Part shown: positions 1-64,000 of the stretch, piece after piece
Position numbering within the stretch: the first letter of the stretch is position 1
How the letters are laid out: each line of letters opens with the position of its first letter
Origin: Alphaproteobacteria bacterium
Lineage (GTDB): Bacteria > Pseudomonadota > Alphaproteobacteria > Micropepsales > Micropepsaceae
Direction of reading: 5' to 3'
Length of the DNA: 64,000 nucleotides
Assembly (NCBI GenBank): GCA_020852655.1
Contig: JADZAI010000106.1
Span: 1-64,000 of the forward strand
Made by a program: the position numbers and the translations under genes
The notes under the pieces: generated by a model
The model's database searches: none
What the model was told of the DNA's origin: nothing
The model's input: only the letters and a program-made list of their open reading frames with translations

Positions 1-555
1 CAGGATCTCCGCCGGGTTCAGCCCGTACAGCCGCGCCAGGCGCCGCATCATGCCGATGAAGCGGCCGAGCAGGCTGTAGCGGTAGAAGTCGGTCGTGAAC
101 ATGTTGATGCGGCGGCCGATGCCGCCCATGCGGCCGTTCCAGTAGGCGCGCGTCTCCGCATCCACCTTGTCCGCGAGATGCTTGTCGAACAGCTCCGCGT
201 TGCGGGCGTCCTTGCCCTCGCCGAACATGCGGAAGAAGGACTCGTAGTCCGGCGCATGCTTCACCGCCGCGATCTTCAGCCGGGTCAGCGCGAGATGGTT
301 GGGGTTCAGGTCGACCGCCGTCACCGAGCGCGGCCCGGCGGCGAGATAGTTCAGGATGTTGCAGCCGCCCGAGGCGATCGTGAGGATCCGCGTGTCGGGA
401 CCGATCCGCATCGCCTTCACATCGACGTCGGGATCTTCCCAAATCTGGTTGTAGACGAACCCCTGGAAGAAGTACGTGAACAAGCGCTCCAGCATCCCGC
501 GCTTGGAGGTGCTTGGCGAATTCGCCGCAGCTTTTTTGAGCAGTTCGTTGGCCAT
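1..555 (-). CDS. DUF3419 / BtaA-like S-adenosylmethionine:diacylglycerol 3-amino-3-carboxypropyl transferase, partial (runs off window start)
   Basis: Reverse-strand translation MANELLKKAAANSPSTSKRGMLERLFTYFFQGFVYNQIWEDPDVDVKAMRIGPDTRILTIASGGCNILNYLAAGPRSVTAVDLNPNHLALTRLK; IWEDP and SGGCN..Y motifs typical of DUF3419. ORF track shows only other-frame ORFs here. Confidence 0.75.
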   Translation of the reverse strand, partial: MANELLKKAAANSPSTSKRGMLERLFTYFFQGFVYNQIWEDPDVDVKAMRIGPDTRILTIASGGCNILNYLAAGPRSVTAVDLNPNHLALTRLKIAAVKHAPDYESFFRMFGEGKDARNAELFDKHLADKVDAETRAYWNGRMGGIGRRINMFTTDFYRYSLLGRFIGMMRRLARLYGLNPAEIL

Positions 556-603
556 CGGCGTTCGGCGGGATTCGGAAGGCCGGGGTTGTAAGGGGCGGTT
601 CTC

Positions 604-1977
604 TTGAAGGAAAGCCGGAAGTGGCGCGGCAAGCGCCCCGAACCCGCCGTTCTCGAAACGCGGCGGCCGCAGAAATCCGCGGCGAAGAAGCCGCCGGCGC
701 GCCGCGCGGCGGTCGATCTGGAACTTCTCGCCGCCATCAAGGCGTGGGCGGGCGCGCGGCGTGGCGAATCGGCCTCCGGCGAGGCGCTCGACGTCGCCGA
801 GCAGACCGGCCGGTTTCGCCTGAGGGGCGCGCTCGACAAATTCTTTCGCCATTACGCCCGGCTGAACTGGATCCTCGGCACCGCCGGCCTGCCGCAGACG
901 CCGGACATGCTCTGGGGCGCCCATTCGGTCCTGCTGGAGGGCCTCGACCCGGATGCCGTGGCGCGGCCCATCGCCGTCACGACCGCCGACATTCGCGGCC
1001 TCGCCCGCGGCCTCGGCCGCCTCTCGGCCGCCAGCCTGACCGCGCCGGACATGCCGGAAGCGGTGGCGCTCGAATGCCCGGACGATTTGTTCCCTGCTCT
1101 CCGCGCCGCTTTCGGACCGCGCCTGCGCCAGGAACTGACGGCGCTGAACCTGCCCGCGCCGCAGGATATCCGCGTGAACATCCTGCGCTCGGACAGGGAG
1201 ACGCTGACGGCTGCGCTGGCCGCCAGGGAAATCGAGCTGCGGCCGACGCCCTATGCGCCCCATGCGCTGCGGACCCGCGGGCGCCCTGACCTTGCCGCAA
1301 CGGAAGAATTCCAGTCCGGCCGCTTCGAGGTCCAGGACGAAGGCTCACAGCTCGTCGCCGCCCTCGTCGGCGCGAAGCCGGGCCAGCAGGTGCTCGATTT
1401 CTGCGCCGGGGCCGGCGGCAAGACGCTGGCCCTCGCGGCGGACATGGCCAATCGCGGCCATCTGGTCGCCGCCGATACCAGCCAGCGCCGCCTCACCCGG
1501 GCGAAGCTGCGGCTGAAGCGCGCCGGCGTCGAGAACGCCGAGCGCGTCCTGCTGACCGGCCAGGACGACGATCCCTTCCTGCGCCGCCGCCGCGGCTGGT
1601 TCGACCGGGTCCTCGTCGATGCGCCCTGCTCCGGCACGGGTGCCTGGCGCCGCCATCCGGAAACGAAATGGCAGGCAGACCGGGATGTTAGCCGCCTGAA
1701 TTCACTTCAGGACTCAATCCTTGCCCGGGTCGCTCCCCTGGTGAAGCGGGGCGGCCGGCTGATCTATGCCACCTGCTCCGTGCTGCCTGCCGAAAACGAA
1801 GGGCGTGTCACGGCATTCCTAAGCAAAAACAGTGACTTCCACCTCATTCCTGCGGCACAGCTTTGGGCGGAACAGCTTCACGTGCCCTGGCCCTGCACCG
1901 GAACGGACATGCTGAACCTGACTCCGGCCCAGCACGGCACCGACGGCTTCTTCGCCGCCGTCCTCGAACGCCGCTAA
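604..1977 (+). CDS. RsmB/NOP-family class I SAM-dependent RNA methyltransferase
   Basis: 457 aa; VLDFCAGAGGKTLALAA, VDAPCSGTGAWRRHPE, YATCSVLPAENEGRV motifs. Confidence 0.9.
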   Translation: MKESRKWRGKRPEPAVLETRRPQKSAAKKPPARRAAVDLELLAAIKAWAGARRGESASGEALDVAEQTGRFRLRGALDKFFRHYARLNWILGTAGLPQTPDMLWGAHSVLLEGLDPDAVARPIAVTTADIRGLARGLGRLSAASLTAPDMPEAVALECPDDLFPALRAAFGPRLRQELTALNLPAPQDIRVNILRSDRETLTAALAAREIELRPTPYAPHALRTRGRPDLAATEEFQSGRFEVQDEGSQLVAALVGAKPGQQVLDFCAGAGGKTLALAADMANRGHLVAADTSQRRLTRAKLRLKRAGVENAERVLLTGQDDDPFLRRRRGWFDRVLVDAPCSGTGAWRRHPETKWQADRDVSRLNSLQDSILARVAPLVKRGGRLIYATCSVLPAENEGRVTAFLSKNSDFHLIPAAQLWAEQLHVPWPCTGTDMLNLTPAQHGTDGFFAAVLERR

Positions 1978-2519
1978 CGCCAGACCGACACGCCGAAGCG
2001 GATCAGCGGATCGCCCCGTAGCGGCCCCACCAGCCGCCCGCGCCCCTTCCAGGCCAGGGCGGCGCCGAGCAGCGTGCCGTCCTTCACCCAGGCCTGCGCC
2101 TGCCGCGCCGCCGGTGCGAGGCGATCCCACGCCGCCTCGGGCCCCGGCTCGATCAACGGTACGGCCGCCGTCGCGAGACTATGCGCCAGCGCGCTCGGGC
2201 GGCCGCGCAAGGGTGTGATGGCGCCGGCGACGTCCAGCGGCGGGCCTTCCGCGACCGCCACCGACGCCCGCAGCGGCAGGCCGTCCGCCGAACAGGTCAG
2301 GCTGCGCGCGAGTTCCCACAGCCGGTCGCCCTCCGGCCCGGCCGATAGCGGCACCGCGGCGCCCGGCATCAGATGCAGGTGCAGTTCCCCGCCCGCCGCC
2401 AGAACCACCCAGCCCGCCATCGTCATGGAGGCTTCGGCCAGATAGAGGCCGATGTCGCCCCGCGGACGGGGGGCGCAGCCCATGTCGGTGTAGATCAGCA
2501 TCTCGTCGCCATCGGCCAT
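1974..2519 (-). CDS. hypothetical protein
   Basis: 181-aa ORF, ATG start, stop overlaps the end of the convergent methyltransferase gene. Confidence 0.55.
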   Translation of the reverse strand: MADGDEMLIYTDMGCAPRPRGDIGLYLAEASMTMAGWVVLAAGGELHLHLMPGAAVPLSAGPEGDRLWELARSLTCSADGLPLRASVAVAEGPPLDVAGAITPLRGRPSALAHSLATAAVPLIEPGPEAAWDRLAPAARQAQAWVKDGTLLGAALAWKGRGRLVGPLRGDPLIRFGVSVWR

Positions 2520-2576
2520 GCCGCATCCCCTGCCGATGCGATTGCGCCGTCAAGACCCGGCTGACATAAGACGCCC

Positions 2577-2906
2577 ATGCCCCATGACATCGCTGACGCC
2601 ATTCCGCCGGCTGCCTGCGGGGACATGGCGACGTTGCGCGCCCAGATCGACCGCCTCGACCGCGAGCTGGTGGCGATGATCGCGACGCGGCTCGGCTACA
2701 TCGCCCGCGCCGCCGAGATCAAACCGAGCCGCGACCGCGTCCACGACAGCGCCCGCATCGAGGACGTCGTCGCCAAGGTGCGCCAGGCCGCCGAGCGGCA
2801 GGGCGTGCCGCCCCATCTGGTCGACCGCGTCTGGCGCGAGCTGATCGCCCAGTCGATCGCCTATGAATTCGAGAAATTCGACGCGCGGATGCGCGCCGCA
2901 GGTTAG
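2577..2906 (+). CDS. chorismate mutase (AroQ-type)
   Basis: 109 aa; LRAQIDRLDRELVAMIATRLGYIARAAEIK...VWRELIAQSIAYE pattern. Confidence 0.85.
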   Translation: MPHDIADAIPPAACGDMATLRAQIDRLDRELVAMIATRLGYIARAAEIKPSRDRVHDSARIEDVVAKVRQAAERQGVPPHLVDRVWRELIAQSIAYEFEKFDARMRAAG

Positions 2907-3241
2907 GCGAGTTCGCTTTCGATCTCGGCCGCCACGTCGGCAAACGCCGCCACGAGCACGTTCAGCGCCGCCGTGCGGCCCGCGACATTCGCGAAATCGG
3001 TCTTCTCGACATCGGCTGCGGCGTCCGCCGCCTTCCATGCACCGATGCCGCGGGCCGCGCCCTTGATGCCGTGCGCCGTCTCGCGCCAGGTCTTCGCGTC
3101 GGGGGCCGTGTGCAGGCCGCCGACGAGCTGTCCGACCTGTCCCTTGAACAGCCGCAGCACCTCGCGGATCAGATCCTGGTCACCGGCGGTGTAGGAATCG
3201 AGATGGTTGAAGTCGATCGCGCGGGCAGTCGAGGCGGACAT
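2903..3241 (-). CDS. Hpt (histidine phosphotransfer) domain protein
   Basis: 112 aa; AHGIKGAARGIGAWKAADAA motif. Confidence 0.75.
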   Translation of the reverse strand: MSASTARAIDFNHLDSYTAGDQDLIREVLRLFKGQVGQLVGGLHTAPDAKTWRETAHGIKGAARGIGAWKAADAAADVEKTDFANVAGRTAALNVLVAAFADVAAEIESELA

Positions 3242-3282
3242 CTGGCAGGCTCCTTCGCGCCGCCAGTCTAGGCGCGAAGAGC

Positions 3283-3567
3283 TTAAGGCTCGTTAACGGC
3301 GACGGGCCGCGCCGGCTCTCCGCCGACCGCGCGGCGGCCGGCTTCGGTGATCTTGCACACCAGCCATTCGGGCTTCAGCGGGTTGTCGAACCACGGCGTC
3401 GCCCAGCCCTTCGCGAGACAGGCGCGGATGATGCGCGGATCGACCGCCTGCCCGTCCCTGTCGAACAGCGGCAGCTTCCCGCCCGGCTGGGCCAGCGCCC
3501 TGTTCAGATAGCCACGCTGCGCCGGTGTCGGCGCAAGCGATAGTCTCGCTCCGTCGGCCATAGCCAT
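3283..3567 (-). CDS. hypothetical protein
   Basis: In-frame ATG at 3567 inside the longer 3283..3648 ORF; about 94 aa. Confidence 0.5.
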   Translation of the reverse strand: MAMADGARLSLAPTPAQRGYLNRALAQPGGKLPLFDRDGQAVDPRIIRACLAKGWATPWFDNPLKPEWLVCKITEAGRRAVGGEPARPVAVNEP

Positions 3568-3687
3568 AGACAACACCCACCTGCGGTCTTTGCCGCGCGT
3601 TAGGGCGCCTTTTACAGCGACCCATGTTAAGATTGGCTCAAGGCGCAAGGGACGGCAACGTCAGCGGCGCCTCGGGTCAGGGGAATT

Positions 3688-5739
3688 GTGTTGAAAGACG
3701 TCTCGGCGATGCACATTCCGCCACACGAGGGCGGAACGGCTTCACCCTTCTCGGACGAGTTCAGCGAATCCGGCCGCCGCTACGGGCTGCGCGCGCCGAG
3801 CAAGCGCCCCTATGTCGTGGCCGGCATCGTCAGCGCCTTCTGGCTCGGCGCGACCATCGCGTTCACCCTCGGCTATCTCGGCATCGAAGGCCTGATCGCG
3901 CTGGATTGGCCCTGGCTCGCCGGCCTCTTCTTCGCCGCCGCCTTCCCGATTTCGCTCGTCTGGTTCTCCGCCAATCTGGCGCGCCGCTCGCTCGGCCTGC
4001 AATTCGCGAGCGAAGACCTGCTCCAGATCGCCGCCCGTCTCATCGAACCGGAAGCCGCGAGCGGCCGCGAGATCACCCGCGTCGGCCGCGCCGTGCGGCG
4101 CGAGATCGATGCGCTCAATGCCGGGCTCGAGGCCGCGCTCGTCCGTGTCCGCACGCTCGAATCGTCTATCGGCGACCGTCTGCGTTCGGTCGAGGAAACC
4201 GCGCGCAGCCTCGAAGACCGGGGCGAGGCGATCCGGGCCAGCCTGCGCGAAGAGCGCGAAACGCTCGCCGCCTTCGCCGCTACCCTGGCCGCCGATGCCG
4301 ACCGCGTCGGCGAGATGGTGCGCAGCCGCGGCGCGGTGCTGAAGCAGATCGCCGGCGAAGCGGCCAACGACCTCGTGATGGCGCAGCAGACGCTCGACAC
4401 GCGCACCGCCGCCCTCAGTTCCACGCTCGACGCGCTGGCCGCCAAGGCGCATGCCAACGCCCAGACCGCCGACCGCGGCGCCGCATCGCTCCTCGCCGCC
4501 GCCGAAGCCTTGGATGGCCGGCTCGACAGTTTCCTCCAGCGCGGCGAACGCCAGCGCGGCGCGCTCAACGAGGCCGTCGCCGCGATGAAGGCGGAAACCC
4601 AGGCGCTCGAACAATCGCTCGGCCGCAACCTCGATGCGCTCAGCGGTATCGGCCAGCAGATTTCGGACCAGACCCGCCGCACCGAGGCCATCGCCTCCGA
4701 CCTCTCGCGCCGCGGCGAAGCAGCCGCCGGCGGGCTCGGCGCGCGGGCCGATGCCATCGCGGCCGCCTTCGCCGCCCAGGTCGAGCGCATCGACGGCACC
4801 GCCGCCGCCGCTGAAGACCGCCTCAAGGCGACGACGGCCGCCGCCGCCGAAGCCGCCGAGCGGGTCCGCACGACCTTCGAAATGGCCGCCCGCGGCGCCA
4901 CCGCGGCGTCGGAACAGACCGGCGAGATGACGGCCAACGCGATGGCGGCGATGACCTCGGCGCTGGACGCGCTCACCGCCAAGACCAAGGAGGCCCGCGA
5001 GACGGCCGCGCAGGCGCTCTCCGACCTCAAGGCCGAGGCCGAGAATCTCCCTGCCCTCATCTCCAGCAAGCTGGCCGAAACCAACCTCGCCGCCCTTGCC
5101 CTTCCGGCGCCCCCAGCGGCGGAACCGTCCACGGACGAGCCTGCCACAGCGCCGGGCGGCGGATCGGCGGCGCCCGACGACAAGGCCACGCCGCAGGCAG
5201 GACGGCCGGAGTGGTTCGGCTTTGCCCGCCGCCTCGCCGGCCTCGTCAAGCGCGAACCGGATGCGCGGGGCGGTGCCGGCGGCGACTGGCGCCTCAGCAC
5301 GGCGCTCGCCAATGTCGACGACAGCACGATCGGTGCCTCGGCCCCTAAGCCCAAGCTCACCACATCGGTGTCGGTCGACCTGCACCGCGAAGCGCTGCAT
5401 GTCGTCGAAAAGCTTCAGGCCCTCGCCATCGACCTCGACCGCGCCCTCGGCGACGACCCGGCGCCGGACCTCTGGCGCCGCTATCTGGCCGGCGAGCGCA
5501 GCGTCTTCACGCGCCGCCTCATCAACGCGATCGGCCGCGAAGGTGCCGACAAGATCGCGCATCGCTATGCGGCCGACGCGGAGTTCCGCGTCCACGCCGA
5601 CCGCTATATGGGCGAGTTCGAGGGCCTGCTCGACGATGCCTCGGCGCGCGACCGCGACCAGATCCTGGTCGAAACCTTCCTGACCTCGCAGACCGGCCGG
5701 CTCTATCTGCTGTTGGCGGCCGCGACGGGCCGCCTCTAG
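3688..5739 (+). CDS. large membrane-anchored coiled-coil protein (two N-terminal hydrophobic segments, Ala/Glu-rich coiled coil)
   Basis: 683 aa; hydrophobic segments YVVAGIVSAFWLGATIAFTLGYLG and WLAGLFFAAAFPISLVWFSA followed by long heptad-like Ala/Glu/Arg region and a conserved-looking C-terminal globular part. Confidence 0.75.
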   Translation: MLKDVSAMHIPPHEGGTASPFSDEFSESGRRYGLRAPSKRPYVVAGIVSAFWLGATIAFTLGYLGIEGLIALDWPWLAGLFFAAAFPISLVWFSANLARRSLGLQFASEDLLQIAARLIEPEAASGREITRVGRAVRREIDALNAGLEAALVRVRTLESSIGDRLRSVEETARSLEDRGEAIRASLREERETLAAFAATLAADADRVGEMVRSRGAVLKQIAGEAANDLVMAQQTLDTRTAALSSTLDALAAKAHANAQTADRGAASLLAAAEALDGRLDSFLQRGERQRGALNEAVAAMKAETQALEQSLGRNLDALSGIGQQISDQTRRTEAIASDLSRRGEAAAGGLGARADAIAAAFAAQVERIDGTAAAAEDRLKATTAAAAEAAERVRTTFEMAARGATAASEQTGEMTANAMAAMTSALDALTAKTKEARETAAQALSDLKAEAENLPALISSKLAETNLAALALPAPPAAEPSTDEPATAPGGGSAAPDDKATPQAGRPEWFGFARRLAGLVKREPDARGGAGGDWRLSTALANVDDSTIGASAPKPKLTTSVSVDLHREALHVVEKLQALAIDLDRALGDDPAPDLWRRYLAGERSVFTRRLINAIGREGADKIAHRYAADAEFRVHADRYMGEFEGLLDDASARDRDQILVETFLTSQTGRLYLLLAAATGRL

Positions 5740-5747
5740 CCTTCGCC

Positions 5748-6116
5748 TCAGGCGCCCATCTTGAAGACGCAGATCTTGTTGCCGTCGAGGTCGCGGAAAT
5801 AGGCGCCGTAGAAGCCGCCGCCGCGGTCACCGGGGGCGCCCTCGTCGGTGCCGCCGGCCGCGAGGGCATCCTTGTGGACGCGATCCACCACCTCGCGCGA
5901 CGGGGCGGTGAGCGCCACCATCGTGCCGTTGCCGGCGGTCGCAGGCTGGCCGTCGTAAGGCTTGCAGACCATCAGCATCGGCCCGGCCGCGCCGCGATAG
6001 CCCTGCATCCGGTCGCCGCCGCCCCGCCGCTTGGCGTCCAGCCCGGCGAGCACGGTGTCATAGAAGGCCTTCGCCTTCTCGAAATCGTTCACCCCGATCG
6101 TCACATAACCCAGCAT
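5748..6116 (-). CDS. VOC family (glyoxalase-like) protein
   Basis: 122 aa; MLGYVTIGVNDFEKAKAFYDTVL...GGGFYGAYFRDLDGNKICVFK. Confidence 0.85.
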   Translation of the reverse strand: MLGYVTIGVNDFEKAKAFYDTVLAGLDAKRRGGGDRMQGYRGAAGPMLMVCKPYDGQPATAGNGTMVALTAPSREVVDRVHKDALAAGGTDEGAPGDRGGGFYGAYFRDLDGNKICVFKMGA

Positions 6117-6375
6117 CGCTTCCTCCTGCGCCTTATGAGGACGACTTTAGTGCATCCCGCGGTCAGCGAGCCAGCCGCAAGGCGGCCGCACGCGTGCTGC
6201 ACTGTGCTGTCATTCTCGGGCCGGTCGCCGCAGGCGTCCGGACCCGAGAACCCGTGCCGTGACATGGAGGCAAGCCCTTGCGGTTCAGAACGGGGCGCCG
6301 ACGTGACGGCAGGGATCTTCGGGCCCGGGCGACTTCGCCGGCTCGCCCAGGGGTGACGACTAGGCAGTCTTGACA

Positions 6376-6393
6376 ATTATCCTATATGATAAT
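6376..6393. promoter_or_regulatory. inverted repeat ATTATC-CTATAT-GATAAT, putative operator
   Basis: 6-bp perfect arms, about 27 bp upstream of the ATG at 6420. Confidence 0.4.
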
Positions 6394-6419
6394 AGTCCTC
6401 TCTCAGGAGAGAAAAGACA

Positions 6420-7277
6420 ATGTCCGGCGACACCCCTTCCGATCACGCCACCGCCGCGCGGGACCTGCACGCGGCGCTCCTCCGCATGCTCTGCCGCCTC
6501 GCGCAGGCGCATGACGCGGTTCTGCTTCCGTCCGCACCGCGCCTTCCGTCCAGGGCCCGGATCATGCTCGCGGGCAAGCTGGCGCGCGCCGCGCTCGTCA
6601 CCGCGCGCGCTTTCTCCGGTCTCGCCAAGGCCGTCGGCACGGCCGCGAAAACACAAAAAATCGACGTTCGAATGCCCGTCCCGCAGCGCGCCGACCAGGG
6701 CCCGGCCGACGACCCGGCAAAAATCGACGTTCGAATGGAAAAGCGCCGCCGCGGCGGCCAACCGGGCAACCAGAACCGCCGGCGTCACGGCGGCCGCAGC
6801 ACCGCCTTGCGCGCTCTTCGCGCGGAAATCCGCCACCTTGTCGCGGCCGCGGAGGCCCTCGCCGCGGCCGGCACGACCATGGCCGCCGTCCTGAAGACCG
6901 CCGCGCCGCCGCTCAGCCCAGCCGCGCGATCGCCGCGTTCAGCCGATCCCGTGTCGCCGCCGCCGCGTCCCGCCGCTCCTTCTGCTCCTCGATCACCTCT
7001 TCCGGCGCCCGCGAAACGAAATCGGCATTGCCCAGCTTCGCCTCGATATTGGCGATCTCGCTGTCCTGCTTGGCCGCGTCCTTCCTCAGGCGAGCCAGTT
7101 CCTTCGCCTTGTCGATATGGCCGCCGAGATCCAGCACGATGGTGCCGAAGCTCGTCACGGCGCTCCCCGTCGTCTCCGCATTCATGGGTGTCGTGGCAAT
7201 GCGCGTCTTCGACAGGCGTTCGAACATCGGGGCGAATTCGTGGATCACCGCCTCGTTCACGGCGCCGGTCAGGCTGA
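6420..7277 (+). CDS. small basic protein of uncertain extent ([17 protein letters not shown] motif); the ORF runs convergently into valS
   Basis: ATG after AGGAGA; N-terminal part to about codon 165 looks coding, the rest is antisense to valS and doubtful. Confidence 0.4.
6656..6737 (+). repeat. two in-frame direct copies of AAAAATCGACGTTCGAATG, 63 bp apart
   Basis: copies at 6656-6674 and 6719-6737, encoding KIDVRM twice. Confidence 0.85.
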
Positions 7278-9564
7278 TCGACGACTGCACCAGCGCGCCG
7301 GGCGGCACGTTCAGCAGCGACCGGACCGAGCGGATCGCCGTGTTGCCTTCGATCACCGCATTCAGGTCCGCGCTCGCCGCCGCGTCGATCAGGCCCGGGT
7401 CATAGACCGGCCAGGGCTGGAGCATCAGGAATTCTTCGTTCCGGCCGCCGACCCGCTCGCCGATCTTCTCCCACAGTTCTTCGGTGATGAAGGGCGTGAA
7501 GGGATGCATCAACAGCAGGATCTGGTCGAGCACCCAGCCGGCCGTGGCGCGCGTCTCGGCCTTGGCCGCCTCGTTCTCGCCCATCAGCTCCGGCTTGATC
7601 AGCTCGAGATACCAGTCGCAGAAGATGTTCCAGACGAACTGGTAGAGCGCCGTCGCCGCATCGTTGTAGCGGAAGCCTTCCAGCGCCTCGCGCACCGCGG
7701 CCTCCGCCTTCACCGTCTCGCCGATAATCCACTTGTTGATCCGTCCACGGACGGATTTCGGATCGAAGCCCTTGACCGGATCGCAGGCGTTCATCTCGCA
7801 GAAGCGCGCCGCGTTCCACAATTTGGTGCAGAAGTTGCGGTAGCCCTCGACGCGGCTCGGCCCCATGCGGACATCCTTGCCCTGCGCCGCCGCGATGGCG
7901 AGGCCGAAGCGCAGCGCGTCCGCGCCGTACTGGTCGATCAGGGTCAGCGGGTCGACGACGTTGCCCTTCGTCTTCGACATCTTCTGGCCCTTCTCGTCGA
8001 CGACACGGGCATGGATCAGCACCGTTTTGAACGGCGCGGCGCCCATGATGTCGGTGCCGAACATCATCATGCGAGCGACCCAGAAGAAGATGATGTCGAA
8101 CATCGTGACCAGTACGGATGTCGGGTAGAAGCGCTTCAGATCGTCCGTCTGCTCCGGCCACCCCAGCGTCGAGAACGGCCACAGCCCCGACGAGAACCAG
8201 GTGTCGAGCACGTCGCTGTCGCGGGTCAGCGCCTCGGCCTTGCCATAGTGCTTCAGCGCCGCGGCCTCCGCCTCCGCCTCGGTCTCCTCGACGAACGCCC
8301 GGCCATCCGGCCCATACCACGCCGGGATCTGGTGCCCCCACCACAATTGGCGTGAGACGCACCAGGGCTGGATATTCTCCATCCACTGGAAGAAAGTCTT
8401 CGACCAGTGCTCGGGCACGAAGCTGGTCTCGCCCGAGCGCACCGCCGCCATCGCCTTCTCGGCCAGCGGCTGGACGTTCAGATACCATTGCTCGGTCAGA
8501 TACGGCTCGATGACCACCGTCTTGGTCTTCTCGTCATGCGGCACCGCATGGGCGATGTCCTCGATGCGGTCGAGCAGACCCATCTCCTCGAAGGTCGCGA
8601 CGATGCGCTTCCGCGCCTCAGCCGTCGTCAGCCCGCGATAGGCCTCCGGCACCGTGTCGTTGAGCGTGCCGTCCCTGTTCAGGATGTTGACCGCCGGCAG
8701 CCCGGCCCGCTTGCCCACCTCGAAATCGTTGAAGTCATGCGCCGGCGTGATCTTCACCGCGCCCGAGCCCTTCTCGGGATCGGCATACTCGTCCGCGACG
8801 ATCGGGATCAGCCGGTCGGCGATCGGCAGCCGAACCATTTTCCCGACGAGGTCCGTGTAGCGCTCGTCTTCGGGATGCACCGCGACGCCGGTATCGCCCA
8901 GCATGGTTTCGGGCCGTGTCGTCGCGACGACGATGAAGCGCTCCGGGTCCTCGGCGAGCGGATAACGAAGGTGCCACAGATGCCCCTTCATCTCGATCGA
9001 CTCGACCTCGAGGTCCGAGACGGCCGTCTGCATCGACGGGTCCCAGTTCACCAGGCGGTTGTCCTTGTAGAGCAGCCCGTCCTTGTGGAGCTTCACGAAG
9101 ACCTTGATGACGGCCTTGCTCAGCCCCTCGTCCATCGTGAAGCGCTCGCGGCTCCAGTCGCAGCTCGCCCCCATGCGGCGGAGCTGCCGCGTGATGGTGC
9201 CCCCGCTCTCGGCCTTCCAGGCCCAGACGCGTTTCAGGAACTCTTCGCGGCCCAGCTTGAGGCGGCTGGTCTGCTGCTCGCGCAACTGGCGCTCGACGAC
9301 CAACTGGGTCGCGATGCCCGCATGATCGGTGCCCGGCACCCACAGCACGTCCTTCCCGCGCATCCGCTCGTAACGGCAGAGCACGTCCTGAAGCGTGTTG
9401 TTCAACGCATGGCCGATATGGAGCGAGCCCGTGACGTTGGGCGGCGGGATGACGATCGAGAAGGCACCCTTGCCCTTGTTCGTCGGCTTGAAGGCGCCCG
9501 CGCCTTCCCATTGGGCGTAGAGGCGCTGCTCGATGGCGGCGGGGTCGAAGGTCTTGTCCAGCAT
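6913..9564 (-). CDS. valS: valine--tRNA ligase
   Basis: 883 aa from ATG at 9564; [21 protein letters not shown] (HIGH) and [12 protein letters not shown] (KMSKS) motifs. Confidence 0.98.
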
Positions 9565-9587
9565 GGCAGTCAATTGTCACGTCAGAG

Positions 9588-9622
9588 GGAAAACGAAAAG
9601 CGGCCGGGAAGGCCCCGGCCGC
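9588..9622 (-). terminator. Rho-independent terminator downstream of popZ
   Basis: minus strand GCGGCCGGGGCCTTCCCGGCCGCTTTTCGTTTT. Confidence 0.75.
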
Positions 9623-9647
9623 GGAAAGTTAAGGTCTTGCGGCGAGC

Positions 9648-10199
9648 CTAGCGGCGGCGGCTCGCGACGCGGGCGACCTCTTCGCGTACGATGCTCTCGA
9701 CGATGTCGGTCAGATGGTCGTCCAGCCACTGCTTCAGCATCGGCTTCAGCAGCGCGCGCACCACGCCTTCGATGGAATTGCCCGCGGCGCTGTCGGTGAT
9801 CGCCATGTCGCGAGCCAGCCGGTCGAAAACCGCCCCTGCCCGCTCGGCAACATCGTCCGCGACCAGCCCGGATGCCGGAAAGGCCCCCAGCGTCTCGGGC
9901 TCGGGGTCGAATGCGATGTCGTCGGCCGGCTCGACGAGCGCCGGCCGCGGGCGCGGCCGCGGCGCCGGTTCCGGCGGCGATGCGGGCGCCGTCTCCTCGA
10001 CGATGTCCGTCAGCTCCAGCACGTCCTCGTCTTCGGCCGCGGCCTTCGGCGCCGGTGCTGCCTCGGCAACGGGCGGGGCGGCTTCAGGCTCCGGAGCGGC
10101 AGGCGCCGCCTCGCCCTCCTCCTCGGAAATGATCCGCCGGATGGAGGCGAGAATCTCCTCCATGGTGGGCTCGCCCGTCTGCGGGGCAGCATTGGACAT
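9648..10199 (-). CDS. popZ: DUF2497 protein, PopZ-like polar organizing protein
   Basis: N-term PTMEEILASIRRIISEEE, Pro/Ala/Glu-rich middle, C-term VRALLKPMLKQWLDDHLTDIVESIVREEVARVA. Confidence 0.85.
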   Translation of the reverse strand: MSNAAPQTGEPTMEEILASIRRIISEEEGEAAPAAPEPEAAPPVAEAAPAPKAAAEDEDVLELTDIVEETAPASPPEPAPRPRPRPALVEPADDIAFDPEPETLGAFPASGLVADDVAERAGAVFDRLARDMAITDSAAGNSIEGVVRALLKPMLKQWLDDHLTDIVESIVREEVARVASRRR

Positions 10200-10267
10200 A
10201 GCGCGATCCTCACGCCTGCGCGCCGACTCTCCGGAATCGGCGCCGACAGGCCATCATGGCGACAAGC

Positions 10268-11647
10268 TCAGTCGTCGCCAACCCCGATCAGCTTGCCCGC
10301 CACGTCGTCGGCATGCGGAACCGGATCGTAGACCTCGACCGGCAGGCCCATGTCGACCGCAGAGAGGCGCCCCATCGCCGAGAGCAGCGCATAGGCCGCG
10401 ACATACTCGTTGCGCTCGCTCGTCACCAGCGTGACCCGCGAGTTCAGCAGCTCCTGCTCGGCGTTCAGAACGTCCAGCGTGGTCCGCGCGCCGACTTCGG
10501 CCTCCTGGCGGACGCCTTCATAGGCAATCTCGTTGGCCCGGACCTGGTCCTGCGCCGACTTGATGGCGTCGCGCGCCGCCATGAGCGCTTCCCAGGCGTT
10601 CTTGACGGTTTCCATCGTCGTCCGCTCGGCCTGGGTCGCGAGGAGGCGGCTCTGGCTGTAGGTCTGCTTGGCCTGACGGATTGCGGAATACTCGGCGCCG
10701 CCCTGATACAGCGGAACCGTGGCGCCGACCCCGACCGAAAGGGAATCGGTGTCGCGATCCCCGATCAGGGGGCTGTCGTTGTGGCTCTTTCCGCGAGAGT
10801 ACTGCGCCTGCAAGTCGACATTCGGCATCAGCGCACTGACCGCCAGATCGATCGCCGCCTGGGCACCGACAGCCTGCTCGCGGGCGGCGACCAGCGTCGG
10901 GTTGATCGCCATCGCCGATTCGACGGCTTCTTCATATGTCTTGGGCAGCCGCGGCATCGGCGGGCGGCCGTCAAGGTTCGAAGGCGTGCTGCCGACCACC
11001 TTGATATAGGCCGAGCGGCTGGCTTCCAGTTGCGCCTCGGCCTGGGTCAGTGCCGTCCGCGCACCGGACAGCCGCGCCTCCGCCTGGGCGACATCGGTGC
11101 GGGTGATTTCGCCGACGTCGAAGCGATCCTGCGAGGCCTGGCGCTCGCGCTCCAGCACCTCGACCTGGCGCTGCGAAAGTTCCAGCACCGCCATGTCGCG
11201 CACGACATCCATATAGGCGAAAACCGCGCTCAGCAGTATCTGCCCTTCGACACCACGGAGGCTCGCGCGGCCGGCCCGGATCTGCGCCTTCGCGATCTCG
11301 CGCTGCGCGCCGATACGACCGCCCTCGAAGAGGGTCTGGCTCGCCTGCACATTGGCGTTCCACCCGGTCGTCTCGCCGCCCGTCAGCGCGGAACCGGCAT
11401 AGTCATCGTTATAGGACGCGCTGCCGTTGATCGTGACCCGTGGGCGCCAGCCGGAGTTGGCCTGTGCCAGTTCCTCGTCGGTCGCGCGAAGCCGCGCCCG
11501 CTCGGCGAGAATCTGCGGGTTGGTGTTGTAGGTGTCGACCAGCGCGCTCTGGAGCGTCTTGCCGAAGGCAGGCGTCGCGCTCAGCGCAGCCATTGCGGCA
11601 ACGCCGGACAGCAGAAGTGTCCGGAAGCGGCGCGGAAAGAAGGTCAT
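10268..11647 (-). CDS. tolC: TolC-family outer membrane efflux protein
   Basis: 459 aa; signal peptide, SALVDTYNTNPQILAERARLRATDEELAQANSGWRP. Confidence 0.93.
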   Translation of the reverse strand: MTFFPRRFRTLLLSGVAAMAALSATPAFGKTLQSALVDTYNTNPQILAERARLRATDEELAQANSGWRPRVTINGSASYNDDYAGSALTGGETTGWNANVQASQTLFEGGRIGAQREIAKAQIRAGRASLRGVEGQILLSAVFAYMDVVRDMAVLELSQRQVEVLERERQASQDRFDVGEITRTDVAQAEARLSGARTALTQAEAQLEASRSAYIKVVGSTPSNLDGRPPMPRLPKTYEEAVESAMAINPTLVAAREQAVGAQAAIDLAVSALMPNVDLQAQYSRGKSHNDSPLIGDRDTDSLSVGVGATVPLYQGGAEYSAIRQAKQTYSQSRLLATQAERTTMETVKNAWEALMAARDAIKSAQDQVRANEIAYEGVRQEAEVGARTTLDVLNAEQELLNSRVTLVTSERNEYVAAYALLSAMGRLSAVDMGLPVEVYDPVPHADDVAGKLIGVGDD

Positions 11648-11667
11648 GAATGGCCTGGTCCCGAGTC

Positions 11668-12315
11668 TCAGAATGCAAAATGCGGGGCAGCCGCAAAGCC
11701 GGGAAGCGGCGCGACGCTGGCGTCGAACGCAATCCGGCTGGAAACCCCCGCTACCGATTTAACGAAAATGTGGGCTTTTCCGGCGGCCTTGTCTGTGACG
11801 ATTCCGACAAGTCGACCGCCCGGCGCCAACTGTGCCAGCAAAGCCTCAGGCTGAACCGCGATCGCGCCGTTCAGGAAGATGACATCATAGGGCGCAGCGC
11901 CGGCCCAGCCTTGATTCAGCGGGCCGGCCACGACCTCGACGCCCTGCACACCGGTCGCCGCCAGGTGCTCGCGGGCGATCGGCGCCAGCAGAGGCTCCTC
12001 GAGCGCGACGACGTCCGCCGCCAGACGCGCCAGGATGGCGGCCGAGTATCCGGTTCCGCCGCCGACATCGAGCACCTTGTCGGTCGCCCTCACATCCGCC
12101 GCTATGACCAGCTTGGCGAAGACCCGCGGATCCATCAACTGGCGGCCCGGCGCCGCCTCGACCCCTTCGCCCATATAGGCGAGCGACCGCAGCGCAGCCG
12201 GCACGAAGCCCTCGCGCGGCACGCTGCGCAGCGCGAAAATCAGCGCCGGATCGGTGACGTCGGCCGTCCGAATCTGGCCGTCCACCATGTTGTTGCGCGC
12301 AAGAGCGTAGTCCAC
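11668..12315 (-). CDS. protein-L-isoaspartate O-methyltransferase family
   Basis: GTG start at 12315 (MDYALARNNMVDGQIRTADVTDPA); VLDVGGGTGYSAAILARLA motif. Confidence 0.85.
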   Translation of the reverse strand: MDYALARNNMVDGQIRTADVTDPALIFALRSVPREGFVPAALRSLAYMGEGVEAAPGRQLMDPRVFAKLVIAADVRATDKVLDVGGGTGYSAAILARLAADVVALEEPLLAPIAREHLAATGVQGVEVVAGPLNQGWAGAAPYDVIFLNGAIAVQPEALLAQLAPGGRLVGIVTDKAAGKAHIFVKSVAGVSSRIAFDASVAPLPGFAAAPHFAF

Positions 12316-12495
12316 GTCGGGCACCGATTCTGCAAGGCGATCAGGAGTCGGGCGCTTATAGCACCGGCAAGGGGGCTCGCAATCCAACGCGAAGCGCCGA
12401 GGCGCCGCGCGGCAAATATCATTGTGGCGGCGTGGCGGTTCTGATACCAGCACCGCTCCATTTCGCAGGGGCGGTTTTCCGCGACCTTGAGACGA

Positions 12496-12569
12496 GGCCA
12501 CGTGGCGGAGTGGTTACGCAGAGGACTGCAAATCCTTGTATCCCGGTTCGATTCCGGGCGTGGCCTCCA
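12496..12569 (+). tRNA. tRNA-Cys (GCA)
   Basis: Acceptor GGCCACG/CGTGGCC, anticodon loop CTGCAAA, GGTTCGATTCC T-arm, encoded CCA. Confidence 0.96.
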
Positions 12570-12654
12570 ACGTCTCCTTCATTCCTCTGAACGAATTCAC
12601 TCCGCCGCGGGTCAACGTTAACCGGCCCTTAACCTGAATGACCTATTGAGAAAT

Positions 12655-12726
12655 TGTCTTCCCTTGAAGACACCCCACCATTCGAGTTTACCTTCACGGG
12701 CCGCGGAAACGCGGCCCGCTCTTTTT
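12655..12726 (+). ncRNA. candidate small RNA ending in an intrinsic terminator
   Basis: Hairpin TGTCTTC-CCTT-GAAGACA (12655-12672), C-rich linker CCCCACC, terminator GGGCCGCG-GAAA-CGCGGCCC then GCTCTTTTT. Confidence 0.35.
12698..12726 (+). terminator. Rho-independent terminator
   Basis: 8-bp perfect stem, GAAA tetraloop, T-tract. Confidence 0.85.
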
Positions 12727-12793
12727 GCAAAGAGCGCATCGTCGCCATTGACGCGGCGAATGCCGATAGGGTACCCACCCGCCCCTGCCATGA

Positions 12794-12868
12794 TCCGCGG
12801 TAGCTCAGTGGTAGAGCAGCCGGCTGTTAACCGGCTGGTCGTAGGTTCGAATCCTACCCGCGGAGCCA
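12794..12868 (+). tRNA. tRNA-Asn (GTT)
   Basis: Acceptor TCCGCGG/CCGCGGA, anticodon loop CTGTTAA, GGTTCGAATCC T-arm, encoded CCA. Confidence 0.97.
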
Positions 12869-12873
12869 TTCTT

Positions 12874-15800
12874 TCAGTGAAAATCACGCGATTTCGGTAG
12901 CACCCGCACATTCCGCGGATGCCCGTTGCGTGGGTATTGCGGGTTCTGGGACTCATCGGCCGGGCTCAGCCTGATCGCCGGGTTGTGATCTTCCGACAGG
13001 CGTTTCAGTTCCTCCGTCCGATCGGCCACACGCTCCGCCATCAGGTGGACGACCTCGTCCTTGCTCTTCTGGACCTTGCCCTCGACGAGCAGCAGGCGGC
13101 CGCCCATGATTTCGCGCCGAAAGACATCGAACTGGCGGGCCCAGAGAACGACATTCGTGATGCCGGTCTCGTCTTCCAGCGTGATGAAGATGGCCTTGCC
13201 GTTTCCCGGCCTTTGCCGGACCAACACGACGCCCGCCGTCTTGGCCGACTGGCCGTCCCCCTTTGCGGAGGTCTCGGCGCAGGAGAGCACACGCTCCTGC
13301 GCGAAGACGGGACGGAGTATCTGCATGGGGTGTCCTTTGAGGGACAGACGCGTCGTCTGGTAATCGGCGGCGATGTGTTCCGAGAGCGGCATCTCGGGCA
13401 GGAAACTGTCCGGCTCGTCGCCAAGCTCCGGCGCATCCGCCAGTTCGAACAGCGGGAGAACCTTGCCGTCGGGCATCCGCCGCGCTTCCCAAAGCGCTTC
13501 CCGCCGTCCGAGCCCGGTGGATTGGAAGGCATCCGCATCGGAAAGAAGACGCAGAGCCCGCGCCGGCAGCTTCGCCTTCCGGCGAAGCGCCTCGATGTCC
13601 GCGTAGCCTGCCCCACGATGCGCGACGATCTTCTTCGCCCAATCCTCGCGGAAGCCGTCGATCAGCCGGAAGCCGAGACGTAGCGCGACATGCTTGGCGG
13701 AGTCGCCTTCCAACGTGTGATCCCACATGCTTTCGTTCACATCGATCGGCCGCGCCTCGACATCGTGTTCCTGCATCTCGCGCACGATTTGCGCCGGCGC
13801 ATAGAATCCCATCGGCTGCGAGTTGAGCAGCGCGCAGGCGAAGATCGCCGGGTAGTGGCACTTCAGCCAGGCCGAGATGTAGACGAGGCGGCTGAACGCT
13901 GCCGCGTGGCTTTCCGGAAATCCGTAGCTGCCGAAGCCTTTGATCTGTTCGAAACATCGCTGGGCGAAGTCGCGTTGATAGCCTCGGGCAACCATGCCCT
14001 CGACCATCGCCTTTTCGTATTTCCACATGGTCCCGACGTTGCGAAACGTCGCCATCGCCCGCCGCAAGCCGTTGGCCTGCTCTGATGTGAAATTCGCTGC
14101 TACCATGGCGAGCTGCATCGCCTGCTCCTGGAAGAGCGGGACGCCAAACGTCTTTTTGAGGACGGGAATTAACTCATTGGGATCATGCGGCCACGCTGGC
14201 GATGGGTATGTCACGTCTTCATCGCCGTCTCTGCGCCTGAGATACGGATGCACCATGTTGCCTTGAATAGGGCCAGGCCGAACGATAGCGACTTGAATGA
14301 CGAGATCGTAGAATTTCCTGGGCTTCAGCCGCGGCAGCATGTTCATCTGCGCGCGGCTTTCGACCTGGAAGACGCCGAGAGACTCTCCCCTGCAAAGCAT
14401 GTCGTAGGTGGCGGTATCTTCCCGATCGACGGTTCCAAGGGTGAGATCGCACCCGTCTCGATCTTCATACTCGCGCAGAAGATCGAAGGCCTTGCGAATG
14501 CAAGTCAGCATGCCCAGCGCCAGGACATCCACCTTCATCAAGCCCAGCGTGTCGATGTCGTCCTTGTCCCATTCGATGAAGGTGCGGTCTTTCATAGCCG
14601 CATTGCCGATCGGCACGACTTCGTCCAGCCGTCCTCGCGTCAGGACGAAGCCGCCGACGTGCTGAGACAGATGGCGCGGGAATCCCAAGAGGCGCGAGGC
14701 AAGGCCGACGGCTCTCGCAACAACGGCATTCGCCGGATCGAACCTGGCCTGACGGACATGCGCTTCCGATAGACCATCACCCCAACTGCCCCACTGGGTA
14801 TTTGCCAAACGCGCCGTCACATCTTCGGTGAGCCCCAGCGCCTTTCCGACATCCCGGATGGCGCTGCGCGGGCGATAGTGGATCACCGTCGCGGCTATGC
14901 CCGCGCGATCTCGCCCGTATTTCTCATAGACAGGTTGGATGACCTCCGCACGCCGCTCATGTTCGAAGTCGACGTCGATATCCGGCGGCTCCTTGCGTTC
15001 GGTGGAAATGAACCGTTCGAAGAGAACGTCGTGCTCCGAGGGATCGACCGCCGTTATGCCGAGGACGAAGCAGACAGCCGAATTGGCGGCAGAGCCACGG
15101 CCTTGGCATAGGATGCCTTGGCTGTTCGCGAAGTCGACGATGTGGTGGATGGTCAGAAAGTAGCGCGCATAATCGAGCTTGGCGATCAACTCGAACTCTT
15201 TGCGCAGGAGCGTCTGCACTTTCTCAGACACGCCATTCGGGTAGACGAGAGGCAGGCGCCGGCGCACCAACTCTTCCAGCCAGGTCTGTGGAGTCCAGCC
15301 GGGTGGAATCGGTTCTTCCGGATAGTCGTATTTCAATTCCTCGACAGAAAAACCAACCCGGCCGAGGATATGGTCGATCTCCTCCATGGCCTCGGGCGCA
15401 TCGGCGAAAAGCCGGGCCATTTCCTCGGCCGGCTTTAAATGCCGTTCGGCGTTCTCTTCGAGCAGTCGGCCCGCCTTGTCGATCGTGACGCCTTCGCGGA
15501 TGCAGGTCAGGACATCCTGCAAATCCCGTTGCCCATAGTCATGGTAGAGGACGTTGTTGACGGCGACGATCGCTACATCGGCGTTCCGGGCGATGGCCTT
15601 CAACTGCGTCAAACGGCGTGCATCATTGCCCCGCCGCGGCATGTCGACGCCCAGCCACACATTCCCCGCTCCAACCTCTTCCAGCCTTTCGAGAGTCTGG
15701 CTGAGGATTTTCGATGGCTTCCCAGCGATCACGATCAACAGGAGATACCGCGTGTCGCTGAGCAGGTCATCGAGCTTCAGCTCGCACTGACCCTTCCTGG

Positions 15801-16230
15801 TTCTTCTGTTTCCCTCGGTGAGAAGGCGGCAAATCCGTCCCCAACCTTCTCGCGTCTCGGGATAGACGATGATGTCAGGCGTCTGGTCGGAGAAAACCAA
15901 CCGCGTTCCCGTCACGAGCTTGAAAGCTTTCGCCCGTTCCTTGAGTTCGTCGGATGTGAGGCCGAGCTTTTCCCAGGCCGGATTCTCTACCCAGGCATAC
16001 TCACCTGGTCCCGATCCCTCGCGTTTCTTCATCGGTTCAGGCAGGCCTTCCTCGCGGATTTCCCGCAGTGCCCTAAAGGCTCGTGCGACGCCGGAAACCG
16101 TGTTGCGGTCGGCAATCCCGATGCCTGTATGCCCCATCAATACGGCCGTAAGGACGAGGTCCTGAGCCGTCGAGGCGCCGCGCAGGAAGGAGAAGTTCGA
16201 TGCCGTCGCCAATTCGGCATAGCGGTTCAT
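12874..16230 (-). CDS. dnaE2: error-prone DNA polymerase DnaE2 (ImuC)
   Basis: MNRYAELATASNFSFLRGAST...; PDIDVDFEHERR; C-term HPRNVRVLPKSRDFH; ATG at 16230 overlaps the imuB stop. Confidence 0.96.
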   Translation of the reverse strand: MNRYAELATASNFSFLRGASTAQDLVLTAVLMGHTGIGIADRNTVSGVARAFRALREIREEGLPEPMKKREGSGPGEYAWVENPAWEKLGLTSDELKERAKAFKLVTGTRLVFSDQTPDIIVYPETREGWGRICRLLTEGNRRTRKGQCELKLDDLLSDTRYLLLIVIAGKPSKILSQTLERLEEVGAGNVWLGVDMPRRGNDARRLTQLKAIARNADVAIVAVNNVLYHDYGQRDLQDVLTCIREGVTIDKAGRLLEENAERHLKPAEEMARLFADAPEAMEEIDHILGRVGFSVEELKYDYPEEPIPPGWTPQTWLEELVRRRLPLVYPNGVSEKVQTLLRKEFELIAKLDYARYFLTIHHIVDFANSQGILCQGRGSAANSAVCFVLGITAVDPSEHDVLFERFISTERKEPPDIDVDFEHERRAEVIQPVYEKYGRDRAGIAATVIHYRPRSAIRDVGKALGLTEDVTARLANTQWGSWGDGLSEAHVRQARFDPANAVVARAVGLASRLLGFPRHLSQHVGGFVLTRGRLDEVVPIGNAAMKDRTFIEWDKDDIDTLGLMKVDVLALGMLTCIRKAFDLLREYEDRDGCDLTLGTVDREDTATYDMLCRGESLGVFQVESRAQMNMLPRLKPRKFYDLVIQVAIVRPGPIQGNMVHPYLRRRDGDEDVTYPSPAWPHDPNELIPVLKKTFGVPLFQEQAMQLAMVAANFTSEQANGLRRAMATFRNVGTMWKYEKAMVEGMVARGYQRDFAQRCFEQIKGFGSYGFPESHAAAFSRLVYISAWLKCHYPAIFACALLNSQPMGFYAPAQIVREMQEHDVEARPIDVNESMWDHTLEGDSAKHVALRLGFRLIDGFREDWAKKIVAHRGAGYADIEALRRKAKLPARALRLLSDADAFQSTGLGRREALWEARRMPDGKVLPLFELADAPELGDEPDSFLPEMPLSEHIAADYQTTRLSLKGHPMQILRPVFAQERVLSCAETSAKGDGQSAKTAGVVLVRQRPGNGKAIFITLEDETGITNVVLWARQFDVFRREIMGGRLLLVEGKVQKSKDEVVHLMAERVADRTEELKRLSEDHNPAIRLSPADESQNPQYPRNGHPRNVRVLPKSRDFH

Positions 16231-17807
16231 GCGAATAGCCCGCGCAGATACCACTCGGCTTCGGCGGTTTCGCGATTCCACAGGCCGGCGCGAAAGATCC
16301 AGAACCGCCGGCCGTCTTCGTCTTCCACGCGATAATAATCGTGCGTGGCGGAGGCCGCATCTGCACGCCACCATTCCGGCGAAATCCGTTCGGGACCTTC
16401 CGCGCAACGGACCTTGTAGTGCAAGCGCCGCCACTTGAAGGCGCGCGGAATCCCGTCCGGGGTGTCCGCTATGACAAGGTCGAGCCGCTCCGCAGGTTCG
16501 AAGAATTTGAGCGGACGTGAGAGTTGGCTGTCGATCAACCCGCCCTGCTCAGTGCTTTTTTGCACGCCATCCTGCGCGGGAAAAACGCTGACCGCACGCT
16601 GTGGCGCATGCGTGTTCTCGCGCCGGAAGCGCAACACATTCTCGCGCCCAAAACGGATCGTCAGACGATCGACGAGCCCGGACAAGGATTCTCCATCCTC
16701 GGCATTCCGTTCCAGGCCTGGTTGAACGAGGAGCAGCGGTTCGCTCCTGAGAACGGAAAGGCGCGCCGCATCGAAGCCGAAACCCGGGTCGATCGGGTCA
16801 GCCAGCGTGTCCAACCGTTCCCGGAAGAGGCGGATCAAAAGCTGCGGAGAACGCGATGGGCTGCCGGTTTCGATGCTGAGGCGCCGAACCTCGCCATCGG
16901 TTCGGAAAAAGCTCGCTTCGAAGCGACGTCCGCCCTCGCCGCGGGCTTCGAGAATTTGCGACACGTCTTCGATGAGCAGCCTCAGGACTTCCGTCAACGC
17001 CTCGACCTGAAGCAACGGTTCGGCGAATTGCCTATCGGAACGGCAGGCAGGCGGCGCGCGGAGCGGCGAGATACGCCGATCCTCTTCGCCCTTAATGCGC
17101 TGGAGCTTGGTGACGAGATCCATGCCAAACCGCGATGCCAGCAAATTGGAGGAGCGCCGGAAAAGGTCACCGAGACGCTTCAAGCCGGCACGCCGCAGAT
17201 CGCTTTGAACATCGGGCGGCGCCTCCAGAGCCGCTACAGGCAAAGATTGGGCCGCTTGCAGATTGCCGCCGACGGGTATGATGCCGCCTCCGCCAAATCG
17301 AACGAAGGCCCGAGCTCCATCCGGCGTGTCGGCGATTGCCGTTCTGCACATCAATCCGATGCGATCCGTCATGGAGACGACAGCCGCCTGAAGCTGCTCT
17401 TCCCCTCCAAACAGATGCGCGCAACCGGTGATGTCGAACATGAGTCCGTGCGGATCGTCGCGCATCACCAACGGCGTGAAACGATCGCAGCGCTCGGCAA
17501 GCCGCTGAAGAAGGCGGCCATCCGCTTCGGGATCGCTATCGCGCACAGCGATACCGGGGATGCGAGCACGCGCGTCCGCAAGCGCCAAGCTTGGTGTCAG
17601 CCCCAATTGCGTTGCGTCGGGATTGCAGTGGGCGAGTTGAAGGGCGCCGCCGACTTTCTCGACGAATACGAGCGGTCCGTCAGCCCACTTTGCGCCATTC
17701 GATCTGGCTTCCATCACCAGCCGATCCGTCGGCAGGAACGGAAACCACAGGGCGAGATAGCGGCGTGCGGCGAACGGCAGATCTGTCTGCGAAACATTTG
17801 TTGTCAC
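16227..17807 (-). CDS. imuB: ImuB, Y-family DNA polymerase-like mutagenesis protein
   Basis: RRYLALWFPFLPTDRL N-term; order imuA-imuB-dnaE2; GTG start at 17807 inferred. Confidence 0.9.
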   Translation of the reverse strand: MTTNVSQTDLPFAARRYLALWFPFLPTDRLVMEARSNGAKWADGPLVFVEKVGGALQLAHCNPDATQLGLTPSLALADARARIPGIAVRDSDPEADGRLLQRLAERCDRFTPLVMRDDPHGLMFDITGCAHLFGGEEQLQAAVVSMTDRIGLMCRTAIADTPDGARAFVRFGGGGIIPVGGNLQAAQSLPVAALEAPPDVQSDLRRAGLKRLGDLFRRSSNLLASRFGMDLVTKLQRIKGEEDRRISPLRAPPACRSDRQFAEPLLQVEALTEVLRLLIEDVSQILEARGEGGRRFEASFFRTDGEVRRLSIETGSPSRSPQLLIRLFRERLDTLADPIDPGFGFDAARLSVLRSEPLLLVQPGLERNAEDGESLSGLVDRLTIRFGRENVLRFRRENTHAPQRAVSVFPAQDGVQKSTEQGGLIDSQLSRPLKFFEPAERLDLVIADTPDGIPRAFKWRRLHYKVRCAEGPERISPEWWRADAASATHDYYRVEDEDGRRFWIFRAGLWNRETAEAEWYLRGLFA

Positions 17808-18489
17808 GATCCCACTCCAGGCGCCAAGTCCCTTCCGCAACGCCACTTCGATTGCGCAGCAACGACACCTCGAAGCTTGGAGCTCCCGGGGCGCGTGCTT
17901 CCAACATGCGTGACGGAGAGGGGCGTACGCGCCATCGGGTGAGCGCCGCGCTTGCAACAGATGGGCTTGCCATCACGGTCACGATGCTGACCCCGGAGTC
18001 TTGCGCCGCGAGCACAAGGCGACGGCTGACAGATAATTGTGGCGTCGGCTTCTTCGACCAGGGCTCGATGAGGACGACTCCAAGGGCGCGACAACGAGCG
18101 GCTTCCCACCCCGCTTTGAAGGCCGCTTTGGCATCCCGCACGCGTACGAGAATGATCGAGGATGGATCGAGGCCGAGGTCGACGAGACCGGAGGGATGGA
18201 GCCAACCCGTTTCGGCATCCAGATATGTTTGCCGTATCCAGAGGATGGGCCGGCTACCTGCCGTCAAAGACGCTAGCGCCGCAGCAAATCCCGTCGCACT
18301 CGCAAGTTCGGCGAGCGAGTCCGCGTACACCTCGTGCAGGCCTTCCCGGGCCAAGCCCCCTGCCAGCGTCTCATCCAGATCCTCGACGCCCAAGGGAATC
18401 CGCGCCGATGCCGCAGCAGGCATGTGCGTTATCTTCGCGACATGCGATCGGAGGATGGCCAATGTTTGCCGGCGGTCTTCCACGACCAA
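17680..18489 (-). CDS. imuA: ImuA, RecA/SulA-like mutagenesis protein (true start probably downstream of the TTG at 18489)
   Basis: IPLGVEDLDETLAGGLAREGLHEVYA...; first gene of the cassette. Confidence 0.85.
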   Translation of the reverse strand: MVVEDRRQTLAILRSHVAKITHMPAAASARIPLGVEDLDETLAGGLAREGLHEVYADSLAELASATGFAAALASLTAGSRPILWIRQTYLDAETGWLHPSGLVDLGLDPSSIILVRVRDAKAAFKAGWEAARCRALGVVLIEPWSKKPTPQLSVSRRLVLAAQDSGVSIVTVMASPSVASAALTRWRVRPSPSRMLEARAPGAPSFEVSLLRNRSGVAEGTWRLEWDRDNKCFADRSAVRRTPLSRPVVSVPADGSAGDGSQIEWRKVG

Positions 18490-18490
18490 T

Positions 18491-18505
18491 GTTCCTTGTT
18501 TGTTC
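18491..18505. promoter_or_regulatory. LexA/SOS box GTTC-N7-GTTC
   Basis: GTTCcttgtttGTTC, exact match to the alphaproteobacterial LexA consensus, at the head of imuA. Confidence 0.8.
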
Positions 18506-18599
18506 TCATAAAAATCTCTCCCTTCTCCTGAGTCAAGCCGGAGTCGGGCGTTGCGTTTCCTGCTAAGCGAAAAAGCCCTGCCCTACGTTCGCGGACACC

Positions 18600-19340
18600 A
18601 TGCAGCTTCCCTTCGAAAACGGCCGGCGCCGGCGCATCTATCTCATGCGGCATGCAGAGGCGGCGTATTACGACGAAGCCGGTGCGCGGCGGCCTGATCC
18701 GCGGGCCGTCGAGCTCACGCCGAAGGGCCGTGCCGAGGCGCTGGCGATGTCGGATTGGCTGGCGCCCGTGCCGCTGGACCGGGCGATATGCTCGGGTCTT
18801 CCGAGGACCGTAGAAACCGCGACGATCGTGCTCGGCGGGCGCGATCTGACGCTGGAGCGGCAGGAAGCGCTGGAGGAGATCCGTGGGGCGGGGATGGATG
18901 CGCGGGTTGCGCTGTCGCCGGTGGAGTATGCCTACGCCATGTTCCGGGCGGGGGAGCCGGGGGCGCAGTTTGCCGCCGGTGAAGCCTTTGCTGCCTTCGA
19001 GGCGCGCATCATGCCGGCCTTTATCGACATCCTTCAGGATACGGGCTGGACCAATCTGCTGCTGGTCTGCCACGGCGGGACGAACCGGGCGATCCTGACC
19101 TGGTTCATGGGGCTGGGGCTCGATGCCTTCGGGCAGTTCGAGCAGGATTCCTGCTGCCTCAACATCCTGGACTTCGACCAGTTGGCGGGCACGGGGCTGA
19201 TCACACGGCGGATTCTGCGCGGGCTCAACATCACCGCCTACGACACCGCCAAGACGAATGCCCGCTACCTGACGATGGAGGGCTTCGCCCAGCGGCATGT
19301 CGAGGCTGGAACTCAGCCCGCGAAACCGCCAAAAAGCTAG
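18600..19340 (+). CDS. histidine phosphatase family protein
   Basis: YLMRHAEAAYYDEAG (RHG-like) and LLVCHGGTNRAIL. Confidence 0.88.
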   Translation: MQLPFENGRRRRIYLMRHAEAAYYDEAGARRPDPRAVELTPKGRAEALAMSDWLAPVPLDRAICSGLPRTVETATIVLGGRDLTLERQEALEEIRGAGMDARVALSPVEYAYAMFRAGEPGAQFAAGEAFAAFEARIMPAFIDILQDTGWTNLLLVCHGGTNRAILTWFMGLGLDAFGQFEQDSCCLNILDFDQLAGTGLITRRILRGLNITAYDTAKTNARYLTMEGFAQRHVEAGTQPAKPPKS

Positions 19341-19358
19341 GGTCTTTCGGAGTACGCC

Positions 19359-20207
19359 ATGCCACGCAGCGACAGTCCCACGCTTGTCACGACCTCCTGG
19401 CTCCAGGAGCGGCTGGGCTCGCCCGATATCCGCATCATCGACGCGAGCTGGCACATGCCGGCGGCGAACCGGAACGCCCGGGCGGAGTTCGCGGAGAGCC
19501 ATATTCCGGGGGCGATGTTCTTTGACATCGACGACATCGCGGACACGGAGGCGGGGTTGCCGCACATGCTGCCGCGGCCGGAGAAATTCGCCTCGCGGGT
19601 GCGGAAGCTGGGGATCGGGGACGGGACGATGGTTGTCGCCTATGACGTCTACGGCGTGCTGTCGGCGGCGCGGGCGTGGTGGATGTTCCGCGCCATGGGG
19701 CACGAGCAGGTGGCGGTGCTGGACGGCGGCTTCCTGAAATGGCGGGCCGAGGGCCGGCCGGTCAGCGACGACCTCGCGAACCCCTTCGAGCGGCACTTCA
19801 CGGCGCGGCCGAACTGGTCGCTGGTGAAGGGCTTCGACGACGTGAAGGGCGCCCTCGCGCGGGGTCAGGCGCAGGTGGTGGACGCCCGCTCGGCCGGCCG
19901 CTTCGGCGGCGCCGAGGCGGAGCCCCGGGCCGGGCTGAGGAGCGGCCACATGCCGGGCGCGCTCAACCTGCCCTACCCCAACCTGCTGCGCCCCGACGGC
20001 ACGCTGAAGCGCAAGGAGGACCTGGAAAAAGCCTTTGCCGACGCGGGCTTGGACGGGAAGAAGCCGATCATCGCGAGCTGCGGCTCGGGGGTCTCGGCCT
20101 GCGTGATCCTGCTCGCTTTGGCGGCGGCGGGATACCCGGACGCGGCGCTCTATGACGGGTCGTGGGCGGAATGGGGCGGGCGGGACGACGCGCCGGTGGT
20201 TCCGTGA
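19359..20207 (+). CDS. sseA: 3-mercaptopyruvate sulfurtransferase-like (two rhodanese domains)
   Basis: 282 aa; HIPGAMFFDIDDIAD, SGHMPGALNLPYPNLL, CGSGVSACVILLAL. Confidence 0.88.
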   Translation: MPRSDSPTLVTTSWLQERLGSPDIRIIDASWHMPAANRNARAEFAESHIPGAMFFDIDDIADTEAGLPHMLPRPEKFASRVRKLGIGDGTMVVAYDVYGVLSAARAWWMFRAMGHEQVAVLDGGFLKWRAEGRPVSDDLANPFERHFTARPNWSLVKGFDDVKGALARGQAQVVDARSAGRFGGAEAEPRAGLRSGHMPGALNLPYPNLLRPDGTLKRKEDLEKAFADAGLDGKKPIIASCGSGVSACVILLALAAAGYPDAALYDGSWAEWGGRDDAPVVP

Positions 20208-20776
20208 GGGCGCTCCAGACGACGGTCACCTTCCTCCAGATGCATGCCCGGCCGGAGCGCCATGTCGCGCCGCCGAGCGGGCCGCGCACCATGCTGGTCC
20301 GGGCCGACCGGCCGCCGCTCCATTTCTACCGCTATCTCTATGAAGCGGTTGGCAAACCCTGGGTCTGGGTGAACCGGCGGCGGATGAACGACGCCGACCT
20401 CAGGGCGGCGATCCATGCGGAGGGGATCGAGATCTACGTGCTGCACGCCGACGGTTCGCCGGCCGGCTATGCCGAGCTCGATGCGCGCAACCCGGCCAAT
20501 GTCGAGCTCGCCTATTTCGGCCTCGTGCCGGAGTTCACGGGGGCCGGGCTCGGCGGGTTTTTCCTCAACGCGGCCATAGGCTTGGCGTGGGACAAGGGGC
20601 CGCGGCGGGTGCATGTGCAGACCTGCACGCTCGACCACCCAAGGGCCCTGCCGCTCTATCAGAAGATGGGCTTCACGCCGTTCAGCCAGACCGAGGCCTT
20701 CGTCCTGCCGATCGGCGACGAGCCCCACCCGCTGGTCGAGGCGCAACGCCGCGCCGCGGCGGCGGGACTGGGCTGA
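20204..20776 (+). CDS. GNAT family N-acetyltransferase
   Basis: YFGLVPEFTGAGLGGFFLNAAI...VHVQTCTLDHPRALPLYQKMGF; GTG overlaps sseA stop. Confidence 0.88.
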   Translation: MRALQTTVTFLQMHARPERHVAPPSGPRTMLVRADRPPLHFYRYLYEAVGKPWVWVNRRRMNDADLRAAIHAEGIEIYVLHADGSPAGYAELDARNPANVELAYFGLVPEFTGAGLGGFFLNAAIGLAWDKGPRRVHVQTCTLDHPRALPLYQKMGFTPFSQTEAFVLPIGDEPHPLVEAQRRAAAAGLG

Positions 20777-20818
20777 GGGCATTCGTTTTCCACTTTTTCC
20801 GGTTTTGCGATTCCGCCC

Positions 20819-20847
20819 TGTGGATAACTCGGGCACTCTGTGGATAA
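20819..20847. promoter_or_regulatory. two perfect DnaA boxes (TGTGGATAA) 20 bp apart
   Basis: TGTGGATAA at 20819-20827 and 20839-20847 (reverse complement TTATCCACA). Confidence 0.7.
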
Positions 20848-21069
20848 GTCAGGCGCCCCCTGCCCTTTCAGCCCTCGGTTTTGCGAAAAATCCTCCGTCC
20901 AGCACGCGCCGGCCCGCCCGGCGCTCCTAGGATGGTAGTCCTCACGAAAACATGCAAGGGCCGCCGGTGCGGCATCTTGCAGCGGCCCGGAGCCGGGCGC
21001 CCCGCCCTCCGTGTCGTCACTGCCGCCGCTGTCGCCAGGGGTGTCGCGGTGCCTGCCGTCGTTGACGTT

Positions 21070-21145
21070 TTTTTGTAGAGTCCGGGGCGGTAGGCGTGTC
21101 GCTTTTGTAGACTCCGGAGGGCGGGCGCGCGTCGCCGTTGTAGGG
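21070..21145 (+). repeat. degenerate direct repeats TTTTGTAGASTCCGG, 32-33 bp period
   Basis: TTGTAG at 21073, 21105 and 21138; the first two followed by GAGTC/GACTC (GANTC) and CCGG. Confidence 0.6.
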
Positions 21146-21231
21146 CTGGGGGATGCCGCTGGTGTCGCCGGGCCGTGGCAAATTCTGACGCGGCGTTTGA
21201 CGATCCGCCCTCGCTGCCATAACGGCAAGAT

Positions 21232-24200
21232 GTGTTCGACGACAGCAACGCCTTCTTCAGCCGTCCCTTCCTCCAATCGGAGCTTTCGCTCGAATATCGC
21301 GGTTACGCGCAGACCAAGGACGCCGACGTCCTTCTGCGCCTGCGCGAATGGGACCGCCGCAGGCGCCTCAACGAGCGGCAGGCGGAGGGCTCGTTCATCC
21401 AGGCCTTCTTCGTGGACCTGTGGGGCTACAACGACGCAGGACGCGCGGGCCAGGACGAGCTGACACTGATCCCGCAATTCCCCATTCGGGGCGAAGGCGC
21501 GGGAGGCGGTGTCGGGGCAGCGGACCTGGCGCTCGGCTGGTTCCGCGATGAAGACGACCCGACGCCGCAGGTGCTCTGCGAGTTCAAGGATATCCGGTCG
21601 CGGCTGGACGCGAGGCAGCACCGCAAGGGCAGCGACCGGTCACCGGTGCAGCAATGTCTCGATTATCTGAAGGGCGCACGGCGCGGGCGCTTTGGCAACG
21701 AGCCCGTCGAGCCTCGCTGGGGTCTCGTCACCGACATGAACGAGTTCCGCCTCTATTGGTGGGACCGTGCGCCGAAGGAGTATCTGCGTTTCACGATACG
21801 CGGAACGCCCGACCTCTTCGCCAAGCACGATCTTCTTTCGGACTCGGAGGACGCGCGCTTCGATCGCTTCCTGTTCTGGAAGCTGTTCCAGCGCGACACT
21901 TTGCTGTCGCAGGCCGGGCCGCCGCCGCTGCTGCGGCTGATCCGCCGCCAGTGGGTCCGGGAAGAAGAGCTCGAAGGTGAGTTCTACGAGCGCTATCGGG
22001 CGGTGCGCGAACGGCTCTTCAACGTCATCCGGCCAAATTTCCAGGGCACGCCGACAGAGCTGCTGCGGCTGACGCAGAAGCTGCTGGACCGCTTCATCTT
22101 CGCCTTCTACTGCGAAGACATGGGCGAGCGGATGCTGTTCCCGCCCCAACTCATCAAGGACTTCCTGAAGGCCCGCAGCACCGAGCATTTCTACGATCCG
22201 AGCGGGCATGAACTCTGGCAGACGCTCAAGGGCCTGTTCCGCGAGATGGATCGGGGCGGCAAGTTCGGACAGCTCAAAGTGCCGCACATCAATGGCGGGC
22301 TGTTCGAGGCCGATCCGCGGATCGAAGCGCTGGCCCTGCCGAACGACGTGTTCGCGGCGGCGGGGCAAGGCCGTACGCCCGCCGACCTGGAGCGCGACCC
22401 GAACACGCTGCTCTATCTCTGCGGCCGCTACAACTACGCGGCGCGCGGCGACGTGCGGGAGAGTCTGAGCCTCTACACGCTGGGCCGCATCTTCGAGCAG
22501 TCGATCACCGAACTGGAGTACCGCGCCGGCGAACTGGAAGGGCGCGAGACGGTCGCCAAGCTCTCGAAGCGCAAGCGCGACGGCGTCTACTACACCCCGG
22601 AATGGGTGGTGAACCTGCTGGTGGAGCAGACGCTGACGCCGTGGTTCGAGGCGGCCAAGGCGGCGTGCGGCTATCGCGTGATCGACGGGGCGGCGGAGAG
22701 CGCCGAGGCTGCCGGAGCCTATCTCGCCAGGCTGCGTGCGATGCGGATCGTCGATCCTGCCTGCGGTTCGGGCGCCTTCCTGATTTCCGCGTTCCGGCGG
22801 CTGTTGCAGGAGCGGCTGGCGCTGGAGCGGGAACGCCGGGGCGGGAATGGCGGGATGACCGGCGAGGTGGGCGAGACCCAGATCATCGCCGACATTCTTG
22901 CGAGCAACATCTACGGCGTCGATATCAATCCCGCGTCGGTCGAGATCGCCAAGCTGGCGCTGTGGCTGCATTCGGCGCGGGCCGACACACCGCTGTCGTC
23001 GCTGGACCACACGATACGCTGCGGCAACAGCCTGGTCGGCATGGACTACGCCGTGCGGCCCGACGACACGGGCGATGTGCTGGAGCGGGTCAACCGGTTC
23101 GACTGGAAGGCAGCGTTTCCGGAAGTGTGGGCAGAGGGCCGCGGCGGGTTCGATATCGTTCTCGGCAATCCGCCCTATGTGAAGCTCCAGAACCTCATGA
23201 AGGTCGACCCGCATGTCGCCGCCTATCTTCAGGCGCGGCGCGGCGACGACACCTATCTGAGCGCCCAGACCGGCAATACCGACCTCTATCTGCCGTTCAT
23301 CGAGAAGGGTCTAAGACTGCTGAATCCGGAAGGCCGCATGGCCTATATCGCGCCGAGCCTGTGGACGGTGAACGAGTATGGCGAGGGGCTGCGGCAACTG
23401 GTGCGGGCCGGGCGGCATCTGGAGCACTGGATCGACTTCAAGGCGTTCCAGGTCTTCGACGAGGCGATCACTTACACGGCGCTGCAATTCTTCACCGGTG
23501 GCGTGCAGACCCATATGCTCATCGCCACCGCGCCGGGCGGCGAGAGCGACGCCAACGACGTGGACTGGAGCGATCCGCAGCTTCCGGTCCCCTATGACGC
23601 CCTGCCCGAGCAAGGGCCGTGGCTGATGATCACGGGACAGGAGCGGGCGCTGGTCGAAAGGCTGGCGCGCGACTGCAAACGGCTGGACGACAGCACGTTA
23701 ACGACAGCCATTTTCCAAGGTCTCGTTACAAGCGCCGACCCGATCTATCACTTCGCGAAAATCTCGCGAAACCGGTTCAAGACAATCGAGGACGACAGCG
23801 CTGTTGAAGTCGAGATCGAGGACGAGTTGATGAAGCCTCTGATCTCAGGACCGCAAGCAAGGCGTTATGAGCAGCCTGAGACGAATCGCTATCTCCTCTT
23901 CCCCTATGACCCGATGCGATCTGAGCTGAGATCGCAGGATGAGATGCGGGAGCTGTTTCCGAATGGCTGGGCCTATCTAAAGGATCATGAACGCGACCTG
24001 CGTAGACGCGAAAATTCAAAGATGGATCGCGACGCCGATTGGTGGGGCTATGTCTATCCAAAGAACTTGAACAAGCATGAGCGGCCGAAGTTGATTGTCG
24101 CGCAGACCGTGCCGGAGCTGCGTGTTTGCGTAGACACCGAGAATTACTATCTCAACAACGTGCGCGTGAACGGCATCCTTCCGGCGGAAGGGGTTGACCC

Positions 24201-24999
24201 GTTCTTTCTTCTCGGGACGCTCAATGGCCCGGTGGCTGACTTCGTCTTCCGGCGTATCGCCAAGGTGAAGCAGGGCGGCTGGTTCGAGGCCAACAAGCAG
24301 TTCATCGCGCCGCTGCCCATTCCCGACGTCTCACGCGGGGACCAGGCCGAGGTCGCCGCGCTGGCGCGGGCGCTTCAGACCGGCGGGACGCGGCGGCGCG
24401 ACCTCATGCGCGAGGCCGAACGGCGGCTCGGCGTGCTGGCGCGCGCACGGCACAAGGCGAAATGGCTCTGGCCCGACCTGCCCTCGCTGCCGGACATGAC
24501 GGCGCAGGCGCCGGCCGCGCTGCGCCAGAAAAGCGAGCGGCGGAGCTGGGCCGATGCACGGCTCGACGAACGCGAAGCCGAACGGCTCGCCGCCCTCCAG
24601 GCGACGCTCGATGGCGGCGCCATCCTGGATGCCCGGTTCGAGAATGGCGAGCTGCGCCTTCTCGCCGGCGGCACGGCGGTGCTGGATCAGATATTCCTGG
24701 ACGAGGCCGAGGGCCGGGTGACCGAGGCCTATTGGCGCTATCTGCTGCTCACGCGGACGCAGGGCGATGCAGAGAGCTTCGCGAACGCGCTGCGCAAGCC
24801 GCCCTCGGAATTCGCCGTGCCCGCCGCACAGCAATTCGTCGAGCGGGTTGCGGCGCTGGCGGCGGAGACCCGGGCGATCGCGGAGCGGGAAAGCGATCTG
24901 AACGAATTGCTCTACGGGCTTTACGGCCTGAATGCGGCCGAGCGTTTGCTGGTGGAGGGCGCGCGGGGCGTTCGCGCCACGCCGGCGAATCAAGCATAG
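21232..24999 (+). CDS. type IIG-like restriction endonuclease-methyltransferase (Eco57I/TaqI-like N6-adenine MTase)
   Basis: 1255 aa; CEFKDI candidate nuclease motif, VDPACGSGAFLISAFRRL motif I, DIVLGNPPYVKL motif IV. Confidence 0.88.
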   Translation: MFDDSNAFFSRPFLQSELSLEYRGYAQTKDADVLLRLREWDRRRRLNERQAEGSFIQAFFVDLWGYNDAGRAGQDELTLIPQFPIRGEGAGGGVGAADLALGWFRDEDDPTPQVLCEFKDIRSRLDARQHRKGSDRSPVQQCLDYLKGARRGRFGNEPVEPRWGLVTDMNEFRLYWWDRAPKEYLRFTIRGTPDLFAKHDLLSDSEDARFDRFLFWKLFQRDTLLSQAGPPPLLRLIRRQWVREEELEGEFYERYRAVRERLFNVIRPNFQGTPTELLRLTQKLLDRFIFAFYCEDMGERMLFPPQLIKDFLKARSTEHFYDPSGHELWQTLKGLFREMDRGGKFGQLKVPHINGGLFEADPRIEALALPNDVFAAAGQGRTPADLERDPNTLLYLCGRYNYAARGDVRESLSLYTLGRIFEQSITELEYRAGELEGRETVAKLSKRKRDGVYYTPEWVVNLLVEQTLTPWFEAAKAACGYRVIDGAAESAEAAGAYLARLRAMRIVDPACGSGAFLISAFRRLLQERLALERERRGGNGGMTGEVGETQIIADILASNIYGVDINPASVEIAKLALWLHSARADTPLSSLDHTIRCGNSLVGMDYAVRPDDTGDVLERVNRFDWKAAFPEVWAEGRGGFDIVLGNPPYVKLQNLMKVDPHVAAYLQARRGDDTYLSAQTGNTDLYLPFIEKGLRLLNPEGRMAYIAPSLWTVNEYGEGLRQLVRAGRHLEHWIDFKAFQVFDEAITYTALQFFTGGVQTHMLIATAPGGESDANDVDWSDPQLPVPYDALPEQGPWLMITGQERALVERLARDCKRLDDSTLTTAIFQGLVTSADPIYHFAKISRNRFKTIEDDSAVEVEIEDELMKPLISGPQARRYEQPETNRYLLFPYDPMRSELRSQDEMRELFPNGWAYLKDHERDLRRRENSKMDRDADWWGYVYPKNLNKHERPKLIVAQTVPELRVCVDTENYYLNNVRVNGILPAEGVDPFFLLGTLNGPVADFVFRRIAKVKQGGWFEANKQFIAPLPIPDVSRGDQAEVAALARALQTGGTRRRDLMREAERRLGVLARARHKAKWLWPDLPSLPDMTAQAPAALRQKSERRSWADARLDEREAERLAALQATLDGGAILDARFENGELRLLAGGTAVLDQIFLDEAEGRVTEAYWRYLLLTRTQGDAESFANALRKPPSEFAVPAAQQFVERVAALAAETRAIAERESDLNELLYGLYGLNAAERLLVEGARGVRATPANQA

Positions 25000-25008
25000 T
25001 CGCGTCAC

Positions 25009-25260
25009 ATGACCCAGCTATCGCTGTTCCAGAAGCCCGCGCCCGCGCCGCTGCCGCCCGACCTCGACTTCATCCGCAAGCATCTCAAGGCGCTGCTGCG
25101 GCTGGCGAAGGCGGCCGAGCTGATGCCCTGGGGGCCGGCCGAAGCCTCGAAATGGGAGCGTTTCTTTCCCGAGCTGACGCGCCAATTGCCGCCCGAAGAA
25201 GGCGCGAAGCTGCGCGAGGCCTTTGCGCGCGAGATGGACCGCCTCCGCAGCAGGCCTTAG
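25009..25260 (+). CDS. small protein co-directional with the restriction-methylase
   Basis: 83 aa, ATG 9 bp after the RM stop. Confidence 0.6.
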   Translation: MTQLSLFQKPAPAPLPPDLDFIRKHLKALLRLAKAAELMPWGPAEASKWERFFPELTRQLPPEEGAKLREAFAREMDRLRSRP

Positions 25261-25488
25261 AGGAAGCTGCGCATCGCGGCCGGAGCGAAAGCGGAGAGCC
25301 GGGACGTAAGGGGCCGCAAGGCCCGGCGCTTGAGGCCCCTGGATCCTTAGGTCTCGGGCGCCTCCGGCGGCCTCGCACGGGATGACACCTCTGTTGCTTC
25401 AAAGGCGATTGCCCTGCTTCACACGGGAGGGGCGCTGGGACGCCCGCTCGCCTTTGCGAGCGCCCCCTTCCCCCCGCTGCGCGGGGTA

Positions 25489-25514
25489 CTTCCCCCGCGG
25501 TAAGGCGGGGGAAG
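25489..25514. repeat. perfect hairpin CTTCCCCCGC-ggtaag-GCGGGGGAAG in a structured intergenic region
   Basis: 10-bp perfect arms; further hairpins nearby (GCTCGC-CTTT-GCGAGC). Confidence 0.6.
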
Positions 25515-25521
25515 AAACGGG

Positions 25522-25690
25522 TAGCAGCGCTACTCCGCTGCGAGGGGCCGGCGGGGGCGGGTGAGGGCGGTGGTCATGTAGGTCATGCGGCCGTAGTCGT
25601 GGCCGATGCGGCCGGTGCGGCCGAAATAGTCGTCGAGGCCGCAGATGGTGGAGAGCACCGGAAATGCGCCATGGCGGGCTTGCGCCCAGG
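25522..25690 (-). pseudogene. possible 3' remnant of a protein-coding gene
   Basis: Open frame WAQARHGAFPVLSTICGLDDYFGRTGRIGHDYGRMTYMTTALTRPRRPLAAE* with no start; protein-like composition. Confidence 0.35.
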
Positions 25691-25756
25691 ATCAGGCGGG
25701 GCCGACCTTGGGTTGCGGCGCCGCGCGATTTGTTAACCTCTCGGCGGTAAGCGGGA

Positions 25757-26446
25757 TTGCAGCGGAACCCTTCGAGACGGGCTCCGGCGGGGATGCGCGG
25801 GATGCAGCGTTTTCTGGTGCAGCAGAACCTCCTCCGCTTCCAGCGGCGGCTGACGATCGAACCCTTAGAAGCGATGCGCGCGACACTGCGCGGGCTGATC
25901 GCCGCGGCGAAACGCGACCTCGCGATCCTTGATGCCGCGCAGACCGGTGCGATGCCGGGGCCGCAGATCCACGCCGAGGCGGTGCGGCGCAGCCTGTTTC
26001 AGCGCGAATTCGAGACCCAGGCGAGTCCGTCGATGCTGCTGGATGCGCGGGCCGGGCTGCGCGTGGTCGACGTCAACGACGCCTATGCGCGCCACACGCT
26101 GGCGGCGCGCGACAAGGTGGCGGGCGAGAAGCTGTTCGACGTCTTCCCCGACAATCCCGACGATCCGGAGGCGGACGGGGTGAGCAATCTCTACGCCTCG
26201 ATCCACACCGCCGCGCGGACGCGCGAGACCCACGTCATGGCGACGCAGCGCTACGACGTGCGCGATGCGAGCGGGCGCTTCGTGGAGAAGCACTGGGCGC
26301 CGCGCAACGTCCCGGTCTTCGACGCGGGCGGCCGGCTGATCTATATCCTGCACCAGGCCGAGGACGTGACAGCCGAGGTGGTGGCGGCGCGGGCCGCAGC
26401 GGGCAGCGGCGCGAAGGCTCTGGCCGGGGGGCCGATCGGGGCGTAG
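25757..26446 (+). CDS. PAS-domain protein
   Basis: FETQASPSMLLDARAGLRVVDVNDAYARHTL...HWAPRNVPVFDAGGRLIYILHQAEDVTAEV. Confidence 0.75.
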   Translation: MQRNPSRRAPAGMRGMQRFLVQQNLLRFQRRLTIEPLEAMRATLRGLIAAAKRDLAILDAAQTGAMPGPQIHAEAVRRSLFQREFETQASPSMLLDARAGLRVVDVNDAYARHTLAARDKVAGEKLFDVFPDNPDDPEADGVSNLYASIHTAARTRETHVMATQRYDVRDASGRFVEKHWAPRNVPVFDAGGRLIYILHQAEDVTAEVVAARAAAGSGAKALAGGPIGA

Positions 26447-26555
26447 GCTTCGCGGCTCTGGTGCATGGCCTTGCCGTCGGCGGCGGGGCGTTCGTGCAAG
26501 GACGCCCGCGGGGGCACGGAGACGGCAGGGCCTCGATTCGGAAGGAGGCCCTCAA

Positions 26556-27365
26556 ATGGCATATCCCGATGCGGCCGGTAGCGCGGCCGGATATGAAAGC
26601 GCTGTGCCCTCGCCGGCGCCCGCCATCCGCCGGATCGGCATGGCCGATCTCGGGGCGGCGCTGAAGGCGGGCTGGGAGGATTTCCTCGCCCGGCCGTCCT
26701 TCGCGGTGTTCGTGGCGCTGATCTATCCGATCGTCGGCCTGTTCCTGCTGCTCTATACGGTCGGCTACGATTTCTTTCCCCTGCTCTTCCCGCTCGCGGC
26801 CGGCTTCGCGCTGCTGGGGCCGGTGGCGGCGGTGGGGTTCTACGAGATCAGCCGGCGCCGCGAGCAGGGGCTGGACAGCTCGTGGCGGCATGCGCTGGAC
26901 GTCTTCCGCTCGCCCTCGTTCGTGCCGATCGCGGCGCTCGCGGGGTGGCTGGCGGCGCTGTTCATCCTGTGGCTGTTCACCGCCTGGATGATCTATCAGT
27001 GGTGCTTTCCGGGCCAGCAGATCACCGACATCCCGGCCTTCCTGGGCGAGGTGCTGACGACGGCGGCGGGGTGGAAGATGATGCTGGCCGGAAACCTCGC
27101 CGGCCTCGCCTTCGCCGTGGCGGCGCTGGTGCTGGGTGCGGTGTCGTTCCCGCTGCTGGTCGACAAGGACGCCGGCTTCGACACGGCGCTGCGGACGTCG
27201 GTGCGGGCGGCGGCGGCGAATCCGGCGGCGATGGCGGCGTGGGGCGCGATCGTCGCGGGACTGCTGGTGCTCGGGACGCTGCCGCTCTTCATGGGCCTCG
27301 CGGTGGTGCTGCCGGTGCTCGGCCACGCGACGTGGCACCTCTACCGGCGCATCGTCGCGTGGTGA
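26556..27365 (+). CDS. DUF2189 family membrane protein
   Basis: DLGAALKAGWEDFLARPSFAVFVALIYPIVGLFLLL and multiple hydrophobic segments. Confidence 0.8.
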   Translation: MAYPDAAGSAAGYESAVPSPAPAIRRIGMADLGAALKAGWEDFLARPSFAVFVALIYPIVGLFLLLYTVGYDFFPLLFPLAAGFALLGPVAAVGFYEISRRREQGLDSSWRHALDVFRSPSFVPIAALAGWLAALFILWLFTAWMIYQWCFPGQQITDIPAFLGEVLTTAAGWKMMLAGNLAGLAFAVAALVLGAVSFPLLVDKDAGFDTALRTSVRAAAANPAAMAAWGAIVAGLLVLGTLPLFMGLAVVLPVLGHATWHLYRRIVAW

Positions 27366-27384
27366 GGAGCGGCGGCCGGCGGGC

Positions 27385-29754
27385 CTAGCCCGCCAGCTCG
27401 GGCTCCCTGGTCTCGTCCGGCTCGCTCTTGTTGCGCGAGGGGGCGTCGCGCAGCTCGATGATCTCGAAGGCGAGCTTGTCGGCCTTCTCGTCGACCGTGA
27501 TCTTGACGACGCCGCCCTTCACCAGCTTGCCGAACAGCAATTCCTCGGCGAGCGGCTTCTTGATGCTGTCCTGGATCACGCGGGCCAGCGGACGGGCGCC
27601 GAAATGCTCGTCATAGCCGTGCCTGGCGAGCCAGGCGGTCGCGGGCTCGGTCAGTTCGAAGGTCACGTTGCGATCCGAAAGCTGGGCTTCGAGCTGAAGG
27701 ACGAACTTGGTGACGACCTGGGCGATGATCTCCGGCGAGAGCGGTGCGAAGGGAATGATCGCGTCGAGGCGGTTGCGGAATTCGGGCGTGAAGAGGCGCT
27801 TGATGGCTTCCTCGTCCTCGCCTTCCCGCTTGCCGCGGCCGAAGCCGATGGCTTCCTTCGCGGCGTCGGAGGCGCCCGCATTCGTGGTCATGATCAAGAT
27901 CACGTTGCGGAAGTCGATCTTCTTGCCGTTGTGGTCGGTCAGCTTCCCGTGGTCCATCACCTGGAGCAGGATGTTGTAGATGTCGGGGTGCGCCTTCTCG
28001 ATCTCGTCGAGCAGGAGAACGACATGCGGGTGCTGGTCGACGCCGTCGGTCAGCAGGCCGCCCTGGTCGAAGCCGACATAGCCCGGCGGGGCGCCGATCA
28101 GACGGCTGACGGCATGGCGCTCCATGTATTCCGACATGTCGAAGCGCAGCAGCTCGACGCCCATGATCTGGGCGAGGCGCTTGGCGACCTCGGTCTTGCC
28201 GACCCCGGTGGGGCCCGAGAACAGATAGGCGCCGATCGGCTTTTCGGGTTCGCGCAAGCCGGCGCGGGCGAGCTTGATCGCCGCGGAGAGCTGGGTGATC
28301 GCCTCGTCCTGGCCGAACACGACGCGCTTCAGATTGGTCTCCAGCTCGCGCAGCGATTCGGTGTCGGTCTTCGACACGGTCTTGGACGGGATGCGCGCCA
28401 TCTTGGCGATCACGTCCTCGACCTCCTTCACGCCGATCACCTTCTTGCGGCGCGATTCGGCGACCAGCATCTGCGCCGCACCGACCTCGTCGATCACGTC
28501 GATCGCCTTGTCGGGCAACTTGCGGTCGTTGATGTATTTGGCCGACAGCTCCACGGCCGCCTTCACGGCGTCGGCGGTATAGCGGACCCTGTGGAACTCC
28601 TCGAAATAGGGCTTGAGGCCCTTGAGGATCTTGATCGTGTCGGGAACCGTCGGCTCGTTGACGTCGATCTTCTGGAAGCGCCGGACGAGCGCCCGGTCCT
28701 TCTCGAAGTGCTGGCGATATTCCTTGTAGGTCGTCGAGCCCATGCAGCGCAGCGAGCCCGACTGGAGCGCCGGCTTCAGCAGGTTCGAGGCATCCATCGC
28801 GCCGCCGCTGGTCGCGCCGGCTCCGATGACGGTGTGAATCTCGTCGATGAAGAGGACCGCACCCTTATAGTTTTCAAGCTCCTTGATGACGGACTTCAGA
28901 CGTTCCTCGAAGTCGCCGCGATAGCGCGTGCCGGCCAGGAGCGAGCCCATGTCGAGCGAGAAGATGGTTGCGTTCCTGAGGACTTCGGGAACGTCGCCGT
29001 TGACGATCTTGCGCGCCAGACCCTCGGCGATCGCCGTCTTGCCGACACCCGGATCGCCGACATAGAGCGGGTTGTTCTTCTGCCGGCGGCAGAGAATCTG
29101 GATCGTCCGCTCGACCTCGGCCTCGCGCCCGATCAGCGGGTCGATCTTGCCGTTCGTCGCCTTCTTGTTGAGGTTCACGCAATAGGCGTCGAGCGCCTCC
29201 TGGCCCGTCTTGGCATTGGGCTTCTCGCCGCCCTGCCCGCTGTTGGCCGACGGGCCGTTCGATTCGCCTTCCTCGTCGTCCGCGCCGCGCACCGGCCGCG
29301 ATTCGGACATGCCCGGCCGCTTGGCGATGCCGTGGCTGATGTAATTCACCGCATCGAGCCGGGTCATGCCCTGCTCTTGCAGGAAATAGGCGGCGTGGCT
29401 CTCGCGCTCGGCGAAGATCGCGACGAGCACGTTCGCGCCGGTCACCTCTTCACGGCCGGACGACTGGACATGGATCACGGCACGCTGGACGACGCGCTGG
29501 AACGCCGTCGTGGGCTTCGCATCTTCCCCGGCAACCGAGCGCAAGGTCTTGAGTTCGTTGTCGATATAGTTGGTCAGCGCGCGCTTCAGGCTTTCGAGGT
29601 CGGCGTTGCAGGCGCGCATGACGGCGCCGGCATCCTTGTCGTCCGCAAGCGCCAACAGAAGATGCTCGAGCGTCGCGTATTCATGCGTCCGTTCGGTCGC
29701 CAGCCGGATGGCGCGGCGCAGGGACTCTTCTAGGGCGCGGGAGAATGTTGGCAC
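27385..29754 (-). CDS. clpA: ATP-dependent Clp protease ATP-binding subunit ClpA
   Basis: Two Walker A motifs ([18 protein letters not shown]); followed by clpS. Confidence 0.97.
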
Positions 29755-29767
29755 AGAGTGCGTTCCT

Positions 29768-30109
29768 TCAATCTTTCTCCATCGTACACTGGAGAGGGTG
29801 CTGATGCTCTCTTGCGAAGTCGATGACCTGCGTCACCTTGGTCTCCGCAACCTCATACGTAAAGACCCCGCAAAGCCCGACGCCGTGCTGATGGACGTGG
29901 AGCATGATGCGCACGGACTCCTCGCGGCTCTTGGAGAAGAACCGCTCCAGGATGTGCACGACGAACTCCATCGGCGTGTAGTCGTCGTTCAGCAGAAGCA
30001 CCTTGTAGAGCGAGGGCTTCTTCGTCTTGGGCTTGGTCTTGACGATGATGCCGGTGTTCGTACCGCCACCGCCGCCGTTCTTGCCCTGCTTGTTGTCGTC
30101 TTCACTCAT
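29768..30109 (-). CDS. clpS: ATP-dependent Clp protease adaptor ClpS
   Basis: [28 protein letters not shown]. Confidence 0.97.
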
Positions 30110-30193
30110 GGACTTCGGGAATTGCGCAGCCGGACGATTAGATAGGTATTTCCGCGCCGGATCAAAGCGCCACGTGTCAGGATCGGCGGGCGC

Positions 30194-30227
30194 CAAACAA
30201 AACGGGCCCGGCATGGCCGAGCCCGTT
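30194..30227 (-). terminator. Rho-independent terminator after phasin gene
   Basis: minus strand AACGGGCTCGGCCATGCCGGGCCCGTTTTGTTT. Confidence 0.65.
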
Positions 30228-30253
30228 CCAACCGCTGCCGGATCGCCCGAGGC

Positions 30254-30700
30254 TCAGGCGGCCTTGAACTCGAACAGACCCGCAAGGGCCTTGCCGCGCG
30301 CCTGAAGGGGCTCGAAAGCCTCCCGCGCCGAGGCGAGCAGAATGTCGTTCACCTTCGTCATTTCCGCGACGTAGCTCTCGAAGGACGACTTCGCATAGTC
30401 CATCTGGGCTTCGAACGCGGCCTGGAGGGTCTTGCTGCCGGCGATCGCCTTGATCGCCAACGAAAACGCCTCGCCGCTCGACTTGGCATAGGTGGTCAGC
30501 TCGCCGGCGACCTTTTCGGTACCCTTGCCGGCCAAAGTGGCCGATTCCATAAGGGCTTCCAGCGTTTCCTTGTGGAACGAGGTCAGCTTCCCGAAGCCTC
30601 TGGACATCTTGTCCATGCCCTCACGCACCGACGCCGCACCCTTTTCGACGGCCTCCTCGATGGCTTCCGCCGTATCCGTTACCGTCTTCGCCTTGGCCAT
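30254..30700 (-). CDS. phasin family protein
   Basis: ATG at 30700 (MAKAKTV...); helical amphipathic sequence with SGEAFSLAIKAIAGSKTLQAAFEAQMDYAKSSFE. Confidence 0.8.
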   Translation of the reverse strand: MAKAKTVTDTAEAIEEAVEKGAASVREGMDKMSRGFGKLTSFHKETLEALMESATLAGKGTEKVAGELTTYAKSSGEAFSLAIKAIAGSKTLQAAFEAQMDYAKSSFESYVAEMTKVNDILLASAREAFEPLQARGKALAGLFEFKAA

Positions 30701-30960
30701 AACACCTGCTCCGTCTCCGGCCACCGCCGGGTAGAGGTTTCGCGTAGGGAACTTTGCTGCAATGCAGCAAAACTTATATGCGCCTGCACAGAGAGCTTGT
30801 CAACGTTCGCATCCGCACAGCATCCGCGCAGGGGTAGTGGGTCAGTCTGAAATTCGGCCCCGTTGACGAAGCCTAGCAACGCGCGAGGGGCGCGCCCATA
30901 TTGAATTCGGCATCAGGGGAAACCAAAGATGCAAAGAGTACCAGAGTGATCGAGTCCCTG

Positions 30961-31191
30961 ATGCCACCTAAACGCCCCCGCGACGCGAACCAACTGGCTA
31001 AGTCGATCATCGACGCCGCCACTGGCCAGACAGACCGCCCAGTGCAGGCGGAAAAGGATGCCAAAGCCGTCAGCAGGGGTAAGCTTGGCGGTCCCTCAGG
31101 TGGCCGCGCCAGAGCGCCGAAACTAACTCCGGTACAGCGCGCGGAAATTGCCAAGGTTGCGGCACACACACGCTGGAAGAAGTCGGGCTAA
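30961..31191 (+). CDS. small basic protein (GGR..APKLTPVQRAEIAKVAAHTRW family)
   Basis: 76 aa from ATG at 30961. Confidence 0.6.
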   Translation: MPPKRPRDANQLAKSIIDAATGQTDRPVQAEKDAKAVSRGKLGGPSGGRARAPKLTPVQRAEIAKVAAHTRWKKSG

Positions 31192-31655
31192 GCGTCTTCG
31201 TTTAGGGCCGCCATCTCCTCCAGGTCGACGTTGAAGTTGAAGTCGATCTGGATGGGATTGTAGGGGCAAATGCGCTCGCTGTAGCTGTCCATGTCGTCTT
31301 TGAGCTGGCGGCACTCGCCCAAAATATGGTTCCGGCGATTAGCCGATGATATTTCCATGAAATCGCGGGGCGCATTCAGGTCGTCCCACTTAATTCTTAG
31401 CTGGTTATCATCCTCACGGACGCGCGCGGCATAGTACCGCCGGATACTGCGCCCGCGTTCGTCCTTAACGTGCTCAAGGCGCATCGCCCGCGTAAGATGA
31501 TCAGCGCACTGTCTGACAGCCATGCCGCGTGTGAGTTGATAGCGCTCGTTCGCTACAGCCCACTCAGCAATCTGGTCGCGCGTCGCCGGCCAAGCCTCGC
31601 CACAGGCCCGATAGTCTTCCACGATCTGAACAAGCTGGTCGTTAAAGGTTGTCAT
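31188..31655 (-). CDS. hypothetical protein, TA-module neighbour
   Basis: ORF with ATG MTTFNDQLVQ at about 31655; 4-bp overlap with the convergent gene's 3' end. Confidence 0.55.
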   Translation of the reverse strand: MTTFNDQLVQIVEDYRACGEAWPATRDQIAEWAVANERYQLTRGMAVRQCADHLTRAMRLEHVKDERGRSIRRYYAARVREDDNQLRIKWDDLNAPRDFMEISSANRRNHILGECRQLKDDMDSYSERICPYNPIQIDFNFNVDLEEMAALNEDA

Positions 31656-31665
31656 CTGTCCCATC

Positions 31666-32799
31666 CTACACTCGTGACAGAGGCGGGGTTGTGCCCCACC
31701 CATCCGTTAGCGCAGTCGCCGTAATGATCTCTCTGATCTTCACTAGAAACTTGTGGAAGTGCGTGTATGGCACTTCGTGCTTGTGCTGAAGCTGGCCAAC
31801 TACTAGCCCCGGATGCACGCCTATTCTGCGCGCAAAGAGCTGGATACGTTGTTCAGAGTAGAGTGGCCGCACTCGCCGGATAAAGCTCTCAAGCTCTGCC
31901 TTTGCGACAGCAAATTCAGCAGATGCCGTATTCGCCTTCTGCTCCTCAATAGGCAGAGCGTCGCCACGCTGAATCTTCTCCGTCAACTCAACGTCGATGG
32001 TGACACACTCCATCCCGTCGCGGTTCAAGACGTGCTCAATCTCATGGCGCAGCACGAACCAGAAATTGTTCACGCGGTCATAGCGAATAGACATGGCAAT
32101 GACCGGGCCGCCGTTCAGCCAGAAGACAGCGCCGTCAATTTTTGCCCCCGGCAAAAACTCTACGATTACAAATCGAACGCCTGCCTCGCGAAGGAGGCTC
32201 GGCACCTGACGAATTTCCTCAGGCGCGATGAGAAGCGCGCGCAGCTTCACCAAAGCGGCCCGCATCTTGGCTTCTGTGTATGCCGCAACATCCAAAGTCT
32301 GCGCCAACTGCTTCGCCCGATAGAGCCAAGCAAGTTGAAGGGCTGATCGCTCGCCATACTGATCAGCCATCGCGGCGTGGGCAAACTTAGGCGTCTCGTT
32401 CAAATTGGCGACTTCATGAAACTGACAGACGCGACGCTCTAGAACGTCGAGATTGTCGGTCGTCTCGATCCACCCCCGCTTCGAGATTTCCCGAACGGCA
32501 AACTTTGAATAGAGCTGCGACTTACGGGAAACGGAGCTTTCCGAGCGCCGGGTGTTGGCTATCCGGTACGCAGCATCAAGCTTCATCCAATAGAGCGCAT
32601 CATCATCGCCAAATGCATCAGCCAGACCAATGGCCGTCTCTGGAGTGATCTGCTTCTTGCCCTGAATCAGCTCGTTCACGGTCTTGAGCGGACGCCCCAT
32701 GATTTCGGCCAGATCGTTCTGCGTCCAGCCACGCGCCTCCAACTCATCCCGGATGAACTCGCCGGGAGGAAACACCTCTGCTGGAATTCTCTCTGTCAT
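31666..32799 (-). CDS. HigA-family antitoxin: XRE HTH fused to ImmA/IrrE metallopeptidase-like domain
   Basis: PPGEFIRDELEARGWTQNDLAEIMGRPLKTVNELIQGKKQITPETA; HEIEHVL zinc motif. Confidence 0.9.
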   Translation of the reverse strand: MTERIPAEVFPPGEFIRDELEARGWTQNDLAEIMGRPLKTVNELIQGKKQITPETAIGLADAFGDDDALYWMKLDAAYRIANTRRSESSVSRKSQLYSKFAVREISKRGWIETTDNLDVLERRVCQFHEVANLNETPKFAHAAMADQYGERSALQLAWLYRAKQLAQTLDVAAYTEAKMRAALVKLRALLIAPEEIRQVPSLLREAGVRFVIVEFLPGAKIDGAVFWLNGGPVIAMSIRYDRVNNFWFVLRHEIEHVLNRDGMECVTIDVELTEKIQRGDALPIEEQKANTASAEFAVAKAELESFIRRVRPLYSEQRIQLFARRIGVHPGLVVGQLQHKHEVPYTHFHKFLVKIREIITATALTDGWGTTPPLSRV

Positions 32800-32814
32800 G
32801 GGACCACTTTCCTC

Positions 32815-33111
32815 TTAGTGGTAATCGGTGATTTCGACGACATAGACGGTCTTTCGTGGTGCCGCTCCATGAAGCTCTAGGATGAGACGCCACTGCTTAT
32901 TGAGCATCATCGAATGTTGACCTTCGCGGTCGCCCACCAGCTTTTCATAGTGAAACGACTTGCGCTGGTAGAACGTCCGCTCATCCGCCGCTGCCCGAAT
33001 GTGAGCCATAGCCTTCCGGTACGCCTTGACGATCGCTTCGCTAAATCCGGCGGTGAAGCTCGCGTCCACTTCGAGCTTGTCCAGGTCCGGGTCTTTGAAT
33101 TCGACCTCCAT
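32815..33111 (-). CDS. higB: HigB/RelE-ParE family toxin
   Basis: 98 aa; MVEFKDPDL-type start, WRLILELHG...VYVVEITDYH; toxin-first order with HigA. Confidence 0.88.
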   Translation of the reverse strand: MEVEFKDPDLDKLEVDASFTAGFSEAIVKAYRKAMAHIRAAADERTFYQRKSFHYEKLVGDREGQHSMMLNKQWRLILELHGAAPRKTVYVVEITDYH

Positions 33112-33157
33112 GGATTGCCATTATATGGCCCTGGCCCGATGCTCGTCAACACAAATA

Positions 33158-33172
33158 TAACACTAGGTGTTA
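33158..33172. promoter_or_regulatory. palindromic operator TAACAC-TAG-GTGTTA upstream of higB
   Basis: 6-bp perfect arms, 47 bp upstream of higB start. Confidence 0.6.
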
Positions 33173-33217
33173 AAAACACATATTGACAAGAACTCACCTT
33201 TCAAGCATAAGGTCAGT

Positions 33218-34019
33218 ATGAAAATCCTGCCCGCCACCGAACGCGCCCGCATCCTGCACATGCTGTGCGAGGGCCAGTCGACGATGAGCATGTGCGCGGC
33301 CTGACATCGAAGCGCATTCAGGTCGATGAAATCTGGTCGTTCGTCTACGCGAAGGACAAGAACGTCAAAGCCGCCAAGGCGGCGCCGGACGATGCAGGCA
33401 GCGTGTGGACGTGGACGGCCATCGACGCCGACACGAAGCTAATCGCCTCGTATCTGGTTGGCGGTCGCGACGGCGAGTACGCGCTGGCGTTCATGGACGA
33501 TTTGGCATCACGTCTGAGCAGCCGGGTCCAGCTCACCAGCGACGGCCACAGCGCCTATCTGGAAGCGGTCGAGGGCGCGTTCGGTGCGGACATCGACTAT
33601 GCGATGCTGGTCAAGTTCTACGGTGCCGCGCCTGACAGCGCCAAGGTCCGCTACAGCCCCGCAGAGTGCATTGGCGCTCGCAAGACCCGGATCGAGGGAA
33701 CCCGGACATCAAGCACGTCAGCACGTCCTACGCTGAGCGGGCGAACCTGACGATGCGGATGCACATGCGCCGCTTCACCCGCCTGACCAACGCCTTCTCA
33801 AAGAAGGTCGAGAACCACGCCTACGCGGTCGCGCTGCACATGATGTATTACAACTTCGTCTACATTCATAAATCGCTCAAGATGACCCCGGCGATGGCCG
33901 CTGGCGTGACGCAGCGCCTTTGGGAAATCGGCGACATCGTGGCGCTGGTCGAAGCGCAAGAGGCGAAGGCGGACCGGAAGCGCGGTCCCTATAAGAAGCG
34001 GTCGGAAAATTCAAACTGA
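33218..34019 (+). pseudogene. IS1-like DDE transposase, internally deleted and frameshifted
   Basis: MKILPATERARILHMLCEGQSTM (33218-) then frame jump to DEHVRGLTSKRIQVDEIWSFVYAKDKN, second frameshift at RIEG/NPDIKHVSTSYAERANLTMRMHMRRFTRLTNAFSKK. Confidence 0.85.
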
Positions 34020-34241
34020 CCCACTATCCGCGCAGGCGCGGCGTTGACGAAATCCGGTCCCTGGCCTTAGCGTCGCTCATAGGGAAGTCGTTGATACGAC
34101 GCGATCTGAGGGGATTTGGCCCGTTGGGGCGGGCCGCCATTTACCAAGCTTCAAGAACCGCTAACTAGGCTGGCGAATAAGTGTCGCAGTGCCAAAAACA
34201 CTGCGAAGCCGAGGCGTAATGCATCAAGTGTGGGTCGGCAG

Positions 34242-35864
34242 ATGACGCGAGCGCGCGCGAGTTTTCTCCGGACGGCGTTTACCTTCGTTCTGGGAGCGCT
34301 GGTCTGGGCGGTCAATCCGGCAATGGCCGGCGTCACCAACGATGCCGCCCTGGTGATGGATGCCGAATCCGGCCGCGTCCTCTATGCCCGCAGTGGCGAT
34401 GCCCTGCGCTCGCCCGCGTCGCTCACCAAGATGATGACGCTCTATATCCTGTTCGACTACATCAAGGCGGGCCGGATCGGGCTGAACGACGAGATGCCCG
34501 TCTCGGCCCACGCCGCCTCGCAGGACCCCTCGAAGCTCGGCCTGAAGAAGGGCGACACGCTCACCGCCCAGCAGGCGATCTACGCCCTCGTGATCAAGTC
34601 GGCGAACGATGCCGCGGTCGTGGTTGCCGAGTATATCGGCGGATCGGAAGGCCGCTTCGCGCAGATGATGACGCAGCGCGCCCGCGAACTCGGCATGCGC
34701 CGCACCCAGTATCGCAACGCCTCCGGCCTGCCCGACGAGGCCCAGCTCACGACGGCGCGCGACCTCGCGATCCTGTCGCGTTCGATGATGCGCAACCATC
34801 CGCGCCTGTTCGACTATTTCCGCGTCACGGCCTTCACCTGGAAGGGCAAGACGATCAAGACGCATAACCGCGTCCTGACCAGCCTCAACGGCGCCAACGG
34901 CATCAAGACCGGCTACACCAAGGCTTCGGGCTTCAACCTGACGACATCTGCGGAGCGCAACGGCAAGCGCCTGATCGGCGTCGTCCTCGGCGGCGACACC
35001 TGGAAGGCGCGCGACGACGAGATGAAGGCCATGCTGGAAGCGTGGTTCGCGCAGCTCGAGCGGCGCCCCAACCTGATCGCCACCTATGGCAGCGGCACCA
35101 CCTTTGCGGAAGCGGCGCCGGTGCAGGCGGTGGCCGTCGTGGCGCCGCCGGCCGAAGCGAAGGTCGCCATCGTTCCGGCAGCCGCAGCCGCAGAGCGCCG
35201 GATCGTGGCGCGGGCCGAGGACGCCGCACCGGTCACCGAGTCACGCCGCGCCCTGACCATGGCGCCGATCCCGGACGAACCCGCCCCGGCCAAGCGCAAG
35301 GCCGTCACGGTCGCCTATCATGTGCCGACACCGGTGGCGAAGCCGACGCGCGTGGCGTCGGTCGCGGATCGCAAGGTCAAGATGGCGGACGCGAAGGCGA
35401 AGCTGCGCCGCGGCTCGGACATCGCAGAGGAACAGGGCGACGGTGCCGAGGACGACGAGGTTGCTGTCGCCACCACGAAGATGGCCAAGGACGACGTGCT
35501 GCCGCTGAACACGCTCGTCTCGAACGATTCCGACGACATCGCGCAGCTCATCGACGCCGGCTATTCCAAGGCGGCCGCGAAGAAGCGCGGCGCGACGGCC
35601 GGGGCCTGGGGCATCCAGATCGGGGCGTTCGACAGCAAGAAGGCGGCGCAGGCGGAGCTCGACCGGGCGCGCAAGACGGCCAAGGCCAAGCTGGCGAAGG
35701 CCGATGACGGCGTTACCACCGTCACCAACGAGGCCGGCCGCACCTTCTACCGCGCCCGCTTCGTGGACCTCGGCCACGACGAAGCGCAGGCGGCATGCTC
35801 GGCGCTGAAGGCAAAGTCGTTCAAGTGCGTGACCTTCTCCACCGCCACGGCGGATGCGAGCTAA
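34242..35864 (+). CDS. D-alanyl-D-alanine carboxypeptidase (DacF-like) with C-terminal SPOR domain
   Basis: Signal peptide; SPASLTKMMTLYILF (SxxK), SAND, KTG; C-term WGIQIGAFDSKKAAQAELDRA SPOR. Confidence 0.92.
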   Translation: MTRARASFLRTAFTFVLGALVWAVNPAMAGVTNDAALVMDAESGRVLYARSGDALRSPASLTKMMTLYILFDYIKAGRIGLNDEMPVSAHAASQDPSKLGLKKGDTLTAQQAIYALVIKSANDAAVVVAEYIGGSEGRFAQMMTQRARELGMRRTQYRNASGLPDEAQLTTARDLAILSRSMMRNHPRLFDYFRVTAFTWKGKTIKTHNRVLTSLNGANGIKTGYTKASGFNLTTSAERNGKRLIGVVLGGDTWKARDDEMKAMLEAWFAQLERRPNLIATYGSGTTFAEAAPVQAVAVVAPPAEAKVAIVPAAAAAERRIVARAEDAAPVTESRRALTMAPIPDEPAPAKRKAVTVAYHVPTPVAKPTRVASVADRKVKMADAKAKLRRGSDIAEEQGDGAEDDEVAVATTKMAKDDVLPLNTLVSNDSDDIAQLIDAGYSKAAAKKRGATAGAWGIQIGAFDSKKAAQAELDRARKTAKAKLAKADDGVTTVTNEAGRTFYRARFVDLGHDEAQAACSALKAKSFKCVTFSTATADAS

Positions 35865-36541
35865 GCGGTCGCGTCTTTCAGCAGGACGTCGCGCGCCGCG
35901 TTGATCTTGCCGGCGAGATAATCCGAGCCGCCCTTGTCCGGGTGCATCTGCTGCACCAGCCGGCGATGCGCGGCGCGGATTTCTTCCGGTGACGCGTCCG
36001 GTTCGAGACCGAGGATCGCGAGCGCCTCGTCGCGCGTCATACCGGCCGGCGGCGATGCCGGCATGTCCTGCTCTTCCGCCGCATCGGGATGGATGCGGGC
36101 GATATAGGCTTCGATCAGACGCGCAGCCTCGGGGTCGTGGGCACGCGCTTCGTCGCGGAGGCTTCGCAGTTCCGGCAGCGACAACGACTCCAGGCGCCGT
36201 CCCGCAAAAGCGCCCTTCAGGACCACGCCCTTCGTTTCGCCCGAGTCGAGATCGAGCTCCATGCGGACCCATTCGGTGTCGATGGAACTGGTGCGCCCGC
36301 CGGGAGCTGCGGGCGCGGCGCGGCGCATGGCGCGCCAGATCAGAAGTGCGCCGCTCCAGGCGAGGAAGCCGAGGACGGGGACCCGCCGCACGACCAGGAC
36401 GGCTCCGAGAAGTGCGAGCGCGACGAGCCCTGCCCATCGCAGGACGATCGCGATGCGTGCCGGATTGATGTTGGCAAGACTGTTCGCAAGGGTGATGACG
36501 ACCAGCACCGCCGCAGTTCCGCCCAGCACCCAAGCCAACAT
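35861..36541 (-). CDS. DnaJ-domain membrane protein
   Basis: N-term hydrophobic segments; C-term EALAILGLEPDASPEEIRAAHRRLVQQMHPDKGGSDY. Confidence 0.85.
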   Translation of the reverse strand: MLAWVLGGTAAVLVVITLANSLANINPARIAIVLRWAGLVALALLGAVLVVRRVPVLGFLAWSGALLIWRAMRRAAPAAPGGRTSSIDTEWVRMELDLDSGETKGVVLKGAFAGRRLESLSLPELRSLRDEARAHDPEAARLIEAYIARIHPDAAEEQDMPASPPAGMTRDEALAILGLEPDASPEEIRAAHRRLVQQMHPDKGGSDYLAGKINAARDVLLKDATA

Positions 36542-36544
36542 CGG

Positions 36545-37255
36545 CTATGCCCCGAGTTGCCGGGTCAGCAGCAGGGCCGCGCCGCCCCGCGCGCGGGCCT
36601 CAAGCTCCAGCGCCTTGCGACCGCCGGAGGCATAGACCGCGACGGCGCGCAGGAGGTCGCGGAGGGCCGCGGCCGAACCGGCGTCGAAGCGCCCATAGGC
36701 ACCGCGAGTCACGCGCGCAATCTCCTGGAAGACCGCTGCCACGCGCTTGTCGCGGCCTTCCTGGAAGACGAAGGCAGGCGTTCCCGCAAGGCCGAGCTTG
36801 CCGGCGGCCACGACGACCTTGTCGGCGTCCTCCTCGAAGGCGTCGCCGATGAACACCAGCGCCTGGACGCCGCCGCGACGCGCCTCCGCCTCGACATGGC
36901 GCAGCAGCCGGCCGATCTGGGTGAATCCGCCGCGGCAGGCATAGCCGCTCATGGCGCGCTTGAGGTCGGCGCTCGCCTCGGTCCAGGGCCGCACGTCGAA
37001 CTCCCCGATGCCGCGGAACGAGACGAGCTGGATCGCGAGGCCGCCAGCCCCGGCCGCGGCCTCGAACATCTCGGATTGCAGAACGCCCGCGCTGTCCCAT
37101 GTCGGCTGGCGGCTCATGGTGGCGTCGAGCGCGAAGATCAGGCGGCCTTTCGGTCCTGCCTTGCGGACGGCCGGCGCCTTCGCCAACTGCTCGAGAAACG
37201 CGGCGACGTCGCCGGACGGTCCCGGCTTCGCGATCGGCTTGGGCACATCGGCCAT
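36545..37255 (-). CDS. VWA-like domain protein
   Basis: LIFALDATMSRQPTWD...GGFTQIGRLLRHVEAEARRGGVQALVFIGDAFEED. Confidence 0.75.
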   Translation of the reverse strand: MADVPKPIAKPGPSGDVAAFLEQLAKAPAVRKAGPKGRLIFALDATMSRQPTWDSAGVLQSEMFEAAAGAGGLAIQLVSFRGIGEFDVRPWTEASADLKRAMSGYACRGGFTQIGRLLRHVEAEARRGGVQALVFIGDAFEEDADKVVVAAGKLGLAGTPAFVFQEGRDKRVAAVFQEIARVTRGAYGRFDAGSAAALRDLLRAVAVYASGGRKALELEARARGGAALLLTRQLGA

Positions 37256-37286
37256 GACTTAAGAGTCGCCCTTCCCTGCCCCGGCT

Positions 37287-40200
37287 TCAAGTGCCGGCGT
37301 CGCCGAGCGAGAGGAGCGAGGCGTTGCCGCCGGCGGCGGTGGTGTTGACCGAAAGCGTGCGCTCGGTGGCGAAGCGATGGAGATAGTGCGGCCCGCCGGC
37401 CTTCGGGCCGGTGCCGGACAGGCCCTCGCCGCCGAAGGGCTGCGCCTCGACGACGGCGCCGATCTGGTTGCGGTTCACGTAGATGTTCCCGGCGCGGACG
37501 CGGGCGGCAATCTCCTCGGCGGTCGCGGCGATGCGCGAATGGATGCCGAGCGTCAGGCCATAGCCGGTCGCGTTGATCGCATCGCAGACCTGGCCCAGAC
37601 GGTCGGCCTTGTAGCGGACCACATGCAGGATGGGGCCGAAGGTTTCGCGGTGCAGCCGGGCGATGGCGTCGATCTCGAAGGCATGGGGCGCGAAATAATG
37701 TCCGTTGGCCCCGGCGGCGGGGGCCCGGGCGATCAGCTTGCCCTCGCGCGCCATGCGGTCGGCGTGGGCCTTCAGCAGGGCGAGCGCCTCGGCATCGATC
37801 ACCGGGCCGATGTCGGTCTCGATCGCGGCGGGATCGCCGACGACGAGTTCCTGCATGGCGCCGGCCAGCATCTTGGTGACCTTGGCGGCGATGCCGTCCT
37901 GCACGAACAGGACGCGCAGCGCGCTGCACCGCTGGCCGGCGCTGTCGAAGGCCCCGGCCAGGGCATCGCGGACGAGCTGTTCGGGCAGCGCGGTCGAGTC
38001 GGCGATCATCGCGTTCAGGCCGCCGGTCTCGGCGATCAGCGTGGCGATCGGGCCGTCGCGCCCGGCGAGGGTGCGGTTGATGAGGCGGGCGACGTCGGTC
38101 GATCCGGTGAAGCAGACGCCGGCGATGCGGGGATCGCCGGTCAGCGCCGCGCCGACGCTCGGGCCGTCGCCGAGGACGAGATGCAGGACCGAGGGGGGCA
38201 CGCCGGCCTCGTGGAGGAGGCGGACCAGCGCGTGGGCGATCAGCGGGGTCTGCTCCGCCGGCTTGGCGACCACCGCGTTGCCGGCGGCGAGCGCCGCGGC
38301 GATCTGGCCGGTGAAAATGGCGGCGGGGAAATTCCACGGCGAGATGCAGGCGAAGACGCCGCGTCCATGGAGCGAGAGCGTGTTGCGCTCGCCCGTCGGG
38401 CCGGGGCGCGGATGCGGCGCACCGAACTCGGTGCGGGCGACCGAGGCGTAATAACGCAGGAAGTCGATCGCCTCGCGCACGTCGGAGAGGCCGTTGGCCA
38501 GCGTCTTGCCGGCCTCGCGTATGCACAGTCCGACGAGCAGGCCCCGATCGCGTTCGAGCAGGTCGGCGGCGTGCTCCAGAATGGCGGCGCGCTCCGCTCC
38601 GCCCTGCGCGTCCCATGCCGGCTGGGCCGCCGCGGCGGCGGTGACGGCGCGCGCCATGTCGGCCGCGCCGAGGTCGCTGGTGAGGCCGATGCGGCGGTCC
38701 AGCGCGCCCGGGTTGAACACCGGCCGTTCGGCGCCGCGCACCGGCTGGCCGTCGACGATGGAGTGCGCTTCATAGGGTGAAGCGGCGCGCGCGATCTCGG
38801 CCTCGAACGCCGCGCGCTGCGTTTCGTCGGCCAGCAGCGCGCCGCGCGAATTGAGCCGCGGGGCGAAGATCGCGGCGGGCAGCGGAATGCGCGGATGGGG
38901 CTTCGGGTCGCGCTGCTCCAAGGCGGTGACCGGATCGGCGACGATGTCGGCGATCGGCGCCTCATCGTCGGCGAGGCGATTGACGAAGGAGGTGTTCGCG
39001 CCGTTCTCCAGAAGGCGCCGCACGAGATAGGCGAGAAGATCCTCATGGCTGCCGACCGGGGCGTAGACGCGGCAGGGCCGGGCGTTCGCTTCGGCCGCGA
39101 CGATCGTGTCGTAGAGCGGCGCGCCCATGCCGTGGAGGCGCTGGAACTCGAAGACGCGCCCCTCGCCCAGGGTCAGCGCCGAGGCGACCGTGTGGGCGTT
39201 GTGCGTGGCGAATTGCGGGTAGAAGGCGTCCCCCGCGGCCAGCATCCGGCGCATGCAGGCGAGGTAGGAGACGTCGGTCGCCTGCTTGCGGGTGAAGACG
39301 GGATAGCCTGCAAGGCCCTGTTCCTGCGCCCGCTTGATCTCGCTGTCCCAATAGGCGCCCTTGACCAGACGCACGGGAAGTTGGCGTCCGGTCTCCTGCG
39401 CCAGGGCGGCCAGCCATTCGAGCACGACCGTCGCCCGCTTCTGATAGGCCTGCACCGCAAGGCCGAGACCGTTCCAGCCCGCCAGCGTGGTATCGCGGGC
39501 GAGGGCTTCGATCAGGTCGAGGGAGAGTTCCAGGCGCTCGGCTTCCTCGGCGTCGATCGTCAGGGCGACGCCGTTCTGCTTCGCGCGCCGCGCCAGATTG
39601 CCGAGCACCGGCAGCAGCTCGTCCATCACCTGATGCTTGCGGAAGATCTCGTAGCGGGGATGAAGGGCCGAGAGCTTCACCGACAGCGACGGCCGCTCGG
39701 CCAGCGAACCCGGGGGGGCGACGGCGATGGCATCGAGCGCCGCCTGATAGGCGGCGAGATAGCGCGCGGCGTCGTCGCGCGTGAAGGCGGCCTCGCCCAG
39801 CATGTCGAAGGAATAGCGATAGAGCGGGCCGGTCCCCTCCTTCGCCTTCGACAGGGCTTCGGTGATCGTCCGTCCCAGGACGAACTGACCGCCCATCACC
39901 CGCATGGCGTAGGTCATCGCCTGGCGGATCACCGGTTCGCCCGAGCGGGTCACCGCCTTGCGCAGGGCGCCGGTCCAGCGCTGCGGGGCGGTGTCTTCCA
40001 GCTTCAGCACCTTGCCGGTCAGCATCAGCGCCCAGGTCGAGGCGTTGACGAAGGTCGAGTCCGACTGGCCGCGATGGCGCTCCCAATCGGCGGTTCCGAT
40101 CTTGTCCTTGATCAGCTTGTCCGCCGTGAGCGCGTCGGGCACGCGCAGGAGCGCCTCGGCGAGGCACATCAGGGCGACCCCTTCGTCGCTCGTCAGGGCG

Positions 40201-40397
40201 TATTCCTGGAGGAAGGCGTCGATCCCCCCGTCACGCCGGCGGGCACGGATCCGGGCGACGAGGTCCTTGGCGGTCCGGTCGATGCGCGAGGCCTCCCCGG
40301 GGCCGGGGCGCGCCGCGGCAACGAGCCGGCCGGTCACCGCGGTTTCGTCGGCGAGATAGAGATCGGAAAGGCGGGCGCGGATGGCAGCGAGGCTCAT
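37287..40397 (-). CDS. putA: bifunctional proline dehydrogenase / L-glutamate gamma-semialdehyde dehydrogenase
   Basis: VRLVKGAYWDSEIKRAQ (PRODH) and GVCFTGSTDVARLI / AETGGLNAMIADSTA (ALDH). Confidence 0.95.
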   Translation of the reverse strand: MSLAAIRARLSDLYLADETAVTGRLVAAARPGPGEASRIDRTAKDLVARIRARRRDGGIDAFLQEYALTSDEGVALMCLAEALLRVPDALTADKLIKDKIGTADWERHRGQSDSTFVNASTWALMLTGKVLKLEDTAPQRWTGALRKAVTRSGEPVIRQAMTYAMRVMGGQFVLGRTITEALSKAKEGTGPLYRYSFDMLGEAAFTRDDAARYLAAYQAALDAIAVAPPGSLAERPSLSVKLSALHPRYEIFRKHQVMDELLPVLGNLARRAKQNGVALTIDAEEAERLELSLDLIEALARDTTLAGWNGLGLAVQAYQKRATVVLEWLAALAQETGRQLPVRLVKGAYWDSEIKRAQEQGLAGYPVFTRKQATDVSYLACMRRMLAAGDAFYPQFATHNAHTVASALTLGEGRVFEFQRLHGMGAPLYDTIVAAEANARPCRVYAPVGSHEDLLAYLVRRLLENGANTSFVNRLADDEAPIADIVADPVTALEQRDPKPHPRIPLPAAIFAPRLNSRGALLADETQRAAFEAEIARAASPYEAHSIVDGQPVRGAERPVFNPGALDRRIGLTSDLGAADMARAVTAAAAAQPAWDAQGGAERAAILEHAADLLERDRGLLVGLCIREAGKTLANGLSDVREAIDFLRYYASVARTEFGAPHPRPGPTGERNTLSLHGRGVFACISPWNFPAAIFTGQIAAALAAGNAVVAKPAEQTPLIAHALVRLLHEAGVPPSVLHLVLGDGPSVGAALTGDPRIAGVCFTGSTDVARLINRTLAGRDGPIATLIAETGGLNAMIADSTALPEQLVRDALAGAFDSAGQRCSALRVLFVQDGIAAKVTKMLAGAMQELVVGDPAAIETDIGPVIDAEALALLKAHADRMAREGKLIARAPAAGANGHYFAPHAFEIDAIARLHRETFGPILHVVRYKADRLGQVCDAINATGYGLTLGIHSRIAATAEEIAARVRAGNIYVNRNQIGAVVEAQPFGGEGLSGTGPKAGGPHYLHRFATERTLSVNTTAAGGNASLLSLGDAGT

Positions 40398-40461
40398 CGG
40401 AATCCTTCCAGGCTTTGATCCAATGTAGCGAGTTCGCGCCCGCTTCGCTAAGACGCGCGCC

Positions 40462-41316
40462 ATGACCGACCAGCCCCTCCCCATCGTCCGCACTGTTGCC
40501 GCGCTGCGCGAAGCCGTCGCGGGGCTGCGGGCGCAGGGGCGCCCGGTCGGCATGGTCCCGACCATGGGCGCCCTGCATGACGGCCATATCTCGCTCGGGC
40601 GGATCGGGCGGGAGCGCGGCGCCGCGATGGTCTATTCGATCTTCGTGAACCCGACGCAGTTCGCGCCGCACGAGGATTTCGGCCGCTATCCGAGGACCGA
40701 GACGGCGGACGCGGAGCGGCTGGCCTCGGCGGGCGTGTGCGACCTGATCTGGGCGCCGAACGGACACGAGATGTACCCGGCCGGCTTCGCCACCTCGATC
40801 GCGGTCGGCGGACCCTCGGCGGCCCTCGAAACCGACTTCCGGCCGCATTTCTTCGGCGGCGTCGCGATCGTCGTGGCGAAATTGCTGCTTCAGGTTCTCC
40901 CGGATTTCGCGGTGTTCGGCGAGAAGGACTATCAGCAGCTTCAGGTGATCAAGCGCATGGTCGCCGACCTGAACATTCCGGTCGAGGTCGTGCCGGGGCC
41001 GACCCAGCGCGAGGCCGACGGGCTCGCGCTCTCCTCGCGCAATGCCTATCTCGACGCCGGCCAGCGCAAGATTGCGGGGCAGCTCAACCTGGTGCTCAAG
41101 GACGTGATCGCCCGCGTGCGGAATGGCGAGTCGATCGAGCATGCCGCAGCCTTCGGCTTCGGCGAATTGCTCGCGGCCGGCTTCGACAAGGTGGACTATT
41201 TGGAAATCCGCGACGCAGAGACGCTGGCGCATGCGGAAGATCGCGCGCGGCCCCTGCGCGTGCTGGCGGCGGCGAAGATCGGCGCGACGCGCCTGATCGA
41301 CAACATGGCGGTCTAA
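40462..41316 (+). CDS. panC: pantoate--beta-alanine ligase
   Basis: VGMVPTMGALHDGHISL, FGEKDYQQLQVIKRMV, SSRNAYLD. Confidence 0.97.
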   Translation: MTDQPLPIVRTVAALREAVAGLRAQGRPVGMVPTMGALHDGHISLGRIGRERGAAMVYSIFVNPTQFAPHEDFGRYPRTETADAERLASAGVCDLIWAPNGHEMYPAGFATSIAVGGPSAALETDFRPHFFGGVAIVVAKLLLQVLPDFAVFGEKDYQQLQVIKRMVADLNIPVEVVPGPTQREADGLALSSRNAYLDAGQRKIAGQLNLVLKDVIARVRNGESIEHAAAFGFGELLAAGFDKVDYLEIRDAETLAHAEDRARPLRVLAAAKIGATRLIDNMAV

Positions 41317-41726
41317 AGAAGACCGAGTTCGCCGAGGGCCTGCTGAAGATCCTCCGGCAGGTCGGCTTCGCCGCGCTTCAGGTCGCGCGGAGCGTCGGCG
41401 TCCTTCAGGTAGCGCCAGCCCTGGAAGGCGCGCTGGGCCCGGCGCGACACGGGCACGATCTCGGGATCATAGACGATAGCGCAGGCGGGATGGCCGTCCT
41501 TCACCGCGGGCTTCAGATCGACGATGCGCTGGCGAATGCCCGTGTAGCCCTTGATCACCCAGTAGAGCGAACCGCCGGCGAGAATCTCGTCCCGCCGCTT
41601 GGGCGTCATCCGCGTCACATGCGTAAGCTGCGGCTTCTTCAACTGCCGGAGGCGCCGTTCCTGCCATGCGGCGAGGTCGGCGATGGAGTCGGCGCCGACC
41701 GCCAGCTTGATAATGTGCAGAGGCAC
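41313..41726 (-). CDS. DUF1489 family protein
   Basis: HIIKLAVGADSIADLAAWQ...SLYWVIKGYTGIRQRIVDL. Confidence 0.85.
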   Translation of the reverse strand: MPLHIIKLAVGADSIADLAAWQERRLRQLKKPQLTHVTRMTPKRRDEILAGGSLYWVIKGYTGIRQRIVDLKPAVKDGHPACAIVYDPEIVPVSRRAQRAFQGWRYLKDADAPRDLKRGEADLPEDLQQALGELGLL

Positions 41727-43711
41727 TAAGACTCCGCGAAGCGCAGGAGGGTCGCGCCCTCGGTGACCTGGTCGCCCGCTTTGACGAGAACCTCCGCGAC
41801 CTTCCTGTCGGCCGGTGCGACGATGGTGTGCTCCATCTTCATCGCTTCGAGCACGGCCAGCGCCGCGCCGCGCTTCACCGATTGGCCGGGTTCGGCGAGC
41901 ACCTGGATGATCTTGCCCGGCATCGGCGCGGTGATGGCGGCGGCCGTGTCGGAGCCGGCATCCTCGATGTCGAACGGATCGTGCAGGACGAGCGTCGTTG
42001 TCTCCGCGCCCATCGCCAGCGTCACGGCGGCCGGCGTCACCTCGTACCAGGCGTCGATGCTGCGGCCGTCGATCGCCGCCTTCAGGCGCCGTCCTTCCAG
42101 CTGGGCTGTCGCCGCGAAGCGCTCGTCGCCCGCCGTGACCGCGAAGCCTGCCGCGATCCGTTCGATCCGAACTTCGAGCACGGTGTCGCCATCGGCGAAG
42201 TCGACCGTATCGAAACCGCCGCCGCCGATGCGGAAACCGTCGTCGATGGCCCAGGGGCCTGAATCGGCCAGGCCCGAACGCTGGGCTCCGTGCAGCAATG
42301 CGGCCAGCGCGCCCAGCGCGTAGACTTCGCCCGATGGCCGCGCGGGCTTCGGCGCCAGGGTCGCAATGTGGCGGTCGATGAAGCCGGTGTCGATATCGCC
42401 CGAGAGGAATTCGGGTTGCCGCAGGCAGCGCGCGACGAAGGCGGCGTTGGTCTTCACGCCGACTGTCTCGATCCTTTCCATGGCGCGGGCGAGGGCCAGC
42501 GCGGCTTCGTCGCGCGTCTTCCCGTGCGCGATGACCTTGGCGATCATGGGATCGTAGAACATCGTGACGGCGTCGCCTTCGCGCACACCGGTGTCGACGC
42601 GCAGACCGTTTTCCGGCGGCAGCGCCAATCTGCGCAGTGTACCGATCGAGGGCAGGAAGTTCTTGGCCGGGTCTTCGGCATAGAGGCGCGCTTCGACAGC
42701 GTGCCCGGTCATGCGCACGCTGGACTGGGGCGCGAGCTTCGCACCGTCGGCGATGCGCAACTGCGTCTCGACGAGGTCGAGCCCGGTGATCGCCTCGGTC
42801 ACCGGGTGCTCGACCTGGAGACGCGTGTTCATTTCCATGAACCAGAAGCCGTCCGGGCGCAGGCCGCGCGACGAATCCACGATGAACTCGACCGTCCCGG
42901 CGCCGCGATAGCCGATGGCGAGCGCCGCCTTGACCGCCGCCGCGCCCATCGCCTCGCGCATCGCCGGCGGCATGCCCGGGGCCGGCGCTTCCTCGATCAC
43001 CTTCTGGTGCCGGCGCTGGAGCGAGCAGTCGCGCTCGAACATGTGGATGCCGTTGCCGTGGGCGTCGCAGAAAATCTGGATCTCGATGTGGCGCGGCCGC
43101 GCGACATATTTCTCGATCAGTACGCGATCGTCCCCGAAGGAGGCCGCGGCCTCGCGCTTCGCGCCTTCCAGCGCCTTGATGAACTCGGCATCGCTTTCGA
43201 CGCGGCGCATGCCCTTCCCACCGCCGCCCGCGACCGCCTTGATGAGCACAGGATAGCCCACGCGATCCGCCTCGGCGCGCAGGCGCTCGGGGCTCTGGTC
43301 GTCACCGCGATAACCCGGGACGACCGGCACGCCGGCCTTCTCGGCGATGTCCTTCGCGGCGTCCTTGAGCCCCATGGCGCGGATCGCGCCGGCCGGCGGT
43401 CCGACGAAAACGATGCCCGCCTCGGCGCAGGCTTCGGCGAACTCCGCCCGCTCCGACAGGAAGCCGTAGCCGGGGTGGATCGCCGCAGCGCCCGTGCGCT
43501 TCGCCGCGTCGATGATCGCGTCGATGCGAAGATAGGAATCCTTCGCCGCGGCGCCGCCGATGTGCACCGCCTCGTCCGCCTCGGCCACATGCCAGGCCTG
43601 CGCATCCGCGTCGGAGTAGACCGCGATCGTGCGCAGGCCCATGCGCCGCGCCGTGCACATGACGCGCCGCGCGATCTCGCCGCGATTGGCGACCAGCAGC
43701 GATGGAAACAT
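41726..43711 (-). CDS. acyl-CoA (methylcrotonyl-type) carboxylase biotin-containing alpha subunit
   Basis: Biotin carboxylase domain MFPSLLVANRGEIARRVM; biotinyl motif VLEAMKMEHT. Confidence 0.92.
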   Translation of the reverse strand: MFPSLLVANRGEIARRVMCTARRMGLRTIAVYSDADAQAWHVAEADEAVHIGGAAAKDSYLRIDAIIDAAKRTGAAAIHPGYGFLSERAEFAEACAEAGIVFVGPPAGAIRAMGLKDAAKDIAEKAGVPVVPGYRGDDQSPERLRAEADRVGYPVLIKAVAGGGGKGMRRVESDAEFIKALEGAKREAAASFGDDRVLIEKYVARPRHIEIQIFCDAHGNGIHMFERDCSLQRRHQKVIEEAPAPGMPPAMREAMGAAAVKAALAIGYRGAGTVEFIVDSSRGLRPDGFWFMEMNTRLQVEHPVTEAITGLDLVETQLRIADGAKLAPQSSVRMTGHAVEARLYAEDPAKNFLPSIGTLRRLALPPENGLRVDTGVREGDAVTMFYDPMIAKVIAHGKTRDEAALALARAMERIETVGVKTNAAFVARCLRQPEFLSGDIDTGFIDRHIATLAPKPARPSGEVYALGALAALLHGAQRSGLADSGPWAIDDGFRIGGGGFDTVDFADGDTVLEVRIERIAAGFAVTAGDERFAATAQLEGRRLKAAIDGRSIDAWYEVTPAAVTLAMGAETTTLVLHDPFDIEDAGSDTAAAITAPMPGKIIQVLAEPGQSVKRGAALAVLEAMKMEHTIVAPADRKVAEVLVKAGDQVTEGATLLRFAES

Positions 43712-44523
43712 CAGCCCGCCCAGCCCGGCTTGCGCTTTTCGAAGAAGGCGATGGAGCCTTCCTTGCCTTCCGCGCTGACGCGCCGCTCGGCCGTCATGCC
43801 GACGGTCTCCTCGTTCAGGTCCTCGTCGATCGGCATGTAGGTGACGAGATCGAGCAGCTCCTTCGCCGCCGCGAGCGCCTCCGGTCCGCCCTGGAGCAGC
43901 AGGGAGACGATCCGCTCGCTTTCGGCCGCCAGGGCATTCCGGTCGGCGACGACGGAGGTGACCAGCCCGAGCCGCAGCGCCTCTTCGGCACCGAAGCGTT
44001 CACCGGTCAGCATGTAGCGCCGCGCCGCGCGGGGGCCCATGGCTTCGACCACATAGGGCGCGATCATCGCCGGGATGATGCCGAGCCGCACCTCGGACAG
44101 TGCGAACGCCGCGTCCGCCGTGGCGATCGCGATGTCGCAGGCCGCCACCAGGCCGAGGCCGCCCGCGATGGCCGAGCCGTGGACGAGCGCGACGGTCGGC
44201 TGCGGCAGGCCGCGCAGGCGCAGCAGCATGGTCGCGAAATCGGCGAAGTCGCCGCGCATCTCGCTTTCCGACTGGCCATCGGCCCGCTGCATCTCCTTCA
44301 GGTCGCCGCCGGCCGAGAAGCTGGGCCCTGCGCCGTCGATGAGGACGATGCGGATGCCGTCCTGGTCCTCGAGGTCGTCGAATATCTCGGAAAGGCGCTG
44401 CACGAGTTCGATGTTGAAGGCGTTGTGCACCTCGGGCCGGTTCAGGGTCACCATGGCGACGCCTTCGGGCGTCACGTTCAGGATGACGGTATCGGACGGC
44501 GCGTCGGGGATTTCGTCGGTCAT
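43711..44523 (-). CDS. enoyl-CoA hydratase family (probable methylglutaconyl-CoA hydratase by context)
   Basis: Crotonase fold motifs FSAGGDLKEM, HGSAIAGGLGLVAACDIAIA; between carboxylase subunit genes. Confidence 0.85.
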   Translation of the reverse strand: MTDEIPDAPSDTVILNVTPEGVAMVTLNRPEVHNAFNIELVQRLSEIFDDLEDQDGIRIVLIDGAGPSFSAGGDLKEMQRADGQSESEMRGDFADFATMLLRLRGLPQPTVALVHGSAIAGGLGLVAACDIAIATADAAFALSEVRLGIIPAMIAPYVVEAMGPRAARRYMLTGERFGAEEALRLGLVTSVVADRNALAAESERIVSLLLQGGPEALAAAKELLDLVTYMPIDEDLNEETVGMTAERRVSAEGKEGSIAFFEKRKPGWAG

Positions 44524-44527
44524 CGGT

Positions 44528-46135
44528 CTACATCCTGAAGACGCCGAAGCGGGCGTCGGGGATCGGGGCGTTGAGCGTGGCGGCGAAGGCGAGGCCGAGG
44601 ACGCGGCGCGTTTCGCCGGGCGCGATGATGCCGTCGTCCCACAGCCGCGCCGTGGCGAAATAGGGGCTGCCCTCTTCCTCGTAGCGGGCGCGGATCGGCG
44701 CCTTGAACTCGGCTTCGGCTTCGGCGCTCCAGCTTTCGCCGCGCGCCTCGATGCCTTCGCGGCGCACGGTCGCGAGGACGCTCGCCGCCTGTTCGCCGCC
44801 CATCACGCTGATGCGCGCATTGGGCCAGGTGAAAAGGAAGCGCGGGCTGTAGGCGCGGCCGCACATGCCGTAATTGCCGGCGCCGAACGAGCCGCCGACG
44901 ATCAGCGTGATCTTGGGCACCTGAGCGGTCGCCACGGCGGTGACGAGCTTGGCGCCGTCCTTGGCGATGCCGCCGGCTTCGTATTTCCGGCCGACCATGA
45001 AGCCGGAGATGTTCTGGAGGAACAGCAGCGGAATCTTCCGCTGGGCGCACAGCTCGATGAAATGCGCGCCCTTCAGCGCGGACTCGCTGAACAGGATGCC
45101 GTTGTTGGCGATGATGCCGACCGGGATGCCCTGGATATGGGCAAAGCCCGTGACCAGGGTCGTGCCGTAGAGCTTCTTGAACTCGTCCAGTTCGGAGCGG
45201 TCGACGATGCGGGCGATGATCTCGCGCGCGTCGTATTGCACGCTCAGCGTCGTGGGTACGATGCCGTCGAGCTCGGCCGGGTCGTAGAGCGGCTCGGCCG
45301 GATCGGCGAGCGGCACGGACGGCGGCGGAACTGCGCCGAGATGGCGGGCGATGCGGCGCGCGATGGCGAGCGCGTGGCGGTCGTTCTGCGCGTAGTGGTC
45401 GGTGACGCCGCTTTCGCGGGAATGGACGTCGGCGCCGCCGAGCTGCTCGGCGGTGACGATCTCGCCGGTCGCGGCCTTCACCAGCGGCGGTCCGCCGAGG
45501 AAGATCGTGCCCTGGTTCCGGACGATCACGGTTTCGTCCGACATCGCCGGCACGTAAGCGCCGCCGGCGGTGCAGCTTCCCATCACCACGGCGATCTGGG
45601 GAATGCCGAGCGCCGACATGTTCGCCTGGTTGTAGAAGATGCGCCCGAAATGCTCGCGGTCGGGAAAAATTTCGGCCTGGTTGGGCAGGTTCGCGCCGCC
45701 CGAGTCGACCAGGTAGATGCACGGCAGGCGGTTCTGGAGCGCGATCTCCTGTGCCCGCAGATGCTTCTTCACCGTCGCGGGATAATAGGTCCCGCCCTTG
45801 ATGGTCGCGTCGTTGCAGACGACGACACAGGGCCGCCCCTCGATGCGTCCGATGCCGGTGACGATGGCGGCCGAGTGGATGTCGCCGTCATACATGCCGT
45901 GGGCGGCGAGCGGCGACAATTCGAGGAAGGGCGAGCCCGGGTCGAGGAGGCGCCGCACGCGCTCGCGAGGGAGCAGCTTGCCGCGATCGGTGTGGCGCTT
46001 GCGCGAGCGCTCGTCGCCGCCCAGCCGGGCTGCGTCCAGCCGGGCGCGCAGGTCGCCGGTGAGCGCACCCATCGCGGCAGCGTTGTCACGGAATTTGGGG
46101 TCACGCGGGGAGACGGACGAGTTCAATCGCGACAT
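44528..46135 (-). CDS. acyl-CoA (methylcrotonyl-type) carboxylase beta subunit
   Basis: Carboxyltransferase; [55 protein letters not shown]. Confidence 0.93.
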
Positions 46136-46231
46136 GCAGGCGCCTTGCTAACCCTCGGTTCCCGTTGCGGGTGTTGCCCGTTCCATCGTGCCTCGGCCAT
46201 ACACCATGACCGGCCATGCGCCGCAACGGTC

Positions 46232-47158
46232 ATGAACGGGCCGGCACGGGGGGACATTTTGGATACATTCCTGCACGACATCTCATGGGTGCTGCCGCTC
46301 CGGTCGCCCCTCGCGACGCAGATCGCCGACGCGTTCACCTATCTCGGCTATGCGCCCTTCTTCGTCATCGCCCTGCCGATCGCCTACTGGCTGTGGGACA
46401 AGAAGGTCGGGGTGCATCTGGCGCTCATCGTGGTCCTCACCGCGGTGAGCAACGGGTTGCTGAAGGACATCTTCGACGACCCGCGGCCCGACATCGCCTT
46501 CGCCGTCGATCCCCGGGTGGGGCAGTCCTATGGCCTGCCCAGCGGGCACGCGCAGATCGCGGCCGCGATGTGGTTCTGGATCGCGCTGGAGCTGCGCCAG
46601 CGCTGGTTCTGGGCGGTGGCCGCGGTGATCGCGGCAGGCGTCGGCCTCAGCCGCCTCTATCTCGGCGTCCACGACGTCGAGGACGTGATCGTGGGATTTG
46701 CCCTGGGCCTCGCGACGATCGCGGTCTTTGCCTGGATGATCTCGGACAGCTTCGCGTGGTGGCGGCGACTGCCGGCGGCGGTCCAGATCGGCGTGATCCT
46801 GCTCGTCCAGATACCGATCTACCTGCTCTGGCCGGAAGAGGGCGGGCCGGGCAACACCTTCGCGGTCGGGGGAATGCTTGCGGGCTGGTGGTCGGGCGCG
46901 CTGCTGGAGCGCCGCTACATCCACTACCGGCGGCACCCGAACTGGGTCATCGCCATTGCCGCATCGGCGGCGGCGCTCGCCTTCTCGTTCTTCGTGCTGA
47001 CCAAGATCGGCGGTGCGCTGGCGAGCCGGGGCGTGCCGGAGATCGCGGCGGGCTGGATCCAGTATTTCGTCATCGCGATCTTCGTCGCCGCGGCGGCACC
47101 CTGGCTTTTCGTGAAGCTGGGGCTTGCGGTGCGGGAGCGTCCGGCGGGCGGCGGCTAG
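46232..47158 (+). CDS. phosphatase PAP2 family membrane protein
   Basis: KDIFDDPRP, YGLPSGHAQ, SRLYLGVHDVEDVIVGF. Confidence 0.9.
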   Translation: MNGPARGDILDTFLHDISWVLPLRSPLATQIADAFTYLGYAPFFVIALPIAYWLWDKKVGVHLALIVVLTAVSNGLLKDIFDDPRPDIAFAVDPRVGQSYGLPSGHAQIAAAMWFWIALELRQRWFWAVAAVIAAGVGLSRLYLGVHDVEDVIVGFALGLATIAVFAWMISDSFAWWRRLPAAVQIGVILLVQIPIYLLWPEEGGPGNTFAVGGMLAGWWSGALLERRYIHYRRHPNWVIAIAASAAALAFSFFVLTKIGGALASRGVPEIAAGWIQYFVIAIFVAAAAPWLFVKLGLAVRERPAGGG

Positions 47159-48330
47159 ACCAGTTCGACCGCCACCGCCGTCGCCTCGCCGCCGCCGATG
47201 CAGAGCGAGGCGACGCCGCGCCTGCCGCCGCGCGCCTTCAGCGCGTTGACGAGCGTCACGACGATGCGGGCGCCCGACGCGCCGATGGGGTGTCCGAGCG
47301 CGCAGGCGCCGCCATTGACGTTTACGACATCGTGGCTGAGGCCGTGCTCCTTCATCGCGATCATCGCGACATTGGCGAAGGCCTCGTTGATCTCGTAGAG
47401 GTCGACGTCGCCCGCCTTCCAGCCCGTGCGCTCGAAGAGCCGGGCGATGGCGTGGACCGGGGCGGAGGTGAACAGCCCGGGTTTCCCGGCATAGCTCGCC
47501 TGGCCGACGATCCGCGCGACGGGCGCCAGCCCCCGCTTGTCCGCCACGATCGAGGAGCCGATCACCAGCGCCGCGGCCCCGTCGGAGATCGACGCCGAGG
47601 TCGCGGCCGTCACCGTGCCGTCCTTCGAGAAGGCGGCCTTGAGGTTCGGGATCTTCTTCGGATCGGCCTTGCCGGGCTGCTCGTCGATCGCGATCACGCT
47701 CTCGCCGGCCCGGCCCTTCACCGTCACCGGAACGATCTCGGCCGCGAAGGAGCCGTCCGTCGTCGCCCGCTTGGCCCGCGCGAGGCTTTCCATCGCGTAG
47801 GCATCCTGGTCGTCGCGGCTGAGCTGATAGGCCCGTGCCGCCTCGTCGCCATAGGTGCCCATGAGGCGGCCCTCATAGGCGTCCTCGAGGCCGTCGAGGA
47901 ACATATGGTCCTTCACCTCGCCGTGTCCCATGCGCAGACCGCCGCGCGCCTTGGGCAGCAGGTAGGGGGCGTTGGTCATGCTCTCCATGCCGCCGGCGAC
48001 GATGAGGTTGCCGTGCCCGGCGGCGATCGTGTCGGCGGCGATCATGATCGCCTTCATGCCGCTGCCGCAGACCTTGGAGATGGTGGTGCAGGGCACCGAG
48101 TCGGGAATGCCGGCGCCGAGGCTCGCCTGCCGCGCCGGCGCCTGGCCAAGCCCCGCGGGAAGGACGTTGCCCATCAGCGTCTCGTCGATGTCGGCGCCGG
48201 TGAGCCCGGCGCGCTCCAGCGCCGCCCGGATGGCGACCGCACCGAGCTGGGGGGCGCTCAGCCCCGACAGCTCGCCCTGGAAGCCGCCCATGGGCGTGCG
48301 TGCGGTGGAGAGGATGAAGGTGTCGCTCAT
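47155..48330 (-). CDS. thiolase / acetyl-CoA C-acyltransferase
   Basis: TISKVCGSGMKAIM, NVNGGACALGHPIGASGARI. Confidence 0.94.
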   Translation of the reverse strand: MSDTFILSTARTPMGGFQGELSGLSAPQLGAVAIRAALERAGLTGADIDETLMGNVLPAGLGQAPARQASLGAGIPDSVPCTTISKVCGSGMKAIMIAADTIAAGHGNLIVAGGMESMTNAPYLLPKARGGLRMGHGEVKDHMFLDGLEDAYEGRLMGTYGDEAARAYQLSRDDQDAYAMESLARAKRATTDGSFAAEIVPVTVKGRAGESVIAIDEQPGKADPKKIPNLKAAFSKDGTVTAATSASISDGAAALVIGSSIVADKRGLAPVARIVGQASYAGKPGLFTSAPVHAIARLFERTGWKAGDVDLYEINEAFANVAMIAMKEHGLSHDVVNVNGGACALGHPIGASGARIVVTLVNALKARGGRRGVASLCIGGGEATAVAVELV

Positions 48331-48427
48331 CGCGTCCTCGTCTGAGACAGTGCTTGATGCCGGCGCGGCCGGGGCCGCCTGCACGTCCCGCTAGGCCGAT
48401 GAAGCGGCCGGGGCAAGGGGCGTATCG

Positions 48428-48919
48428 TCAGGCGGGGTGGTTTTCCTTGTAGTCCTCGATGGCGTCCTTGAGATCGTCATACTCGTCGCAGTCGCCGCAG
48501 AGCGAGGCCAGCCTGGCGAGGTTGCCCTCGGCGGACGCGACGTCGTTCTGCATGAGGAACAGCTCGCCCTGGTATTCGAGGGCGCCCAGATGGTCCGCCT
48601 TCACCGTCAGCGCCGCCTTGTAGTAGGCGGCGGAATTGTCGAGATAGCCGAGCTTGCGATAGCTGAACCCCAGATAGTTCATGATGTCGGGATTGTGCGG
48701 GTCGTCCTTGAGCAGGTCTTCCAGCATGACGATGGCTTCCTGGTAGCGCTTGGCCTTCACCAGCTTCACCGCGTTGCGGTAGCTCGGCTTCATGTCGCTC
48801 TCGTCGGAGCCCGACGGCATCGGCATGCCCCCTCCCCCGCCGCCCGACGCGTGGGCGGGCGCGATTGCGAACAGTCCGGCCACGAGGGCCGCGCACATGC
48901 CGATCTTCAGCTTTTCCAT
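48428..48919 (-). CDS. secreted TPR protein
   Basis: Signal peptide MEKLKIGMCAALVAGLFAIAPAHA; YQEAIVMLEDLLKDDPHNPDIMNYLGFSYRKLG. Confidence 0.8.
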   Translation of the reverse strand: MEKLKIGMCAALVAGLFAIAPAHASGGGGGGMPMPSGSDESDMKPSYRNAVKLVKAKRYQEAIVMLEDLLKDDPHNPDIMNYLGFSYRKLGYLDNSAAYYKAALTVKADHLGALEYQGELFLMQNDVASAEGNLARLASLCGDCDEYDDLKDAIEDYKENHPA

Positions 48920-49115
48920 GGCCAAAACTCCCTGCAAGGCGCCGACTATGGCGACGATGCGGTTTGCCGGCCATGCGACACGGATTCGCGTTCCGCTCAC
49001 GGCGGCGTGAAGGCATTGGAGTCCGAAAGCGGCGTGCTGCCGGTGCTGTCGACGTTATGTGTCACACGGGGCCACGCGATCCGTCCTATGCTGGCCACCG
49101 CCTGGAGGAGCATTC

Positions 49116-49910
49116 ATGTCCCACGCCGACCGCTACGCAGCCTTCGAAAAGCTGCACGACCGCAGCGCCCTGCTGCGCCTGCCCAACGCCTGGGATGCGG
49201 CGAGCGCCAGGATCATCGTCCACGCCGGCGCCAAGGCCGTCGCGACGACGAGCTCCGGCGTCGCCAACGTGCTCGGCTATCCCGACGGCAACAAGCTGCC
49301 GCGCGACATGGCAGTCGATGCGGTGGCCCGCATCGCCGCTGCGGTCGACGTGCCGGTGTCGGCCGACATCGAGGAGGGCTTCGGCGATACGCCCGAGGCG
49401 GTCGCGGAGACCGTCGCGCGGATCGCCGATGCCGGTGCCGTCGGCATCAATATCGAGGACGCGGTGAAGCCGGCCGAAATACTCGCCGCCAAGATCGCGG
49501 CGATCCGCAAGCGGCTGGGCGCGACGCCGCTCTACATCAATGCCCGCATCGATACCTGGCTGCGCGGCCACGCCGATCCGCTGAACGAAGCGCTTCGCCG
49601 CGCCCCGCTCTACCTCGCGGCCGGCGCCAGCGGCATCTTCGTGCCGGGGGTCGCCAAGCCCGACGAGATCAGAGCGGTTTGCGCGGCGGTGAAGGCGCCG
49701 ATCAACGTGCTGCTGTGGCCGGGGCTGCCGTCACCGCCGGAGCTGTCCGCCCTCGGCGTCGCCCGCCTCAGCGCCGGCGGCGGCATCACCGCCGCGGCGT
49801 TCGGCGCAACGCTCAAGGCCGCGACCGCCTTCCTCGACCAGGACGACTATGCCGCCGTGCGCAGCGACGCCCTGCCCCGCGAGGTCGCGGGCAAGCTCTT
49901 CAGCCGCTAA
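49116..49910 (+). CDS. isocitrate lyase / phosphoenolpyruvate mutase superfamily protein
   Basis: LLRLPNAWDAASARIIVHAGAKAVATTSSGVANVLGYPDG; VPVSADIEEGFGDTPEAV; GINIEDA. Confidence 0.88.
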   Translation: MSHADRYAAFEKLHDRSALLRLPNAWDAASARIIVHAGAKAVATTSSGVANVLGYPDGNKLPRDMAVDAVARIAAAVDVPVSADIEEGFGDTPEAVAETVARIADAGAVGINIEDAVKPAEILAAKIAAIRKRLGATPLYINARIDTWLRGHADPLNEALRRAPLYLAAGASGIFVPGVAKPDEIRAVCAAVKAPINVLLWPGLPSPPELSALGVARLSAGGGITAAAFGATLKAATAFLDQDDYAAVRSDALPREVAGKLFSR

Positions 49911-50629
49911 TCCAGGTAGAAGGTCACGTTGGTGACGACGCGGACATTCTTGGCGATCGAGCGGTCGTCGCTGCCGTATTCGCCGGTGTTGGCGTCACGG
50001 ACCTCGAAGCCGCCCTGCGTCGCAGAGCGGATCGACCCGACGCTGACGCCGGCGTTCTTGGCGAACTCGTCGGCGGCGATCCGGGCGTTCTGGGCGGCGT
50101 CGCGCAGCATCTCGGGCTTGATGGCGTTGAGGCCGGTGAAGAGATAGCGCGGCTGGCTGTCGGTCAGCAGCAGACCGCGCGCGATGAGGTCGCCGGCCTT
50201 CTGATAGGTCGCATCGACCGCCTTCACGTTGGCCGTCGTCACGATGACGCTTGCGACGATGTCGTAGCGCTTCTCGACGAGGGCGCCGTTGGGGTCGCGG
50301 AACTCGTTCTCGCTGACCGTCGTCGGCCCGCCGAGCACGGCCTCGGCCGGAAAGCCGTTGTCGGCGAGGAATTGCCGCACGATGGCGGTGTTGGCGGCGA
50401 CGTCGGCATAGGCCGCCTTGACGTCGGTATTGGAGACCTTGAAGCCGATCTGCCAGATCGCCTGGTCGGCATCGACCATGCGTTCGGCGAGGCCCTTCAC
50501 GTCGGCGGTGTTGACGAGGGCCGAATTGACCATCGTCCGGCTGACGAAATAGCCGCCGCCGACAAGGCCGAGGCCGATCGCCAACCCGGCGACGACAAGT
50601 GCGGCACTATTAGTGCGTTCCATGTGCAT
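49907..50629 (-). CDS. SIMPL domain protein
   Basis: 240 aa; N-terminal TM, VSNTDVKAAYADVAANTAIVRQFLADNGF, DAAQNARIAADEFAKNAGV. Confidence 0.8.
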   Translation of the reverse strand: MHMERTNSAALVVAGLAIGLGLVGGGYFVSRTMVNSALVNTADVKGLAERMVDADQAIWQIGFKVSNTDVKAAYADVAANTAIVRQFLADNGFPAEAVLGGPTTVSENEFRDPNGALVEKRYDIVASVIVTTANVKAVDATYQKAGDLIARGLLLTDSQPRYLFTGLNAIKPEMLRDAAQNARIAADEFAKNAGVSVGSIRSATQGGFEVRDANTGEYGSDDRSIAKNVRVVTNVTFYLD

Positions 50630-50721
50630 ATCCTCCCGAAGCGAGGGTCGCGGAGCATCGTGGCGAATTGGCGGCGGAGGCTATTGGCCCAAGGCCTGAG
50701 AACTGAAGCGGGCGTACGGCG

Positions 50722-51333
50722 CTAAACCGCTGTTTGTTTCAACCAATCGAAGATGACCCAGCATTCGTCTGCGAATGTAAGCTTTTTGGGATTTAGCTTC
50801 ATTGCTGTGCATATCGTCGGCTTGATACGTTCGAACATCATATACCGTTTGAATATATGGCCGCCGCCGGGAAGCCGCGTCGTCGGCTCGGCGCTCTGCA
50901 ACCAGTCACGAATATGAGAGATCAGGCGGGCAATACTGGATTGATGGTCGCGGAGATCCTGGCCGGCAATGTCCGAGATAAATTTCTGATACCGAAATCT
51001 GGAGTGATCCATGATCAGGCAGCATTTTTGCGCCTGTATGCCGCGCCCAAATTCCTTGGCGCCCAGGAAAATCCCCAACTCCAGCGGCATATTGAAGCGC
51101 GGCAACTTGCTCCTTGAGTCAAGCTGTGTTCTGGACAAGTCGTGAATACCGAATTTGCATTCGGCGACCAGTTTCATGATTTTTTTGAGACGGATGGCAG
51201 CGCCGTCGTCTATTTCCAGCGCACAATGAGGATCAAATCCACAGTCGATGACAGTAAAGATGATAGCTTGAAATTTCCGGTTGAACTTGGAGTCGAATGG
51301 GCAGTTGATAAATACTCGTCTTTCGTAGCTCAT
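50722..51333 (-). CDS. uncharacterised 'FINCPFD' protein, possibly a nucleotide-processing fold related to TIR/deoxyribosyltransferase-like enzymes
   Basis: 203 aa; YERRVFINCPFDSKFNRKFQAIIFTVIDCGFDPHCALE...IHDLSRTQLD...LPRFNMPLELGIFLGAKEFG; fold assignment is inference. Confidence 0.6.
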   Translation of the reverse strand: MSYERRVFINCPFDSKFNRKFQAIIFTVIDCGFDPHCALEIDDGAAIRLKKIMKLVAECKFGIHDLSRTQLDSRSKLPRFNMPLELGIFLGAKEFGRGIQAQKCCLIMDHSRFRYQKFISDIAGQDLRDHQSSIARLISHIRDWLQSAEPTTRLPGGGHIFKRYMMFERIKPTICTAMKLNPKKLTFADECWVIFDWLKQTAV

Positions 51334-51358
51334 CTAAGGGCAGCCAGACAGTTTGTAG

Positions 51359-51676
51359 TTACTTTGAAACCGCCTTCTTAACCGCCGCTGCAATAGCTCT
51401 TTTTGACAAGCTTGGCTTGACCGAAGGGGCAATGAAAACCCGATCGACGTCGCCAGCTTTTTTCGATGGCTTTATCTTATGGTCGCCTTCGCGGGTCAGA
51501 TTGCGGCCCTTTCGGGCTCCAGCCTTGCCAACCTTAAAAAAACCGACCTTGCTTGCCTTCAGGCCGGTGGCGATCTCGTCAAATACTTCGTCAACAGCGC
51601 GCTTGGCCTCGGCCCTCGTAAGCACATCCTTCTTGCCGAGGTTGGCGACCAAGTCGATGAAAGCTGCCTTGTTCAT
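51359..51676 (-). CDS. HU/IHF-family DNA-binding protein
   Basis: MNKAAFIDLVANLGKKDVLTRAEAKRAVDEVFDEIATGLKASKVGFFKVGKAGARKGRN; basic C-terminus. Confidence 0.8.
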   Translation of the reverse strand: MNKAAFIDLVANLGKKDVLTRAEAKRAVDEVFDEIATGLKASKVGFFKVGKAGARKGRNLTREGDHKIKPSKKAGDVDRVFIAPSVKPSLSKRAIAAAVKKAVSK

Positions 51677-51742
51677 TTCACGACTATACCATGATCGGCC
51701 GGCATTTCGAGGGCTCAGCAAGCTCCGACCTGCGTTGGCCGC

Positions 51743-52915
51743 TCACCCCGTCGCCTCGAAAATCTCCCGGCCGATCAGCATGCGGCGGATTTCGTTGGTG
51801 CCGGCGCCGATGTCGTAGAGCTTGGCGTCGCGCAGGATGCGGCTGGTCGGGTAGTCGTTGATGTAGCCGTTGCCGCCGAGGCACTGGATCGCCTCCAGCG
51901 CCACCTGCACCGCCGTCTCCGAGGCATAGAGGATGGCGCCGGCAGCATCCTGGCGCGTGGTGCGGCCGCGATCGCAGGCCTTGGCGACGGTATAGACATA
52001 GGCGCGCGCTGCGTTGGTCTTCACATACATGTCGGCGAGCTTGCCCTGCATGAGCTGGAAGCTGCCGATCGGCTGGCCGAACTGCTTGCGGTCGTGGAGA
52101 TAGGGGATGACCGCGTCGAGCGCCGACTGGGCGAGGCCGAGGCAGCCGGCGGACAGCACCGCACGCTCATAGTCGAGGCCGGACATGAGGACGGTGACGC
52201 CGCCATTGACCTGGCCCAGCACATTCTCCGCCGGCACCTCGCAATCCTCGAAGACGAGTTCGCAGGTGTCGGAGCCCCGCATGCCCATCTTGTCGAGCTT
52301 GGGCGAGGTGCTGAAACCCTTCATGCCCTTCTCGATCAGGAAGGCGGTGATGCCGCGCGACTTCGCCTCCGGCTCGGTCTTCGCATAGACCACCAGCGTG
52401 TCGGCGTGCGGCCCGTTGGTGATCCAGAACTTGGTGCCGTTGAGGACATAGCGGTCGCCCTTCTTCTCGGCGCGCGTCCGCATCGAAACGACATCCGACC
52501 CCGCGCCGGCCTCCGACATCGCCAGCGCGCCGACATGCTGGCCCGAGATCAGCTTGGGCAGATAGCGCCGCTTCTGGTCGTCGGTGCCCCAGCGGCGGAT
52601 CTGGTTCACGCAGAGATTGGAGTGCGCGCCGTAGGAGAGGCCGACCGCCCCGGAGCCCCGGCTGACCTCTTCCATCGCCACGCAATGTTCGAGATAGCCG
52701 AGGCCGGAGCCGCCGAACTCTTCCTCGACCGTCACGCCCAGCAATCCGAGATTGCCCAGTTCGGGCCAGAGGTCGCGCGGAAAGGTGTTGCTCCGGTCGA
52801 TCTCCGCCGCCCGGGGCGCGAGCTTGTCGCCGACCCAGGAGCGGATGGTTTCGCGCAGCATGTCGGCCGTTTCGCCGAGGTCGAAGTCGAGTCCGCGGAA
52901 CGCGTTGGGGATCAC
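51743..52915 (-). CDS. acyl-CoA dehydrogenase, isovaleryl-CoA dehydrogenase-like
   Basis: [82 protein letters not shown]. Confidence 0.9.
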
Positions 52916-53056
52916 GTCATAAACTCCTGGTTTTACCGCCCGTTACGCTTGCATGACGGTCAGGTGAAATTTCCCTAACCGGCTGGTTGCACTCCCCTAA
53001 ACAGGGTAGCACCGCCATGTTGCAATGCAGCATCGAAGGCGCTTTGCTAAGACCCT

Positions 53057-54166
53057 ATGACGAAATCGGTCGCGCCCGAAACCGTGCTTGTCCTCCAGGG
53101 CGGCGGTGCCCTCGGGGCCTATCAGGCTGGCGTCTATGAGGGTCTCGCGGAAGCCGGCGAGGGGCCGGGCTGGATCGCGGGCATTTCGATCGGGGCGATC
53201 AACGCGGCCCTGATCGTCGGAAATCCGCCCGAACACCGGGTCGCCCGGCTGCGCGACTTCTGGCACAGGATCACCGCCGGCGTGACGGTCGATCCCTGGC
53301 TGCCCGGCGACCAGGTCCGGGCGCTGTTCAACACCGCCAGCGCCTATTGGACCGCCGCGGTCGGGGTGCGGGGGTTCTTCACCCCGCGTATCCCGCCGCC
53401 CTCCTTCTACCCCGCCGGCTCGCCCGAAGCGCTGAGCGTCTACGACACCTCGCCGCTGCGGAAGACGCTGGAGGAATTCGTCGATTTCGAGCTGATCAAC
53501 AGCGGGCGGACGCGGCTCAGCGTCGGGGCGGTCAATGTCCGCAGCGGCAACTTCGCCTATTTCGACAGCCGCGCGATGCGGCTCGGCCCCGAGCACATCA
53601 TGGCCTCCGGCGCGCTGCCGCCCGGCTTCCCGCCGGTCGAGATCGACGGCGAGCATTACTGGGACGGCGGGCTCGTTTCGAACACGCCGCTGCAATATGT
53701 GCTGGACCACGAGCACGAGCGCGACCTGCGCATCTATCAGGTGGACCTGTTCAGCGCGAAGGGCGCCCTGCCCCGCAACCTCTCCGAGGCGGCGGAGCGC
53801 GAGAAGGATATCCGCTTCTCCAGCCGTACACGGATGAACACCGACGAGGGGCTACGCCTGCGCCGGGCGCGCGCGGCGTTCCGCAGCCTGCTGACGAAAC
53901 TGCCGCAGGACCTGGCCAGCGACCCCGATGTCACATTGCTGACCGAATTGGCACAAGAAAGCGCCGTGACCGTTGTCCACCTGATCTACCAGGACAAGCC
54001 GTATGAGGGGGGCAGCAAGGACTTCGAGTTTTCACGCCGCACGATGCTGGAACATTGGGCGGCCGGTCTCGCCGACGTGCGCCGGACGATGGTGCATGGC
54101 GGCGAGATCAAGCAGCGCCCCGCCGGCGGCGGGGCGAAGACATTCGACATTCATCGCAAGGCATAA
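53057..54166 (+). CDS. patatin-like phospholipase family protein
   Basis: LQGGGALGAYQAGVYEGL, GISIGAINAALI, WDGGLVSNTPL. Confidence 0.93.
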   Translation: MTKSVAPETVLVLQGGGALGAYQAGVYEGLAEAGEGPGWIAGISIGAINAALIVGNPPEHRVARLRDFWHRITAGVTVDPWLPGDQVRALFNTASAYWTAAVGVRGFFTPRIPPPSFYPAGSPEALSVYDTSPLRKTLEEFVDFELINSGRTRLSVGAVNVRSGNFAYFDSRAMRLGPEHIMASGALPPGFPPVEIDGEHYWDGGLVSNTPLQYVLDHEHERDLRIYQVDLFSAKGALPRNLSEAAEREKDIRFSSRTRMNTDEGLRLRRARAAFRSLLTKLPQDLASDPDVTLLTELAQESAVTVVHLIYQDKPYEGGSKDFEFSRRTMLEHWAAGLADVRRTMVHGGEIKQRPAGGGAKTFDIHRKA

Positions 54167-54181
54167 CAGGAGTTCAGTAGA

Positions 54182-54967
54182 ATGAGCTTGGAAGGCAAGT
54201 CGGCCGTCATCACGGGGTCGACGAGCGGCATCGGATTGGCGATTGCCCGCGCCCTCGCGGCGCAGGAGGTCAACGTGGTCCTCAATGGATTCGGCGATGC
54301 CGATGCGATCGAGACGGAACGCAAGCGGATCGAGCGGGAGTTCGGTGTCCGGGCGCTCTATTCGCCCGCCGACATGACGCGGCCCGTGAAGATCCAGGGT
54401 CTCATCAACCTCGCGCAGAAGGCGTTCGGCGGGCCGGACATCGTCATCAACAATGCCGGCATCCAGTTCGTCTCGCCGATCGAGGAGTTTCCGGTCGAGA
54501 AGTGGGACGACATCATCGCGATCAACCTGTCGTCCGCCTTCCACACGATCCGCGCCGCCCTGCCCGGCATGAAGGAGCGCGGCTGGGGCCGGATCATCCA
54601 GACGGCCTCGGCCCATTCGCTCGTCGCCTCGCCGTTCAAGGCGGCCTATGTCGCGGCCAAGCACGGCATCGCGGGGCTGACCAAGACCGTGGCGCTGGAA
54701 GCCGCGACGCATGGCGTCACCTGCAACTGCATCAGCCCCGGCTATGTCTGGACGCCGCTGGTCGAGAAGCAGATCCCCGAGACGATGGCGGCGCGCAACA
54801 TGACCGAGGACCAGGTCATCAACGACGTCCTGCTGGCGGCGCAGCCGACGAAGCAGTTCGTCACCGTCGACCAGGTCGCTTCGCTCGCCGTCTTCCTCTG
54901 CACCGACGCGGCGAGTTCGATCACCGGCGCCAACATCTCCATGGACGGCGGCTGGACGGCGGCCTGA
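54182..54967 (+). CDS. 3-hydroxybutyrate dehydrogenase (SDR)
   Basis: GKSAVITGSTSGIGLAIARALA; YVAAKHGIAGLTK; ISPGYVWTPLVEKQIP. Confidence 0.9.
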   Translation: MSLEGKSAVITGSTSGIGLAIARALAAQEVNVVLNGFGDADAIETERKRIEREFGVRALYSPADMTRPVKIQGLINLAQKAFGGPDIVINNAGIQFVSPIEEFPVEKWDDIIAINLSSAFHTIRAALPGMKERGWGRIIQTASAHSLVASPFKAAYVAAKHGIAGLTKTVALEAATHGVTCNCISPGYVWTPLVEKQIPETMAARNMTEDQVINDVLLAAQPTKQFVTVDQVASLAVFLCTDAASSITGANISMDGGWTAA

Positions 54968-54988
54968 CGAGGCGACAAGAGAGAGGGC

Positions 54989-55600
54989 GTGGCCCCGACG
55001 CTCCTCAAGCTTGTCCGCATCAAGCGCACCGATCTGCCGACCGACACGGTTGCGCTCGCCCGTTTCCTGATCGGCGCCGTGGTGGTGCACGACCTGCCCG
55101 AAGGGCGCGTCGCGGCGCGGATGGTCGAGACCGAGGCCTATCTCGCCGACGACGCGGCGAGCCATACCTTCCGCGGCGAGACCAGGCGCAACAGGCCGAT
55201 GTTCGGCCGCCGCGGCCACGCCTATGTCTATCTGAACTACGGCGTCTTCTGGCTCTTCAACATCAGCGCCGAGACCGAGGGCGTGGGGGCGGGCGTTCTG
55301 GTCCGCGCGGTCGAGCCGCTTCTCGGCACCGACCTCATGCAGCAGCGGCGGCCGGGCCGGACCGGCACGGAGCTGACGAGCGGGCCCGGCAAGCTGACGC
55401 TGGCGCTCGGCATCGGCCCGCAGCACAGCGGCATCGACCTCTGCGCCCGCGGCGACCTCTGGCTCGCCCGCGCGCCGCATGCCGCGGCGGGGATCGGAAC
55501 CTCGGTGCGGATCGGCATCACGAAAGACATCGACCGGCCGCTGCGCTTCTTCGAGCGCGGCAACCCCTATGTCAGCGGGCCGAGGAAACTGAACGTTTAG
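54989..55600 (+). CDS. DNA-3-methyladenine glycosylase (AAG/Mpg family)
   Basis: VARMVETEAYLADDAASHTFRGETRRNRPMFGRRGHAYVYLNYGVFWLFNI. Confidence 0.93.
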   Translation: MAPTLLKLVRIKRTDLPTDTVALARFLIGAVVVHDLPEGRVAARMVETEAYLADDAASHTFRGETRRNRPMFGRRGHAYVYLNYGVFWLFNISAETEGVGAGVLVRAVEPLLGTDLMQQRRPGRTGTELTSGPGKLTLALGIGPQHSGIDLCARGDLWLARAPHAAAGIGTSVRIGITKDIDRPLRFFERGNPYVSGPRKLNV

Positions 55601-55819
55601 GGGTGGAGCGTGCGCCCCAAACCAAGGGGCCCGGACCCGCCGGCGCGGCGGTTCAGGTTCGTCCCTGAGCCGGGCCTGGGCCCAGAAATGTCTTGAGTGG
55701 TGCGGCCAAGAGAGTCGGTCTAGGTCGGTTCTAAGTTATTGACTATAAAGGGATTTTAGACTCCACAAGCACTCCTTCCTAGTGGCAAAACTAGTGGAAA
55801 TTGCCCTTGGGAGGACTCT

Positions 55820-57217
55820 GTGTCCCTGCAAATTCCACACGTCGAATCGGTCGGCCATGGCCGCCGGTATCGCCGAAAGGTGCCCGCCGACATCCAACCC
55901 GTTGTCGGCCGCAAAAGCTGGATTCACCACTGGTCCGGCAAGGTGCCAGAGGACCGCTGGATATTCGAAGCCCGGCGGTTGGCTCGTCAGCATGACCTTG
56001 TGATTGAGCGAGCGCGGGCGGGCGAGCTTCTTGATGCAACGGCCGTGTCGGACGCTGAAGCGACGGCTCGCACTATTCTAAACCAAGACGCAAATCGGCG
56101 GGCGGCGTTCATCGAACTCGCCACCAACGACATCTTCGGCGTCAGCGCCGACAATCCACGCGGGCCGTGGTTGACGGCCGTGTTGAAGGCAATGGACCAC
56201 GGCGGCACCTACGTGCCGGACATCGTGTCCCTTGCCGCTGCCTACGAGCGGGACAAGGAGGCCCTGAGCGCACAGGGTAAGACGCGATCTGAGAAGGCCA
56301 TCCAAGTCGGCGTCGATGCCTTCAGCAGGATAGTCGGCGCCAAGGACGTTCGGCAGATCACCCCGGCCGATGTTGAGGCATGGATGAACGCTGGCCGGAA
56401 GGCCGGGCAGTCGCCACGCACCATCTCGCGCCGGGGCGTGTCGCTAAAGGCGTTGGTGAAGAGGGCTTATCTGAAACTAGGCCATACCGGGATGAACCCG
56501 TTTGCTGCCTTCAGCTTCAGCGTGAAGGCATCAGCGACCGATAGGATGCCCTTCCATCGTCAGCACCTTGACCAAATTGCCGCCTACATGGCGCGATCAA
56601 CGCGGCTGAAGCCGGAGACACGGGCACTTGTACTGCTGGCCCGGAACACCGGCTGCGGCCCCGCCGAACTGTCGGGCCTCACGCTCGCCGACATCAGCTT
56701 GGAGTCGGCCATTCCCTACATCTGGATAAGGCCCAACCGGATTCGTGGTGTGAAAACCGCCATGCGCGACCGTCGCGTCCCGCTGGTCGGTGACGATGTA
56801 GTCGCCGCACTCAACATTGTCAGTCAGCGGGCAACGCGGAACGGCAAAGGCCGCCCGCGCGATACCATCAACCTCTTCCGCTTCCACGCGGAGCGCGGTG
56901 CAGATGTAACCTCCGCTGTCCTCAATAAGCTCATCCGCAGCGCTGGCGTCCCGAAGAGCCGACGCCTGTCCGCTTATTCGTGGCGGCATGGCATGAAGGA
57001 GGCCCTCAGAGCCGCGCACGTCCCTGAGCACATACAGCGCCGTATTCTCGGCCACTCCGGCACCGCCGTGGCCGACAACTACGGGAGCCCAAGTGGCAGG
57101 CTTGAGGAAGCTCGGGACGCCATAACAAAGGCCCTGCCCCACCTTGGCGACATTGACCCGTTGGCATACCGCCCCGGCGAACTGCCGAAGCCGAAGGCGA
57201 AGGGAGCGAAGTCATGA
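55820..57217 (+). CDS. tyrosine recombinase/integrase 1 (apparently lacking canonical Arg I)
   Basis: 465 aa; C-term YSWRHGMKEALRAAHVPEHIQRRILGHSGTAVADNYG; NTGCGPAELSGL where Arg is expected. Confidence 0.85.
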   Translation: MSLQIPHVESVGHGRRYRRKVPADIQPVVGRKSWIHHWSGKVPEDRWIFEARRLARQHDLVIERARAGELLDATAVSDAEATARTILNQDANRRAAFIELATNDIFGVSADNPRGPWLTAVLKAMDHGGTYVPDIVSLAAAYERDKEALSAQGKTRSEKAIQVGVDAFSRIVGAKDVRQITPADVEAWMNAGRKAGQSPRTISRRGVSLKALVKRAYLKLGHTGMNPFAAFSFSVKASATDRMPFHRQHLDQIAAYMARSTRLKPETRALVLLARNTGCGPAELSGLTLADISLESAIPYIWIRPNRIRGVKTAMRDRRVPLVGDDVVAALNIVSQRATRNGKGRPRDTINLFRFHAERGADVTSAVLNKLIRSAGVPKSRRLSAYSWRHGMKEALRAAHVPEHIQRRILGHSGTAVADNYGSPSGRLEEARDAITKALPHLGDIDPLAYRPGELPKPKAKGAKS

Positions 57218-58299
57218 TGACCTTTGATGAGGCCGTTGACGGCTATCTCAAGCGCCATGTGGCGAAGCTCCGCACCGCCGATCAAGTGGAAGGTATATTC
57301 AAGCTGCCGGTATTCGAGCCGTGGCGCTCACGACGGCTGAGCGCGATTGCAGGGAAGGACGTGGCCGACATTCTCGACGTGGTTGAGATGAACGCCGGAC
57401 CCGCAAGGGTGAACCGTGTGCTTGCAGCGGTTCGCGGGCTATTCAACTTCGCAATGTCGCGTGGCTGGATTGACGCAAGCCCGATCCGGCCCGGCCTCGT
57501 GAGGAAGGAAGATTCACGTGACCGAGTCCTGTCCTTCGATGAAGTCGGCGCGATCTGGCGAAGCCTCGGCGACATAGGCGGCCCCTATGCGGGTGCCGCA
57601 AGGATGCTCTTCCTGACCGGGCAACGGGCTACGCCGGTTTCCCAGATGCGTCGCTCCGCCATCGACCGTCGCGCCATGCTGTGGCGCACTACCAGCGCTG
57701 ACCAGAAGAACGGCGTCGCCATGAATGTTCCGTTGTCCCCGGTGGCGCTGAGGGTGATCGCTGATCGGCCCGTGACTGAAGGGCTGGACTTCGTGTTCTC
57801 ATCGGATGGAGCGCAAGGCGTCACAGCGTGGTCATGGTTTAAGGACCGGGTAGATGTGGCCTCCGGCGTTGAGAACTGGCGCTGGCATGACGTGCGGCGC
57901 ACGGTCGCCACGATCATGGGCGGCCTTCTCGGCTTCGATCCTGACACGGTACAGGCGGTTCTAGGGCATTCGGGTAGAGCCCGCATCGGCGTGACGGCGA
58001 TCTATGACCGCAGCGACCGTGAGGATTCCATGAGGCTCGCCCTCAATGCCGTCGCACGCCTCTTGGAGCTTGTCGCTGATCTCGACGGGTGGGCCGTGGT
58101 TGACGATCATCTGCACAGTGTGCGGCCGGGCGAGGATGCGAACGGGCCGCGTGAGCGCCGCGCCGCCTTCCGCCATGCCATTCGGGGGAGCGACTCCTGC
58201 TGGGGCCAATGGCTCTCATCTGTGACAGGCGCGGCAAACGGTCCTATTCAGGAGCCATATCTTCACAAATCGACCTTGACCGCATCCATAAGTATATGA
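57214..58299 (+). CDS. tyrosine recombinase/integrase 2
   Basis: 361 aa; FLTGQRATPVSQM, WHDVRRTVATIM, VLGHSGRARIGVTAIYDR; ATGA overlap with integrase 1. Confidence 0.9.
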   Translation: MMTFDEAVDGYLKRHVAKLRTADQVEGIFKLPVFEPWRSRRLSAIAGKDVADILDVVEMNAGPARVNRVLAAVRGLFNFAMSRGWIDASPIRPGLVRKEDSRDRVLSFDEVGAIWRSLGDIGGPYAGAARMLFLTGQRATPVSQMRRSAIDRRAMLWRTTSADQKNGVAMNVPLSPVALRVIADRPVTEGLDFVFSSDGAQGVTAWSWFKDRVDVASGVENWRWHDVRRTVATIMGGLLGFDPDTVQAVLGHSGRARIGVTAIYDRSDREDSMRLALNAVARLLELVADLDGWAVVDDHLHSVRPGEDANGPRERRAAFRHAIRGSDSCWGQWLSSVTGAANGPIQEPYLHKSTLTASISI

Positions 58300-58307
58300 T
58301 TTTATTT

Positions 58308-58335
58308 AATATTATTTCTATTGCGCAATAATATT
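58308..58335. repeat. AT-rich inverted repeat AATATTATT-n10-AATAATATT
   Basis: Perfect 9-bp arms between integrase 2 and the regulator/replicase genes. Confidence 0.8.
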
Positions 58336-58487
58336 TCGTCAGCCAAGATATGGGAAGTCGCTCATTGGGAGCGACCTACCCTAGGGCTTTAGGCCCGTAA
58401 GGATCACCGCATGGAACAGCGATTGGTGCTGGGCGGGGAGATCGGCGGCTAGGTCGTCTGTCTCGCCTCTTAGCCGAGGAGACACAG

Positions 58488-58787
58488 ATGCTAACGGAGC
58501 CTAAGAGCCCATTGGGCTACCGCAGGAAGGAATTGGCGGACCTTTTGAAGTACTGCTTGCCGTACTTCGACCGTCTCGTTTCGAAAGGAAAGCTGCCTAA
58601 GCCTGTACGCGTGCTGGGGCGTCCCTATTGGCCGGTTGAGGATGTAGTCATCCACCTTGTCGGCGCTGAGGGCCGAACAAAGATTTATCGAGGCCAACGC
58701 GCCACGGCGGCGCAGAACAAACGTGAAAGCGTGACGTGGACGGCGGCCAAAACCTCTCACGCCGCCGGGCCCTCAACGCGAGTCTAG
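58488..58787 (+). CDS. AlpA/excisionase-like helix-turn-helix protein
   Basis: LGYRRKELADLLKYCLPYFDRLVSKGKLPKPVRVLGRPYWPVEDVVIHL. Confidence 0.65.
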   Translation: MLTEPKSPLGYRRKELADLLKYCLPYFDRLVSKGKLPKPVRVLGRPYWPVEDVVIHLVGAEGRTKIYRGQRATAAQNKRESVTWTAAKTSHAAGPSTRV

Positions 58788-58789
58788 TC

Positions 58790-60958
58790 ATGCCAAACCT
58801 TGCCGCACGTAAAGAGTGGGCGCTTAAACTCGCACGACTCGGCTTTGAGATATTCCCCATCCCGGCCTTCGAAAAGAAGCCGGAGATCGGCGGAGGCTCG
58901 TGGCTGCTGAAGATGTCGAGTGACCCCGATGTAGTCGCCGGGTGGTTCAACGACACCCCGGATATGAACTACGCTGTCTGTCCCGGCGCTGGCCATGTGG
59001 TCATCGACTTGGACCAGAAGAATGGCAAGGACGGCGTAGGCCATTGGGCCGTGCTTGAGTCTCTTGAAGACACGGACGATTGGGTATCCAGCGCCACCCT
59101 TAGGGTTCGAACGCCAAGCGGTGGCGTCCACCTGTATCTCAAAACCGATGCGTCCGTTTCGAACGGTCACAACTTCGGCGGAAAGGACTGCGGGGTCGAT
59201 ATCCGGGGAGCACACGGTTATGTCGTTGGCCCCTACTCCTACACCGTCGCCGATGAGCGCTCGAAAACATATGAAGGCGAGTACTCCGTAGAGAACGACG
59301 TTGAGATCAGGGCTGCGCCCGAATGGGTGATGAGCCGGACCAACTCAGTCCGCGAGCGGTCGGCCAGCGCTGACGAAGCCCTCACCGAGCTTGATACGGA
59401 AGGTGCCATTCTTCGCTGCCGTCAGTTCCTTGAACGCACCACGGTCGCCGTGAGCGGCCAGAACGGCAACAACTGGACCTACGCGACCATCGCCCGGCTC
59501 CGCTCCATGGGCCTCAGTGAGGACGGGGCCATCGCCCTGATGACAGAGCCGGACGGGTGGAACGAGCGCTGTGAGCCCGCGTGGTCGCTTGAGGAACTAA
59601 GGCTCATCGCCGGGAACGTCTACCAGTATGCCAAGGGGCAGGCCGGTGACTTCGGCGGCGCGATGATCGAAAAGTTTGACCGGGTGTTCGGCGACGGCTC
59701 ATCGGTCGATAGCGACATGGTGGACGTGTCGTCACTCAATCTCGACGCAGAGGATGCGCCCGTCGCTACGCCTCTCAAGGCTTACCTTGAATCCGAGCTA
59801 GACGGCCTGCCAGAACCGGAGTGGCTCATTGATGACGTGCTCCCCGCCAAAGCGCTCAGCGTCGTCTACGGTGCGACAGGCTCCGGCAAGACCTTCTATG
59901 AGTTGGACCGGGTGCTGCATCTCGTGACAGGCCGGACCTATGCGGCACCCGAGCACATGCAGGAAGGGTTCGTAGAAGGCTACGCCGTTACTCGCCCGAT
60001 CAAGGCCACATACGTCGCGGGCGAAGGTGTAACCGGGGTACGAAAACGCATCCGCGCATGGCGTCAGCGCCATGGGTATGAGGGGACGCTTGACCTTTTG
60101 ATCGTCCCCAACATGCCACGTCTCTCTCAGAAGGACGCTGTTGACGCGCTGATAGCAACGATCAAGACCCGGATGCGTAGTTGCGACCTTGTTGTCTTCG
60201 ACACCTTGGGCCGTGCGGCGGCCGGGCTCAATATCAGCGCTGCGCCCGACGTACAGCTTATTGTCGAAGCTGCCGAGTACATCATGCGCTCATTGGACTG
60301 CGGCGTGACATTCATCCATCACACGGGGAAGGACCGTGAGCGCGGTGCTTTAGGCTCAGAGATGGTGATTGCCAACGCCGACTTGGTCGAACGTATCGAT
60401 CTGGTTGGCCAGAGCTACGGTCACCGCGTCATCAAGTCCGCATGCGTCAAGCTGAAGGACTCCGAACTACGCCCGGACATCTTGTTCAAAGGGACGACCG
60501 AAGAACTCGGCAGGGATTACCGTGGACGAATAATTGACTCGCTCGTCCTCACGCGGCTCGACGCCACGCCTGCACCGGCCAACGAGGACGCGCTACGCGA
60601 AGGCAAGAGCCGTAAGGCTAAGTTGGACTACTCAAAGCTCAATCTCGCCCGGTCTCTCATCGAGGCGCACACCGGCCCCCTTAAGCTAACCATGAACGCG
60701 TTGGCCGGTGAGATGGCCCACAAGCTGACGGAACGCGACACCACCGTTACAGACGGACAGTTCGAAAGAGCAAAGGAAGAGTGTCGCAATTTCCTTCGCA
60801 AGGAAGCGACAGGAGCCCTCGCCCGCTTCGCCTACAAGGAAGGCGAGGGAAAGCAGCCGTGGATATTTCAGTCACCCCACCGCGACGTGTCCGCCATCAT
60901 GGACAAAATTGAAGAGAGCGAGCAGTCATCCATTGCTGCGGCGTTCGCTGCGGAGTGA
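58790..60958 (+). CDS. bifunctional DNA primase/polymerase with RepA-like AAA helicase domain
   Basis: N-term ARLGFEIFPIPAFEKKPEIGGGSWL...VIDLDQKNG; GATGSGKTFYELDRVLHL Walker A; VVFDTLGRAAAGLN; FIHHTGKDRERGALGSE. Confidence 0.88.
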   Translation: MPNLAARKEWALKLARLGFEIFPIPAFEKKPEIGGGSWLLKMSSDPDVVAGWFNDTPDMNYAVCPGAGHVVIDLDQKNGKDGVGHWAVLESLEDTDDWVSSATLRVRTPSGGVHLYLKTDASVSNGHNFGGKDCGVDIRGAHGYVVGPYSYTVADERSKTYEGEYSVENDVEIRAAPEWVMSRTNSVRERSASADEALTELDTEGAILRCRQFLERTTVAVSGQNGNNWTYATIARLRSMGLSEDGAIALMTEPDGWNERCEPAWSLEELRLIAGNVYQYAKGQAGDFGGAMIEKFDRVFGDGSSVDSDMVDVSSLNLDAEDAPVATPLKAYLESELDGLPEPEWLIDDVLPAKALSVVYGATGSGKTFYELDRVLHLVTGRTYAAPEHMQEGFVEGYAVTRPIKATYVAGEGVTGVRKRIRAWRQRHGYEGTLDLLIVPNMPRLSQKDAVDALIATIKTRMRSCDLVVFDTLGRAAAGLNISAAPDVQLIVEAAEYIMRSLDCGVTFIHHTGKDRERGALGSEMVIANADLVERIDLVGQSYGHRVIKSACVKLKDSELRPDILFKGTTEELGRDYRGRIIDSLVLTRLDATPAPANEDALREGKSRKAKLDYSKLNLARSLIEAHTGPLKLTMNALAGEMAHKLTERDTTVTDGQFERAKEECRNFLRKEATGALARFAYKEGEGKQPWIFQSPHRDVSAIMDKIEESEQSSIAAAFAAE

Positions 60959-61055
60959 AGTACTTAAGAGAAGTGCGACCGGAAGGCGGAGGGCTCATGG
61001 TCACCTCCCGGCCGCTGGTCGCCCGCAGTTATGGAGACCGGCGGGCGACTCGTCG

Positions 61056-61370
61056 CTAGGTACCGGGCATAACCGGCCCACCGATCTTGGCCATCCCAAT
61101 GGCGTCGCCGTTAAAGAAGACGCCTTGCGATGCAGCTTCGGTGAAGTCGGCGTCCACGGTGTCACACACCTTGACCGCGATGTATGCGTGTTCGGGGAAG
61201 TGTTGCCTTCCCCCTGTGATCTCCGACGCCCTCTCACGCGCTATGTCGGCATCGGGGCCGACGACAAGGGCGCTCTGAATACGGAATGGGTTCATTCCAT
61301 TGGGCTGAGTACGCAGAAACAGAAAAGCGGGCATGACCGATTCTCCTAGTGGATTATTCCGATGGACCAC
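61056..61370 (-). CDS. hypothetical protein
   Basis: 104-aa ORF in a tightly packed minus-strand block. Confidence 0.45.
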   Translation of the reverse strand: MVHRNNPLGESVMPAFLFLRTQPNGMNPFRIQSALVVGPDADIARERASEITGGRQHFPEHAYIAVKVCDTVDADFTEAASQGVFFNGDAIGMAKIGGPVMPGT

Positions 61371-61630
61371 GTTCCCGGCTTCACGCCGGGCATAGTGGCC
61401 TTCAGGGTTGCGAGACAGCGACCGAACTCTTCGATGCTGGGTGCCGAGCGCTGCTGGTGAAATAGCGTGAACGCCATCGCCTCTGCGGCCTCGCGCGACT
61501 CAGCTGTGATCGGCTCACGCCGGGACCGCAGCCAGTCAGCTATTTCACGGCTTAGCGCCGCCATGCTCTCTGGCTGGACGCGGAAGCGATTTAGGACGTG
61601 CGTTGGACGCCAAGGGCTAGGCCGGTTCAT
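61346..61630 (-). CDS. hypothetical protein
   Basis: 94 aa, ATG start, overlaps neighbours. Confidence 0.55.
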   Translation of the reverse strand: MNRPSPWRPTHVLNRFRVQPESMAALSREIADWLRSRREPITAESREAAEAMAFTLFHQQRSAPSIEEFGRCLATLKATMPGVKPGTWSIGIIH

Positions 61631-62472
61631 GACACAGCCTTCGCAAGCTGGGCGATCCTGTCGTTTGCGAGACCGGTCGCGATCCGCGAGCTAGGAGTCG
61701 GCCGTCGCCCCATTGTGTACGCTTGGTTCGCCTGCACCGTGGCTTGGTAGGCTACACGCGTACGCTCGATGGCCAGCAGGGCCTTCTTCATGACATCGCC
61801 GACGACGGCCGTGCTGAATGCTTGTGAAGAGTATGGCCGCGCCTTCGCCGGTAGTTCATCCAACCGCATAAGCAATGCCCCGGCCAGCGGCACGTTCTTC
61901 GTCGCAACCGCGAGTTCGCACAGGTTACGGACTTCGGCGACATTCGCATGCGCGATCTGCTGCTGGTACACGGAACGGCGTTCATGCCCCAGACTCAGTC
62001 GGGACAGCACCTGTTGGGGTGTCCGCCAAAACTTCGCCAACAGGTCAGCCTTCTTGTACTCATCCCGTAGCTGATCCATCGCCGTAGCGCGCGCATCCTT
62101 GCTGATCGCGGTGACACGGGTGCGATCATCCGAAATGTCTTTGCTGATGATCCGTTCGGCATCGCCTTTCGAGGTGAGGCCCAAGCCTGCAATGCGGTCA
62201 CGGATTGAACGCTCAGAGCGCTCCAACTCCTTCAGCCCGGCATCGATGTGCTGCTTGATCGTGTCGGCCTTCGACTGGGCGGACGCAGCAATTGCGTCGA
62301 GGTTACTGCTGTCAAAGCCTTCGAGGCCAACCAGCACTTCCAACTGCGGGTCCGAATTGACTGCCAGGTCTTCAAGCGTCACTGAGCGCATCGGCTCCGG
62401 TGTCGCGGCAGGGTCTTCCGCTTCGCGGGCGGCGACGCCCGCAGCTATCTTATCCGTCGTACTCATGTTCAT
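61627..62472 (-). CDS. hypothetical alpha-helical protein
   Basis: 281 aa from ATG at 62472; ATGA overlap with the next gene. Confidence 0.6.
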   Translation of the reverse strand: MNMSTTDKIAAGVAAREAEDPAATPEPMRSVTLEDLAVNSDPQLEVLVGLEGFDSSNLDAIAASAQSKADTIKQHIDAGLKELERSERSIRDRIAGLGLTSKGDAERIISKDISDDRTRVTAISKDARATAMDQLRDEYKKADLLAKFWRTPQQVLSRLSLGHERRSVYQQQIAHANVAEVRNLCELAVATKNVPLAGALLMRLDELPAKARPYSSQAFSTAVVGDVMKKALLAIERTRVAYQATVQANQAYTMGRRPTPSSRIATGLANDRIAQLAKAVS

Positions 62473-62582
62473 GCTCCCGTCCAATCGAGATTTCCGTCGA
62501 TGTGCGAGAGTGGACACAGAACCTCTCCGGCGGGCTCCCGCCCGTGCTCCGGCGACTTCACAGTCAATTGGAGGACCAACCA

Positions 62583-62711
62583 ATGGAAGTATCACACTCA
62601 CCACCGGCCGGAGGGTCCATACCGCACGCTGTGAATTTGGACCGGCTGCCGAGGAAGGGATGCCCCACAAATGGCAGCTTGGCTTTAACCACGCGGCTAT
62701 GCCGCCTTTAG
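62583..62711 (+). CDS. candidate small ORF (42 aa)
   Basis: MEVSHSPPAGGSIPHAVNLDRLPRKGCPTNGSLALTTRLCRL; GGAGG 8 nt before ATG. Confidence 0.25.
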   Translation: MEVSHSPPAGGSIPHAVNLDRLPRKGCPTNGSLALTTRLCRL

Positions 62712-63101
62712 CTCTCTCGCGGCTCGCCGTTCGGCCAAGGCTTCCAGATTCGCGCGCTTCTTCGCTTCGGCCGCTTGGTGCTCTTGCTCATCGAGTTTGC
62801 AGCTAAGCGTTCGTGTATTCCGTTCCATAGTGATGGCACGGCGTCTCACGCGCTCCACCTCTTCGCCCGCGCCCGCACAGACAAATTCGAGGTGTTTACG
62901 CCACGGGCCGCGTTCCGCCAAAAGCAAGCGCTTCGCTGACTTGCGCTCCGATGCAGAAGCGAACTCCGGCCGGATGGTCCCGTGGCGGCCGGGCACTTCG
63001 ATGCCGGGAAACGCGTCGGTGAAAGCGCGTATGAGCACCGCTAGCCACAGGCGGCGCTCCGGTGAGGCGTGCGGCTCTTCGCCGTAGGTGACCGGGTGCA
63101 T
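62697..63101 (-). CDS. phage/element-associated hypothetical protein (RLWLAVLIRAFTDA...FVCAGAGEEVERVRRRAI)
   Basis: 134 aa from ATG at 63101; motif pattern as in prophage-borne small proteins (recollection, unverified). Confidence 0.55.
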   Translation of the reverse strand: MHPVTYGEEPHASPERRLWLAVLIRAFTDAFPGIEVPGRHGTIRPEFASASERKSAKRLLLAERGPWRKHLEFVCAGAGEEVERVRRRAITMERNTRTLSCKLDEQEHQAAEAKKRANLEALAERRAARELKAA

Positions 63102-63105
63102 GGCT

Positions 63106-63474
63106 CTAGACCCGGACCACACCCCAAGCCGGTGCGTCACCTTCGGCGTCGCGTTCTTGTTCGCGATTTTTCTCCGGCAGGGCGTTGCTGTGCTCGGCGT
63201 TGAAGGCCCGTTCGCGTTCTAGCTGCTGAGCGAGCGCCTCAAGTGACTGCTGTTCCCAGTGTTCCTCAGCCGCTCTTTGGCCAGCCGGACTCTTCGGTGA
63301 GTATGTGGCAATGCCGATAGCCGGAGCATATGCCACTTCATCTGGCCTTAGGCCGTACGCCGTTGCGTCCCGCGCCAGTGTTTCCATGGCACCGAGGGCA
63401 TACAGGACCATCGTCGGGTTCTCGCCTGTAGTAGCCGTTGCGGCGTGGGCCTTTGGCTGTCGTCTACCCGCCAT
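63106..63474 (-). CDS. hypothetical protein
   Basis: ATG MAGRRQPKAHA at 63474; overlaps upstream gene. Confidence 0.5.
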   Translation of the reverse strand: MAGRRQPKAHAATATTGENPTMVLYALGAMETLARDATAYGLRPDEVAYAPAIGIATYSPKSPAGQRAAEEHWEQQSLEALAQQLERERAFNAEHSNALPEKNREQERDAEGDAPAWGVVRV

Positions 63475-64000
63475 CGTCAACCTCCATGGCTTCGAACTCT
63501 GCGTCTTCAATGTCGTCTTCGGCGAACGGCGCGGGCAGTGCGCGATTGTCGGAGATCGTTTCCAAGACAGCCTTCAACTGCCTTCGCTGATCCGGGCTAA
63601 GGCGGTTCACGTCGTTGAGGCTGATCGGAACAGCGGCATGGGTATGGCTGTGCTGCACCTCGCCGGTGATGGCGACTTCCTTCCGGTCACCGTAGGTCTC
63701 CGGAAGTCGGCGGCTGAGCATGAAGGCCAGCAGCTTGTTGTCGAAAACCTTCTTGCTTCCGGTGATCTCACCGCGCCAGACGATGGGCTCATCCATGCCG
63801 TTCACCGCGCGGTCCATCGCGACCTTTTCGAGACGGCTCAGCGCTTTCTGAAGCGCGGCTTCCTGACGAGCGGCGAAGACTCCGTCCCTACGCGCCAAGC
63901 TGGCAAACGTAGCGTTGGCCGAAGTGCCATCGCTCAGATGCGGCAATACGGCCAATGCCGCCCATGCCTTTACGCCGGTTTCGGCGAGAACCTCCAAGTA
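63464..64000 (-). CDS. terminase small subunit-like protein, partial (start beyond window)
   Basis: RQEAALQKALSRLEKVAMDRAVNGMDEPIVWRGEITGSKKVFDNKLLAFMLSRRLPETYGDRK; frame still open at 64000. Confidence 0.55.
   Translation of the reverse strand, partial: YLEVLAETGVKAWAALAVLPHLSDGTSANATFASLARRDGVFAARQEAALQKALSRLEKVAMDRAVNGMDEPIVWRGEITGSKKVFDNKLLAFMLSRRLPETYGDRKEVAITGEVQHSHTHAAVPISLNDVNRLSPDQRRQLKAVLETISDNRALPAPFAEDDIEDAEFEAMEVDDGG

Follow-up and report, generated by a model that had tools for sequence, protein, structure and literature searches.

An unusual tandem of tyrosine recombinases, the first with glycine at the Arg I position, in a PICI-like island of an alphaproteobacterium

Recombinase genes and their island

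The stretch of DNA analysed here (the window; 64,000 nucleotides, positions 1 to 64,000 of contig JADZAI010000106.1 from a member of the Micropepsaceae) carries two adjacent tyrosine recombinase genes, hereafter named Int1 and Int2. Both frames are intact and both proteins matched PF00589 above the curated cut-off (31.7 bits for Int1), in agreement with where an earlier sequence-only reading of the window had placed the two genes. Int1 starts with a GTG codon, with GGAGG at 55810, and overlaps Int2 through the ATGA already noted in that reading, an arrangement as in coupled recombinase operons; we infer that Int2 is made by translational coupling to Int1. The features are listed below, those beyond the window with contig positions.

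55698 to 55711, no strand: attL core of 14 bp, TGGTGCGGCCAAGA, a copy of the tRNA-Leu(GAG) 3' end
55778 to 55801, forward strand: two tandem arm-type repeats, [AC]CTAGTGG[AC]AA, 12 bp apart
55820 to 57217, forward strand: Int1, a 465-residue tyrosine recombinase with an arm-binding-like N-terminus, a core-binding domain and a catalytic domain
56657 to 56659, forward strand: Gly280 codon (GGC) of Int1, the Arg I position by alignment with relatives
56765 to 56767, forward strand: Arg316 codon of Int1 (K312+4), candidate substitute, basic only in Arg I-less lineages
57214 to 57217, forward strand: 4-bp ATGA shared by the Int1 stop and Int2 start codons
57214 to 58299, forward strand: Int2, a 361-residue tyrosine recombinase with core-binding and catalytic domains and a long C-terminal tail, without an arm-binding region
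58488 to 58787, forward strand: AlpA/excisionase-like HTH gene, a weak match (phrog_66, E=0.0023; HTH_17 below cut-off)
58736 to 60958 (likely start 58791), forward strand: Prim-Pol/AAA replication protein (PF09250, 2e-24; PF13481, 2e-30)
61627 to 62670, reverse strand: conserved island protein with no assigned function, also in the sibling islands of G009 (L123, L124)
63464 to 63997, reverse strand: terminase small subunit (TerS)-like gene (phrog_4044, 7e-15), which may start beyond the window
Contig 66447 to 68052 (L037:2447-4052), beyond the window: ShosTA-like pair (phosphoribosyltransferase and DprA-like), cargo
Contig 68648 to 69442 (L037:4648-5442), beyond the window: AbiV-like HEPN gene, cargo
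Contig 71103 to 71126: second pair of arm-type repeats, [AC]CTAGTGG[AC]AA
Contig 71179 to 71192, beyond the window: attR core, TGGTGCGGCCAAGA, inside an intact tRNA-Leu(GAG)

The 15.5-kb segment from contig position 55698 to 71192, with the Int1/Int2 pair at one end, resembles in its gene content a PICI-like phage-satellite island at the 3' end of tRNA-Leu(GAG). The tRNA gene was called by ARAGORN (L037:7179-7265), and four sister genomes of the genus have this tRNA and its neighbours without the 15.5-kb insert in that interval. The 14-bp att repeat is not significant by itself; we accepted it on three grounds: its identity with the 3' end of the tRNA, the arm sites beside it and its agreement with the sister genomes. 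The arm-type motif occurs four times in 124 kb (0 expected in shuffles), with two tandem copies just inside each island end, and this arrangement is the layout of lambda-type arm sites.

A site-specific att, an integrase, an AlpA-like gene (the weak match above), a primase and terS, the set looked for in a PICI-like satellite, were all found within ~15 kb, and a trypsin-like gene is also among the contents. The AlpA-like product is likely to be a regulator or directionality factor; with this gene at 58488, the directionality role that had been suggested for Int1 is not needed. The size of ~15 kb, the integrase at one end, the AlpA-like regulator, the primase-replication gene, terS and the defence genes are all as in Gram-negative PICIs (PMC6092414); the presence of two integrase genes is not.

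Active site of Int1 and persistence of the arginine loss

Box I of Int1 reads TGCGPAE, whereas TGCRLAE, TGCRGAE, TGARPRE and TGMRLAE are found elsewhere in the alignment with its relatives. Position 280 is Arg in 35/35 aligned relatives with an intact Arg I and Gly in Int1, which thus lacks the catalytic Arg I, one of the best-conserved positions in tyrosine recombinases. The sequence-only reading had recognized this loss and is borne out on it, but had read an Arg to Pro change, which the alignment rules out: Pro is the following residue, and the better alignment that might have revealed an intact Arg I still shows Gly280. A second supposed defect, YSWRH in place of HxLRH, is also ruled out, as relatives with an intact Arg I (L007, L015, L021, L106, L110 and L111) likewise carry Tyr where HxxR has its first His, and Tyr at that position of the pentad is a described natural variant (PMC4381057). 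The other catalytic residues of Int1 are present (K312 as the Lys, R389 as Arg II, H412 as the box II His and Y421 as the nucleophile), as is H390; the sequence-only reading had likewise listed the Lys, LGHS and NYG as retained. Without Arg I, Cre and Flp are unable to recombine, which counts against an active Int1, and are still capable of synapsis (PMC4381057).

An AlphaFold2 model of Int1 built from 15 sequences was of moderate quality (pLDDT 79.7, pTM 0.57) and showed an N-terminus of beta-beta-alpha-beta topology together with a core-binding domain made of helices and the catalytic domain. A PDB search by Int1 sequence gave no match; the best PDB matches of the model were Tn1549 Int, XerA and lambda Int, so that the structural comparison proposed earlier places Int1 in the tyrosine recombinase fold. 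Of the pair, only Int1 has the arm-binding-like N-terminus.

A single close homologue of Int1 was found (G087:C22:11882-13216, in WGNJ01000028.1; L003/L035), with 46% identity, in a related island from another genus of the same bacterial family. Searches of viral contigs, the first genome scan and searches of phages and plasmids (matches of only 25–32% identity) yielded no close relative of Int1, and alignment A2 was too diverse to serve for scanning. The homologue forms a clade with Int1 (support 100/98), and its box I, TGAGPAE, has Gly at Arg I as in Int1, which makes a sequencing error in the Int1 codon unlikely. Between these two proteins, which are the whole sample for the Arg to Gly change, 60% of the fourfold sites in codons of conserved residues are different, against 46% of residues retained, indicating that both evolved under constraint. 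Such heavy synonymous divergence against a kept protein rules out a recent pseudogene, and with the synonymous sites this diverged the Arg-less state looks old and maintained. Conservation in 85% or more of the relatives singles out 20 catalytic-domain positions; Int1 and the homologue each keep 18 of them, the exceptions being 280 and 316. To judge from these alignments, Int1 does not resemble an enzyme in decay.

In the 40 kb read around the homologue, no further tyrosine recombinase turned up. Pairing with Int2 is therefore not obligatory, and the residue that persists in Int1 and its sole close homologue is Gly, not the Pro of the sequence-only reading. An Int1 homologue both alone and active would, according to that reading, speak against a two-subunit enzyme; this one is alone and may be active.

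Position 316 is basic in 6/6 members of the two Arg-less lineages (Arg in Int1 and its homologue, Lys or Arg in 4/4 of a separate clade) and in 0/35 Arg I-intact relatives, 30/35 of which have Ser, a signal that is exploratory, being picked after a scan of ~200 columns and resting on two lineages, one with other catalytic residues lost. It was the sole column with this pattern, and any such column appeared in 4/232 control clade-pair tests. At position 275 the Int1 clade alone has Arg or Lys, and 0/36 others are basic there. The signal at 316 is tempered by XerD and lambda Int, in which a basic residue lies close to the equivalent place even though Arg I is present. With this reservation, covariation points to Arg316 as the best candidate substitute for Arg I; Arg275 comes second.

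The separate Arg I-less clade (L019, L022, L024 and L025; G235, G333, G413 and G102) comes from 1.4-Mb genomes. It keeps 12–14 of the 20 conserved catalytic-domain positions and has lost further catalytic residues.

Int2, sibling islands and known systems

Int2 keeps R138, the Lys (DQK), HDVRR, LGHS and Tyr264; all of these but the Lys had been listed in the sequence-only reading (as GQR, HDVRR, LGHS and YDR). Two departures had been missed. Its box I is TGQRATP, with the Arg present and the conserved Glu changed to Pro (P141), and its N-terminal region is absent: relatives from the same bacterial family have about 90–227 residues ahead of the first residue of Int2, in the place of the arm-binding domain, and the open frame leaves room for at most 19 upstream, so that Int2 is not an arm-binding (complex) integrase. 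The tail after Tyr264 (58006 to 58299) is 97 residues long, compared with mostly 20–53 in relatives, and no homology was found for it.

Six sibling islands of the same family (two each in G009 and G023, one each in G020 and G087) have one tyrosine integrase each, with one serine recombinase near it in every case. No PF00239 gene was detected in the genome of the Int1/Int2 pair itself, and the flanks (mostly 1.5 kb) of ~90 loci showed no pairing of an Int1-type with an Int2-type gene. The idea that the serine recombinase is a special partner of the solo homologue in G087 was weakened, as a serine recombinase is also present in the five siblings whose integrases are of Arg I type. Since the ends of the G087 island are poorly fixed, the solo homologue may not be what moved it. 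An 11-bp repeat there, GTTTAGTCGCA (L035:789-799 and 13306-13316), is a possible att core and lies within chance.

The direct families of the two proteins are single DUF6538-like island integrases for Int1 (e.g. L107-L110) and phrog_1 integrases for Int2 (L042-L058). In these, Arg I and a complete N-terminal region are both present, and their flanks showed no tandem partner. Among characterized enzymes, IntDOT (IntCTnDOT) lacks Arg I and uses another Arg in its stead, and IntDes has a shifted Arg I and Tyr for the first His (PMC8138268). Int1 is similarly of arm-binding type without Arg at the usual place, and shares the Tyr with IntDes; it differs in belonging to a DUF6538-like alphaproteobacterial family and in that its substitute residue is a candidate from covariation only. 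Moreover, IntDOT and IntDes are not described as tandem pairs in that source.

Neighbouring recombinase genes, one of them devoid of Arg I or of the whole RHRY motif, are known from GInt elements (ginABCD), where GinC, without the first Arg, is needed for excision and integration (PMC5385486), and from SE elements, where an RHRY-less Tfp is encoded in the coupled operon intA-tfp-intB-srap (PMC10214605). Translational coupling is probable in SE modules, and the Int1/Int2 overlap is alike in this respect. In contrast with both systems, the present locus has only two recombinases, followed by the AlpA-like and Prim-Pol genes, and a tRNA target; unlike Tfp, Int1 keeps the Tyr nucleophile and the remaining catalytic residues. 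No close sequence relation to GInt or SE modules was found. Two recombinases against ginABC plus ginD rule out a GInt, and two genes against three overlapping ones rule out a RIT element.

Possible roles of the two recombinases

The pair is genuine and represents an uncommon form of integration machinery already known; that its members make up a two-part enzyme is a hypothesis. We tentatively favour, at a little below an even chance, the reading of Int1 as a functional integrase of arm-binding type whose active site is atypical, and of Int2 as an accessory coupled to it, because an Arg-less protein stands alone in G087 and the nucleophile is kept. Int1 and Int2 would together form the integration module of a PICI-like island at the tRNA-Leu(GAG) 3' end, with Int1 as the arm- and core-binding integrase. 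Arg I would have changed to Gly in the small Int1 lineage with the remaining active site under selection, and Int1 would most likely still cut and join DNA, another basic residue (Arg316, or secondly Arg275) replacing Arg I. Int2 would probably serve as an accessory, either as an extra catalytic subunit or as a resolvase taking the place of the siblings' serine recombinase.

Since complementary parts are missing and GInts need an Arg-less partner (PMC5385486), the explanation that comes next is a split recombinase, in which Int1 would be a dead architectural subunit binding arm and core sites and Int2 the catalytic one, within a mixed tetramer. We regard this as rather unlikely. The losses are indeed complementary, Int1 having the arm-binding-like N-terminus without Arg I and Int2 the reverse; the ATGA coupling, the synapsis by Arg I-less Cre and Flp (PMC4381057), the need for GinC and the presence of Tfp in the SE operon (PMC10214605) all agree with it. 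However, the G087 homologue has Gly without an Int2 partner, the Int1 nucleophile and other catalytic residues were kept across deep divergence, sibling islands manage with one integrase, and Int2 has itself lost the box I Glu. The stricter form, with Int1 holding arm and core sites without cleaving, Int2 cleaving without holding arm sites and both needed in a mixed tetramer on the tRNA-Leu att, is unlikely in our judgement. Thus the two-subunit recombinase of the sequence-only reading gains from the complementary losses and loses ground to the solo homologue and the catalytic residues retained in Int1.

That one or both proteins are degenerate, in an island that does not move or does so only through Int2 or helper-phage enzymes, seems improbable: the two separate departures (loss of Arg I from Int1, and of both the arm-binding region and the Glu from Int2) and the 97-residue tail of Int2 would fit such a relic, but both frames are intact, the Int1 clade is under constraint, and each island end has its att core and arm sites intact. 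Very improbable, in our view, is a division of labour in which Int1 integrates and excises and Int2 resolves multimers instead of a serine recombinase; it would account for six siblings with that enzyme and a genome that has Int2 and no PF00239 gene, yet it is a single case, and the relatives of Int2 are ordinary island integrases, not resolvases.

With Arg I lost long ago and the rest of the active site, the att site and the arm sites kept, the locus offers a testable case of either a relocated arginine or an enzyme made from two genes. The pair thereby bears on how frequent non-cleaving partners may be in islands with several recombinases.
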